39,737 bases of DNA from a virus. The DNA lies in the IMG/VR virus record IMGVR_UViG_3300017687_000001, positions 1 to 39,737 of that record; one strand, written 5' to 3'. Shown here piece by piece: positions 1-39,737 of the stretch (its first letter is position 1; each line of letters starts with the position of its first letter). The translations under genes were made by a program, and so were the position numbers. The notes under the pieces are model-generated. The model had not been told where the DNA came from, searched no databases, and worked only from the letters and a program-made list of their open reading frames with translations.

Positions 1-171
1 GACCAGAGCAATTACCAAACCGTGGACATGACCTGGGAGGGCATGCCGCTCAGGCAGATCGCCCTTTACCAGGGCCAGGACATGATTTGGGGGGCCACCA
101 TGCGCATCCTTTTAAATTTCCTGGAGGCTGTGGGCCCGGCGGCCGGACAAATAGCCCAGCTGGCCGGATAA
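1..171 (+). CDS. NUDIX hydrolase, CoA pyrophosphatase-like, 3' end only
   Basis: An open frame enters from the left edge and stops with TAA at 169-171, giving the last 56 residues of a protein. The end contains GMPLRQIALYQGQDMIWGAT followed by a helix, which resembles the C-terminus of NudL/NUDT7-type CoA pyrophosphatases, where the conserved block is 'IWGATArIL'. These enzymes hydrolyse CoA or related nucleoside diphosphates. The NUDIX box itself would lie left of the window, so family membership is inferred from the tail alone. Its position outside the tRNA suggests a resident chromosomal gene rather than part of the integrated element. Confidence 0.55.
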   Translation, partial: DQSNYQTVDMTWEGMPLRQIALYQGQDMIWGATMRILLNFLEAVGPAAGQIAQLAG

Positions 172-219
172 AAAGGGCTGGACAGAACCAAGGCCCTGAG
201 GTAGACAAGTACACCCAGT

Positions 220-296
220 CGGGACGTGGCTCAGCATGGTAGAGCACTGCGTTCGGGACGCAGGGGTCGCTGGTTCAAATCCAGTCGTCCCGACCA
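220..296 (+). tRNA. tRNA-Pro (anticodon CGG), likely attachment site
   Basis: A complete cloverleaf can be folded by eye. The acceptor stem pairs CGGGACG (220-226) with CGTCCCG (286-292). The D-arm is GCTC/GAGC. The anticodon stem CTGCG/CGCAG holds loop TTCGGGA with anticodon CGG at 254-256. The T-arm CTGG-TTCAAAT-CCAG is canonical. The discriminator A is followed by an encoded CCA (294-296). The gene lies between a host-like gene and the integrase-bearing element, so its 3' half is the probable attB/attL core. A search for a second copy of the T-arm/acceptor sequence beyond the right edge would confirm this. Confidence 0.95.
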
Positions 297-304
297 ATAA
301 TTTC

Positions 305-344
305 AAGCACTTAGGGGAGCCAGCGCTGGCTCCCCTAAGTGCTT
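305..344 (+). terminator. Perfect 20-bp-arm palindrome after tRNA-Pro
   Basis: Positions 305-324 and 325-344 are exact reverse complements with no loop spacer, and TTTT overlaps the right end (343-346). It lies nine bases after the tRNA and is most simply a Rho-independent terminator for it. The perfect 40-bp symmetry is longer than a terminator needs. It also sits where an attL junction is expected, so a recombination role is possible. Confidence 0.65.
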
Positions 345-374
345 TTGTCACGGTTTTGTCACAGTTCTTGTGAC
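343..374. repeat. Candidate integrase arm-type repeats beside the tRNA
   Basis: TTTTGTCAC occurs at 343-351 and again at 354-362. The inverted core GTGAC follows at 370-374, pairing with GTCAC at 358-362. Short direct and inverted repeats next to a tRNA target are typical of arm-binding sites of tyrosine integrases, but nothing here proves binding. Confidence 0.35.
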
Positions 375-378
375 GGGC

Positions 379-1140
379 CTAGGCCATCCAGTCGTCTGGG
401 GTGCAGCCGATCCCGTTCCTGAGCAGATAATGGGCGATCGGGGCCAAGCCGCCGGGGCGGCCTTTGTAGGCCCATTTCTCCATGATTGGGAATTCTTTTA
501 TCATGGCGGCCCAGCCGTCTGAGGTGATCTTGCAGCCCTCAAACCCGACTGACACCATGACCATATTCTTACCCTTGAAGGTGAACAGGGGGACGCCGTC
601 AATCTTGTGTCCCCAATCTAAGACTGCACCATTTAGCACCTTGACCAGGACATAGCACCTTGGGCCAGATGCCTGGCCATCGGGCTGGCAGGCCAAAAGG
701 GCATAGCTCTTGTTTGCAACTCTAAGGGGAGAGTCTAAAAAGCCCCCGCTGAATGCGTAGCCGTTGCCAGATGCAGGGTAAAAGGTAGAGATAGCCTTGG
801 CCCATGATCGGCTCCCAGGAGGGCCGGTCACAGTGAACGGGGCCGTTACGGGGTCTTCTGATTTGGACGCGGCCTGGGGCGGCTCAGGGACTCCTGGCGG
901 CACTTCAGCAGGCATAAGCCCCCGGCTATGCATCTTGGCCACGATCCGTTCAAACAGTTCCCTGGTCATTTCATCGTCAGCCTTGGCCACCTCTGCCAGC
1001 TTCCTGATCCTGACCAGTCCACCAGCCGTATCCCAGACGTTGACAAGAGTCTGATCGTCCAGCCCGCCCAACTCATTCAGGTCAAAAGAGGCCTTAATGG
1101 GGGCGGGGGCCCCCACGTTGATCAAAGGGCGCGGGGCCAT
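379..1140 (-). CDS. Hypothetical protein at the left end of the element
   Basis: A 253-residue protein that I do not recognise. The N-terminal ~75 residues are helical and charged (FDLNELGGLDDQ to MHSRGLMP). A Pro-rich linker follows at about 75-95. The C-terminal domain is richer in aromatics and ends in GIGCTPDDWMA. Its ATG overlaps the stop of the upstream gene in a TGATG arrangement, which implies translational coupling in the leftward operon starting near 1406. It is the last leftward gene before the tRNA. No signal peptide, membrane segment or catalytic motif is visible. Morons or superinfection functions often sit in such an end position, but there is no direct evidence for that here. 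Confidence 0.6.
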   Translation of the reverse strand: MAPRPLINVGAPAPIKASFDLNELGGLDDQTLVNVWDTAGGLVRIRKLAEVAKADDEMTRELFERIVAKMHSRGLMPAEVPPGVPEPPQAASKSEDPVTAPFTVTGPPGSRSWAKAISTFYPASGNGYAFSGGFLDSPLRVANKSYALLACQPDGQASGPRCYVLVKVLNGAVLDWGHKIDGVPLFTFKGKNMVMVSVGFEGCKITSDGWAAMIKEFPIMEKWAYKGRPGGLAPIAHYLLRNGIGCTPDDWMA

Positions 1141-1364
1141 CAGGCGGCTTCCCTGGCCAGGAAGATTTGATCGCCCCGGCGTCTGATCCCGCCCATGCGC
1201 TCCCAGGACAGCACAATGAACCTGACCATGTTGGCCTGGTCCTGATCGTATTCAGCGCCCCAGACCCGGCGAATCAGTTCCCCCATGGTCAGGCCGGGGG
1301 TGGCGTTCAGGGCGTCATCAATAATTTCAGAGGCGGCGGCGCGGGTCATCCAGGGGGTTGCCAT
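1140..1364 (-). CDS. Small winged-helix-like hypothetical protein
   Basis: A 74-residue protein starting at the ATG at 1364. Upstream ATGs in the same frame (1421 and 1397) are less likely: the first lies in the promoter -10/operator, and only the 1364 start has a good Shine-Dalgarno (AGGAGAT) at proper distance. The order of helices and the ending GIRRRGDQIFLAREAA, with a positively charged hairpin, look like a small winged helix. That is a shape-based inference only. Its stop overlaps the next start (TGATG), so the two leftward genes are probably coupled. Confidence 0.55.
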   Translation of the reverse strand: MATPWMTRAAASEIIDDALNATPGLTMGELIRRVWGAEYDQDQANMVRFIVLSWERMGGIRRRGDQIFLAREAA

Positions 1365-1405
1365 GACTTGATCTCCTGTGAAAGTTGCGTTGCTCATGGT
1401 TCGTA

Positions 1406-1462
1406 TTATTACAGTGAGCACTAACTATAGTCAAGGATTAAATGAACACAAAGCAAAGTTTT
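1406..1462 (-). promoter_or_regulatory. Leftward sigma-70 promoter with operator and upstream box (class I, copy A)
   Basis: Read on the minus strand, -35 TTGACT (1434-1429) and -10 TAATAA (1411-1406) are 17 bp apart. The spacer and -10 overlap an operator-like sequence (1408-1426) related to ATTACAGTRA..ACTAACT. Directly upstream of the -35 lies the conserved box ACTTTGCTTTGTGTTCA followed by TTTAATCC, which recurs at 2.5, 18.6 and 19.9 kb. Confidence 0.7.
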
Positions 1463-1544
1463 AAATGGACCGGGCCAAGGCGGTCAGCCCTGGCCCGGTG
1501 TTCCTGCAATATTTGCCGTTCAACTTCGTAGCCGGGCCAGCCGG

Positions 1545-1841
1545 TTAACCGTGCCGGGCGGCCCTTTTGTAGGGCTCCACCGAATCGACATACAGGGCTA
1601 CAGGTTGACAATCAGGGACCACAACTTGACAATCGCGGTAGGGCAATTCCTGGGCGTCAAGGGCCATTATCCCCTGGGCCAGTTCGTCAGGGGTCACGCC
1701 TTGGTGAATCATCCACCCTTCAAAAAAGGCACCGAAGGTCATGGGGTCGCGGTCCATGATTACCTGATTGACCAGATAGTCGCACCAATCAGACGCGGCG
1801 GCCTCAATCAGGGAATCGGTTATCTGCGGCTTGAATTCCAC
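1545..1841 (-). CDS. Hypothetical acidic protein
   Basis: A 98-residue acidic protein with no recognised domain (starts MEFKPQITDSLIEAAASDW). The start is GTG at 1841, chosen because GGAG lies six bases upstream, immediately after the conserved promoter/operator block. With TATAAT at 1874-1869, the leader would be only about 20 nt. It appears to be a single-gene unit. About 80 bp and a separate promoter separate it from the next leftward gene. Function unknown. Confidence 0.6.
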   Translation of the reverse strand: MEFKPQITDSLIEAAASDWCDYLVNQVIMDRDPMTFGAFFEGWMIHQGVTPDELAQGIMALDAQELPYRDCQVVVPDCQPVALYVDSVEPYKRAARHG

Positions 1842-1851
1842 TTCTGACTCC

Positions 1852-1881
1852 AGTTAGCAGTTACTGTAATTATACCGGAAT
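1852..1881 (-). promoter_or_regulatory. CCGGTATAAT promoter-operator (class II)
   Basis: On the minus strand TTCCGGTATAAT (-10 at 1874-1869) runs directly into TACAGTAACTGCTAACT and then a GGAG ribosome site for the gene starting at 1841. No consensus -35 is seen 16-18 bp upstream. Near-identical blocks occur at 8.4 and 11.9 kb. Confidence 0.75.
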
Positions 1882-1888
1882 CAGGAAG

Positions 1889-2152
1889 CTACTGATGGGC
1901 CTGCCAGACGCCCAGCGCTTCCCCGCAAGCCTCTACCGACCCGATGACGGGCGGCCTTTCCTGGGGAAGGTCTGTTCTGTGGGCCTTTTTGAAGCGCCGA
2001 CCCCCTACCCCTTCGGTGAAGGAAATGGCCAGGGCGGCCCCGGCCTGATCCCCTTTCTTGTAGATATAGACCAACGGTTCAATATCGTTATAGAAACTGG
2101 TCTGGAATCCACGACTGCGGGCGTCAATAACCAGCTTGTCCAACTTAGTCAT
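1889..2152 (-). CDS. Hypothetical small protein
   Basis: An 87-residue protein starting MTKLDKLVIDARSRGFQTSF. The ATG at 2152 is preferred over an in-frame GTG at 2161, because GGGTGG lies just upstream and the ATG overlaps the end of the preceding gene (stop at 2145). No known domain is seen. The alternating beta-like segments (PLVYIYKKGDQAGAALAISF) suggest a small alpha/beta fold. It is cotranscribed with the gene at 2145-2447 from the promoter near 2494. Confidence 0.5.
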   Translation of the reverse strand: MTKLDKLVIDARSRGFQTSFYNDIEPLVYIYKKGDQAGAALAISFTEGVGGRRFKKAHRTDLPQERPPVIGSVEACGEALGVWQAHQ

Positions 2153-2447
2153 GGGGGCCACCCGTCACGACCACGGGAGCGATATCGGCGTCGGCGCTGT
2201 TGAAGGGGGCTCCTATGGCGGGGGTGTTGACGCAAGAGCGGATGAAGGCCATGACCGACTTACGGGCCAGTCTGCCGATTGCCTTCGGGTGGGCTTCGGC
2301 CAGGTCGGGGTAATTCCTGATCAGGTCCTGGGCCAGACTGTTGACCATGCTCTGGGCCTTGGCCATCAGCGCCGGGGTCCCGCCGGTCTTGCAAAGCGTC
2401 CTGAAGTAGGCTCCCATTTCAGCGGCCTGGGCATTCGTGACTTCCAT
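2145..2447 (-). CDS. Hypothetical helical protein
   Basis: A 100-residue, mostly helical protein starting MEVTNAQAAEMGAYFRTLCK. A longer frame could begin at 2486. The ATG at 2447 is preferred because AAGGGGAGCG lies eight bases upstream, whereas the 2486 ATG is only a few bases from the predicted transcription start. The leader between them contains a partial operator sequence (AGCACTAACTGC). No recognisable domain. First gene of the leftward unit between the integrase and the 1889-2152 gene. Confidence 0.55.
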   Translation of the reverse strand: MEVTNAQAAEMGAYFRTLCKTGGTPALMAKAQSMVNSLAQDLIRNYPDLAEAHPKAIGRLARKSVMAFIRSCVNTPAIGAPFNSADADIAPVVVTGGPHD

Positions 2448-2493
2448 GGTTTCGCTCCCCTTGTTTGCAGTTAGTGCTTGATTCATGTTCGTC

Positions 2494-2551
2494 AGAATAC
2501 CCTAGGGCCCTTCCCTCGTCAAGGATTAAATGAACACTAAGCGAAGTTTTA
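2494..2551 (-). promoter_or_regulatory. Leftward sigma-70 promoter with upstream box (class I, copy B)
   Basis: Minus-strand -35 TTGACG (2522-2517) and -10 TATTCT (2499-2494) are separated by exactly 17 bp. The upstream box AAAACTTCGCTTAGTGTTCA plus TTTAATCC overlaps the stop codon of the integrase gene. A partial operator AGTTAGTGCTTGAT lies in the leader at 2469-2482. Confidence 0.7.
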
Positions 2552-3628
2552 TTCAGGCAGGGCCAAAGTGTCGATCGCCTTGATAAATCCATGGCGAAGG
2601 TCGGGGACCAGGTGCTGGTAAAGTTCGGTGGTCCTGGTGGTGGAGTGGCCCAGGTAGCCCGCCAAGACGGCCATGGGGCATCCGGCCATGGCTAAATGAC
2701 TGGCAAAGGTATGGCGCAACGTATGCCAAGCCAAGCCCTTATGGTAAAGCCCACAACTGGTCAGAAGCCGCTGCATCCAGCGGCTGACCCAGCGGTGGTG
2801 GTGGGGCTCCAGGCCAAAGACCCAGGGCCCGTTCAAGCCGAATTTCAGCCCAATTTCCTTCCACTCCCGAAGCTCCTGGTCCAGCCTAGGGTTGATGGGA
2901 ATCTGACGGGAACGTCCCGTTTTAGTGTGATAGTCGAATTGGGCCTTGGCCTGGACCCGGATGAATTGCCCGGCCAGGTCAACGTCAGCCCACTCCAGGA
3001 AGATCAACTCCCGACGGCGTAGGCCAGTCAGCATCCCAGTCAGGATCATGTAATAGACCCAAGTGGGGGCTTCGGCAGACGCTGTAGTCAGAAGACTGTG
3101 GCATTGGGCCTGGGTCAGGAAGTTCGGCGGCTCATCGGTGGGGACCTTGATCTTGGCGATATCCAGGCCGGGGTTATCCTGGTGATACTCCCAAAGCTGG
3201 GCCTTGGCCAGCGAATGTCTGATTGTGTCCAGTTCCCGATTTATGGTTCGCGCCGCCCGGCCCAGGCGACTTCTGGCCACCTTGTAGCGCTCCAGGTGTT
3301 GGGCCCTGATCTGGCTGACGATCAGGACGTCTTCCTGGGCCAGGAACGGGAGCCACAAGGTTTTCAAGGTGGTAGCGTCACGAACAAACGTGTTCTTGCG
3401 CTTGTTCGTCTGGCTAAATGCCAGGTATTCTTCCACAAATTCCTTGGGAGTTATCGGCTTGATTGCGCGGGCCGTGGCCGGGGCTCCGGTCAGGGCCAGG
3501 AAAAGTTCAGCCGCCCGGCGCTCCGCCACCTCTGGGTCAGTGGTCCTTAAAGACTTCTGGACCCGCTTCCCGTCATAGGCGAAGCTTCCATGGTAGTGCC
3601 CGGACCTCTGATAAATTTGGTATGGCAT
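2549..3628 (-). CDS. int: Tyrosine recombinase / phage integrase
   Basis: A 359-residue integrase catalysing site-specific insertion and excision of the element. Residues ~1-50 form a beta-strand arm-binding-type region (GSFAYDGKRVQKSLRT). A SAM-like core-binding domain spans about 60-155. The catalytic domain from ~168 carries the full active-site set: R204 in TGLRRREL, K236 in HTKTGRSR, H302 and R305 in WHTLRHTF, H328 in LGHS and the nucleophile Y337 in TELYQHL. Length and layout are normal for lambda-family integrases. It is transcribed toward the tRNA-Pro 2.2 kb away. A GTGAGGG ribosome site immediately precedes the ATG. It lies downstream of the resolvase-like gene, and no dedicated promoter is obvious in the 44-bp gap. 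Confidence 0.93.
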   Translation of the reverse strand: MPYQIYQRSGHYHGSFAYDGKRVQKSLRTTDPEVAERRAAELFLALTGAPATARAIKPITPKEFVEEYLAFSQTNKRKNTFVRDATTLKTLWLPFLAQEDVLIVSQIRAQHLERYKVARSRLGRAARTINRELDTIRHSLAKAQLWEYHQDNPGLDIAKIKVPTDEPPNFLTQAQCHSLLTTASAEAPTWVYYMILTGMLTGLRRRELIFLEWADVDLAGQFIRVQAKAQFDYHTKTGRSRQIPINPRLDQELREWKEIGLKFGLNGPWVFGLEPHHHRWVSRWMQRLLTSCGLYHKGLAWHTLRHTFASHLAMAGCPMAVLAGYLGHSTTRTTELYQHLVPDLRHGFIKAIDTLALPE

Positions 3629-3672
3629 CCCTCACGATTACAGGGACCCCTGCGCCGTGTCAAACGAATTTT

Positions 3673-4227
3673 TTAGGGTCGCTCTATATCGGCCCGCAAC
3701 TGCGGGTTTTCCAGGAGCGTGGCAAAGGGGAACGCGGCCACATAGTCCTGGGCCAGGACCGTAGTCAGGAAGGGCCGCCAGTCGATCGTCTTGGCCGGGT
3801 CCAGTCCTAGCCAGGCCATGGTCAGCATGACCACATAGGCCTGCCTTCCCTGTGGACTAACTATCAACATGGGCCCCCGGCCAACCGCGTCGGCTTCCAT
3901 CCGGGCCTTGACCCACCACCTGAAAAGGGGGCTTTTTTCTGACCCATACATGAGTTGATCAAGGGTCCTGCATTGCCGCCCACATTTAAGCTCGATCAGG
4001 AACCGGTCAATCAGCCCATACCCGTCGGGATGGGTGGCCATAACGTCCCCGGCCATGGCCGGGGAATCCTTACTGACCGTCTGGACTGACCCGCTGCCAC
4101 CCGATCGCCAGAAGACGACCGGCTTTTTCTGGCCGGTCCACCACTCGCTGAGTTGGCGGCAGACCAGGCGTTCATTTGCGCCGCCCTTCCCCCGGCCCCT
4201 GACCTTCGCTTTGGGCTTGGCTGTCAT
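3673..4227 (-). CDS. PD-(D/E)XK nuclease, Holliday-junction-resolvase-like
   Basis: A 184-residue protein with a basic N-terminus (MTAKPKAKVRGRGKGG). The restriction-endonuclease-type residues follow in order: E19 (NERLVCRQL), D61 (AMAGDVMA) and the E-x-K pair at about 79-81 (FLIELKCG). The E...D...ExK order, with a Ser/Gly-rich strand between, is that of Hjc-like phage resolvases. A junction- or branch-cleaving role fits its place beside gp46/gp47, UvsX and UvsW homologues, but substrate preference is inferred. It overlaps the upstream gene by four bases (ATGA). Confidence 0.65.
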   Translation of the reverse strand: MTAKPKAKVRGRGKGGANERLVCRQLSEWWTGQKKPVVFWRSGGSGSVQTVSKDSPAMAGDVMATHPDGYGLIDRFLIELKCGRQCRTLDQLMYGSEKSPLFRWWVKARMEADAVGRGPMLIVSPQGRQAYVVMLTMAWLGLDPAKTIDWRPFLTTVLAQDYVAAFPFATLLENPQLRADIERP

Positions 4228-4661
4228 GATCCCATAAGCTCCCGATAGTCGAATTTATCGCCCAAGGCCTGGATGATCGTGGTTTCTTCAGGCCCAAAGC
4301 CAAGCAACTTGTTGTTATACATCAGGATATACTTGGGGACAGCCTTCCCCCGGCTGGTGACAAACTCTTCGCCCAGGGCAGTCAGCCGCCAAAAGCCACC
4401 GCTGCCACGGCTAAGGTCCTGTTCTATCAGCCCCCACCGGGAAAGGTAGCTGTAATCCCTGGCATAGGTCCTGATCTCCCGGTTGATATGCACCCACCGG
4501 CCCCCGCTGCCCAGGCGATACATGGCGATCAGGACCCGCACCATGCCGCTGTTCAACTTGCGCCGGTACAGCTTGCAGGTCTGACCGCAACAAGGACACG
4601 TTGAAACTTCCCCGGCGATCAGGGCGGCCTTCACCTGGGCCTTAGCGTCCTGGACGTTCAT
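4224..4661 (-). CDS. Zinc-knuckle plus winged-helix protein
   Basis: A 145-residue protein. A C-P-C-C-G-Q-T-C cluster at about residues 22-28 suggests zinc binding. It is followed by a helical stretch (MVRVLIAMYRLG), a small 'WVHINREI' block and a winged-helix-like segment (SRWGLIEQDLSRGSGGFWRLT). It is probably a DNA-binding accessory protein of the replication/recombination operon, but I do not recognise a named family. A TAGGAT ribosome site precedes the ATG. It ends overlapping the next gene by ATGA. Confidence 0.6.
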   Translation of the reverse strand: MNVQDAKAQVKAALIAGEVSTCPCCGQTCKLYRRKLNSGMVRVLIAMYRLGSGGRWVHINREIRTYARDYSYLSRWGLIEQDLSRGSGGFWRLTALGEEFVTSRGKAVPKYILMYNNKLLGFGPEETTIIQALGDKFDYRELMGS

Positions 4662-4672
4662 TCAAGTTCATC

Positions 4673-4816
4673 CTAGCCGACCCAAATCCAGGCCTGGACC
4701 CAGGCCCCGCCCAGTTTGGGTTTAAGGACCACCTTGGGCTCTTCATCAAAGCTGACCTCATGGTGGTCACCGCTGCCCACGGCATAGTCAGCAAATAGCT
4801 TTTCCTGAGCATCCAT
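4673..4816 (-). CDS. Small acidic/aromatic hypothetical protein
   Basis: A 47-residue frame starting MDAQEKLFADYAVGSGDHHE and ending in a Trp-rich tail (WVQAWIWVG). Its ATG shares bases with the TAA of the SbcC-like gene (TAATG), so translation would be coupled. It fills the otherwise empty gap between two genes, and its coding style matches the neighbours. Function unknown. Confidence 0.5.
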   Translation of the reverse strand: MDAQEKLFADYAVGSGDHHEVSFDEEPKVVLKPKLGGAWVQAWIWVG

Positions 4817-6717
4817 TAGGCGGCCATCCTGGTCACGCCGTCACGCTTGACCATGGTGATTTGTTGGGGGAAGTGGGCGGCCAGGGCCTGGTTATGGGTG
4901 ATCACGATAATCGTCCCGCCTGGGGGTAGTTCCGTTTCCAAAAGCTCCAGGACCAGTTCCTGGCCCGTGGCGTCCAGGGCGTCAAAGACTTCATCCACGA
5001 TCAAGAGCCCGGTCTGTTTGGCCTGGGCCGCGACCAGGGCCCTGAAGGCCAGGGAGCAAGCCAGGTCCACCCGGCGCTTTTCGCCGCTGCTTAGACCGCC
5101 ATAGGCGTCAGAGCCACTTTCGTTGATAGCCGTCACCTGGAATTTCTCCCGCACTTCCCCCGTCTTCAGCTTTTTGGTGGTCTGAAAGTCGATCATAATC
5201 GCCCCGTTGGTCAGGCTGTTGCTGTAGTGCGCGGCGGCGGCATTCAGTTCCGGGGTGACCGAATCCAGCTTGTGACTGGGGATGCCAGACGGCCCATAGG
5301 CTTCAATCAGGTACTGATAGGCCATGGCGCTGACCTCGACCTTGGCGTGGTCCACCCTGGCCGCTTCGGCGGCCTGGTCTGACTTCACGGCCTGGGCCTT
5401 AAACTTGTCCTGTTCAACTATCCAGGGGTTTTGTTCCAGGCCTATTTCCTTGGCCCAGTTCACTTCGGCCCCATACTGGGCTTCCAGCCGGGCCACGTTG
5501 TCACTGTGGGCGGCGGCGTATTTAGCCTCTAGTTCCAGTTGGCCAAGTTCCTGCCGTAGCTCCTGGGCCAGGGCGCGGGCCTCACGGGCGTCTTCTACCT
5601 GGTCTTCCAACTGAGCAACGCGGGCCCTGGCCGCCGCCAGTAGCTGGCCCTGGGTAGCGATTGCCGTCCCCAGTTCCCCCGCCCTGGACTGTTGCCCGGC
5701 GGTCACCCGGCCCACTTCCTGGGGGCCGATCTTGCGCCCACAAGTCGGGCAATCGCTACCCAGTAGCTTGCCCGCCCTTTCGATCTCAGCCCGGACCCCG
5801 GCCAGGGTCTTCTGGTCAATGTTGTGCCGGGTTTCCAGGGCGACCACCTTTTGCCGTAGTTCCTGGGCCGCCTGGGCCCCGGCCTTTTGCCGGGCCTCTT
5901 CCTGGCCCTGCTTGGCTATGTCGGCCCTGATCTTCGCCACCCGCGCTAAGTCGGGGGCCTTTGGGCTCCTGGCCCGCTCTGCCGCCGCTTGGTCCAAGGT
6001 GATCTGGGCCCGCTCTTCGGCCCGTTTCACCCGCTCAGACCGCGTGATCTCCCATTCCTGCTCACGTTGCACCGCACTGGCCTGGTTACCCCTGGCAACG
6101 CTCCCGGCCTGCTCATGGGCTTGTATGGACCCCTCAAGGCGGGCTAGGTCAACTAACAGACCCCGGTGATGTTCCTTGGCGGCCAGGAAGCGGGATTCGT
6201 CTTCATCCAGGGCCAGCGCCGCCGTGAAGATCGCCTTGACCTGGCGGTCTGTCAGGGACGGCCAGGCGACCAGGGACCCCTGGCCAAAATATCCACTGGC
6301 ACAATACAAGTCCCAGCCCTGGCCCATAAGGGCGTCGATTGCCTCTTGGGTGGCCTGGGCTGAAGACGCCGAAGCGTCCTGGTTCAACGTGGTCAGGGTA
6401 AGGATTGCCTTCCCCTTGGCCCGCTTGCGCTCCACAATGTATTTGTCCCCGGCTGGTCCAGTCAGGTAGACCCGCACTTCACAAGCCCCGTCCCCGTATC
6501 GGTTAATCACCTTGTCGGGGGCCAGCTTCCTGACCGTCTGGCCGTACAGGCACCATCCGATTGATTCAAACAGGGCGCTTTTGCCCGCCCCGTTGGAGTC
6601 AGACCCGCCCTTGTCTTCGTTGACCCCACGCACCGATATGATCCCGCGCCCGGCCAGGTCAAAACTGAAGTCCCCCAGGCTCAGAAAATTTTTGCCTTCC
6701 ACCCGTTCGATCTGCAT
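4816..6717 (-). CDS. SbcC/Rad50-like (T4 gp46-type) ATPase
   Basis: About 633 residues. It would form the ATPase half of a Mre11-Rad50-type nuclease that resects DNA ends for recombination-dependent replication. It has Walker A (SNGAGKSAL, ~41-50) and long coiled coils from ~180 to 460, broken by a zinc hook CPTCGRK (Cys ~324 and ~327). The ABC signature is LSSGEKRR (~543), Walker B is LLIVDEVFD (~572) and the H-loop is VITHN (~609). It is shorter than E. coli SbcC (about 1050) and close to T4 gp46. GTG at 6720 is possible, but ATG at 6717 overlaps the previous stop (TGATG) after AAAGGTGG. The partner nuclease is encoded at 7263. Confidence 0.92.
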   Translation of the reverse strand: MQIERVEGKNFLSLGDFSFDLAGRGIISVRGVNEDKGGSDSNGAGKSALFESIGWCLYGQTVRKLAPDKVINRYGDGACEVRVYLTGPAGDKYIVERKRAKGKAILTLTTLNQDASASSAQATQEAIDALMGQGWDLYCASGYFGQGSLVAWPSLTDRQVKAIFTAALALDEDESRFLAAKEHHRGLLVDLARLEGSIQAHEQAGSVARGNQASAVQREQEWEITRSERVKRAEERAQITLDQAAAERARSPKAPDLARVAKIRADIAKQGQEEARQKAGAQAAQELRQKVVALETRHNIDQKTLAGVRAEIERAGKLLGSDCPTCGRKIGPQEVGRVTAGQQSRAGELGTAIATQGQLLAAARARVAQLEDQVEDAREARALAQELRQELGQLELEAKYAAAHSDNVARLEAQYGAEVNWAKEIGLEQNPWIVEQDKFKAQAVKSDQAAEAARVDHAKVEVSAMAYQYLIEAYGPSGIPSHKLDSVTPELNAAAAHYSNSLTNGAIMIDFQTTKKLKTGEVREKFQVTAINESGSDAYGGLSSGEKRRVDLACSLAFRALVAAQAKQTGLLIVDEVFDALDATGQELVLELLETELPPGGTIIVITHNQALAAHFPQQITMVKRDGVTRMAA

Positions 6718-7262
6718 CACGCCACCTTTATTTTTGCGCCTTGACGGCGAAGTTGGGCTATTTCGACCATGGTCATTTCTTCCGGCTGCTTGGGGACCGG
6801 GGCCACCTTCGGGCGCATGGGCCGGGGGTCGTACCCTGCCGGGGCCTTCGGGGCCTTATGGGCCTTCGGGGCCAGCGCTGGCAACGGGCAATCGGGGATC
6901 GTGTTAGGGGTTGTAAGCCCGATCAGCCTGAAGTTTTTGTCGATATGGGACTGGGTCAGGGGCATGGTTGGCTTCAGCTTAGGTTGGGTGGCCAGCCAAT
7001 ACATGGGCTCCCCACCCTTTCGTTGCCCTATTTTGACCACGACAAAGGTTCCACCACTGAATTCCTTGGTCACTACTTTCCCGTCGCCCACCACAACAGG
7101 CAAACGGGCGGCCTGGTTCAGGCCTAGCATGTTCCCCACCGGCCATTTGACTTCATGCAGGCCAGCATCCCGAATATGGTCCCTGTTATCGGGGGCCCTG
7201 AACCAAGCTTCATCCACGTCACTTATTCGCCCGTGGCGGTTCATGACTTGTATGACGCCCAC
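6717..7262 (-). CDS. Hypothetical protein between gp46- and gp47-like genes
   Basis: A 181-residue protein of unknown family. Residues ~1-110 contain strands that look like a beta-rich domain (LPVVVGDGKVVTKEF, GGTFVVVKIG). A Pro/Lys-rich linker follows, rich in AP and KAP repeats, and a short basic helix ends the protein (MVEIAQLRRQGAKIKVA). The GTG at 7262 directly abuts the stop of the SbcD-like gene; an ATG at 7244 is an alternative. Its position suggests an accessory role to the nuclease complex, but nothing in the sequence proves it. Confidence 0.55.
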   Translation of the reverse strand: MGVIQVMNRHGRISDVDEAWFRAPDNRDHIRDAGLHEVKWPVGNMLGLNQAARLPVVVGDGKVVTKEFSGGTFVVVKIGQRKGGEPMYWLATQPKLKPTMPLTQSHIDKNFRLIGLTTPNTIPDCPLPALAPKAHKAPKAPAGYDPRPMRPKVAPVPKQPEEMTMVEIAQLRRQGAKIKVA

Positions 7263-8348
7263 CTAAGCCCCCAGGGTAGTAGCGGCCTGCATGATCGCCT
7301 CTGTGGTTAAAGGGGACTTGGGCGGGAACGCCCCGATATAGGTGGCCAGGCTGACTTCAGCCGTGCTTGCCAGGTTCAGGCCCAGGCGGGTATCGTCCTT
7401 TTTGGGGTCGGGCTTTACCAGGGAGTTGACCGCCATGGGGGCGGTTTCCTCAGTGGCGGCCAGAGTCCTGGCCAGGCCCGCCTTGGTCTTCCCGATCACC
7501 CGGACATAGGCCCCGGCCAGGTGCGGCCCGATATCGGCCAGGCCCCTGACAGTGAACCACTTCGGGGTGGTGGTGATAGGGACCCGTTTCCAGGTCAATT
7601 CCCCACCCTCAATCGTCAGGTGAATGAAGCCCCGGTCAGGCTCCAGATCGCCAAAGGTATGCATCATGGGGGCCCCCACCATTACCACCCGATCGGTCAC
7701 GTCTGCCGGTTCGTGATAGTGGCCGAAGACGGCCAGGGCGGCGTCTGAAGGGACGGCCCCGGCGCTTATGCACTCTTCGGCGATCTTCAGGCGCTTGGCC
7801 TCTTCGGCCAGACCGCAATGCCCCAGGAATATCTTGAAGTCGGCATTGACCCAGGCCGGGTCAGCTTCAATGTCAGCGATCCCTTGGCGCAAAAGGTCGG
7901 GCTTGCGTCGGTAGGGCAAGCACCCGAAGGCTATGGACCCAATATCAGGGACGCCGATCGAAACGACCTGGGGGACTTCCACCACGATCCGGCCTTCCAC
8001 CGGGGAATTGGCCGCCCCCAGGACGCCAGACAGACAGGATTCAGTCCCCTTGTCGCTCTGGCTCACCTGGTCGTGGTTGCCTGCCAGGAATAGGTCCACC
8101 TGGCCGTCATACGCCATGGACCGGCTGACGCTGTTCAGGACCAGGGTATCCACCCGGCCCCGCTCATGAATCAGATCGCCCACAAAACAACGCCAGGCGT
8201 CGTTTTCCCTACTGTAGGACACGAACTGATCAAGGGCCGATATGCAATGGCCAAGGCGGTCAGTGCGCCCGTCTGGGCCCACGACGGCCATCCGGCGATA
8301 GTTGTGGGCGTGAAGGTCACCCATGATTACAGCGTCAAACCGGGCCAT
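7263..8348 (-). CDS. SbcD/Mre11-like (T4 gp47-type) nuclease
   Basis: A 361-residue metallophosphoesterase, the nuclease partner of the SbcC-like ATPase. All five phosphoesterase motifs are visible: MGDLHAHNYR (~10), FVGDLIHERG (~56), LAGNHDQVS (~90), FLGHCGL (~174) and VFGHYHEP (~210). A C-terminal region of ~100 residues would dock to the ATPase. The ATG at 8348 follows GGAG at the end of the class II promoter-operator, with a leader of about 24 nt. It heads the leftward unit running through gp46-like and resolvase-like genes. Confidence 0.9.
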   Translation of the reverse strand: MARFDAVIMGDLHAHNYRRMAVVGPDGRTDRLGHCISALDQFVSYSRENDAWRCFVGDLIHERGRVDTLVLNSVSRSMAYDGQVDLFLAGNHDQVSQSDKGTESCLSGVLGAANSPVEGRIVVEVPQVVSIGVPDIGSIAFGCLPYRRKPDLLRQGIADIEADPAWVNADFKIFLGHCGLAEEAKRLKIAEECISAGAVPSDAALAVFGHYHEPADVTDRVVMVGAPMMHTFGDLEPDRGFIHLTIEGGELTWKRVPITTTPKWFTVRGLADIGPHLAGAYVRVIGKTKAGLARTLAATEETAPMAVNSLVKPDPKKDDTRLGLNLASTAEVSLATYIGAFPPKSPLTTEAIMQAATTLGA

Positions 8349-8360
8349 GTCATTTTCTCC

Positions 8361-8390
8361 AGTTAGCAGTTACTGTAATTATACCGGATT
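8361..8390 (-). promoter_or_regulatory. CCGGTATAAT promoter-operator (class II)
   Basis: Minus strand: TATAAT at 8383-8378, followed by TACAGTAACTGCTAACT and a GGAG ribosome site. The TAA inside TATAAT is also the stop codon of the upstream RecA-like gene (codons CCG GTA TAA). Confidence 0.75.
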
Positions 8391-9476
8391 GGAAGAATCA
8401 TCTACTGGGGACATGGCGTCAGCGGGCGGGGCGGCCTTGTCCTCAATCAGGAGTTTGGCCATTAGCTCCTGGGCCTCTTGGCGCAAGGCTCTGGTCAGGG
8501 CCGGGTCACTGGCCGCCTTGTCGATCACGGCGTTCTTGCCCTCTTGTTTCCCGGCCAATTCGATGAAGCCTTTACGGGTGGAGTTTTCGGCCAAAAGCTC
8601 CACCATCCCGGCGATCTCTGGAATGCCCGTATCGTAATAGATCGGGAATTTGACGTCCTTGACCCTGGTCCCGGTGATCTTGTTCTTGGTCACCCGCGCC
8701 CGTATCTCATGGCCCACCGGTTTCTTGTTCACTTCCAGGTCCTTGGTGCGCCACATCTTGACCACGTTGACCGCATAGTGGCCTTGCTGGGTGTCTGCCA
8801 CCATGGTCGTGTCATCCCCCCAGGACTGGCCGATCTTCTGGGTCAGGTGGTTGATGAAGATCACGGCCACCTTCAGGTCTGACATTTGCTGATTGAATCC
8901 AGGCATACACTGACCCATGACCCTGGCCGTGTTGCCCACCAGGGCCTGGCCCGCGATCCCTTGAAGCGCCCTGGCCGTGGGGGTGGTGCTGACCGTGTCC
9001 AGGATCACCAGGATCAGCCGGTTGGGATCGGCGTCATGGATCATGTTCAGGAGCAAGGTCATAATGTCAAAGAAGCCCATGACCAGGTTTTCCTTGGTCT
9101 TCGCCACCTTGGCACCTTCGCCCTTGTAGTAGCTGTCAAGGACGGGGACGGCCAGTTCCATCCAGCTATCGGCGGTAATGTCGATCCCCAACTGGGCCGC
9201 TCTGGTGGCCACTGGGGCCCGCTCTGAGTTGCAGTACACGACCAGGCCACCCTGGGCCTGGACTTGTTTGGCGGCCACCAGGGCCAGCATGGTTTTCCCG
9301 GCGCTGTATTTCCCGGCCAGGACGGTCAGCTTCGGGATCGCAAACCCGCCGCCCATTGCCCGGTCCAACGGGGCCCAGCCGGTGGACAGGAAGCCTGTGG
9401 GCTCCCCGTTGACGATGAAATAGGACTCCCCTACCTGCTTACGAAAACCAGCGACTATTTTCCCGATATCAGCCAA
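8379..9476 (-). CDS. RecA/UvsX-like recombinase
   Basis: A strand-exchange ATPase of about 365 residues. It has Walker A GKYSAGKT (~55-62) and a catalytic Glu region VVYCNSERAP. Walker B-like strands are LILVILDTVS, and a RecA-like loop 2 runs through FINHLTQKIGQSWGDD. The RecA C-terminal strand pattern is TKNKITGTRVKDVKFPIYYD. A frame could open at TTG 9488, but TTG 9476 is favoured because TTGGAG lies six bases upstream. The start overlaps the 3' end of the exonuclease gene. The final codons run into the next promoter. It would form presynaptic filaments with the gp32-like protein. Confidence in the RecA superfamily is high; UvsX versus RecA is open. Confidence 0.88.
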   Translation of the reverse strand: MADIGKIVAGFRKQVGESYFIVNGEPTGFLSTGWAPLDRAMGGGFAIPKLTVLAGKYSAGKTMLALVAAKQVQAQGGLVVYCNSERAPVATRAAQLGIDITADSWMELAVPVLDSYYKGEGAKVAKTKENLVMGFFDIMTLLLNMIHDADPNRLILVILDTVSTTPTARALQGIAGQALVGNTARVMGQCMPGFNQQMSDLKVAVIFINHLTQKIGQSWGDDTTMVADTQQGHYAVNVVKMWRTKDLEVNKKPVGHEIRARVTKNKITGTRVKDVKFPIYYDTGIPEIAGMVELLAENSTRKGFIELAGKQEGKNAVIDKAASDPALTRALRQEAQELMAKLLIEDKAAPPADAMSPVDDSSNPV

Positions 9477-10383
9477 GTTGCTCTCCAATTAGCCCGGCGA
9501 AGGGCCGTAGGAATTGGGTATGGTCCCCCAGTAGGGACCGGAATTGATAACGCCCGAACATATCGATCAGGGCCCGCAAGTCATAGGCGGGGCCCCAGGT
9601 TTCTGCCGGGGTCCCGTCATACGGGGCTGGTAACCGCATAAGGTCCATGTAGGTCCTGACGTCTTCCTGATGGGCGTACAGATCGGATAGCTTTTTGCCC
9701 TTCGGCTTGCGGTCTTCATAGTGGGTCAGGAAATTGGCAAAGGTCCCATGTTCGGCCAGGACCTTTTTGGCTGTTCCCTCCCCTATCCCAAACACGCCTG
9801 GAATCCCGTCACTGGGGTCCCCCACCATTGCCCTGAATTCAGGGTATTGGGCCCTGGTCACGCCAGTCGTTTCATGGAAGTTGCCGACCATGGTGGAGGA
9901 TTTTTTGATTGGGTTGTAAACCCAACAGCGATCAGAAACCAGTTGCAGCATGTCCTTGTCAGTAGACACGATCACCGCCGCCTGGTCAGGCCCTTTCGCC
10001 TGGACCCTGGCTTCCAACATGGCCACCACGTCGTCCCCTTCGTAGCCGGGGATTCTGACGTTGCCGATCCCCAAAGCGCCGGTGATCTCCTGGACCAGGG
10101 GCAACTGCTTAATCAGGTTGCCGTATTTGATCTGTTGTTCCAGGTTGCGTTCTGCCGCCCTATGGGCTTTGTAGGCTGGGAATTTGGCCACCCGATAACG
10201 ACTTTTGCCACCGTCCCACGCTGCCACGACGCTGACCGGGTTGACGTCTTCGATAATGGCCCGAAGGGATCGAAGGAAACCGATTATCCCCCCAGTGGGC
10301 GTACCGTCGGGGGCCTTCAGGTCCGTGGCGGCGTTGGCGATCGCCACCATGTTGTTCCCGTCCAGAATTAGTGTCTTGTCCAT
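9469..10383 (-). CDS. 5'-3' exonuclease / flap endonuclease
   Basis: A 304-residue FEN-family nuclease (like the Pol I N-terminal domain, T5 D15 and T4 RNase H), expected to remove RNA primers and 5' flaps on the lagging strand. Metal-binding and active-site segments are LILDGNN (D8), AAWDGGKSRYR, GYEGDDVVAML and VIVSTDKDMLQL. The helix-3-turn-helix DNA clamp is GDPSDGIPGVFGIGEGTA. Length is typical for phage enzymes. The stop overlaps the recombinase gene; the ATG follows GAAAGG. Confidence 0.92.
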   Translation of the reverse strand: MDKTLILDGNNMVAIANAATDLKAPDGTPTGGIIGFLRSLRAIIEDVNPVSVVAAWDGGKSRYRVAKFPAYKAHRAAERNLEQQIKYGNLIKQLPLVQEITGALGIGNVRIPGYEGDDVVAMLEARVQAKGPDQAAVIVSTDKDMLQLVSDRCWVYNPIKKSSTMVGNFHETTGVTRAQYPEFRAMVGDPSDGIPGVFGIGEGTAKKVLAEHGTFANFLTHYEDRKPKGKKLSDLYAHQEDVRTYMDLMRLPAPYDGTPAETWGPAYDLRALIDMFGRYQFRSLLGDHTQFLRPFAGLIGEQLG

Positions 10384-10431
10384 GGGGGCCTTTCATGATA
10401 CCCGGCGGGGCCTTCCCCGCCGGGCCAGGGA

Positions 10432-11496
10432 TTAGAGGCCCAGGGCCTTTTTCAGGTTGGCGTCCAACTCTTCGGGGCTCATGTTGGCCGGGACCACCGG
10501 TTGGGCCGCCGTGGCCGCTACCTGGGCCGTGGTCGCTACCTGGGCCGTGGCCGCCGGGGTGTCCACCGCCGCCGCCGCCTTGCTGGCCGCCCGGCGGGCT
10601 TGCAGGCAAGCAACCTCACAGTCGTCTATCGAATTGCACAACAGGCAGGCCTTGGCCCCACCGTCATAACCCTTCCCATAGCATTCGGGAAGGGTCGGGG
10701 TCACCGGCTGGGCCACTTCGGTATAGGGCACGTCCACGACGTCGTCGGCGGGCGGGGCGGGCAAGGCCGCCTGGGTCTGGCCCGGCTGGCCCGGCTGGGT
10801 TTCTGCCGGGGTTGCCGCCTGGGCCGCGCTGGACTGCTCAGGCAGGGCGATGGGGACCACCGTTTGAAGGGCGGGGACTGCGCCCCGGATCGCCTGCCGC
10901 CACTGGGTAACCCCACCTTCGCTTTCGGCCACCAGCTTGGCCTGAAGGCTGGGCTGGTCGTTCAACAGGTCCGGGTCCAGCGGGGTCGGGTGTTGCTCCG
11001 GTATCACCTCATAGGTCCACCGGTTGTTCTTGCCCTTGACCTTTTTGATCACCACCCCGTGACCGGCGTTGATATCGGTGAAGTCGTACCCTTCCACGAT
11101 GAAGGAAATGATCTTGTCGGTGACCATGTACGGGAATTCAAAGACCTGAAGCCCGCTTTCGGGGTCGTCCAGGTCCAGGGCCAGGATATAGGCCTTGTTG
11201 GCCGCCCGAAGAGCATTCCCGAAGTCCTTGTTCAGGCTGTAGGCCGCCCGAACGTCATTGGCGCATATCGCACAGGGCTGATCGATATGCGGGGTTTCCT
11301 TGTTGCACATGGCCACGATCCAGTTGTCCTTGGAAATCTCGAAAAAATGCTGGGCCAAGGGCTCGTAAAAGGTCCCCGGATCATCGGGGTTTTCCACGAT
11401 ACGGAGCCGGGTTTTGCCCGCGTCCAGGCGCTTGGCACCACCGCGTTGCTTCCGCTGCTCATATTCCCGGCGAAGTCTGTTAATGTCTAATCCCAT
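10432..11496 (-). CDS. gp32-like single-stranded DNA-binding protein
   Basis: A 354-residue protein. The basic N-terminus (LRREYEQRKQRGGAKRL) resembles the cooperative LAST-type tail of gp32-like proteins. A core OB-fold-like region (~30-190) holds a Cys/His zinc cluster: C-N-K-E-T-P-H then CAIC, ~63-77. A Pro/Ala/Gln-rich flexible linker (~225-265) follows. A second Cys cluster runs from CYGKGYDGGAKACLLC to DDCEVAC (~275-305), and an Ala/Thr-rich tail ends in LKKALGL. It would coat ssDNA and recruit helicase, polymerase and recombinase. The second Cys motif is extra compared with T4 gp32. SD AAAGGGAGC precedes the ATG. Confidence 0.75.
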   Translation of the reverse strand: MGLDINRLRREYEQRKQRGGAKRLDAGKTRLRIVENPDDPGTFYEPLAQHFFEISKDNWIVAMCNKETPHIDQPCAICANDVRAAYSLNKDFGNALRAANKAYILALDLDDPESGLQVFEFPYMVTDKIISFIVEGYDFTDINAGHGVVIKKVKGKNNRWTYEVIPEQHPTPLDPDLLNDQPSLQAKLVAESEGGVTQWRQAIRGAVPALQTVVPIALPEQSSAAQAATPAETQPGQPGQTQAALPAPPADDVVDVPYTEVAQPVTPTLPECYGKGYDGGAKACLLCNSIDDCEVACLQARRAASKAAAAVDTPAATAQVATTAQVAATAAQPVVPANMSPEELDANLKKALGL

Positions 11497-11509
11497 GATA
11501 TTGCTCCCT

Positions 11510-11908
11510 TTAAGAAACTCTGCGGTTAATCGCTGCCCTTGTGTCAGCGCCCATATTGATCAGCATGTCAGTTTTGTTGCCCACGGCTTTCAGCGCCGCA
11601 TCCATGCGTCCCTTGTTACGTTCGGCCTCTACCAGGGCCGCCTGGGCCGTGATCACCATTTCATTGGTGGCGACCATGGCGTCAATGTCGTTCACGGTTG
11701 CCTTTCGTCCCTGAGCCACCATCCTGTTTTTGATCTCCAGGGCCACCCTGGCCTTGGTTTGTTCCAGGGCGTCCTTGGCGGCCAAAACATCACCCCTTGC
11801 TTCGCCCAGGTGCCACGCCCAGTAATAGGTCGCGCCCGGCATTTCCATTTGCTCCCCGGTCATGTCATCCCTGTTGATTGTGTAGTCCTGGCGAATGTCG
11901 CGGGCCAT
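11510..11908 (-). CDS. Coiled-coil protein upstream of ssDNA-binding protein
   Basis: A 132-residue mainly helical protein. Residues ~30-120 are a continuous charged helix (KDALEQTKARVALEIKNR, then TAQAALVEAERNKGRMDAAL) likely to form a coiled coil. It is the first gene after the class II promoter at 11.9 kb and lies 13 bp before the ssDNA-binding protein gene. Together with the FEN and recombinase genes it forms one leftward unit. By position it could be a recombination mediator (UvsY-like role), but no homology is visible, so this is only a hypothesis. GGAG precedes the ATG. Confidence 0.6.
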   Translation of the reverse strand: MARDIRQDYTINRDDMTGEQMEMPGATYYWAWHLGEARGDVLAAKDALEQTKARVALEIKNRMVAQGRKATVNDIDAMVATNEMVITAQAALVEAERNKGRMDAALKAVGNKTDMLINMGADTRAAINRRVS

Positions 11909-11920
11909 GTTGAAGTCTCC

Positions 11921-11950
11921 AGTTAGCAGTTACTGTAATTATACCGGAAT
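11921..11950 (-). promoter_or_regulatory. CCGGTATAAT promoter-operator (class II)
   Basis: Minus strand ATTCCGGTATAAT (-10 at 11943-11938), then TACAGTAACTGCTAACT and GGAG. It is almost base-for-base the same as the copies at 1.86 and 8.37 kb and drives the coiled-coil/SSB/FEN/recombinase unit. Confidence 0.75.
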
Positions 11951-11957
11951 CAGAAAA

Positions 11958-14900
11958 CTACCCGCGCACCATGGACCGGATTGTGTTCGTGGCGGCTGAA
12001 ATAAGTTCCCTGCCCTCTGCCGGGTTACGCATTGCGTAGCCTGGGGCCACGCAAAGGACCACCTGGGCCTGGAAATACTTGCTATAGATCACCTGGCCAC
12101 AAGAGGCCAGAATGCCGCGCTTATGGCCAAAGAACGCCGCCGCGCCGCGCCCCATGGCCAGGATCAATTTGGGATGAAGCGCTTCCAACTCCCCCGTAAT
12201 CCACTGGTGACATATGGACGGCGGGTCTTCGGGAAGGGAATTGTTAGCCGGGCGGCACTTGTAAAGGGACGTGAAATAGCAGTCTTCTATGGTCAGCCCG
12301 GCTTGCTTCAGGTGCCTGATCAGGAGCGCCTTGTACCCGTCGTTACCGACCAGGATCGCCTTGGCCTGTTCTTCATCCCGGCCAGGGAAGTCGGTCACCA
12401 CCACCACCTTGGCCGTGGCCCCGGCGTAGGCCGGGACCGGCTTGGGGTTGCCGCTGTGTTGCCCCAGGGCGCAAGCCCCGCACCCGTCCAGGCCCTTGGT
12501 CGCCTTTGCCAGGGCGGGGCCGTCCTGGGGCATCTGGCAAAGCCTCACGCGGGGTTTGTAGTAGGGGCCCAAGGCCAGCCGCCGGGCGTCTTCCAAAAGG
12601 TCCTCTTGGTACAGGGGGCCGATCTCTTCCGGTAGATCGGTAAGGTTGGTCACCTTCCCTGCCAGGACGTCGTCCAGATTGGTCAAGAGCCGGGCCGTCA
12701 CCGCGTCAGTGTTCGCCCCGGCCCCGGCCTTCAGAATGGCAGAGATCACCCCCTTGTTACACTTGCGCCGCTCCACCTTGGCCGCGAAACTGAACAGGTC
12801 GTGGCTGGGCCCGGCTTCACTGATCGCAGTCAGGGCCGCCGTCCCTACGCCCTTGATCACGCTAAGTCCCACCCGAAGGGCCCCGCCATCAATCGTCATC
12901 CCAGCTTCGCTTCGATACAGGTCAGGGGGTAGCAGGGGGACCCCAAGCCGGTCACATTCCTTCAAATACATGGGAAGCTTGTCAGCGTCTTCGGTGTTGG
13001 ACAGCATGGCCGCCATGAATTCCAGCGGGTAGTGGATTTTCAGATACATGGAAGCGTAACTGATCAGGGCGTATTCGACTGAGTGGGCCCGGTTGAAGGC
13101 GTAGCTGGCGAAGGCTTCAATCTCACTGAACAGGTTGCCCGCCAACTCTTCCGATATCCCGCTGGTAGTCTGGGCCCCGGCAATGAAGTCCACCCTAAGC
13201 TTGGCCAAGACTTCGGGCTTTTTCTTGCCCATGCCCTTGCGAAGCGTGTCGGCCTGGGCCCCGCTGAATCCACAAAGGGCCATGGCCACCTGCATGACTT
13301 GCTCCTGGTAGACCATAACGCCGAAAGTCGGGCTTAGGGCGGGCTCCAGACTGGGGTGAAGATAGCTGACCGGCTGGCCCTGGGCCCGGCTGACGTAAAG
13401 GTCCATCAGCCCGCTATCCTTGGGACCGGGCCTGAACAGGGCGCTGGTGTCAGACAGGACCATGAAGTCCTTGATCGGGGCCAATTCCTTCAGTAACCGC
13501 TGCATCCCGGCGCTTTCAAACTGAAAAATTGCAGCCGTGTTGCCCTGGCTGAATTCGTCTAGGGTTTCAGGATCGTCCAAGGGGACGGCCCACGGGTCCA
13601 GGTCCACCTTGTGCCGCCGCTTAATCGCCTTTACCGTCTGCCCTATCACAGTGCAGGTCCTGAGCCCCAGGACGTCCATTTTGAGCAGGCCAAAGTATTC
13701 GGCGTCAGCCATGGACCAGTTCACGGTGGGCGTATCGTCCTTTTGCTCCAGGACGGCCAGGGTTTCCAAGGGGACGCTGGAAATCACGATCCCGGCGGCG
13801 TGTTTGCCCTGGCCCCTGATCTGGCCTTCCAACTGCTTGGCCTGAGAGATCACCAGCGGGTATTTCTGGCTCCAGTCAGCTAAGACCGGGTTGGCGGCAA
13901 TGGACCCGTCCAGGCCCAGTTCATTGATCACCATGTTGCTGGCGGTCTGGGCTTCCTTCGGGCCGATCCCGTGAGCCCTGGCCGTGTCCTTCAGAGCCAT
14001 TTTGCTTTGCAGGGTCAGGAAGGTGGCAATGTTGGCCACCTTGTCTTCCCCATATTTTTCCCGCAAATGCCCCGCGATCTCCCCACGGCGTAGGAAGTCG
14101 AAGTCGATATCAATGTCAGGCGGGCTGATACGTTCGGGGTTTAGGAAGCGCTCAAAAAATAGGCCATACTTCAGCGGGTCCACCCGGTGAATCCCCATAA
14201 GGTAAGCCACCAGGGACCCGCCCACCGATCCACGACCTGGGCCGTAGATGATCCCATTCTGATCACACCAGTCAAGTACTTCCCTGACCAGCAGAAAATA
14301 GTCGATAAACCCAAGCTGTTTGATGATCCCGACTTCATGGATCAGCCGGGCATGGTAAGCGTCGGGCATTCCTTCCGGGAACAGCCGGGCGATCCCAGCG
14401 ATCAGGACGGCCCGCAAGGTTGCCTCTGGATCGTCCACCGTGGGCATGACCAGGGCGTGGGGAGTCAGGTCCAGGGCGCACTTGTCGGCGATCTCCCCGG
14501 TGGCCAGAAGCGCCTGCCTGATCGCCGTGGCTTCAAGCAATGGGTGATAGGCCCTGAATTCCTGGGCCATCTGGGTCAGGTCCTTGAAATACAGCCCTGG
14601 GAATTTGGACATATCTGCTACCAGCCGCTTGAATTTGGTGGCCATCAGCACCTGGCGGGCGTCTTCCTGGTCCTGGGTAATGTAGTGGCAGTCATTGCTG
14701 GCCGTCAGGTTGTAACCGTAGCTCCCGGCCAACCTGACAGCTTCCAGGTTGACGGCGCTCTGGCGGGGGTCATTGTGGGGCTGTAGCTCCAGGTAGAAAT
14801 CATCCCCGAACCGCTTGGCCAGGGCGTGGATGATCTCCCGGTCATACTGCATAGCCATTTGAATCATGCCGCCAAAACAAGCCGTGGTCAGGACCACGTT

Positions 14901-15278
14901 GTCTAGGCCAAGGACCTGGTCCAGCCCAAGGCGGGGCTTCCTGAAAAACTGGGTATTGGCCAGGGTTAGGGTCTTCAATAGGCTTGACCACCCGGCTTGA
15001 TTCTTTGCATAGGCGCAAACGTGGAATCTGTCGCTGGCCTTTTCCCCTTTGGTGGTCAGGGGAGAAACCACGACATAGAATTCGCACCCTATGACCGGCT
15101 TGATCCCCTGGGCCTGGCAGGCCTTGTAGAAGTCCAGGGCCCCGCTGACCGTACCGTGGTCACTGAGTCCTAGCGCCTGGTGGCCCTGGCTCTTGGCATG
15201 GGCCGCCCATTGGTCAGGCTGGCCCATGCCGTCCAGGGCGCTATAAGTCGTATGGTTATGAAGCTGTGCAAAATGCAA
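11958..15278 (-). CDS. PHP-type DNA polymerase III alpha fused to UDG-like domain
   Basis: An ~1106-residue C-family replicative polymerase. The PHP domain (1-270) keeps metal ligands that E. coli DnaE has lost: H7 and H9 in LHNHTTYS, D40-H41, E66 and NDCHY ~195, so proofreading may be intrinsic. Palm: GPGRGSVGG (~345) and PDIDIDFDF with D387/D389; the third Asp is D534 in KMDVLG. Fingers contain QFESAGM and FRPGP. An HhH is at IKGVGTAALTAI (~808). Instead of the usual OB fold and tau-binding tail, residues ~928-1106 match family-4 uracil-DNA glycosylase: GCGACALG, TDFPGRDEE, YKCRPANN, SICHQ and APGYAMRNP. Four Fe-S-type Cys are spaced C-x2-C-x71-C-x14-C. The His of the usual HPS motif is Ala, so the domain is probably a non-catalytic sensor. 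The start is TTG after CTGGAGG. Confidence 0.9.
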   Translation of the reverse strand: MHFAQLHNHTTYSALDGMGQPDQWAAHAKSQGHQALGLSDHGTVSGALDFYKACQAQGIKPVIGCEFYVVVSPLTTKGEKASDRFHVCAYAKNQAGWSSLLKTLTLANTQFFRKPRLGLDQVLGLDNVVLTTACFGGMIQMAMQYDREIIHALAKRFGDDFYLELQPHNDPRQSAVNLEAVRLAGSYGYNLTASNDCHYITQDQEDARQVLMATKFKRLVADMSKFPGLYFKDLTQMAQEFRAYHPLLEATAIRQALLATGEIADKCALDLTPHALVMPTVDDPEATLRAVLIAGIARLFPEGMPDAYHARLIHEVGIIKQLGFIDYFLLVREVLDWCDQNGIIYGPGRGSVGGSLVAYLMGIHRVDPLKYGLFFERFLNPERISPPDIDIDFDFLRRGEIAGHLREKYGEDKVANIATFLTLQSKMALKDTARAHGIGPKEAQTASNMVINELGLDGSIAANPVLADWSQKYPLVISQAKQLEGQIRGQGKHAAGIVISSVPLETLAVLEQKDDTPTVNWSMADAEYFGLLKMDVLGLRTCTVIGQTVKAIKRRHKVDLDPWAVPLDDPETLDEFSQGNTAAIFQFESAGMQRLLKELAPIKDFMVLSDTSALFRPGPKDSGLMDLYVSRAQGQPVSYLHPSLEPALSPTFGVMVYQEQVMQVAMALCGFSGAQADTLRKGMGKKKPEVLAKLRVDFIAGAQTTSGISEELAGNLFSEIEAFASYAFNRAHSVEYALISYASMYLKIHYPLEFMAAMLSNTEDADKLPMYLKECDRLGVPLLPPDLYRSEAGMTIDGGALRVGLSVIKGVGTAALTAISEAGPSHDLFSFAAKVERRKCNKGVISAILKAGAGANTDAVTARLLTNLDDVLAGKVTNLTDLPEEIGPLYQEDLLEDARRLALGPYYKPRVRLCQMPQDGPALAKATKGLDGCGACALGQHSGNPKPVPAYAGATAKVVVVTDFPGRDEEQAKAILVGNDGYKALLIRHLKQAGLTIEDCYFTSLYKCRPANNSLPEDPPSICHQWITGELEALHPKLILAMGRGAAAFFGHKRGILASCGQVIYSKYFQAQVVLCVAPGYAMRNPAEGRELISAATNTIRSMVRG

Positions 15279-15309
15279 GCCAACCTCCAGGTGGTTGATT
15301 GTGGCGGTC

Positions 15310-16002
15310 CTAGACCCGGCGATAAGTGCCGCGCCCGATCCGTTCCAGGTCCCCGGTTCGATACCAGGCGGTGATTATGTTTGCGGCTTGTTCGCCAGTC
15401 AGGTCAGCGTCAGCGCCCCCGAAGGCCTTGGCCATGGCCACGCTACACTCTGCCCCCACGGTCCCCAGGCAGGTGCCCCAGAAGCGCTTGTGGCCCGGCT
15501 GAGTATCATCGTAGGGGTTGCCGGTGGCGGCCAGGCGCTTTTGCCAGGGGCTGGCCCCGCTGACGGCCTTGGCCTCTACCGGGTCTGTCCCATGGGCAAT
15601 GGGGGCGTCAGGCTTGGGCTCAGGCTTGGGCTCAGGCTTGGGCTCAGGCTTGGGCTCAGGCTTGGGCTCAGGCTTGGGCTTGGGGACCAGGACCGGCACC
15701 GGGGCCGGGGTCACCGCATTGATAGGAAGGCCCTTGGCCAGGGCGTACTGGGCGATTGCCTCATTGGCGTTAGGCCCACGGCCCACCCCAGTGTTGCCCG
15801 GTCCAATCACTACCACCTCTTGATCGCCAAGCCAAACGGTCACGATCTCATTGGATAAAGTCGCCTGGAATGCTATCCGGCCACCGTTAGATACCCCCAA
15901 GGCCACGACCTCACTGAATCCGACCAGATTCAGCATAACCATGTACGCCTGCTCTTTTACGTCCAGGGTTTCTTCGGCTTGGACTATTGCTTGGGCATTC
16001 AT
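15310..16002 (-). CDS. Two-domain hypothetical protein with PKPE repeat linker
   Basis: A 230-residue protein directly upstream of the polymerase gene. The N-terminal ~95 residues look alpha/beta (QAYMVMLNLVGFSEVVALGV, NEIVTVWLGDQEVVVIG). A PKPE repeat tract (~105-130) forms a stiff charged linker. The C-terminal ~85 residues (GHKRFWGTCLGTVGAECSV, then TAWYRTGDLERIGRGTYRRV) end like a winged helix. I do not recognise either domain. The 31-bp gap to the polymerase start and shared direction suggest cotranscription, hence perhaps a polymerase accessory. AAGGGAG precedes the ATG. Confidence 0.55.
   Translation of the reverse strand: MNAQAIVQAEETLDVKEQAYMVMLNLVGFSEVVALGVSNGGRIAFQATLSNEIVTVWLGDQEVVVIGPGNTGVGRGPNANEAIAQYALAKGLPINAVTPAPVPVLVPKPKPEPKPEPKPEPKPEPKPEPKPDAPIAHGTDPVEAKAVSGASPWQKRLAATGNPYDDTQPGHKRFWGTCLGTVGAECSVAMAKAFGGADADLTGEQAANIITAWYRTGDLERIGRGTYRRV
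15611..15682. repeat. 12-bp tandem repeat inside a coding region
   Basis: The unit GGCTTGGGCTCA is repeated about six times with almost no divergence; the last copy changes to TTGG. On the minus strand it encodes Pro-Lys-Pro-Glu. Near-perfect identity at the DNA level suggests recent slippage expansion, so copy number may vary among relatives. Confidence 0.9.
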
Positions 16003-16015
16003 TGACCCGGCTCCC

Positions 16016-16582
16016 TTAAATGTAGTGCTTACTGTAAGCGTTCCTTAAAAAAAACTGAAGCTCTTTTCTCCGCTTCACAAAATCAGAATACACCATCCCT
16101 AGCCTATTGCAAGCTATTTTCCCGTCATAGCCTAGGAAATATTGAACAGCAAGCAAAGTTAGAACGGGTGGGGCCGTTTGGGCGATATAGGTCATGATTG
16201 CCTTCAGGTCCCCGCTGTCAGTTTCCGCTTCCAGGTCAAGGCAGTCGTCTATGTCTGCCATATGGGGGATAGGCCGATCCTCTGGGGCCAGGAATCCCCC
16301 GGCGTCGTCCCTAACCAAGACGCGGGGGCACCGCTTGCCGGTCCAGGCCTGGTCCTTGATTTTACCCAGCCACGATCTGACGCAGGTGGTGACCCAAGTA
16401 CCTTCTGAGGCCCGGCCCGGCTTGTCGGGGTCGTAACTGGCCATCCCCTTATGGGCAGCCATATGGCCTTCCTGCATCAGGTCGGCCAACTCCATGCCGT
16501 GGCCAGAGGGAAGGCTATAGAGGCACCGAAGGGCTTCCTTATACACCGTCCCCCCGTGGTCCCTGGGGTCATATTCGGCCAT
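16016..16582 (-). CDS. Sigma-70-like factor
   Basis: A 188-residue protein with sigma region 2 features. ELADLMQEGHMAAHKGMASY (~31-50) corresponds to the 'DLiQEG.iGL..A...FDP' core-binding helix. DPDKPGRASEGTWVTTCVRS then matches the -10-recognition helix (2.4). The C-terminal part (PPVLTLLAVQYFLGYDGKIA, then NRLGMVYSDFVKRRKELQFF) looks like a region 4 helix-turn-helix. It may redirect host RNA polymerase to phage promoters; the CCGGTATAAT class is an obvious candidate. SD GGGGAGAAA precedes the ATG. The 3' end of the gene contains an operator-like palindrome. Confidence 0.7.
   Translation of the reverse strand: MAEYDPRDHGGTVYKEALRCLYSLPSGHGMELADLMQEGHMAAHKGMASYDPDKPGRASEGTWVTTCVRSWLGKIKDQAWTGKRCPRVLVRDDAGGFLAPEDRPIPHMADIDDCLDLEAETDSGDLKAIMTYIAQTAPPVLTLLAVQYFLGYDGKIACNRLGMVYSDFVKRRKELQFFLRNAYSKHYI
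16023..16040. promoter_or_regulatory. Operator-like palindrome at end of sigma gene
   Basis: TAGTGCTTACTGTAAGCG contains GCTTAC-T-GTAAGC, a perfect odd palindrome, and matches the TTACTGTAA core seen at the phage promoters. It overlaps the last codons of the sigma-like gene and lies ~20 bp upstream of the start at 16002. Confidence 0.55.
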
Positions 16583-16583
16583 G

Positions 16584-18494
16584 TTATTTTCTCCCCTTGA
16601 CCAAGGCGGCGGTCAGCTTGGTCCCCACCACTTCGGCCAACTGGTCCAGGTCATGGACGGCGGCCCGGTTGGGGTAATATGTTTTTACGGTATTGGACTG
16701 GATTCCCACCGCGATTAACTCAATACTGGTCTTTTCCTGAAGGGCTTTCACCACGGTATGAAGGTGGGTTTTGCAATTTCTCCCACTGTAATTAGGATTG
16801 CCGTCACTTAGGATGAAGATGATTTTACGGGCTTCGGGGCGCTTAAGCAGGCGGCGGGCGGCGTAGTGAATTGCGTCCCCATCGTTTGTATTGCCCATCG
16901 CCTGAGCCCCACCAATACGTTCTTTTACCTTCAGATTGAGGCCTTCGTTGAAGGCCTTGAATAGGGGAAGATCGATAGAGCCCCACCGGGTAAACCCTGA
17001 ATATTCGGTGAAGCCTGCCGTCACCAATTCAACAGCATGGGTTTTACGGTCAGCAGTATGCCCAAGTATTTCATGGGCAATCCCTAGGGCGCTCAGGGTT
17101 TCGGTGAACATAGCCAGGACCCCGATCGCCGTGGGCATTCTGCGCTTCATTGAAGCCGACATATCCAGCAAGAGGGTAATCGCCACGTCAGTGGTCTGCC
17201 CCACCGATTTTTGAGAGAAGACGTTCTGGTCCCCGACCCTGGTCCGGTGTAGTGCGCCACTATCCAGCCGCCCACGCCTGAAGCCGCCCACATATTTGGC
17301 CCGGCCTTCGGCCTTCAGGACCCGGTAAAGCCTGGTCCTGATCACATTCGCCTGATCAGAAATTCTTGCCAGGCGGTTGTTGTAGAAGTCTAGGTCCCTG
17401 CACGTCAGGCCCTTATTACGCAGCTTTGCATAATCTTCCCATGGCATACCCACCTTATCGTCTTCGGTGGTCCAGGGCTTGTGCCCCATGCTTTCGTTGC
17501 CAACGTTCAGGGCGGCTTCAATCAGGTCCTTGCCGCTTAGATCATCGGCCTGGGCAGGGGCATTATCTTCCAGGTCCTTGCCCCAATCGGTGTTTTTGTC
17601 TTCGCCAGACCCACCTTCATCGCCACCCTGACCCTGATCGCCCTGATCACCCTGATCGCCCTGATCATCCTGACCCTGACCCTGATCGCCCTGATCACCC
17701 TGATCGCCCTGATCATCCTGACCCTGATCATCCTGACCCTGATCATCCTGACCCTGATCATCCTGACCCTGATCATCCTGACCCTGATCATCCTGATCGC
17801 CCTGATCGCCCTGATCGCCCTGATCATCCTGACCCTGATCGCCCTGATCCTGGGGGTCATCCTGATCCTGGCCCTGTGGCTTATCAAATTCGGGCTCGAA
17901 CGTCTTGACCTTTGCCAGGACCCGACTCGCCAGGGCCAGGGAATCAAGGCCGGGCTCTACAGCCCTGGCCTCTGCTATCTCAGGGGCCAGGAGTTCAGCT
18001 ACCTGGGCCCACTCAGGGGTCAGGGTCTGCCACACCTGGTGATCAGGACGTTCGGCCATAAACTTGACCAGGACTGCCACGTTTTTAGCCTTAGAAACCT
18101 TTTCACTTGGGGTTGCCCCGTCCCTGGCTATAATTTCGTCGGTCAGGTCAGAGATATTCGCCCCACAACCCCGCCACAAGTCGGCCATGCGCCGGTTGAC
18201 CGCGACGTCTTCAATCCCGTTGAAAATCTGAGCCAGGGCCCGGTCCTCTATCTTTGCGATATCCACGTCTTGGCTGAAGAGGAAGTGGCCCACCTCATGG
18301 TCAAGGTAGCCCCTCACCAGTTTGACGATTGCCCAGGGGGCGTTATCTGGTACGGCAGGAAGGTTGACCCGGCCCTTGGTCAATTCGGCGAAGGCGGTCC
18401 CGCCACCGAAGGTCACCCTTAGACCGTATTGTTGGGCCAGAAGCTGGCCCAGGTCTTCAAGGACTTGGCGGGGATTCAGTTGGGCTTGGTTCAT
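16584..18494 (-). CDS. CobT-like VWA protein with HExxH N-terminus
   Basis: A 636-residue partner of the upstream AAA+ ATPase. The N-terminal domain has a zincin-type HEVGHFLF (66-73) with a downstream acidic helix FNGIEDVAVNRRM (~91-103), as in phage CobT-like proteins. A very acidic Asp/Gln/Gly linker spans about 207-300. The C-terminal von Willebrand A domain has a MIDAS: TLLLDMSASMK (~443) and IIFILSDGNPNYSG. MoxR-VWA pairs act as chaperone/remodelling machines. The phage pair is often annotated 'cobaltochelatase', but nothing else of cobalamin synthesis is here, so a DNA/protein remodelling role is more likely. It has its own class I promoter upstream. Confidence 0.85.
   Translation of the reverse strand: MNQAQLNPRQVLEDLGQLLAQQYGLRVTFGGGTAFAELTKGRVNLPAVPDNAPWAIVKLVRGYLDHEVGHFLFSQDVDIAKIEDRALAQIFNGIEDVAVNRRMADLWRGCGANISDLTDEIIARDGATPSEKVSKAKNVAVLVKFMAERPDHQVWQTLTPEWAQVAELLAPEIAEARAVEPGLDSLALASRVLAKVKTFEPEFDKPQGQDQDDPQDQGDQGQDDQGDQGDQGDQDDQGQDDQGQDDQGQDDQGQDDQGQDDQGDQGDQGDQGQGQDDQGDQGDQGDQGQGGDEGGSGEDKNTDWGKDLEDNAPAQADDLSGKDLIEAALNVGNESMGHKPWTTEDDKVGMPWEDYAKLRNKGLTCRDLDFYNNRLARISDQANVIRTRLYRVLKAEGRAKYVGGFRRGRLDSGALHRTRVGDQNVFSQKSVGQTTDVAITLLLDMSASMKRRMPTAIGVLAMFTETLSALGIAHEILGHTADRKTHAVELVTAGFTEYSGFTRWGSIDLPLFKAFNEGLNLKVKERIGGAQAMGNTNDGDAIHYAARRLLKRPEARKIIFILSDGNPNYSGRNCKTHLHTVVKALQEKTSIELIAVGIQSNTVKTYYPNRAAVHDLDQLAEVVGTKLTAALVKGRK
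17629..17873. repeat. Degenerate 9/15-bp tandem repeats (CCTGATC units) in the VWA gene
   Basis: About 245 bp of units such as CCCTGATCG and the 15-mer ACCCTGATCATCCTG encode the D-Q-G linker. The periodicity keeps several frames open on both strands, producing long false ORFs. It is a coding low-complexity tract; the spacing is wrong for CRISPR. Confidence 0.9.
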
Positions 18495-18506
18495 TTCAGG
18501 CCATCC

Positions 18507-18590
18507 AGTTAGTGGTTACTGTATGGTTGATAATGACACGCCGCCCATTACTTGTCAACGTTTAATTGAACACATTGCAAAGTAATGGGC
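18507..18590 (-). promoter_or_regulatory. Leftward sigma-70 promoter with operator (class I, copy C)
   Basis: Minus strand: upstream box ACTTTGCAATGTGTTCA plus ATTAAACG, then -35 TTGACA (18558-18553), 17 bp, -10 CATTAT (18535-18530). Downstream of the expected start lies operator TACAGTAACCACTAACT (18523-18507). It drives the VWA gene. Confidence 0.7.
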
Positions 18591-18598
18591 GGCGGCGG

Positions 18599-19738
18599 TT
18601 AGTTTCCTATGCCAGTCCCGGTTTGGACTATTTGTTCAATCAGGGTTTTTTCCTGTGGGGTCATGCCGTTGGTGTAGGCGAATTTAATGGCCAACTGGGG
18701 ATCGCCCAGGCTCATGTATAGATCAGCCCAGCTTAGGAGATCACGGGCGCTGAAGCCGGAACCGATCTTCCCCTGGACATGGGCGTCCCGGATCAGCCCC
18801 GCCGTCCTGACCAAGGCCGAACGCTCCTGGGACCCAAGGTCAGGGACCTTTTTGGCCAGCATTTGTTTTTCGACCTTGGCGGCCAGATAGTCACATTCCA
18901 TCTTGATCAGGAACCGGCTGACCAGAGCCTGGTTTTGGACCTGGGTCCCGGCGTAGCCGCCCGACATATCCCCATAACCGCCGGTATTGCCAGTAGCCAC
19001 GACCCTAAACATAGGGTGGGCGTGAATCACGTCCTCTTCGCCCCGCTTGTTCAAGAACAGGGACCCCAGGTTGCCATTGGGCTGACGCTCCAGGGGGCCA
19101 TGGAAAAGGAACTGAATGCCGGGGCTGGCAGAGTCCCATTCATCATTGATCAGGGCCAAGCCTTGTTCCATGGCCATGGGCAACGGGCCGGGATTGTACC
19201 AAGTCCCTTCGGCGTTAAGCTGGAATTCTCCCAAAATGTTGTAGGCTTCGGTTTGCTCATGGAATTGGTAGCGGATCACGCCCCAATTAAGCCGGGCAAA
19301 AACCTGCATGGCTAAGGTGGTTTTGCCAGTTCCCGCCGGGCCGCTGATCATGGTGGGCCGGTTGGAATAGATCGCTAACAAGAGGACCGCCGTGTTTAGC
19401 GGATCAAATACATAGTCGGGGTCTATCTCAGGGGTCATTTGGTGGGGCTCTGAAAAGCCGGTCATGGTGAAGGCCACGTCAACCCCGAAGAGGGCTTTCA
19501 GGTCCCCAGGAGTATAGTCCCTGGTGGCCCTGGTGGCCCTGGTGGCCCTGGTGGCCCTGGCCGGGGTAGTGCCCAACACCATTTCTTTGGCCTCTGCCAT
19601 AGCGGCAATCATTTCAGGACTGTAGAGCGGGGCCTTACCATGCTTTTCCTGATAGGCCGCCAGCCCAATGCAGCCGTCATTCAGGTGGCCTTCCAGATTG
19701 TGAGTCAGGCAACCGCATTCCTTGCATGTAAGTTTCAT
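18599..19738 (-). CDS. CobS/MoxR-like AAA+ ATPase
   Basis: A 379-residue ATPase that should power the CobT-like VWA protein encoded next. The N-terminal zinc-finger-like segment (C4-x2-C-x-C, then HNLEGHLNDGC) is followed by GLAAYQEKHGKAPLYSPEM, as in phage CobS proteins. An ATR x4 repeat linker comes next. The AAA+ core has Walker A GPAGTGKTTL (~131), Walker B-like ALINDEWDSA (~170) and a sensor region VVATGNTGGYGD (~240). It is separated from the VWA gene by a second promoter, so the two may be separately regulated. SD AAGGGGCGG precedes the ATG. Confidence 0.88.
   Translation of the reverse strand: MKLTCKECGCLTHNLEGHLNDGCIGLAAYQEKHGKAPLYSPEMIAAMAEAKEMVLGTTPARATRATRATRATRDYTPGDLKALFGVDVAFTMTGFSEPHQMTPEIDPDYVFDPLNTAVLLLAIYSNRPTMISGPAGTGKTTLAMQVFARLNWGVIRYQFHEQTEAYNILGEFQLNAEGTWYNPGPLPMAMEQGLALINDEWDSASPGIQFLFHGPLERQPNGNLGSLFLNKRGEEDVIHAHPMFRVVATGNTGGYGDMSGGYAGTQVQNQALVSRFLIKMECDYLAAKVEKQMLAKKVPDLGSQERSALVRTAGLIRDAHVQGKIGSGFSARDLLSWADLYMSLGDPQLAIKFAYTNGMTPQEKTLIEQIVQTGTGIGN
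19521..19556. repeat. 9-bp tandem repeat x4 in the CobS-like gene
   Basis: CTGGTGGCC occurs four times in exact tandem and encodes the ATR-ATR-ATR-ATR linker. This identity suggests slippage. Confidence 0.9.
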
Positions 19739-19754
19739 CTGCCGCCCCTTGAAC

Positions 19755-19878
19755 CTAGTGGTTACTGTAATCGTTGGCCAAAAATTAAACGCGCCACCAA
19801 CTAAGCGCTTACTGTAACCACATAATAGTCAGATATCCCCAGCCTGTCAACATTTAATTGGACATTAAGTAAAGTTTT
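19755..19878 (-). promoter_or_regulatory. Leftward promoter with two operators (class I, copy D)
   Basis: Minus strand: upstream box AAAACTTTACTTAATGTCCA plus ATTAAATG, -35 TTGACA (19850-19845), 17 bp, -10 TATTAT (19827-19822). It is the best consensus promoter in the window. Two operator-like sites follow: GTGGTTACAGTAAGCGC, which overlaps the -10/start (centred near 19812), and ATTACAGTAACCACTAG (19771-19755). It drives the CobS-like gene. Confidence 0.75.
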
Positions 19879-19880
19879 GG

Positions 19881-20237
19881 TTAGCCAGTGGCTACCTTAA
19901 GGGCGGGGTAATGGAGGGAGATACCGTTCGGCCAGAAGTCGGGGAACATGGCTTCGATCTTGGCCAGGTGGCGGGAAGGAAAAAGCCAAAACAAACAGGC
20001 GTCACCGGAGTCGATCGTCAGGATGACCCTGCCCATCCGGTCAAGAGTCCTGATATTGTACTGACCCACCTGGACCCCGTCAGTGTACCCGTCCTCTTCA
20101 TCGGCTATGATTGACGCCTGGGTCTGAGGGTCAATTTCCAGGGGCCCACTCCCCAAGTCATTCAACAGTCCCATCAGGCTGGAAACCCTAGAGGCGGCTA
20201 GACCATCGTCCATTGTCACGCTACGCAATTCGGTCAT
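19881..20237 (-). CDS. Hypothetical protein beside the repressor region
   Basis: A 118-residue acidic protein of unknown family (MTELRSVTMDDGLAASRVSS). The middle is strand-rich (YNIRTLDRMGRVILTIDSG), and the end is aromatic. A strong ribosome site, GGGAGG, precedes the ATG. It is the first leftward gene next to the switch region and diverges from the repressor gene, a position often held by Cro-like or early regulatory proteins. However, no helix-turn-helix is evident. Its stop codon abuts the upstream box of the next promoter. Confidence 0.55.
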   Translation of the reverse strand: MTELRSVTMDDGLAASRVSSLMGLLNDLGSGPLEIDPQTQASIIADEEDGYTDGVQVGQYNIRTLDRMGRVILTIDSGDACLFWLFPSRHLAKIEAMFPDFWPNGISLHYPALKVATG

Positions 20238-20587
20238 TAGGTCCTCCCGTCACGGTGTTGTCGCCAAGTTGCCCAGGACCGGGTGGTACTACTGGGCATG
20301 TATTGAACGTAGTACTTCATTCAATAAGGACCGACTCTAACACCCCCTGATAATTAATACCAGCTAATACGACGCCAAGCCCAACTATTGCATAACTGCC
20401 AGTTTCATGATAATCATTCCCCACAAATCGGCACTATCCCGGACAGTTCCTTTTGTTCGCGTACAATTTTTATACTCCGGTATCATTGAACCTAGTAGTT
20501 CATGTACTTTTTGTCTTGATATGGGTCACAGGGCGCTTTATGGTCTTGTGAGTGGCTAATGATGATCCCGGAATAAAGGAGCGACAA
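20238..20587. promoter_or_regulatory. Divergent switch region with operators
   Basis: This 350-bp gap holds no convincing gene and is more AT-rich than its flanks. It contains two related near-palindromes. Site 20302-20325 has arms ATTGAA/TTCAAT around CGTAGTACTTCA. Site 20487-20502 is TGAACCTAGTAGTTCA. The second follows CCGGTATCAT (20477-20486), a one-base variant of the phage CCGGTATAAT block, which could be the repressor promoter. Another possible rightward promoter is TTGATA-17-TATGGT (20515-20543). This is the likely lysogeny control region. Confidence 0.6.
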
Positions 20588-20875
20588 GTGAGCAAGCGAC
20601 TGAAAGACGTGACCGACCTCCCCGCCTTCCTACGGGAGCGACGTGAAGAGTTGGACCTGTCGCAGACGCAACTGGCCAAGCGGGTGGGGCTGGACTACCC
20701 GAACTTTATCTCCCACCTGGAGATAGGGCGGAGCAAATTCCCACTGGCCCAATGGCGTCTGTATGCCCAGGCCCTAGAGATTGACCCTGGCGAATTCCTA
20801 CTTTTACTGTTGGGATTACGATTCCCTGATATGGTGGGGTTTTTGGCCCTGAAGGCCAAAAGGCCGAAAGCCTAA
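20588..20875 (+). CDS. XRE-family helix-turn-helix repressor
   Basis: A 95-residue protein starting at GTG 20588, chosen over an in-frame GTG at 20552 because AAAGGAG lies at the proper distance. The XRE domain covers LPAFLRERREELDLSQTQLA through KRVGLDYPNFISHLEIGRSK, with a clear recognition helix (LDYPNFISHLE). The rest (EIDPGEFLLLLLGLRFPDMV) is short, so there is no LexA/CI-type cleavage domain. It is the only rightward gene in the left arm, faces the leftward operons, and its stop overlaps that of the convergent gene. It probably represses the TTACAGTAAC/TGAACNTAGT operator family, including its own promoter. That is inferred. Confidence 0.85.
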   Translation: MSKRLKDVTDLPAFLRERREELDLSQTQLAKRVGLDYPNFISHLEIGRSKFPLAQWRLYAQALEIDPGEFLLLLLGLRFPDMVGFLALKAKRPKA

Positions 20876-21303
20876 GAGGCCTTAGTCAAAGCTTCTGCGA
20901 TCATCACAGACAAGGCCCGCCCCATATCCAAGCCGTCGCCTTCCAGCGTGACGGCTTGGTCTTTTCCTCCCTCATGCACGACGGGGGCCCGCTTGGTCCT
21001 TTTGGACGTCATTCCCTTATAGCCAGGGACGCGCCGCCGCTTACCGGTTTCCATGTTCACCCCGGCCAGCATGTCCACGCGATCCCGCGCCGTCTTGATC
21101 TCTTCGGCAGTCATCGTGAACCGGCAGGGGTAAAGCGATCCCGCGATTTGGTTCAACGTCCCCGCCTCTTTAGCCTCTTCTATGGCCACCCTTCCAGGGC
21201 AGCCCACCAACTGGCAACACACCGTGTCAAGGATTTCAGTGTAATAAAAACAAATAGTTGTGGACTTAAAATGGCCAGCGCGGGGACATTCAACAGAGGG
21301 CAT
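20872..21303 (-). CDS. Hypothetical Cys-containing protein
   Basis: A 143-residue protein with several Cys residues near the N-terminus (VECPRAGH, TICFYY, VCCQLVGCPGR) and one more at SLYPCRF; a zinc site is possible. A basic stretch follows (ETGKRRRVPGYKGMTSKRTK). No family recognised. It ends convergently on the repressor gene with four shared bases and lies downstream of the primase gene, probably in the same transcript. GGAG sits about ten bases before the ATG. Confidence 0.55.
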   Translation of the reverse strand: MPSVECPRAGHFKSTTICFYYTEILDTVCCQLVGCPGRVAIEEAKEAGTLNQIAGSLYPCRFTMTAEEIKTARDRVDMLAGVNMETGKRRRVPGYKGMTSKRTKRAPVVHEGGKDQAVTLEGDGLDMGRALSVMIAEALTKAS

Positions 21304-21325
21304 ATGGGGGGCTCCTGACTACGGT

Positions 21326-22294
21326 TTAAAATAGACCGGCCATTACTTCCAGGCCGGTCTGGGGGCCAGCGTAGTGGATCGCCGCGTCCATGGCCGGGGC
21401 AATGCTCCGGGGGACTTCAGCCGGGTCACCACCATCAAGCAAGCAAACCCTTACCGGCTTGACCCCGTAAAGTTGGGCCGCCAGGTCCAGGGCTGTGGCG
21501 GTAGCGTCGGGGTCCAGCATAATATAGACCCCTTTTATGGACGGCTGGCAAAGCAGGGCGATCTGGGCCTGGGTAAGCGTCTTCCCGAAGCTGGCTACCA
21601 CCTGGGTCGTGGCGTTCTGCCAGACGGCCCAGGCGTCAAACACCCCCTCAGTCAGGACGATCCAACCCGGTTGCAAATTGTCAAAATTGTATAGGCAATT
21701 CTTGACCGGAGCCCCGCCGGTGGCCGGGAACAAGTATTTGGGCCCATGGGTCAACTCCATCATTTTCCTGGCCTGCCAGGAAGCCAGCCGCCCACCCTGG
21801 CGAACCGGGATATACAGCCGCCCTGATAGGTAGCCGCCGCTGATCACGGCCAGGCCAAAGTTGGCCGCCGTGGTCAAGCTGATCCCCCGGTTTACCAGGT
21901 AATGCTGGGCCATACCGTCCAGCGGGCCCAGGGGCGGCGGGACGGCCTCTTCCCACGGGGCCGCTGACGCGGCAGGGGTCTGGGCCATAAGGCGCTCCAG
22001 GGCCCGTTCAGGGCTTTCAGACGTGGCTATCAGGCTAGCGCTGTACTCCCGGAGCCTGGCAGCGGCCCGGTCACGCCCCAAGCCTTCCAGGGCCATAATC
22101 ATGGCGTATGGGGTGGGGTTTTCCCCGCACCTGTGGCAATGAGCCCGGCCCCAGTCAAGCCTGACGCTCATTTTCTTATCGGTGTTGCCACACAGGGGGC
22201 AATCCATGACTAGCTCATTGCCGCCCCGGCGTTCCTGAGTGACGGCGTACCGTTCCAAGTAATCCCGCCAGTTGAAGTCTGACAGCGGAATCAT
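21326..22294 (-). CDS. DNA primase (zinc finger plus TOPRIM)
   Basis: A 322-residue primase of the phage DnaG/T7 gp4-N type, making RNA primers for the DnaB-like helicase encoded upstream. The zinc motif is CPLCG ... HCHRCGE (~32-56). A linker at ~80-115 connects to the RNA-polymerase domain, with YLVNRGI and a GRLYIPV block. TOPRIM motifs are VLTEGVFDAWAV (~217, catalytic Glu) and YIMLDPDATA (~258, metal Asp pair). It has no helicase domain, so it works with a separate helicase as in T4. Its ATG overlaps the upstream HTH gene. Confidence 0.88.
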   Translation of the reverse strand: MIPLSDFNWRDYLERYAVTQERRGGNELVMDCPLCGNTDKKMSVRLDWGRAHCHRCGENPTPYAMIMALEGLGRDRAAARLREYSASLIATSESPERALERLMAQTPAASAAPWEEAVPPPLGPLDGMAQHYLVNRGISLTTAANFGLAVISGGYLSGRLYIPVRQGGRLASWQARKMMELTHGPKYLFPATGGAPVKNCLYNFDNLQPGWIVLTEGVFDAWAVWQNATTQVVASFGKTLTQAQIALLCQPSIKGVYIMLDPDATATALDLAAQLYGVKPVRVCLLDGGDPAEVPRSIAPAMDAAIHYAGPQTGLEVMAGLF

Positions 22295-22617
22295 GACCCC
22301 TGTGGCCGCCCCCGGCCATTAACCTTAACCCCTAATCTCTTGGCCGTCCTGGAAATGGTCGGGCGGCTGACGCCAAAGTCGTCGGCTATCACTTGGAGCG
22401 GGACCCCTTCCTTGACCAGCTTCATGGCAGCCAACACCTCTTCAGGGGACATCACCCTTTGGCCACCTCTTCGGGCCACGGGTATCCTGAGTTTATTCAG
22501 GGCGTACCTGATCCCCTCAGTGGTTTTCCCAAACTTTTTGGCAAGGGCGGCGGTGGACCATCCGTCCATATAAAGGCGGGTCAGTTCGTCAAGTTGCGCG
22601 GGGTCTAATTTTGTCAT
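22291..22617 (-). CDS. DNA-binding protein with two helix-turn-helix units
   Basis: A 108-residue basic protein. Two HTH units are visible: WSTAALAKKFGKTTEGIRYA (~19-38) and VPLQVIADDFGVSRPTISRT (~72-91). The second resembles resolvase/HTH_7 motifs. The basic tail is GVKVNGRGRPQGS. It could be a transcriptional regulator or an accessory origin-binding protein. It overlaps both neighbours by ATGA, firmly inside the helicase-primase unit. Confidence 0.7.
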   Translation of the reverse strand: MTKLDPAQLDELTRLYMDGWSTAALAKKFGKTTEGIRYALNKLRIPVARRGGQRVMSPEEVLAAMKLVKEGVPLQVIADDFGVSRPTISRTAKRLGVKVNGRGRPQGS

Positions 22618-23036
22618 GCTACAGTTACCAATCCCTTCAGTTTTAGCAACGCTGTAAGTCTAACCCTTACGGCTGAAGGGTCCAGCCCTAAAATCAGGCA
22701 ACACCCTGCAAAAGTTAGACAAGGGCATATGCCACCATCCTTCCAGGCCCTGCACGGAAGCGGGCTGACCCAGGTCCCGCCCCTATTGCAAGCGGAAGCT
22801 GGGCAGCGGCGGCTAGTATGGGGCGAAAAAAACCACCCCGCCGCCTCTTCAGCCGCCGCCACGCGCATTTCAGCCGGGCGGCTCTTCTGCCTGGCCTTGG
22901 CCAGGGTCTTCGGGGTTACGGCCAGCAAATCTTCGACCGACTGCATAAACACCTGGGCCACCAAACCCCACTCTTCAGAGCCTGGACCGTCAGGGGGCTG
23001 ATCGGTGGCTTCAAGGTCAAAAGCTACGGATTCCAC
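22614..23036 (-). CDS. Cys-rich hypothetical protein
   Basis: A 140-residue protein starting at GTG 23036, just after the stop of the ADP-ribosylglycohydrolase gene. It has Cys residues in the middle (RRCPASACNRGG, LPCRAWKDGGICPCLTFAGC) that could bind a metal cluster. The end is helical with a basic face (SAVRVRLTALLKLKGLVTVA), suggesting nucleic-acid binding. No family recognised. Its 3' end contains a degenerate operator-like stretch (CTACAGTTACCAATC). Confidence 0.55.
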   Translation of the reverse strand: MESVAFDLEATDQPPDGPGSEEWGLVAQVFMQSVEDLLAVTPKTLAKARQKSRPAEMRVAAAEEAAGWFFSPHTSRRCPASACNRGGTWVSPLPCRAWKDGGICPCLTFAGCCLILGLDPSAVRVRLTALLKLKGLVTVA

Positions 23037-23037
23037 G

Positions 23038-23883
23038 CTAGACCCCTTTCGATTTGATCAGGCAGTTTAAGGCCTCTAGTTTCTTGCCAGCCCCCACGAA
23101 GGCGGCTAGGTCCTGAAGGCCGTCGCGCCAACGTCGGGGGATTCCATTAACCCCGAATTGCGCCCCAAGCAAGGCCCCGGCCACGGCCCCGTTCGTGTCG
23201 GCGTCCCCGCCCTGGTTAATGACGCGGATCATTCCGGTTTCAAAGTCGGGGGCCGCGCAAGCCCTGACCGCCGTGTCATAGGTGGTCCAGACGTACCCGA
23301 TCGAATCCGGCTTGGCCCGGCTGGTGGTAAGCACGACGTGCCCCCCGGCAAGCAACTGGCCTAGGGCCTGGGCCAACTCTGCAACAGCCGCCTGACAGTT
23401 AATGTGCCGGTGGGTGATCGCCGCCGCTTGGGCCGCCAGGTTGGGGGCCATCCCCGTCCCATCGTAGGCCAGGGCTATCGGGTGGACCCCCATCAGGCAA
23501 CCGTTCGCCTGGGACATTTCGTCAGCGACCCCGCAAACCGTCCAATGCAGCCCCGCCGCGTACCGGCCAAGACTGCAAGCCGTGGTCCCCCCGATATCGA
23601 CGGGGCCTTTCACCATCCATTTCAGCAGGCCAGCGGCCAGGTGATCCCCATGAAAGCCCGCTTTTGCGATCAGCAAGTTGGCCGTGATCAGCGCCACCTG
23701 GGAATCATCGGTCCAGGCCCCAGGCTCCAGGGCAAGCCAGCCGCCGCCCAGGTAGTCGGTCACTTCCCCATGCTTGGTCTTGATCTGTTCGGCAGTCATA
23801 AACTCCAACGGGCCGCCCAGGGCGTCCCCTACTGCCGCCCCCACCATGCACCCGATAAACCTGTCAATCCGGCTAACCAACAT
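23038..23883 (-). CDS. ADP-ribosylglycohydrolase (DraG family)
   Basis: A 281-residue enzyme that removes ADP-ribose from proteins or nucleic acids. Motifs are intact: GAAVGDALGGPLEF (~15-28), the metal site WTDDSQVAL (~57-65) and NQGGDADTNGAVAGALLGAQ (~228-247). Length is typical. It sits between the replicative helicase and primase, starting inside the helicase 3' end with SD AGGGGAG, so it would be expressed with replication genes. A role reversing ADP-ribosylation of phage DNA or of replication proteins (for instance by DarT-like toxins) is a reasonable hypothesis. A housekeeping regulatory role is the alternative. Confidence 0.9.
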   Translation of the reverse strand: MLVSRIDRFIGCMVGAAVGDALGGPLEFMTAEQIKTKHGEVTDYLGGGWLALEPGAWTDDSQVALITANLLIAKAGFHGDHLAAGLLKWMVKGPVDIGGTTACSLGRYAAGLHWTVCGVADEMSQANGCLMGVHPIALAYDGTGMAPNLAAQAAAITHRHINCQAAVAELAQALGQLLAGGHVVLTTSRAKPDSIGYVWTTYDTAVRACAAPDFETGMIRVINQGGDADTNGAVAGALLGAQFGVNGIPRRWRDGLQDLAAFVGAGKKLEALNCLIKSKGV

Positions 23884-25189
23884 AAAATCTCCCCTGTGAA
23901 TAGGCGGTCATAATGTCCTGGGCAGCGGCCCCCGTGTTGCGGCTATTCAGGATTTGGAGTTTCATCCCAACGGGGGCAGGCTTGCCGTCAGTCACGTCCC
24001 CCTCTTCGGGGCGCTTGCCCAGGGCCAGGATCAGGTCAGCCGTGGCAATCTGGCTGAAGTCATAACCGACGTCATCATGATCAAGGTTGCCCTTTTTGGA
24101 TACGGTGGACGCCTTCCCCTGGGCCCCGGTCACCATGGCCACGCCCTGTTCGGCAGCGATCCCGCGCAAGACTTCGGTGGAATACCCGATCCCTTCCCAG
24201 CCCTTCATGGTTGCCGGGTGTTTCATGAGTTTAGTGTAGTCCACGCAAACCAAGGAAGGCTGAAACCCGGCCCTGACCTCCCCTTCGATAATGCCCCGCA
24301 CCCCTTCGGCGGCCAGGGTCTTAGCGGGTAGGTCCACGACGCTTAGGTTGCCAATGGGCCGCCCCCTGTTCTCCCCACTCCCCACGATGCCCCCTAGCCA
24401 GCGCTTCAAGGTGGCGATATTCCCAGCCGGGTCCTGCATCAATTCCTTGATATGGACTCTTAGGCGGCAACTGCCCAGGCGCAAATAAAGCACCTGCTTG
24501 GATACTTCCAGGGTTATATAAAGTACGTTGTAGCCGTTACACAGGGCGATATAGGCAAACCAGAGCATGGCCATGGTCTTGCCGCGCTTGGGTGGGGCCA
24601 GAACCACGGTCAGTTCCCTGAAGCCCAGGCCGCGCCAAAACAGATTGTCATCCAGGAACGGGATGCCCGTGGGAATCCCGGCCATGTTCCCATCCCGCAT
24701 GTCAGTCAGATATTTTTCAAAGGCGTCCAGGTCTTCACGCATCCGGCCAGGGGCCTGGTGGTTGAAGGTGGTCCTGGTTTCAACGTCCTTCATCAAGTCC
24801 CTGATCCCAGGGATATCCCGCGCCGCCAGTAAGGTGATCTGTTTTTTGGTAGCCGCCTGCATGACCCGAAGGGTAATTTCCTCTTCGGTATGTTTGGCCA
24901 CCCAGTCCAGGTCTGGGAAAGTGCCGGTCAGGACCTTCACCGCCCGGTCCTTCAAAAGCCCCTTCATGGTCGCGTCAGCGTTCGGCATGATCTTGGGGAT
25001 TTCGGCGACCAGCATTGTGTCGGTCACCACGCCATACTGGCCGCCCAACTCCAGGACCAGCTTGGCCAGTTCCCGGTCAAACTGATCTGGGAAAAAGACC
25101 ACCGGGTCCAATTCGTTGCGAAGGCAATATTTCAGGAAGGCATTGTCCCTGATCATCAGGGCTATAGTTTTGGTCCCGGTGCTATCCAA
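23873..25189 (-). CDS. DnaB-like replicative helicase
   Basis: A 438-residue RecA-fold hexameric helicase. The N-terminal helical domain is residues 1-~150. The ATPase domain opens with GIPTGIPFLDDNLFWRGLGF. Walker A is APPKRGKTMAM (~194-204), the Walker B region is PSLVCVDYTKLM, and the sensor region is VTGAQGKASTVS. The end NSRNTGAAAQDIMTAYSQGR matches the DnaB/gp41 arginine-finger strand region. The start is TTG at 25189, preceded by CTGGAGAACGCC from the class II leader. It would work with the primase and initiator in this unit. Confidence 0.88.
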   Translation of the reverse strand: MDSTGTKTIALMIRDNAFLKYCLRNELDPVVFFPDQFDRELAKLVLELGGQYGVVTDTMLVAEIPKIMPNADATMKGLLKDRAVKVLTGTFPDLDWVAKHTEEEITLRVMQAATKKQITLLAARDIPGIRDLMKDVETRTTFNHQAPGRMREDLDAFEKYLTDMRDGNMAGIPTGIPFLDDNLFWRGLGFRELTVVLAPPKRGKTMAMLWFAYIALCNGYNVLYITLEVSKQVLYLRLGSCRLRVHIKELMQDPAGNIATLKRWLGGIVGSGENRGRPIGNLSVVDLPAKTLAAEGVRGIIEGEVRAGFQPSLVCVDYTKLMKHPATMKGWEGIGYSTEVLRGIAAEQGVAMVTGAQGKASTVSKKGNLDHDDVGYDFSQIATADLILALGKRPEEGDVTDGKPAPVGMKLQILNSRNTGAAAQDIMTAYSQGRFYVG

Positions 25190-25199
25190 GGCGTTCTCC

Positions 25200-25252
25200 A
25201 GTTGGTGGCTACTGTCATTATACCGGAAATTGTAGCAAGCACTTCATTCAAG
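25200..25252 (-). promoter_or_regulatory. CCGGTATAAT promoter-operator plus left operator (class II)
   Basis: Minus strand: TTCCGGTATAAT (-10 at 25222-25217), then GACAGTAGCCACCAACT and GGAG for the helicase start. Upstream at 25252-25231 is TTGAATGAAGTGCTTGCTAC, which matches the repressor-region near-palindrome at 20302-20325. Confidence 0.7.
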
Positions 25253-25365
25253 CCAGGATCACCAGTCAGGGCCAGGTGGCACCCTGGCCAGGCCCTGGGT
25301 GGGTAAAGCCCGCCACGGGGCGCTGACGTTGCCCTGGGCCCATTCCCAGCCCAGGTCAGCCCAGG
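25253..25365. other. Non-coding gap with GGCCAGG hairpin
   Basis: No gene is seen in this gap between the initiator stop and the helicase promoter. A perfect 7-bp stem (GGCCAGG at 25270-25276 with CCTGGCC at 25283-25289, loop TGGCAC) could act in leftward termination of the initiator transcript, but there is no T-run on either side. Confidence 0.35.
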
Positions 25366-26715
25366 CTAGTAGTCCATGGCCGCATGGTGGGCCTTGACCT
25401 GGGCCTGGGCCTCTGCCTGGCGGGCCACTTCTGGGGCCAGGTTGCGCTTGTGCTTGTCAAGCCACCCCTGGGGCATCACGCCGCCTTCGACCAGGACGGC
25501 CAGGACGCTGGCCAATGACCGCCGGTCCTGGCGGCCCACCTGTTCGGCCTCTTCAAACATTCGCTGGTAGGCGGTCAACTGGACGGGACAGGTCAGGTCA
25601 TGCTCTTCAGGGGACCAGACCCTGAACTGGGCGTCCCTGATTTTGGCGTGGTAGTGATCGGTGTACCAGCCCAGATAAATTTCAGCCGCCTTCGGAGTCT
25701 TGAAGTATTTGGGCGTGGGCAGGGCGTTGTGGGGAAGGGACGTGTTCTGGTAGTGCCTGAAGATCGCCCGGCACCATTCGTCATAGCGGGCACAATGGCG
25801 ATCAGCTTGACGCCGGGCCTCTACCAGGCTGGCCCAGTGATTGCTATCGGTGTAGCGCTCCCCAAGGATTCGGCCCTTGCCCTTCAGCGGGACGCCGGGC
25901 ATGTATTCGGCCCAAGCGGCGCTGAAGGCGTCGGCGAAACAGATCGTCCTGACGAACGGGTCTGACCCCCACTCCCGATAGTAGCCGGGGTAGGACGTAT
26001 TGAAGACCGCCTGTTCAAGCCGCATGATTCGGCTCAGGTCCTTGGAGTCAACCGAACGCTTGCGCTCCAGGCGCTTATAATCCTTTTCGCTGAACCAGGC
26101 CGAAAGGACAGGTCCAGGGCCCGAAGAGTTTAGGGCGTTAGGTGGAGAAGAATTTTCAGGGCCAGAAGAGCCTGGGGCGTTAGGTGGGTAAGAATCAGCT
26201 TTTGGGGGTGAAGAGGGACAGTCGGGCTGAATTCCAGCCTTTTGGATTTGAATCAAATCTGATTCTTTTCTAAAAACACTTTTATTAATTTCTTTAAGAG
26301 TGTAAGTACCGTTTTTCACAATACCTGATTTCGTACCCAAAACGGCGTTCTGTGCAAAGTTAGGTGCGCCTAACAGTGCCTTAAGTTGCTGTAATTTCTC
26401 AAGTTTTACCCTATAATCAGATCTGATTCGGTTAGACGTGCCTAACTGAATCAGATTTGATTCGGTTTTAGGGCCATTTTGGGCCCCTGACGCCTCTAGG
26501 ACGCCGTTCTGTGCGGTCCTGATCCTGACTAGGCCCTTGGAAGCCAGGCCGGTGACCGCCCTGCAAAGGTTGCTTTTGGTCATCCCAGGGAGTGATTCAC
26601 CCAATGATTTGACTGTGACCACCTGGCCAGAAACGCCTGCTCTTAGCAGTTCCCACCAGACGGCCAGTTCATTGCGTCCACTGGGAAGGGCTCCTAGCAC
26701 GTCCTGGAGCCCCAT
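25366..26715 (-). CDS. Phage replication initiator (lambda O-like layout)
   Basis: About 449 residues from ATG 26715, which overlaps the TAA of the helicase gene (TAATG) after AAGGGG; a GTG at 26724 is possible. The N-terminal winged helix (ELAVWWELLRAGVSGQVVTV to NLCRAVTGLASKGLVRIRT, ~10-75) should bind DNA. The middle (~80-200) is low-complexity, rich in Ser, Asn and Pro, and encoded by unusually AT-rich DNA with repeats. The C-terminal ~230 residues are helical and aromatic (YREWGSDPFVRTICFADAFS, then YQRMFEEAEQVGRQDRRSLA). An N-terminal origin binder, a repeat-bearing middle and a C-terminal partner-binding part match lambda O/DnaD-like initiators. Family assignment is inferred from layout and context. 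Confidence 0.65.
   Translation of the reverse strand: MGLQDVLGALPSGRNELAVWWELLRAGVSGQVVTVKSLGESLPGMTKSNLCRAVTGLASKGLVRIRTAQNGVLEASGAQNGPKTESNLIQLGTSNRIRSDYRVKLEKLQQLKALLGAPNFAQNAVLGTKSGIVKNGTYTLKEINKSVFRKESDLIQIQKAGIQPDCPSSPPKADSYPPNAPGSSGPENSSPPNALNSSGPGPVLSAWFSEKDYKRLERKRSVDSKDLSRIMRLEQAVFNTSYPGYYREWGSDPFVRTICFADAFSAAWAEYMPGVPLKGKGRILGERYTDSNHWASLVEARRQADRHCARYDEWCRAIFRHYQNTSLPHNALPTPKYFKTPKAAEIYLGWYTDHYHAKIRDAQFRVWSPEEHDLTCPVQLTAYQRMFEEAEQVGRQDRRSLASVLAVLVEGGVMPQGWLDKHKRNLAPEVARQAEAQAQVKAHHAAMDY
26137..26463. other. Candidate replication origin inside initiator gene
   Basis: Two repeat families cluster here. Three copies of a 16-bp near-palindrome lie at 26250-26265 (GAATCAAATCTGATTC), 26414-26429 (TAATCAGATCTGATTC) and 26448-26463 (GAATCAGATTTGATTC); the third is the exact reverse complement of the first. 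GTTAGG elements lie at 26137 and 26179 (both GTTAGGTGG), 26359-26374 (GTTAGGTGCGCCTAAC) and 26431-26446 (GTTAGACGTGCCTAAC). Between them, 26266-26345 is the most AT-rich stretch of the arm, a candidate unwinding element. Iterons inside the initiator gene resemble lambdoid origins. Confidence 0.6.
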
Positions 26716-28154
26716 TACTTCCACCCCTTCGCTTCATCCACCGTAGGCGCGTTGACCATCACATACCCGTCTTCCCCCCAACAGTCTTCCAGGCGCTGAA
26801 GGCTATGTTTCATCAGGTGCCGGTGGTGGCAATCCACGAAATCGGTGATCTGGACAGTAGTCTTGCCCTCTGCCACCCGCATTCCCCGCCCTATTCGCTG
26901 GAACGTCTTGACGCTGGACATGCCACCCCCGGCCAGGACCATCGATTTGATCTGGGGGACGTCAATCCCTGTGTCCATAATTCCGCTACTGATCAGCATG
27001 TCCAATTCTCCCGCCGCCAGGGCATTGATAGCCGCCTGGCGCTTTTCCAGTTTTGAAGCCCCTGAGATGAATACGGCCTTGCAGGCCTGACTGGCCACCT
27101 TGGCCAGTATCTTCCCGTGATCTACCCGGTTGACCAGGACCAGAGGGGATAGCCCCTGCCTGGTGTAGCGAAGGGCCCGTTTCAGGACCATCAGGTTGCG
27201 GTCATAGTTTTTGACTACGCCGTCGGTATAGGCGGTCTGCCAGTCGATGAATTTGGGAAGGTCTGGCGCGTTGACCCGTAGGAAGTCGATATGAGGTTCA
27301 GCCAAAAGGCCCCGGTCAATCAACGTCCTGGCCGTGATCTTGAAGATCAGGCCGCCGGTGACTCCCCTAAGCAGGGCGTTTGCCAGTTCATCCCTGAGCC
27401 CCACCGTGGCCGTCAGGCCCACCTTGTAATAGGCATTAGGGCAGGCTTGGATTACCGCCTGCCAGGTCGTGGCGTTGCCCAGGTGGGCTTCATCCAGGAC
27501 CAAGAGAACGGCCCCTTCAAAAATGGGGTTGCCCTTTTCGACCCAGTTGGCCAGGGTCTGGACTGTGGCCACGGTCAGTAGCCCCGGCTGGCGTACCCCG
27601 TCCCCGATCGTCCCTACCGGCAACCCAGGCAGTCGCTTAGTGAACCGGTCCCTGGTCTGGTGGAGCAAGATTTTGGTGTTGGTCAGCCATATCCCCCTGA
27701 CCGGCTGACCCCCCACGTATGGGGCCAGGATTCGCCCGGCCAGGGCGATGCCCATTTCAGTCTTGCCGCTGCCAGTGGTCGCCTGGATGATCCCACGGGT
27801 GTTTTTGATCGCCTGTTCAACAGCTTGGGCCTGGAAGTCGTAAAGGGTAATCCCGGCTAGTTCTATGTCTGCCTTCGGGGTCGCCACCTGGGGCCGGTCA
27901 TCCTGGACCTGGACAGCATGGCCCTGGTCCTTCATGGTCTTGACCACGACCCCAAGCCAGCCCGTGGGGAAGCCGCCCCACCTATTCAATAGGCGCTTTT
28001 TGGCGTCCCAGGTCCCGTTCCTGAAGGCCTTGCTGTAGATGCCGCCGGGGACGTCAAAGGTTAGCAAGTCCCTGATATCTGAAGCTTGTTCTAGCGTGGG
28101 GTTTAGTAGCCTGGCTTCCAGGTTGTCAAATGCAATAGCTAAAGGTTCGCTCAT
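26715..28154 (-). CDS. UvsW-like SF2 DNA helicase
   Basis: A 479-residue superfamily 2 helicase. An N-terminal accessory domain (~1-105) precedes the Q-motif-like LYDFQAQAV. Motif I is ATTGSGKTEM (~125). Motif II is LVLDEAH (~222), motif III is GLTATVG and motif V is SSGIMDTGIDVPQ. Motif VI is QRIGRGMR, with the arginine finger. In T4, UvsW remodels branched DNA and R-loops, switching from origin- to recombination-dependent replication. That role fits the gp46/gp47/UvsX homologues here. It is the first leftward gene of the left arm; GGAGG precedes the ATG by ten bases. Confidence 0.87.
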   Translation of the reverse strand: MSEPLAIAFDNLEARLLNPTLEQASDIRDLLTFDVPGGIYSKAFRNGTWDAKKRLLNRWGGFPTGWLGVVVKTMKDQGHAVQVQDDRPQVATPKADIELAGITLYDFQAQAVEQAIKNTRGIIQATTGSGKTEMGIALAGRILAPYVGGQPVRGIWLTNTKILLHQTRDRFTKRLPGLPVGTIGDGVRQPGLLTVATVQTLANWVEKGNPIFEGAVLLVLDEAHLGNATTWQAVIQACPNAYYKVGLTATVGLRDELANALLRGVTGGLIFKITARTLIDRGLLAEPHIDFLRVNAPDLPKFIDWQTAYTDGVVKNYDRNLMVLKRALRYTRQGLSPLVLVNRVDHGKILAKVASQACKAVFISGASKLEKRQAAINALAAGELDMLISSGIMDTGIDVPQIKSMVLAGGGMSSVKTFQRIGRGMRVAEGKTTVQITDFVDCHHRHLMKHSLQRLEDCWGEDGYVMVNAPTVDEAKGWK

Positions 28155-28274
28155 ATGGGGTTTTCCTCCACTTCCATTATACCGGAATGAATGAAGTGGT
28201 TACTGTATTTTTGTCTTGAACCGGTCTGGCCGCCGTGAGACATTGCCCTAGACGGCAACTTTTTGGAGGAAAGC
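28155..28274. promoter_or_regulatory. Divergent promoter/operator region between the two arms
   Basis: Leftward, TTCCGGTATAAT (-10 at 28181-28176) serves the SF2 helicase. Here the operator lies upstream of the -10 rather than downstream: TGAATGAAGTGGTTACTGTA at 28187-28206. The rightward promoter for the 28275 gene is not obvious; TTGAAC-17-GACATT (28216-28244) is a weak candidate. No gene is seen in this gap. Confidence 0.6.
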
Positions 28275-28622
28275 GTGGAACAAGCCTACTTGATCGCAAA
28301 AATGACCGGGATCGTCGCCGATAAGGCATCTTCCGGGAAGATCGTGGGGACCGCCTTGCTGGACGCCATAGGCGTGGCAGGCGGGACTGTGGTTGATTCC
28401 CGCGTGATCGACACCTTCAGATTCGGCGTGGCGGTTTCAGCAACTTTGACCGTGGGCCACGCTTTCCTCCAAACCTTTATCGCTGACGACGGGAAAATGG
28501 CAGACGCCCACCTGTGCCTGGCCACGAATAGCCAGACAGTGGACTGGGATCGCGTGGTTGACGTCCTGTGGTCGGCCTTTCTCCCCAGGGACGTCAAGGT
28601 CCAGATCGGCAGTAGGTTTTAA
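28275..28622 (+). CDS. Hypothetical protein, first rightward gene
   Basis: A 115-residue protein starting at GTG 28275, preceded by GGAGGAAAGC; a TTG at 28263 lies inside that ribosome site and is rejected. Alternating strands and helices (IVGTALLDAIGVAGGTVVDS, TFRFGVAVSATLTVGH) suggest a small alpha/beta fold. No family recognised. It heads the rightward arm, only three bases before the ParB-domain gene. Confidence 0.6.
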   Translation: MEQAYLIAKMTGIVADKASSGKIVGTALLDAIGVAGGTVVDSRVIDTFRFGVAVSATLTVGHAFLQTFIADDGKMADAHLCLATNSQTVDWDRVVDVLWSAFLPRDVKVQIGSRF

Positions 28623-28624
28623 CC

Positions 28625-29251
28625 GTGATCTTCATCCCGCCAGGACTTGATAGGTGGCCCCTGGATAGGCTCATCCCCTATGCAGGGAATTCCAAGAAAC
28701 ACCCCCCTGACCAGATCGATGCAATCGAACGGTCCATGGTGGAATTCGGCTTCTGCGACCCTATCGGCGTGGATGAAAAGAACGGCCAGATCATCGAAGG
28801 GCATGGTCGGCTCATGGCCGGGATGCGCCTGCATAAGAAAGGACTATTGGATGAAGCCCCTATCGTGAAGCTTGGCCATCTGACACCCCTCCAACAAAAA
28901 GCCTACCGGATTGCCCACAACAAGCTCCAGGAACGCGGCGGCGGTCACGACCACGCCAAGCTACTGGCAGAAGTGGGCTTTATAAAGGACGGGGGCCTGG
29001 ACCTGGCCCTGACAGGTTTGTCCCCCAAGGAATTGAGACTTGACGTCAACCTGGACAACACGCCCATTCCCCAGAACGACAACGGCCAGGCCCAGGCCCA
29101 GTTCCCCGTCCTATCTTTTTCCCACTACAAGGTGGGTATGACCCAAGGCGAAATTGAACACCTGGAGCGCCTTTACCTTGAATGGGTAGAGGTCAACGGT
29201 AGCGGGTGGGGCTTCGTCACCAGCATCCTGGGGGTGAACGATGCCTTATAA
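28625..29251 (+). CDS. ParB/sulfiredoxin-fold nuclease-domain protein
   Basis: A 208-residue protein starting at GTG 28625. The ParB N-terminal domain is clear: LIPYAGNSKKHPPDQIDAIE (~16-35), GFCDPIGVDEKNGQIIEGHG (~42-61) and the RLMAGMRL helix. This is the variant usually fused to phage DNA methylases. KAYRIAHNKLQERGGG follows, but here no methylase follows in the same chain. The C-terminal ~70 residues (SHYKVGMTQGEIEHLERLYL) are unassigned. Partition is unlikely since there is no ParA; a DNA-binding/nuclease or modification accessory role fits better. It overlaps the next gene by 11 bases. Confidence 0.75.
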   Translation: MIFIPPGLDRWPLDRLIPYAGNSKKHPPDQIDAIERSMVEFGFCDPIGVDEKNGQIIEGHGRLMAGMRLHKKGLLDEAPIVKLGHLTPLQQKAYRIAHNKLQERGGGHDHAKLLAEVGFIKDGGLDLALTGLSPKELRLDVNLDNTPIPQNDNGQAQAQFPVLSFSHYKVGMTQGEIEHLERLYLEWVEVNGSGWGFVTSILGVNDAL

Positions 29252-29636
29252 AACCACCAAAGCCAACTTCGCCTATTTCAAGGCCAGGGCTGAATACTGG
29301 CAGCAAGAACTAGGCTTGTATGACTGGCATATCGGCGTGTTCCATGGCTTGGAAACCTTCCCTGAGGGCACCAGCTTAGGCGAATATTCGGCGAACTGGC
29401 AGTCCCACTCTGGGTATGTCGCTCTGGCCAAGGATTGGGGGAAGGATGAAATTACCCAAGCCATGCTGGATGAAGTGGCGTTCCATGAAATGTTCCACTT
29501 CGCCAACAGTCGTATGATCTTCCTGGCCGAAGAGCGCTGTTCGTCTACCTTTGATATTGAAGAGGAAGGCCATGCCCTGATTCGGCGAATGGAAAACCTT
29601 ATGCGTCGCCGGGGGGAATTCGGGGTCCCGGCATGA
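29241..29636 (+). CDS. HExxH metallopeptidase-like protein
   Basis: A 131-residue protein. The front (FKARAEYWQQELGLYDWHIG) resembles the start of SprT-like/phage metallopeptidases. The zinc motif HEMFH lies at ~88-92 in LDEVAFHEMFHFANSRM, and a downstream acidic helix IEEEGHALIRRMENLM may give the third ligand. It might cleave protein on DNA or a host factor. Substrate is unknown. It overlaps both neighbours, both of which carry ParB-type domains, so the three are clearly one cassette. Confidence 0.7.
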   Translation: MPYKTTKANFAYFKARAEYWQQELGLYDWHIGVFHGLETFPEGTSLGEYSANWQSHSGYVALAKDWGKDEITQAMLDEVAFHEMFHFANSRMIFLAEERCSSTFDIEEEGHALIRRMENLMRRRGEFGVPA

Positions 29637-31006
29637 GTTTCATTGAGGACTACCCAGTGGCCGATCTAAAGCCCGCCCCCTACAACCCCCGGCTGATCGA
29701 CCAGCCCAGCTTTGACCGGCTGAAGAGGTCCATTGAGCGCTTTGGGGTCGTCAAGCCCCTGATCATCAATGGCGACGGGACCATTGTGGCCGGTCACCAG
29801 CGGGCCAGGGCGCTTCGGTCCCTGGGGATTGAGAAGGCCCCCGTCTATCCCCTACCCTTGGTCAGCCTTCACGATGAAATCAGGTTTAACCAATTCCACA
29901 ATTCAGTGGAGACTTCAGCCACCCCGGTCAACGTGACCTGTTCCCTGCCCGCCGCTGGTGGCTGGACCTGGATCACCCCGGACTACCTTGAAGTCGGCCC
30001 CCGCCAGAACACCGTCGTGGTTGCAGAGATCGCCCGCCTGATTGCCAGGTATGGGGACTGGGGGTCCATCATCGTGGACAAGACGGGCCGGGCAATCCTG
30101 AACAGTGACTATGCCGTGGCGGCCAGGCAAATGGGTTATAACGTCTTGGCCTGGGTTGTGCCTTACGAAGAGGATTCCCGGCCCCTGGCCGAATGCCTGG
30201 CCCAGGAGTATGGGGAATATTCCTATGGGCTCCTGGACGTCAAGCCGTTCAATCAAGTGGCTTGCCAGCGTCCCCGCGTAAAGGGGAAGCAAAGCACTCT
30301 GTATGAACGCCTGGTCAAGCCTTGCGTCCAGCCCGGCATGACCCTGATCGACTTCGGGGCTGGCCGGGGTGAAGCCGTAGCTGATCTATGCGCCCAGGGC
30401 CACTGGGCCTTCGCCTATGAGCCCTATATCAGCGCCGGGCCTGGTAGTAAGGCCTTGGACGTATGGGCCACTGTGCAACAGATAGACGCCCTGGAAAAGC
30501 AAATTGAAGACCACGGCCTGGCCGACGTCGTGGTCCTGGACAGCGTGATCAACAGCACCGTCAGTGTCGGGGCCCACCACCATGTATTGACAACCTGTAA
30601 TGCCCTAATGGGCCCCGATGCTGTTTTCTTCACTTCGACCAGGAGCCAAGGCGAGAACGAACGCCGGGCTAGGTTCACCAAGGTCAGCAATACCCACAAG
30701 CGATACATGGAATTCCTGGACCGGGACGGCTACAGCGCCAGCTTTATGAACGGTCATTGGAGCCTGCAAAGGTTCATGACTGCCGACCAGCTGGAAGCTG
30801 ACCTGGCCCAATACTTTGAGGCCGTCAAGGTGATCCCCGGCCCGACTCAGCTATGGGCATCGTGCCGGGGCCCCCGTCAGCTACCCATGGACCAATACGA
30901 AAACTCGTTGTGTGTTGAGTTTGACATGGAATACCCCGGCGGCCTACGCCACGGCCTGGCCCGGCCCCTAGTGGATGCAATCCTGAAAAGATTGGAAACC
31001 AGATGA
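29633..31006 (+). CDS. ParB domain fused to SAM-methyltransferase-like domain
   Basis: A 457-residue two-part protein. The ParB-like domain is ~1-105 (YPVADLKPAPYNPRLIDQPS, VVKPLIINGDGTIVAGHQRA). After a linker region of ~100 residues comes a Rossmann methyltransferase fold. Motif I is TLIDFGAGRGEAVADL (~240-255), and the strand DVVVLDSVINST (~300) sits at the usual catalytic position. The DPPY/NPPF motif of N6/N4 DNA methylases is missing, so the target is not a standard DNA amino methylation. The protein ends with NSLCVEFDMEYPGG. Its ATG lies inside the preceding gene's end, and its TGA overlaps the next ATG. Confidence 0.7.
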   Translation: MSFIEDYPVADLKPAPYNPRLIDQPSFDRLKRSIERFGVVKPLIINGDGTIVAGHQRARALRSLGIEKAPVYPLPLVSLHDEIRFNQFHNSVETSATPVNVTCSLPAAGGWTWITPDYLEVGPRQNTVVVAEIARLIARYGDWGSIIVDKTGRAILNSDYAVAARQMGYNVLAWVVPYEEDSRPLAECLAQEYGEYSYGLLDVKPFNQVACQRPRVKGKQSTLYERLVKPCVQPGMTLIDFGAGRGEAVADLCAQGHWAFAYEPYISAGPGSKALDVWATVQQIDALEKQIEDHGLADVVVLDSVINSTVSVGAHHHVLTTCNALMGPDAVFFTSTRSQGENERRARFTKVSNTHKRYMEFLDRDGYSASFMNGHWSLQRFMTADQLEADLAQYFEAVKVIPGPTQLWASCRGPRQLPMDQYENSLCVEFDMEYPGGLRHGLARPLVDAILKRLETR

Positions 31007-31275
31007 ACACCGCTGAACCGGTCCCGGCTCTAGAGACTGCCCAGACCCCTGAAACGCCCCAGCCCACGCTGACCCCGGAGCAGGAGAAAGAGTTTGCCAG
31101 GCGCATGGGCCTGATCCTGGCCGTAATCAGGAGTGGCAGGCGTAAGGAACAGCGCAAGGCAGCCGCCCGGCTGGGCATCCCCTGGTCAATAATCCAGAGG
31201 ACAAAGAAACAAATCATGGCCAGACAGGCCACCGGTAGGCAGTTGGGCAAGTCCAGCGCCATGGGGAGCATCTAA
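31003..31275 (+). CDS. Small basic protein, possible DNA-binding
   Basis: A 90-residue protein with a Pro/Thr-rich start (PVPALETAQTPETPQPTLTP). A basic helical region follows (RSGRRKEQRKAAARLGIPWS), whose 'AAARLGIPWSIIQRTKKQI' looks like a helix-turn-helix. It overlaps the methyltransferase gene by ATGA. Function unknown; a DNA-binding partner of the methyltransferase is possible. Confidence 0.55.
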   Translation: MNTAEPVPALETAQTPETPQPTLTPEQEKEFARRMGLILAVIRSGRRKEQRKAAARLGIPWSIIQRTKKQIMARQATGRQLGKSSAMGSI

Positions 31276-31277
31276 TC

Positions 31278-31772
31278 ATGGAAGAGTACGATTCAGCGGT
31301 AGACACCGCCAAGCATATCAAGCGGGTCAGGGAGTTCATAGGGTACATGACCTCTGGCCTAGAGACTGCCGCCAATGTCCACGACCAGAGCAAGCTAAGG
31401 CCACCTGAAAAGGAAGCTTTCGATATTGCTACCCCCAAGTTGAAGGGCCTGACCTATGGGTCCCCTGAGTACATGGCCGCCCTGAAGGACTTGGGCCTGG
31501 CCCTGGATCACCACTACAAGAACAACCGCCACCATCCAGAGCATTACGTCGTGGACGGCATCTGGGGCATCTGGGGCATGGACCTGGTAGACCTCACAGA
31601 AATGATCTGTGACTGGCTTGCTGCTTCTGAACGCCATGAGGACGGGGACATAATCGCCTCTATTGAAGCCAATCAGAAACGGTTCGGGTACTCAGACGAC
31701 CTGAAGCAAATCCTGATGAACACGGTTCGCAATCTCAAGGACTATGACCGCCGCCTGGCCTACCTGGTGTAA
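31278..31772 (+). CDS. DUF5662-like protein
   Basis: A 164-residue protein matching a phage/bacterial family I know as DUF5662, with a His/Asp-rich pattern that looks metal-binding. HDQSKLRPPEKEAF (~35-48) is followed by HHYKNNRHHPEHY (~78-90), MDLVDLTEMICDWLAASERH (~100-119) and SIEANQKRFGYSDDLKQI. The HD...HH...HHPEH arrangement recalls HD-superfamily phosphohydrolases, but no reaction is established. The GGGGAGC ribosome site lies just upstream. Its end pattern (NQ.RFGY.DD) is shared with the next small protein. Confidence 0.65.
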   Translation: MEEYDSAVDTAKHIKRVREFIGYMTSGLETAANVHDQSKLRPPEKEAFDIATPKLKGLTYGSPEYMAALKDLGLALDHHYKNNRHHPEHYVVDGIWGIWGMDLVDLTEMICDWLAASERHEDGDIIASIEANQKRFGYSDDLKQILMNTVRNLKDYDRRLAYLV

Positions 31773-31782
31773 AAGGGACTAA

Positions 31783-31974
31783 ATGGCAACCCTAACCCAA
31801 GAGGATAAGCTAAGGCAGGCAATCAGCTACCTGAATGAAGCGCTTACTGTGTCGGCCAAGTTTTCAGGCGCTACCATTGAGGCAGCCATAGCCTTCAATC
31901 AGGTTCGCTTCGGTTATGGGGATGATATGGCGAAAGCCCTCTACACCATGGCCGGATCATTGAAAGGGGACTGA
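31783..31974 (+). CDS. Small hypothetical protein
   Basis: A 63-residue helical protein. Its second half (AIAFNQVRFGYGDDMAKALY) repeats the pattern at the end of the preceding DUF5662-like protein (IEANQKRFGYSDDLKQIL), so it may be a partial duplication. AAAAGGGAC precedes the ATG. The coding sequence contains TGAATGAAGCGCTTACTGT (31832-31850), which matches the phage operator. Confidence 0.5.
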   Translation: MATLTQEDKLRQAISYLNEALTVSAKFSGATIEAAIAFNQVRFGYGDDMAKALYTMAGSLKGD

Positions 31975-32442
31975 ATGAAGGCCGCCCCCACCATAGTCAG
32001 CATGAAGCTGTCGGTCAAGATGCGCTATTTCTGGCTCAAGTATGTGGGGGGCGTAAAACTGTCGAAGCATTGCGCCGAATGCCTTGTGGGCCCCTATTCC
32101 AGACACATTTCGCCCAACAGGTTGCAGATCAGTGACACTTCGCTGGACGAATTCCCAGCGCCAAAGGCATTCTACCTGTGCGGCGTAGCGAGTCCCTACC
32201 GCTGGTCAGATAACTTCCACCTGGCGTTCATCCACGCGCCGGGATACAGGATCGAAGTGGAGCGCCAAGGCGTGGCCATCTCTGTAAGTAATGGATATGA
32301 GATAGAAATAACCGGGTTGGACCCTAGGACAAGCACTGTCAAGCATGTCCATGACCCAGCCTACAATACCTGCCGTAACTGGCAGTTCGCTAATCAGCTT
32401 GAAAGCGGTTTGGTTAAGCCACCCCGCCTAAGCAGTATCTGA
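31975..32442 (+). CDS. Hypothetical protein
   Basis: A 155-residue protein with two nearby Cys (KHCAEC, ~32-35) and strand-rich segments (APKAFYLCGVASPYRW, GYRIEVERQGVAISVSNGYE). No family recognised. The ATG directly follows the TGA of the small gene before it, with GGGGACTGA serving as ribosome site. AT content and codon choice are slightly less GC-rich than the neighbours. It is the last gene before the terminase small subunit-like gene. Confidence 0.5.
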   Translation: MKAAPTIVSMKLSVKMRYFWLKYVGGVKLSKHCAECLVGPYSRHISPNRLQISDTSLDEFPAPKAFYLCGVASPYRWSDNFHLAFIHAPGYRIEVERQGVAISVSNGYEIEITGLDPRTSTVKHVHDPAYNTCRNWQFANQLESGLVKPPRLSSI

Positions 32443-32464
32443 AAGCATCAACGCAGGTGAGACA

Positions 32465-32998
32465 ATGCCCCAGCGCCCACTAACCCAGGCCGAAGTAAAG
32501 GGCCTAAATCAAGAGATCATAGACGCCGATATCCCCCTGGACCTGCATGGGCTCAGAGGGAAGCGCAAATTGGCCGTTCAGCTTATGCCCCTGAAGGGTT
32601 GTATCGTGACCACGGTCTGCCAGGCCCTTCAGATTGGCCGGGCCACCTACTACAGGTGGCTTGAAAAAGATCCAGACTTCGCCCTGGCCATAGAAGAGGC
32701 CAAGGAAGCCACCGTGGACTGGGCAGAGTCGAAGCTGATCACCAAGGTCAGCGCCGGTGATATCAGCGCGATCAGGACGTTCCTGGCCGCCAAGGGCAAG
32801 GCGCGTGGTTACGGTCAGCAGGATATGCGCCGGGTCAACGTGAACCTGAATGCCGACGCTGACGAGGACGTGGCCAAAAAGGTGAATGACGACTTCAGGA
32901 AGGTCTTCCCTGACGGCCCCCAGGACTTCAACCCCACGGCCCCGCCCGGCCTGGACGTTCCCACCTTCCCAACGCCCCCGGTTCCAGTTCCCGACTAA
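32465..32998 (+). CDS. Terminase small subunit-like protein
   Basis: A 177-residue protein. The helix-turn-helix TTVCQALQIGRATYYRWLEK (~49-68) and the following helix DPDFALAIEEAKEATVDWAE, then KLITKVSAGDISAIRTFLAA, match a common phage small-terminase family that recognises packaging sites. The 'AKGKARGYGQQ' ending of that domain is also typical. The tail is Pro-rich. It should bind pac/cos DNA and hand it to a large terminase, which is not in the window, so the genes are split or the assignment is imperfect. CAGGTGAG precedes the ATG. Confidence 0.75.
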   Translation: MPQRPLTQAEVKGLNQEIIDADIPLDLHGLRGKRKLAVQLMPLKGCIVTTVCQALQIGRATYYRWLEKDPDFALAIEEAKEATVDWAESKLITKVSAGDISAIRTFLAAKGKARGYGQQDMRRVNVNLNADADEDVAKKVNDDFRKVFPDGPQDFNPTAPPGLDVPTFPTPPVPVPD

Positions 32999-33002
32999 TC
33001 CA

Positions 33003-33065
33003 GCCTAGGGCCTGGAGGGGTTTTCCTCCTTTCCCCCGACGCCTGGCAAGCGCCAGGCCCTAGGC
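33003..33065 (+). terminator. Terminator-like structure with two competing hairpins
   Basis: GCCTAGGGCCTGG (33003-33015) pairs perfectly with CCAGGCCCTAGGC (33053-33065), enclosing 37 nt that hold GGAGGGGTTTTCCTCC. An alternative stem, GCCTGGC-AAGC-GCCAGGC (33041-33058), uses part of the same right arm, so the two cannot coexist. It lies after the terminase-like gene and just before a new promoter. A short TCTTT follows. Confidence 0.6.
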
Positions 33066-33073
33066 TCTTTCTG

Positions 33074-33110
33074 ATTCCGGTATAATTACAGTGAACGCTA
33101 ACTGTAACCA
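33074..33110 (+). promoter_or_regulatory. CCGGTATAAT promoter-operator (class II, rightward)
   Basis: ATTCCGGTATAAT (-10 at 33081-33086) is followed by TACAGTGAACGCTAAC and then a second half-site ACTGTAACC. No -35 is evident. It drives the envelope/ligase cassette from 33130. Confidence 0.75.
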
Positions 33111-33129
33111 TAAGCAGGCTGACGACTAA

Positions 33130-33699
33130 ATGAGGATTTCGACTTTGATTCAACTGGCGACCCTGATCGCCGTCCTTACCCTGACCGGCTTGGGGCTGGC
33201 CACAATCAACTACCAACTTTTAAGCGCGGCTGGTGGTTCCCGTGGTTTGGTTTATCTGCCTTGCCCCAAGCCGGTCAACCGGGACGTTGCCCGCCTCCCC
33301 TTTATAGAGGACAAGGGCAACCTGACTGCATTCAGTTATCCAGGGGGTGTCAGAAGTGATACCCCCGTTTCTACCACCACCGCCCACGTCACCGTCTACA
33401 ACCCAGTCGCGGCCCAGTGCGATAGCACCCCCTGGATCACGGCCAGCGGCAAGCGATCCCGGCCCGGCTTCCACTGTGCGGTCAGCAGGCCCATGGAACG
33501 CCTTCTGGGGATCAGGTTCGGGGACAAGATTTTTGTGAAGGGCTACCCATCCAGGGCCAAGGACGGCGGCTGGATAGTGGCCGATCGAATGTCAAAAAGG
33601 TGGCGCACCCTTCGGGTCGATCTCATGGTCAAGTCCGGGGCCCGCCATATCAGTCGTAAAGTAGTGATTCTAATCGCAAAAGGGAGCAAGCAATCATGA
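33130..33699 (+). CDS. Exported 3D-domain protein
   Basis: A 189-residue protein with an N-terminal membrane/signal segment (LATLIAVLTLTGLGLATI, ~8-25). The C-terminal ~110 residues fit the 3D domain found in MltA/Rpf-like cell-wall enzymes: AHVTVYNPVAAQCDSTPWIT, ASGKR, FGDKIFVKGY, then the acidic residues of WIVADRM and RVDLMV. It would act on peptidoglycan outside the cytoplasmic membrane, perhaps in lysis. The catalytic set is inferred from family resemblance. The next gene starts within its stop (ATGA). Confidence 0.7.
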   Translation: MRISTLIQLATLIAVLTLTGLGLATINYQLLSAAGGSRGLVYLPCPKPVNRDVARLPFIEDKGNLTAFSYPGGVRSDTPVSTTTAHVTVYNPVAAQCDSTPWITASGKRSRPGFHCAVSRPMERLLGIRFGDKIFVKGYPSRAKDGGWIVADRMSKRWRTLRVDLMVKSGARHISRKVVILIAKGSKQS

Positions 33700-33929
33700 T
33701 CAAGGGTAAAGAGGGGGCCAAGCTGTCCCCCAAGGGATTCGCCGCCGAAGCCATGGATACCATGCTGGGCCTGGTCTGCAAGCTGTGGGGCGGCCTGGAA
33801 ATGTTCCAGCCCCTGGTGGAGCCCATGACCGACAAGGAAAAGGCCGCGATCACCGAACAAATGCTGAAGCTGCGCCCCCGTGCGGCCAAGGCCATGGGCA
33901 TCAAGCCGGTGGAAGAGGTGGGCAAGTGA
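33696..33929 (+). CDS. Small hypothetical protein
   Basis: A 77-residue helical protein (KGFAAEAMDTMLGLVCKLWG, then MTDKEKAAITEQMLKLRP). No family recognised. It is coupled to both neighbours: ATGA at its start and TGATG at its end. Ribosome site AGGGAGCAAG. It could be a cytoplasmic partner of the membrane proteins that follow. Confidence 0.55.
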   Translation: MIKGKEGAKLSPKGFAAEAMDTMLGLVCKLWGGLEMFQPLVEPMTDKEKAAITEQMLKLRPRAAKAMGIKPVEEVGK

Positions 33930-35041
33930 TGCGGGCCGATCGTATCGCCCTGGTCGTCCTGGGGGTCATCGCCTTGGCCGCCTGTGCCTATTACGGGTGG
34001 GTGGCCTGGAGCATAGGGGCCACCCCTATGGCCTCAAATTTCACCCTGGTCGTCATCGTCATATTGTGGGGAAGCGGGGAGTTGATCGCCGCGATCAGCA
34101 GCGCCGCCATATGGCGGGCCGAAGCGGAAGAGGCCCATTGTATCTATCGGGTTACGACGGCCAAGGACAAGGACCGCCGTGATTGGGCCGACCTAGAGAT
34201 CAGCGCCCTGAAGACAGAGAACAAGGACCTGAAAGCGGGGCTTGCAAAGGCCAGTGACCGGGCCGTCAACTGGGTCAGGCAGGTGAAAAAGCTGAAGGCC
34301 ACCGTCCTTCACCAGGAACGCCGGATCGCCAACCTGGAAGCCAAGAATAAGCGAATGGCCACCTTCGCCGCGTCCCGCGATCAGTTTCTTGCCTATGACC
34401 GAATGGTTGACCGCTTCCGGGGGCTGGCCCAGGCCGATCAGACCGCATTGCGGGCCTTGGTGGTGACGGCTCAATACTGGGCCAAGGAAGCCAGGACCGC
34501 CAGGGTCAGGGCCCGCAAGGCAGAGCGTTTGACGTATATCCTGCAACAGGGCATGTCTGAGGACACGGCCTTCGCTTCCCTGAGCCAACGGACCAAGTCA
34601 TACAGCGCGGCCTATTACACCATGATCAAGCGGGACGGGGACGGTAAGCCGTGGGAAGGGACCATCCACGTCGCCGATCCCAAGCTACTGGCCAGGGTCA
34701 TGGCCGTCCTGCATGACGCCCCCGGCTTCGGCGTAACCGGCAAGGTTCCCGGCCCCGGCCAGATCATCGCCATGAACATGCCCTCCAACGTGAAGGACAC
34801 TCTGGTCCCCCAGGACGCGAATGTCCAGCAACTGGCCTGGGACCTGGGCCGGGCGGTGACCGCCAAGCACGAAGGGACTGACGCCCTGTCAGAGTTCATC
34901 GATTTCTATGGCCTGGGGGACCGGGAGTTCAAATGCCTGGTGTACGTCGTGACCAATGAAGAACACGCCGACGCCCTGGCCACCTGGGTCGCGGCAGCGG
35001 GGAACACGCCGTCCTGTCGAGCCGAAGGGCAGGTTGGGTAA
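33929..35041 (+). CDS. Membrane-anchored coiled-coil protein
   Basis: 370 residues from ATG 33929, coupled to the previous stop (TGATG); the frame is open further upstream but there is no reason to extend it. Two hydrophobic helices lie near the N-terminus: IALVVLGVIALAACAYYGWV (~6-25) and FTLVVIVILWGSGELIAAIS (~38-57). A charged coiled coil follows (~85-150: DLEISALKTENKDLKAGLAK; KKLKATVLHQERRIANLEAK). The C-terminal domain of ~200 residues is alpha/beta (AYYTMIKRDGDGKPWEGTIH, QIIAMNMPSNVKDTL). If both ends are cytoplasmic it may tether a DNA or virion process to the membrane. I do not recognise a family. Confidence 0.6.
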   Translation: MRADRIALVVLGVIALAACAYYGWVAWSIGATPMASNFTLVVIVILWGSGELIAAISSAAIWRAEAEEAHCIYRVTTAKDKDRRDWADLEISALKTENKDLKAGLAKASDRAVNWVRQVKKLKATVLHQERRIANLEAKNKRMATFAASRDQFLAYDRMVDRFRGLAQADQTALRALVVTAQYWAKEARTARVRARKAERLTYILQQGMSEDTAFASLSQRTKSYSAAYYTMIKRDGDGKPWEGTIHVADPKLLARVMAVLHDAPGFGVTGKVPGPGQIIAMNMPSNVKDTLVPQDANVQQLAWDLGRAVTAKHEGTDALSEFIDFYGLGDREFKCLVYVVTNEEHADALATWVAAAGNTPSCRAEGQVG

Positions 35042-35925
35042 TGGCCAGGGAAGGGATCATGGAACTGAGCCCCTTCACCCAGAAGAGGTTCGACAAGGGG
35101 ATCAAGGAAACCGGGTATTGGCTGGGCCAGCCCAAGCTGAACGGGACCCGGCTACGCTGGGACCCCCAGGCCCAGGACTTGTTCAGTAGCGGGGCCAAGA
35201 TCGTCAACTGCCTTCCCCACCTGAAGGCCACCATGCAGGGCCTGGGGGCCACCTATGGAGCAATGGGCAAGCTGGCCCTGGACGGGGAAGCCTACTGCCA
35301 CGGTATGCCCCTGGAAGATATCAGGGCCAGGTCAGGGCGCACCAAGTCGCTCCATGAGGACCACAAGGCCCTAAGCTTCTACATCTTCGACGTGATCAGC
35401 AGTCAGCCCCAGGCTGACCGGGCGGCGATCATCGACGTCCTGGCTACTGGCCTACGGCATCAACATATCGTCTGGATCAACGCCACCCCGATCTACGACT
35501 TGCAGCAAGCCAATGACCAGGTGGTGGATTGGGTTGATCAGGGCTTTGAAGGCGGCGTCTTCAGGCGTCCTGACTGCCTGTGGGAGCCCAAGCGCACCAC
35601 CCTGGCCATGAAGTGGAAGCCCAAGGGCCGGGACAAGTACGAAGTGGTGGCGATCCATGAGGGGGAAGGCAAGTATGCCGGGACCCTGGGGGCGCTGACC
35701 GTAAGGGACAACCTGGGCCAGGAGTTCAACGTCGGGTCCTTCAAATGCAATGACGACAAGCGGGCCGAATACTGGGCCCAGGGCCAGGCCCTGGTGGGCC
35801 AAATGGCCGTGATCGAATACTGCGAGATCACCAAGGGCGGGATCATGCCCAGCGGGGTATTCGTGATGACCCTGGAAGAGGCCGGGACCGACTGGAAGCC
35901 GAAGACCGGGAGGCTGGCAGCATGA
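35041..35925 (+). CDS. ATP-dependent DNA ligase
   Basis: A 294-residue ligase that seals nicks during replication and recombination. The adenylation motif is GQPKLNGTRLRW, with Lys ~32 as nucleophile; the usual KxDG reads KLNG here, a variant seen in other phage ligases. Motif III is LALDGEAY, motif IV is FEGGVFR and motif V is LAMKWKP. The OB-fold part runs from ~195 (YEVVAIHEGEGKYAGTLGAL). It has only the catalytic core, as in compact phage ligases. ATG 35041 is coupled to the preceding TAA (TAATG); ATG 35059 is an alternative. It is apart from the left-arm replication genes. Confidence 0.9.
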   Translation: MAREGIMELSPFTQKRFDKGIKETGYWLGQPKLNGTRLRWDPQAQDLFSSGAKIVNCLPHLKATMQGLGATYGAMGKLALDGEAYCHGMPLEDIRARSGRTKSLHEDHKALSFYIFDVISSQPQADRAAIIDVLATGLRHQHIVWINATPIYDLQQANDQVVDWVDQGFEGGVFRRPDCLWEPKRTTLAMKWKPKGRDKYEVVAIHEGEGKYAGTLGALTVRDNLGQEFNVGSFKCNDDKRAEYWAQGQALVGQMAVIEYCEITKGGIMPSGVFVMTLEEAGTDWKPKTGRLAA

Positions 35926-36242
35926 GGCGGGCCCGGTGCATGAGAGTCCTTCAGTGGGTCCTGTGGGCGATCCTGGGTGGGGCGATTCTGGCCGCCCTGG
36001 TAGCCCTGACCGGCTGTAATGACTCTGATCTGGTAGCTGACGGCGCAACCACAAGCCGGTCAATCTGCTATCGGATTCAGCAGGACATGGGTGGGCAATG
36101 CACCACCTGGGTCGTGGCTGACTTTCATTATGGCTACCGGGCCAACCGGATTTCCTTCAGCAACGGCATGGGGAACATAACCCTGGGCGGGACCTACCGG
36201 ATCACCCCGATCCAATGCCCCAACATGGAGGCGAGGAAATGA
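35922..36242 (+). CDS. Predicted lipoprotein
   Basis: A 106-residue protein: basic start, hydrophobic stretch VLWAILGGAILAALVALTGC and lipobox LTGC (Cys ~32). The mature part is Asn/Asp/Thr-rich with further Cys (ICYRIQQ, QCTTWV, IQCPNM). It would be lipid-anchored in the envelope. A spanin-type (Rz1-like) or superinfection-exclusion role is possible; no homology is visible. The start overlaps the ligase stop; an internal ATG at 35940 would shorten the signal sequence slightly. Confidence 0.65.
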   Translation: MRRARCMRVLQWVLWAILGGAILAALVALTGCNDSDLVADGATTSRSICYRIQQDMGGQCTTWVVADFHYGYRANRISFSNGMGNITLGGTYRITPIQCPNMEARK

Positions 36243-36505
36243 GCCCCTTGACCGCCCTAGCCCCGGCCCCCGCCGGGGTCATAACCATAAACATAGGCGT
36301 CCTGGTCTGGATCGGCCTGGCTATCGTGGCCCTGGCCTTGGCCTGCCAGGTGTTCCTGGGCATCACAGGCGGTGCGGGGCTGGCCAACCAATGGGAAGAC
36401 ATGACCGCCTGGGGCCGGTTCTGGGCCGGGGCCTTCCTGACTGGTGTCCTGATCACCATCATAATCCTGTGCCTGGTGGGCCTTCGCCTACTGGGCGTTA
36501 TCTAG
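36239..36505 (+). CDS. Small two-TM membrane protein (holin-like size)
   Basis: 88 residues from ATG 36239, overlapping the lipoprotein stop after GGAGGCGAGG. Two hydrophobic helices, INIGVLVWIGLAIVALALAC (~18-37) and AGAFLTGVLITIIILCLVGL, are linked by a short polar loop (QWEDMTAWGRFW). Size and topology would suit a class II holin, but many phage membrane proteins look alike. Confidence 0.6.
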   Translation: MSPLTALAPAPAGVITINIGVLVWIGLAIVALALACQVFLGITGGAGLANQWEDMTAWGRFWAGAFLTGVLITIIILCLVGLRLLGVI

Positions 36506-36513
36506 GGGAGATC

Positions 36514-36729
36514 ATGAAGAGCGTTATCAAGTTCGTGGTAGCGGCCTGGGCCCTGACGTCCCTGATCATCTTCCTGTTCGCGTTCGTTGACGTGTTGGTT
36601 GGCCGGTGGGACGCCCTGGGCCTCTGGGGGCAATTTAGGATGATTGGTTTCGGCCTGGGCATCCTGTGGGCGGCCATAGCTACGGCCTGGTTCCTGATTG
36701 GGGTGATGTTTTTCACCGATCCGGTATAA
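36514..36729 (+). CDS. Small two-TM membrane protein
   Basis: 71 residues from ATG 36514, with GGGGAG upstream. Two hydrophobic helices are seen: VVAAWALTSLIIFLFAFVDV and MIGFGLGILWAAIATAWFLI. The last codons, CCG GTA TAA, lie inside the CCGGTATAAT promoter element, so the promoter provides the stop. It could pair with the preceding membrane protein (holin/antiholin-like); unproven. Confidence 0.6.
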   Translation: MKSVIKFVVAAWALTSLIIFLFAFVDVLVGRWDALGLWGQFRMIGFGLGILWAAIATAWFLIGVMFFTDPV

Positions 36730-36747
36730 TTACAGTAACCACTAACT
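36719..36747 (+). promoter_or_regulatory. CCGGTATAAT promoter-operator (class II, rightward)
   Basis: ATCCGGTATAAT (-10 at 36725-36730), then TACAGTAACCACTAACTT and, 8 bases later, AAGGGGAA for the GTG at 36764. The -10 overlaps the stop codon of the preceding gene. Confidence 0.75.
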
Positions 36748-36763
36748 TCAGCAAGGGGAACAA

Positions 36764-36928
36764 GTGACCAATCGGGAGTTCGCAGAAAAAGACGGGGCAT
36801 TCAATCGGGCCTGTAGTCGGGTCGGGATACAGGCCACCAAGCGCCAGGCGTCCAAGTGGCGCGGCGGCAGGGGCCTGGCCTACAAGCAGGGCCGGGGCGG
36901 CCCTGCCTTTGCCAGAAAGGCGGCCTGA
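36764..36928 (+). CDS. Small basic protein
   Basis: 54 residues from GTG 36764, preceded by AAGGGGAACAA and directly downstream of a class II promoter. It is rich in Arg, Lys and Gly (ATKRQASKWRGGRGLAYKQG), which suggests nucleic-acid binding. No family recognised. The next gene's ATG lies one base after its TGA. Confidence 0.55.
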   Translation: MTNREFAEKDGAFNRACSRVGIQATKRQASKWRGGRGLAYKQGRGGPAFARKAA

Positions 36929-36929
36929 T

Positions 36930-37268
36930 ATGTGCCAGGAAAGCGGGCAGGCCGGGGCCGCTGGTGAACCGGGGTACTCCGGGGTGGACAGTGGTGACGG
37001 GGGAATCCGGGGTCACGAAGGACGTGGCGGGATTAGCATCCCAGCCCACCACATTGGCCAGGGCGGTGGCTGTGGCGGTCAAGACCAGCGTCAACCCACC
37101 TGGGACGACGTGACGGCGGCCTTCATGTTGGGGAAGGAATTCGCCGCCGTAACCGCCAAATTCGAATTGGAAGCCGAATCCGCGCTTAACCGGGCCCAGG
37201 GGAACGTGTTCGCCGCCATGGGCATTGATCGCGCGGCCTTCAGACTGAAAGCCAAACTGACCGAATAG
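36930..37268 (+). CDS. Gly-rich/helical hypothetical protein
   Basis: 112 residues from ATG 36930; an in-frame upstream ATG at 36909 lies inside the previous gene and has no ribosome site. Residues ~1-55 are Gly-rich and low in structure. Residues ~57-112 are helical (VTAAFMLGKEFAAVTAKFEL, then NVFAAMGIDRAAFRLKAKL). No family recognised. Confidence 0.45.
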   Translation: MCQESGQAGAAGEPGYSGVDSGDGGIRGHEGRGGISIPAHHIGQGGGCGGQDQRQPTWDDVTAAFMLGKEFAAVTAKFELEAESALNRAQGNVFAAMGIDRAAFRLKAKLTE

Positions 37269-37279
37269 AAAGGGTCTGC

Positions 37280-37615
37280 ATGAAAAAGAAAATCAGCATT
37301 TGGGAGGCATTTCGCCAGGTTATCAACAATCTGGACGGGCGGCGCAAGTATACCCGTGAAGACCTGGTCGCCATGGTGATCAAGAGACATTCCACTTCTG
37401 ACTGGCCCACCGCCAAGCAAGCGATCAGCGGCAACCTGGCAGAAGCCAAGTATATCCGGGCGGCCCAGGTGGCGGGCATCCTGGCCCCGGTGGACCCGCC
37501 TGCCAAAGCTGGCATGAAGGGCCTGGCCTGGTTTCGCCGGGTGAAGAAACTGCCCGCCGGGTGGTCGAGCTTCGACCTACAGCAGGTGGCCGCCGACGGC
37601 CTACGGGTCGCCTAG
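37280..37615 (+). CDS. Hypothetical basic protein, possible winged helix
   Basis: A 111-residue protein. AAAGGGTCTGC precedes the ATG. The pattern ISIWEAFRQVINNLDGRRKY with TREDLVAMVIKRHSTSDWPT and a later GLAWFRRVKKLP looks like a small winged-helix DNA-binding fold. No named family recognised. Confidence 0.55.
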   Translation: MKKKISIWEAFRQVINNLDGRRKYTREDLVAMVIKRHSTSDWPTAKQAISGNLAEAKYIRAAQVAGILAPVDPPAKAGMKGLAWFRRVKKLPAGWSSFDLQQVAADGLRVA

Positions 37616-37708
37616 GTGATCCCCCGCTGGGCCAGGATATTCCTGATCACGGCCAAGTTGGTCCTGATTGACCTGAAGAAAGCAATCAGCAAGAGGACGT
37701 CAAAATGA
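37616..37708 (+). CDS. Very small hydrophobic/basic peptide
   Basis: A 30-residue frame (MIPRWARIFLITAKLVLIDL plus a basic tail). GTG directly follows the previous TAG, and its TGA overlaps the next ATG (ATGA). It fills an 89-bp gap and is probably coupled, but so short a frame could be chance. Confidence 0.35.
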   Translation: MIPRWARIFLITAKLVLIDLKKAISKRTSK

Positions 37709-38013
37709 ATCAGACCCCGATCGATCAGGAACTGGCCCAGCGGTTGGCCCAAGAGGCCAGCCGGGCGGTGAAGGATATCACCAAGGCCGCCCAACACCTT
37801 TCGGATGAATGCCAGGACGTGATAGAGTCCCCGGCCACCCTGGCGAACCATATCGCCGAGATCATGGAAGGGGCTGACCGGCTTCGCCGGGAGTTCGCCG
37901 CGATCTGGCGGCCCCAGTGGCCTACCTACCTACCTGACAGCCCCATTCCCGTTATGAGGCCCGCCACCGAAGACCCGCCCCCTGACACCAGTCAGGGCCC
38001 GGAAGTCGCCTGA
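37705..38013 (+). CDS. Helical hypothetical protein
   Basis: A 102-residue protein. The first ~70 residues are heptad-like helix (ELAQRLAQEASRAVKDITKA, then IAEIMEGADRLRREFAAIW). A Pro-rich tail follows. No family recognised. AAGAGGACG precedes the ATG. Confidence 0.55.
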   Translation: MNQTPIDQELAQRLAQEASRAVKDITKAAQHLSDECQDVIESPATLANHIAEIMEGADRLRREFAAIWRPQWPTYLPDSPIPVMRPATEDPPPDTSQGPEVA

Positions 38014-38014
38014 C

Positions 38015-38506
38015 GTGGCTGTGGCGAAGCCGAAGCCCAGGCCCTGGGTCTGTGGCCGGGATTGCCCTTACACCAACGCCAGGGTGGCAGGGCAGCAGAT
38101 TTATACCTGTGAGACTTGCCCCTGGGATGCCCAGGGGACAAAGGGAGAAAAGACAGTGCCCAAGACGATATCGGTTGATTTTGACGGCGTCCTTCACAAG
38201 TACAGCAAGGGCTGGATGGACGGGACGATCTACGACGGCCCCATGCCAGGGGCCAAGGAAGCCATGGCCCAGCTTAAAGTCATGGGCTTTGACATATGCG
38301 TCAACACCTGCCGGGTAGGCGAAGGCCAGGCCCATGAAGTCAGGACCTTCCTTCGCAAGCACGGGATCACCTTCGACTATGTGACCGATATCAAGCAGCC
38401 GTCTTTTGCCTATATCGATGATCGGGGCCTTCACTTCACTGACTGGGAAAGCACCTTAATCATACTGGCGGCCAGGGTGGCCGTGGCGAACGGGGTGGCG
38501 GCGTGA
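38015..38506 (+). CDS. HAD-like phosphatase with N-terminal Cys cluster
   Basis: A 163-residue protein. The HAD nucleophile motif VDFDGVLHKY (~53-62) is followed by GAKEAMAQLKVMGFDICVNT (motif II-like Thr), the Lys region VRTFLRKHGI, and acidic YIDDRG (motif IV). A small-molecule or nucleotide phosphatase activity is likely. Ahead of it is a C-G-R-D-C ... C-E-T-C cluster (~13-35) that could bind zinc. A GTG at 38156 with GGGAG upstream would give a HAD domain alone, so two products are possible. The 38015 GTG has a weak ribosome site. Confidence 0.7.
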   Translation: MAVAKPKPRPWVCGRDCPYTNARVAGQQIYTCETCPWDAQGTKGEKTVPKTISVDFDGVLHKYSKGWMDGTIYDGPMPGAKEAMAQLKVMGFDICVNTCRVGEGQAHEVRTFLRKHGITFDYVTDIKQPSFAYIDDRGLHFTDWESTLIILAARVAVANGVAA

Positions 38507-38892
38507 AGGGGCGTGAAGGGGACCCGGCCAAACTCCCTAAGTGGGCTCAAGAAAAGATCACCCGCCTGGAGGGCTTCCTGTACGCGGCCCAAGAGGCTTA
38601 CAACAAGCTGGCCGACACCATGGCCGGTAAGGGCGAAACCCGGATATTCGCTGACCTGGCCACCTATGGCCGGGACCCCTTGGACGTCAGGCACCTTTCG
38701 CCGCTGCCCTCTGAACGGGTGGTGGTCAGCCTGGGCACTCCTATCAGCCCAATCGGTGAACAGATCGTGACCATGAACGTCAACGTCCCCCAGGGCGGGG
38801 AGCCTGAATTGGTAATCCACACAAGCGGGGCGCTCTACTTTCAGCCCCAATACGGCAACGGGATGCGTATCGTTTCGGCCAGGAGGTTTTAG
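38503..38892 (+). CDS. Hypothetical phage protein
   Basis: 129 residues from GTG 38503, overlapping the HAD stop. The start KLPKWAQEKITRLEGFLYAA is a recurrent motif in small phage proteins of unknown function. The rest is strand-rich (RVVVSLGTPISPIGEQIVTM). No function assigned. Confidence 0.55.
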   Translation: MKGREGDPAKLPKWAQEKITRLEGFLYAAQEAYNKLADTMAGKGETRIFADLATYGRDPLDVRHLSPLPSERVVVSLGTPISPIGEQIVTMNVNVPQGGEPELVIHTSGALYFQPQYGNGMRIVSARRF

Positions 38893-38893
38893 C

Positions 38894-39409
38894 ATGACTT
38901 GGGATATGAAGGCCCCGTTCAGGCCAGAGGTGAACAAATGCATGGGAAGGGCCATGCCCTTCCTGACTGCCGGTAAGGGCGTGGACCTGGGGTGTGGGCC
39001 CCAGGCGATCCTTCCCTGGGCCGTGACTGTGGATCATGACCCTTCCCACGGGGCCACCTATGCCAGGGACATAAGCGGTCCCCTGCCCCTCAGGGACATG
39101 GACTGGGTCTTCAGCAGCCACGCTCTGGAAGACTTGCCTGAATGGAAGGCGGCTCTGGCCAACTGGTGGGGCATGGTCAAGCAGGGCGGCCACCTGATCC
39201 TGTATCTACCCCATAAGTGGTTTTACCCGAACGTGGGCCAGCCGGGGGCCAACCCCGGCCATTTCAGGGACTTCCTGCCAGAGGACGTTTTGCAGGTGAT
39301 GCGCCAATTCAGGGACGCCCGGTTGAGGGTCTGTTCTGAGCATGACGAAAATGACGAATACAGCTTTTTTATCGTCTATCAGAAGACCAGCCCGCCCCCG
39401 TTCGGATAG
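38894..39409 (+). CDS. SAM-dependent methyltransferase (type 11-like)
   Basis: A 171-residue Rossmann methyltransferase. Motif I is KGVDLGCGPQ (~28-37). The next acidic strand is VTVDHDPS (~44-51). Motif IV-like is MDWVFSSHALEDLP (~68-81), and a strand GGHLILYLPHKWF follows. No DNA-methylase DPPY motif is present, so a small molecule, protein or modified-base target is more likely. The ATG follows AGGAGG. It ends just before a class II promoter. Confidence 0.8.
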   Translation: MTWDMKAPFRPEVNKCMGRAMPFLTAGKGVDLGCGPQAILPWAVTVDHDPSHGATYARDISGPLPLRDMDWVFSSHALEDLPEWKAALANWWGMVKQGGHLILYLPHKWFYPNVGQPGANPGHFRDFLPEDVLQVMRQFRDARLRVCSEHDENDEYSFFIVYQKTSPPPFG

Positions 39410-39419
39410 GTTAATTCTG

Positions 39420-39450
39420 ATTCCGGTATAATTACAGTAACCAATCACTT
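39420..39450 (+). promoter_or_regulatory. CCGGTATAAT promoter-operator (class II, rightward)
   Basis: ATTCCGGTATAAT (-10 at 39427-39432), then TACAGTAACCAATCACTTCA. A GGAG follows at 39455-39458 for the ATG at 39467. Confidence 0.75.
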
Positions 39451-39466
39451 CAATGGAGATTGTAGA

Positions 39467-39737
39467 ATGAACCTTCAAAGTGTCCCCAGAGCGGCCCGCT
39501 TGACCGGTATCAGTGAACGGGTGATCGAATGGGGCTTGCAAGGCAAATTTCTGACCAAGCACCCGATCCCCGGCCAGCCCAACGCCTTCCTGGTGGACGT
39601 TGACCAGATTCGGCATAAGACCTGTCCCGACTGCATGAAGCTCCTGGTTACCGTAGAGGGCCGGTGTTCCTCTTGTGCCGCCCTGGCCCGCCGGGAAGGC
39701 CAGCCCCCGGCCAAGCCCCTGGCCCCCCTTTCCCCCC
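39467..39737 (+). CDS. Zinc/HTH protein, truncated by window end
   Basis: An ATG with GGAGATTGTAGA upstream opens a frame that runs off the right edge (90 residues seen). The start SVPRAARLTGISERVIEWGL looks like an excisionase/MerR-type winged helix with a FLVDVDQIRH wing. It is followed by CPDCMKLLVTVEGRCSSC, a C-x2-C ... C-x2-C zinc site. It could be a regulator or excisionase-like protein opening a new rightward unit. The end is unknown. Confidence 0.65.
   Translation, partial: MNLQSVPRAARLTGISERVIEWGLQGKFLTKHPIPGQPNAFLVDVDQIRHKTCPDCMKLLVTVEGRCSSCAALARREGQPPAKPLAPLSP

Follow-up and report, generated by a model that had tools for sequence, protein, structure and literature searches.

A phage DnaE-type DNA polymerase with a C-terminal domain derived from family-4 uracil-DNA glycosylases: a possible DNA-holding module

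Poxvirus D4 (vaccinia UNG) is a glycosylase fold recruited to a viral DNA polymerase. It is a separate protein bridged by A20, belongs to family 1, is still catalytic and has no Fe-S cluster. D4 acts as a processivity factor; catalytic mutants were reported to support replication, which is disputed by others, and what vaccinia UNG does within the viral replication complex is described as apparently unique among DNA glycosylases (PMC10253040). Some phage family-A polymerases have a domain resembling family-4 uracil-DNA glycosylases (UDGs) built in. Examples are the SPO1-type enzymes and those of Lysinibacillus LysYB1, Pseudomonas PMBT14, PaBG and phiLo. The PaBG fusion is already known (PMC7412058). 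For the phiLo polymerase, a structure is known (9qhs) and the literature search returned no paper. An N-terminal UDG on a family-A polymerase was present at 41 of 80 viral UDG loci fetched. The motif-B His is kept in nearly all family-A fusions examined, so many of them may be active; the rates of intact residues in this set, as in the cellular and the stand-alone viral set, are biased because all three were fetched with motif patterns. In UdgX, His and Asn form hydrogen bonds with uracil, Glu serves to activate the nucleophile or water, and the Arg of motif B contributes to binding of the substrate DNA (PMC10359453). The motif-B His is completely conserved and essential across the superfamily (PMC5295032).

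The DNA analysed here, called the window, comprises 39,737 nt (positions 1 to 39,737 of the IMG/VR virus record IMGVR_UViG_3300017687_000001). It encodes a DnaE-type DNA polymerase III alpha that ends in a UDG-4-like domain. As in the family-A enzymes, this domain is built into the polymerase, but the polymerase family is a different one and the family-A domain is N-terminal. The family-A fusions appear to be separate from the DnaE-UDG fusion. The likeness to D4 is a functional analogy only. Fusions of a UDG to a polymerase have been described for family A, but for family C, only a database note was found: The record of Rhizobium phage RHEph10 already reads 'uracil-DNA glycosylase-like', and the literature search found no paper describing a DnaE-UDG fusion.

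Architecture of the polymerase

The first-pass annotation had read the gene as a PHP-type DNA polymerase III alpha ending in a UDG-like Fe-S domain. The single frame, which is uninterrupted over 1106 codons, the domain matches and the structure model agree with this reading. The gene and the features of its polymerase part are:

11958..15278, minus strand: gene for the DnaE-type DNA polymerase III alpha, 1106 aa from a TTG start, with the UDG-family-4 domain at its C-terminus
15284..15288, minus strand: Shine-Dalgarno-like GGAGG, 5 bases before the TTG start (sequence reading)
14469..15278, minus strand: PHP domain, residues 1 to about 270 (Pfam PHP, 2.8e-30 at 6-168)
13665..14417, minus strand: DNA_pol3_alpha (palm) domain, residues 288-538 (Pfam), with the catalytic Asp motif PDIDIDF (387-393)
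13167..13655, minus strand: DNA_pol3 finger domain, residues 542-704 (Pfam)
12717..12944, minus strand: helix-hairpin-helix (HhH) domain, residues 779-854 (Pfam HHH_6, 4.1e-13)
12519..12665, minus strand: low-confidence helix/linker, residues 872-920 (pLDDT mostly below 60, with stretches below 50)
12594..12608, minus strand: QEDLL, residues 891-895, candidate beta-clamp-binding pentapeptide by resemblance

PHP, a palm with three catalytic Asp, fingers and HhH follow each other in the order that defines the C family, and the protein reaches 777 bits with TIGR00594 (cut-off 434). The PHP metal site is intact at 10 of 10 tested positions (H7, H9, D16, D40, H41, E66, H86, C134, D196 and H198). 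The AlphaFold2 run used relatives from IMG/VR and yielded a full-chain model with a mean pLDDT of 88. In this predicted structure, residues 1-871 align with E. coli Pol III alpha (2hnh) at Z 47.4 over 854 residues. Alignments to Pol III alpha chains stop at model residue about 867-908, the E. coli alignment at 871. The chain had been described earlier as having no obvious OB fold or clamp/tau tail. An OB fold may be absent: Pfam gave no match to one in the window protein including the linker (about 872-920). The clamp part is unproven, with QEDLL located between HhH and the UDG-like domain.

An assembly join or a frameshift between the polymerase and the UDG parts, considered from the outset as an alternative, was ruled out. 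Over the entire gene, the window shows 0 nt differences to two other IMG/VR contigs (L002 and L003). Identical DNA in three records, together with the same architecture in isolated phages, excludes an assembly artefact.

The C-terminal domain and its lost uracil pocket

The following positions of the UDG-like domain were assigned by alignment to Thermus UDG (Tth):

11961..12518, minus strand: UDG-family-4-like domain, residues 921-1106 (Pfam UDG, model and structure match)
12471..12482, minus strand: Fe-S cysteines C933 and C936 (Tth C13 and C16)
12372..12395, minus strand: motif A position TDFPGRDE, residues 962-969, with D963 at Tth E41
12351..12353, minus strand: L976 in place of the uracil-stacking Phe (Tth F54)
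12267..12269, minus strand: S1004 in place of the uracil-recognising Asn (Tth N80; role PMC10359453)
12255..12257, minus strand: Fe-S cysteine C1008 (Tth C84)
12210..12212, minus strand: Fe-S cysteine C1023 (Tth C100)
12021..12047, minus strand: motif B position APGYAMRNP, residues 1078-1086, with A1078 in place of the catalytic His and R1084 as DNA-contacting Arg (role PMC10359453)

Pfam UDG matches residues 953-1089 above its cut-off (7.4e-14), and the best PDB sequence match is Thermus UDG 1ui0 (1.8e-16). Structure prediction, which had been proposed as a check, recovered the UDG fold: Predicted residues 922-1106 match Thermus UDG 1ui1 with Z 23.6 and an rmsd of 1.9 Å over 179 residues, and the AlphaFold2 model of residues 855-1106 has a pLDDT of 81. 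The same fold is found in all family-4 structures compared (Tth UDGa 1ui0/1ui1, Tma 1vk2 and Sto 4zbx; Z about 23, 1.9-2.5 Å), and the window domain shares with this family the four Fe-S Cys positions, the motif order and the motif-B Arg. It differs from family 4 by its fusion to a polymerase, by the replacement of E41, F54, N80 and H155, and by its UDG_fam4 score (NCBIfam; 4.9e-19, 68.7 bits for the window protein), which is under the cut-off of 125.3 bits. UdgX (MsmUdgX) is also a close structural match (Z about 21-22). However, its motif A is GEQPG compared to TDFPG in the window, the window protein attains only 49 bits with the UdgX model (cut-off 190), and the counterparts of N91 and H178, through which UdgX reads uracil, are lost.

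At Tth positions C13, C16, E41, F54, N80, C84, C100 and H155, intact family-4 UDGs read CCEFNCCH, but the window reads CCDLSCCA. F54 is the residue that stacks on uracil in the Thermus structure. The Cys spacing reported before, C-x2-C-x71-C-x14-C, is exact (C933, C936, C1008 and C1023), and a 4Fe-4S cluster is probably still carried by the domain. As also read correctly in the first pass, the family-4 motif A GE[AG]PG with its catalytic Glu is replaced by TDFPG (962-966), and Ala1078 occupies the position of the motif-B His. Furthermore, Ser1004 is found instead of the uracil-binding Asn. Because these three family-defining residues and the curated score failed, the domain is UDG-derived, but not a UDG.

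The roles of the window residues were read across from the corresponding UdgX residues. The exchanges E41 to D, N80 to S and H155 to A support the loss of cleavage predicted in the first-pass annotation. Its proposal that the domain may bind uracil did not hold, as F54 is replaced by L in addition to these three and none of the relatives in the window's branch (see below) keeps E41, N80 and H155. With both uracil hydrogen-bonding residues, the water-activating Glu and the stacking Phe gone, uracil sensing is unlikely. Judged from its residues, the pocket is expected neither to excise uracil nor to recognise it specifically, but some features for DNA contact survive. The domain has a net charge of +6.3 and a pI of 9.0.

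Relatives, origin and selection

That the fusion is unique to this phage was ruled out by dozens of related phages. It occurs in no fewer than 36 phage DnaE proteins, and a UDG tail is present in about 40 of 93 DnaE-bearing frames from IMG/VR and isolated phages. The search for the same fusion in other phage DnaE proteins, suggested earlier, thus succeeded also for isolated phages, namely Rhizobium X66, N1_15 and RHEph10, Pseudomonas hairong and nickie, Stenotrophomonas ANB28 and SSU5-like phages. Their gene order is CobT-CobS, DnaE, then exonuclease and RecA, with an annotated SSB in most. The DnaE proteins of RHEph10, X66, nickie, hairong, ANB28 and the SSU5-like phages share the C-terminal fusion and largely the gene order with the window. 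They have lost one to four of the Cys as well as PHP metal residues, whereas the window keeps both.

The fused proteins form two branches. In the active branch, E41, N80 and H155 are kept in 10 of 13 rows and the four Cys in all 13; since 12 of these 13 rows were fetched by DnaE motifs, the counts do not reflect selection on UDG motifs. In the window's branch, here called dead, the set of E41, N80 and H155 is present in 0 of 23 rows, the window included. All four Cys are found here only in the window, while some members have three and the rest none. The active branch, DnaE proteins without UDG and the window have an intact set of PHP metal residues, which the other dead-branch members have lost. 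Dead-branch relatives without any Cys are acidic (p = 4e-5, with relatives treated as independent). The DnaE proteins of L036, L040 and L043 have no UDG domain at all, so some lineages can do without it. Near the QEDLL site, most relatives with a dead UDG have a QxELL(P)G-like motif.

In some members of the active branch, the UDG seems to be accompanied by an OB-like segment, for which Pfam gave no confirmation. One fusion-bearing record contains two DnaE copies, both UDG-fused. No stand-alone UDG was found in 15 records with the DnaE-UDG fusion. As a marker of uracil metabolism, dUTPase was uninformative, scoring over the cut-off in 2 of 18 records, both from the dead branch. Thymidylate synthase, taken as a marker of base modification, did so in several dead-branch and both family-A records, but in none from the active branch; most of these contigs are fragments.

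A tree was built from 157 UDG domains, which were cellular, stand-alone viral, or fused to family-A or DnaE polymerases. All 36 DnaE-fused domains are on one side of one branch with a support of 98, which favours a single origin of the fusion. Presence and absence of the UDG require 2 changes on the first DnaE tree and 4 on a mixture-model DnaE tree. According to the latter, two separate fusions may have occurred. In both DnaE trees, the window is sister to the rest of the dead branch (support 80 and 94). With its complete Cys and PHP metal residues, it looks like the least derived member, for which the trees are suggestive, but not conclusive evidence. In the sister branch, the UDG residues at this position are intact, so the domain seems to have started out as an active glycosylase and to have lost catalysis later.

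Eight dead-branch pairs were measurable in both the UDG domain and the polymerase core. In seven of these close pairs, the dead domain has an omega of 0.04-0.22, and in one (L004/L044) of 0.54, compared to 0.11-0.23 for the core. The UDG domain of the dead relatives is under purifying selection, usually near the level of the polymerase core, and constraint of this kind on a dead domain means that it performs a function. Only identical copies of the window gene exist, so we infer the constraint on the window copy from its relatives.

Possible functions of the dead domain

We favour, at a probability of roughly 0.48, that the dead family-4 UDG tail serves as a non-catalytic module for holding DNA, by which the polymerase stays on the primer-template. 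A family-4 UDG would have been joined to a phage replicative DnaE and, in the window lineage, would have stopped being an enzyme when the residues for uracil recognition and excision were lost. The fold, the probable 4Fe-4S cluster, the motif-B Arg and a basic surface would have been retained. The tail, which would take the place of the OB fold and the tau-binding domain of cellular Pol III alpha, would grip DNA beside the polymerase and aid processivity, as D4 does for the poxvirus polymerase. Cluster assembly, DNA binding by the domain and the processivity gained from it are steps that we infer. DNA holding next to the polymerase is suggested by the four Cys, R1084, the charge of +6.3 and the location, all of which were kept. 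The existence of DnaE proteins lacking the domain in L036, L040 and L043 argues against it. So do the acidic Cys-less relatives, because of which DNA gripping cannot be the function common to the whole dead branch. The candidate clamp motif is a further counterargument: Based on its resemblance, QEDLL/QxELL may recruit the host clamp, and processivity may be supplied in this way. In favour of DNA holding, a beta clamp gene was found neither in the window's own record nor in three complete dead-branch phage genomes. A broader version of the DNA-holding reading is tentative and rather doubtful. It assumes that a built-in base-excision enzyme turned into an internal processivity domain, that DnaE may need no sliding clamp, and that the members span active glycosylase-polymerases, Fe-S-bearing dead forms like the window and Fe-S-free forms.

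The acidic Cys-less relatives, which are nevertheless constrained, would fit better to a scaffold: The dead UDG might have replaced the OB/tau-binding tail and couple the polymerase to phage partners like SSB, helicase or the CobS/CobT-like proteins. Both the position of the domain at the site of the OB fold and tau-binding domain and the synteny from CobT-CobS over DnaE to exonuclease and RecA (with SSB in most), kept across distant phages, are in line with this. However, the four Cys, the motif-B Arg and the basic charge kept by the window would be superfluous in a module that serves interactions only, and the possible co-occurrence of an OB-like segment and a UDG in some active-branch members (unconfirmed by Pfam) would mean that the UDG is not a simple OB replacement. 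We consider a scaffold unlikely. The sensor suggested in the first pass, which would bind a flipped uracil or modified template base and stall or steer the polymerase, is more improbable still. The UDG fold and the probable Fe-S cluster are kept, and the altered pocket (F54 to L, N80 to S) could in principle take a 5-substituted pyrimidine. In addition, the N-terminal UDG of family-A phage polymerases adjoins genes for thymidylate synthase, dCMP deaminase or pyrimidine hydroxymethylase, and the structure of the phiLo polymerase, in which the N-terminus matches the UDG model, bears the words 'with modified template' in its title. On the other hand, N80 and H155, which form the hydrogen bonds with uracil, and the stacking Phe are gone, the triad is present in no dead-branch member, and no pyrimidine-modification gene was found among the window proteins scanned. 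These replacements speak against a sensor of template uracil, and nothing found here points directly to a read-ahead pocket like that of archaeal PolB, to which the analogy was drawn.

It is very improbable that the domain is still a glycosylase with changed specificity. The fold and the four Cys are intact and the exchange of E41 to D leaves an acid at the water-activating position, but H155 and N80 are both lost, and the His is described as invariant and essential throughout the superfamily (PMC5295032). Across the dead branch, His, Asn, Cys and even the metal residues of PHP disappear step by step, which might point to a decaying remnant with no function. Such a remnant is hardly credible given the purifying selection on the dead domains and the good confidence with which the fold is predicted.

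If a DNA-holding role proves true, this would be a second viral recruitment of a glycosylase, this time covalently fused and in another family of polymerases. Stages with an intact enzyme, with a dead domain that has kept its cluster and with no cluster would coexist, so that the route from a repair enzyme to a part of the replisome, as well as the role of an Fe-S cluster after the loss of catalysis, would become testable. The phage polymerases listed here whose UDG tail is intact allow the effect of such a tail on template uracil to be assayed directly.

DnaE polymerases with and without the UDG domain

In a group of related phage DnaE polymerases (loci L027, L028, L029, L037, L038, L063, L067 and L168), the cysteine and catalytic residues of the C-terminal uracil-DNA glycosylase (UDG) domain are apparently intact, which makes these proteins candidate active glycosylase-polymerases. 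The DnaE proteins of L036, L040 and L043 group close to this active branch, and their chain stops shortly past the helix-hairpin-helix (HhH) region. No UDG was found anywhere within the record sequence examined for these loci; its absence would reflect domain loss or relocation. Both the finger/HhH region of DnaE and the UDG domain give matches to the PHROG family phrog_4335, whose function is listed as unknown. This family thus seems to consist of C-terminal pieces of DnaE-UDG fused polymerases.

In a Klebsiella SSU5-like phage (L010, 8364-9065), dnaE is split by an ORF that looks like a homing endonuclease of the HNH type. At the same site, the DnaE of Escherichia phage Cyrano is longer by about 47 residues, inserted in frame.

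The stretch between HhH and UDG

Following the HhH, the polymerases of L029, L037 and L038 have a segment of about 100 residues ahead of the UDG domain. By eye it is OB-fold-like; no Pfam match to an OB fold was obtained for this segment. The polymerase of the window carries a short motif between the two domains:

12594-12608, QEDLL, between HhH and UDG of the polymerase

Most relatives with a dead UDG have QxELL(P)G at this junction; the window has QEDLL. Both are possible beta-clamp-binding motifs.

Gene neighbourhoods and possible DNA modification

Other genes of the window comprise:

2549-3628 (-), integrase
16584-19738 (-), CobT-like VWA and CobS-like AAA proteins, adjoining the polymerase
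23038-23883 (-), ADP-ribosylglycohydrolase (Pfam, 9.5e-54), adjoining a DnaB-like helicase gene
28625-29251 and 29633-31006 (+), two adjacent ParB-like proteins

Synteny of the CobT-like and CobS-like genes with the polymerase is retained in distant phages. The CobT-like protein of the window contains a long low-complexity QDDQGDQ stretch. Owing to the integrase gene, the phage may be temperate. The longer ParB-like protein bears a methyltransferase-like domain; DNA modification by the phage is possible.

A UDG is also found N-terminally on family-A phage polymerases (loci L013, L014, L016 and L008). Their neighbouring genes encode thymidylate synthase, dCMP/cytidine deaminase or pyrimidine hydroxymethylase, which hints at some connection to modified pyrimidines.
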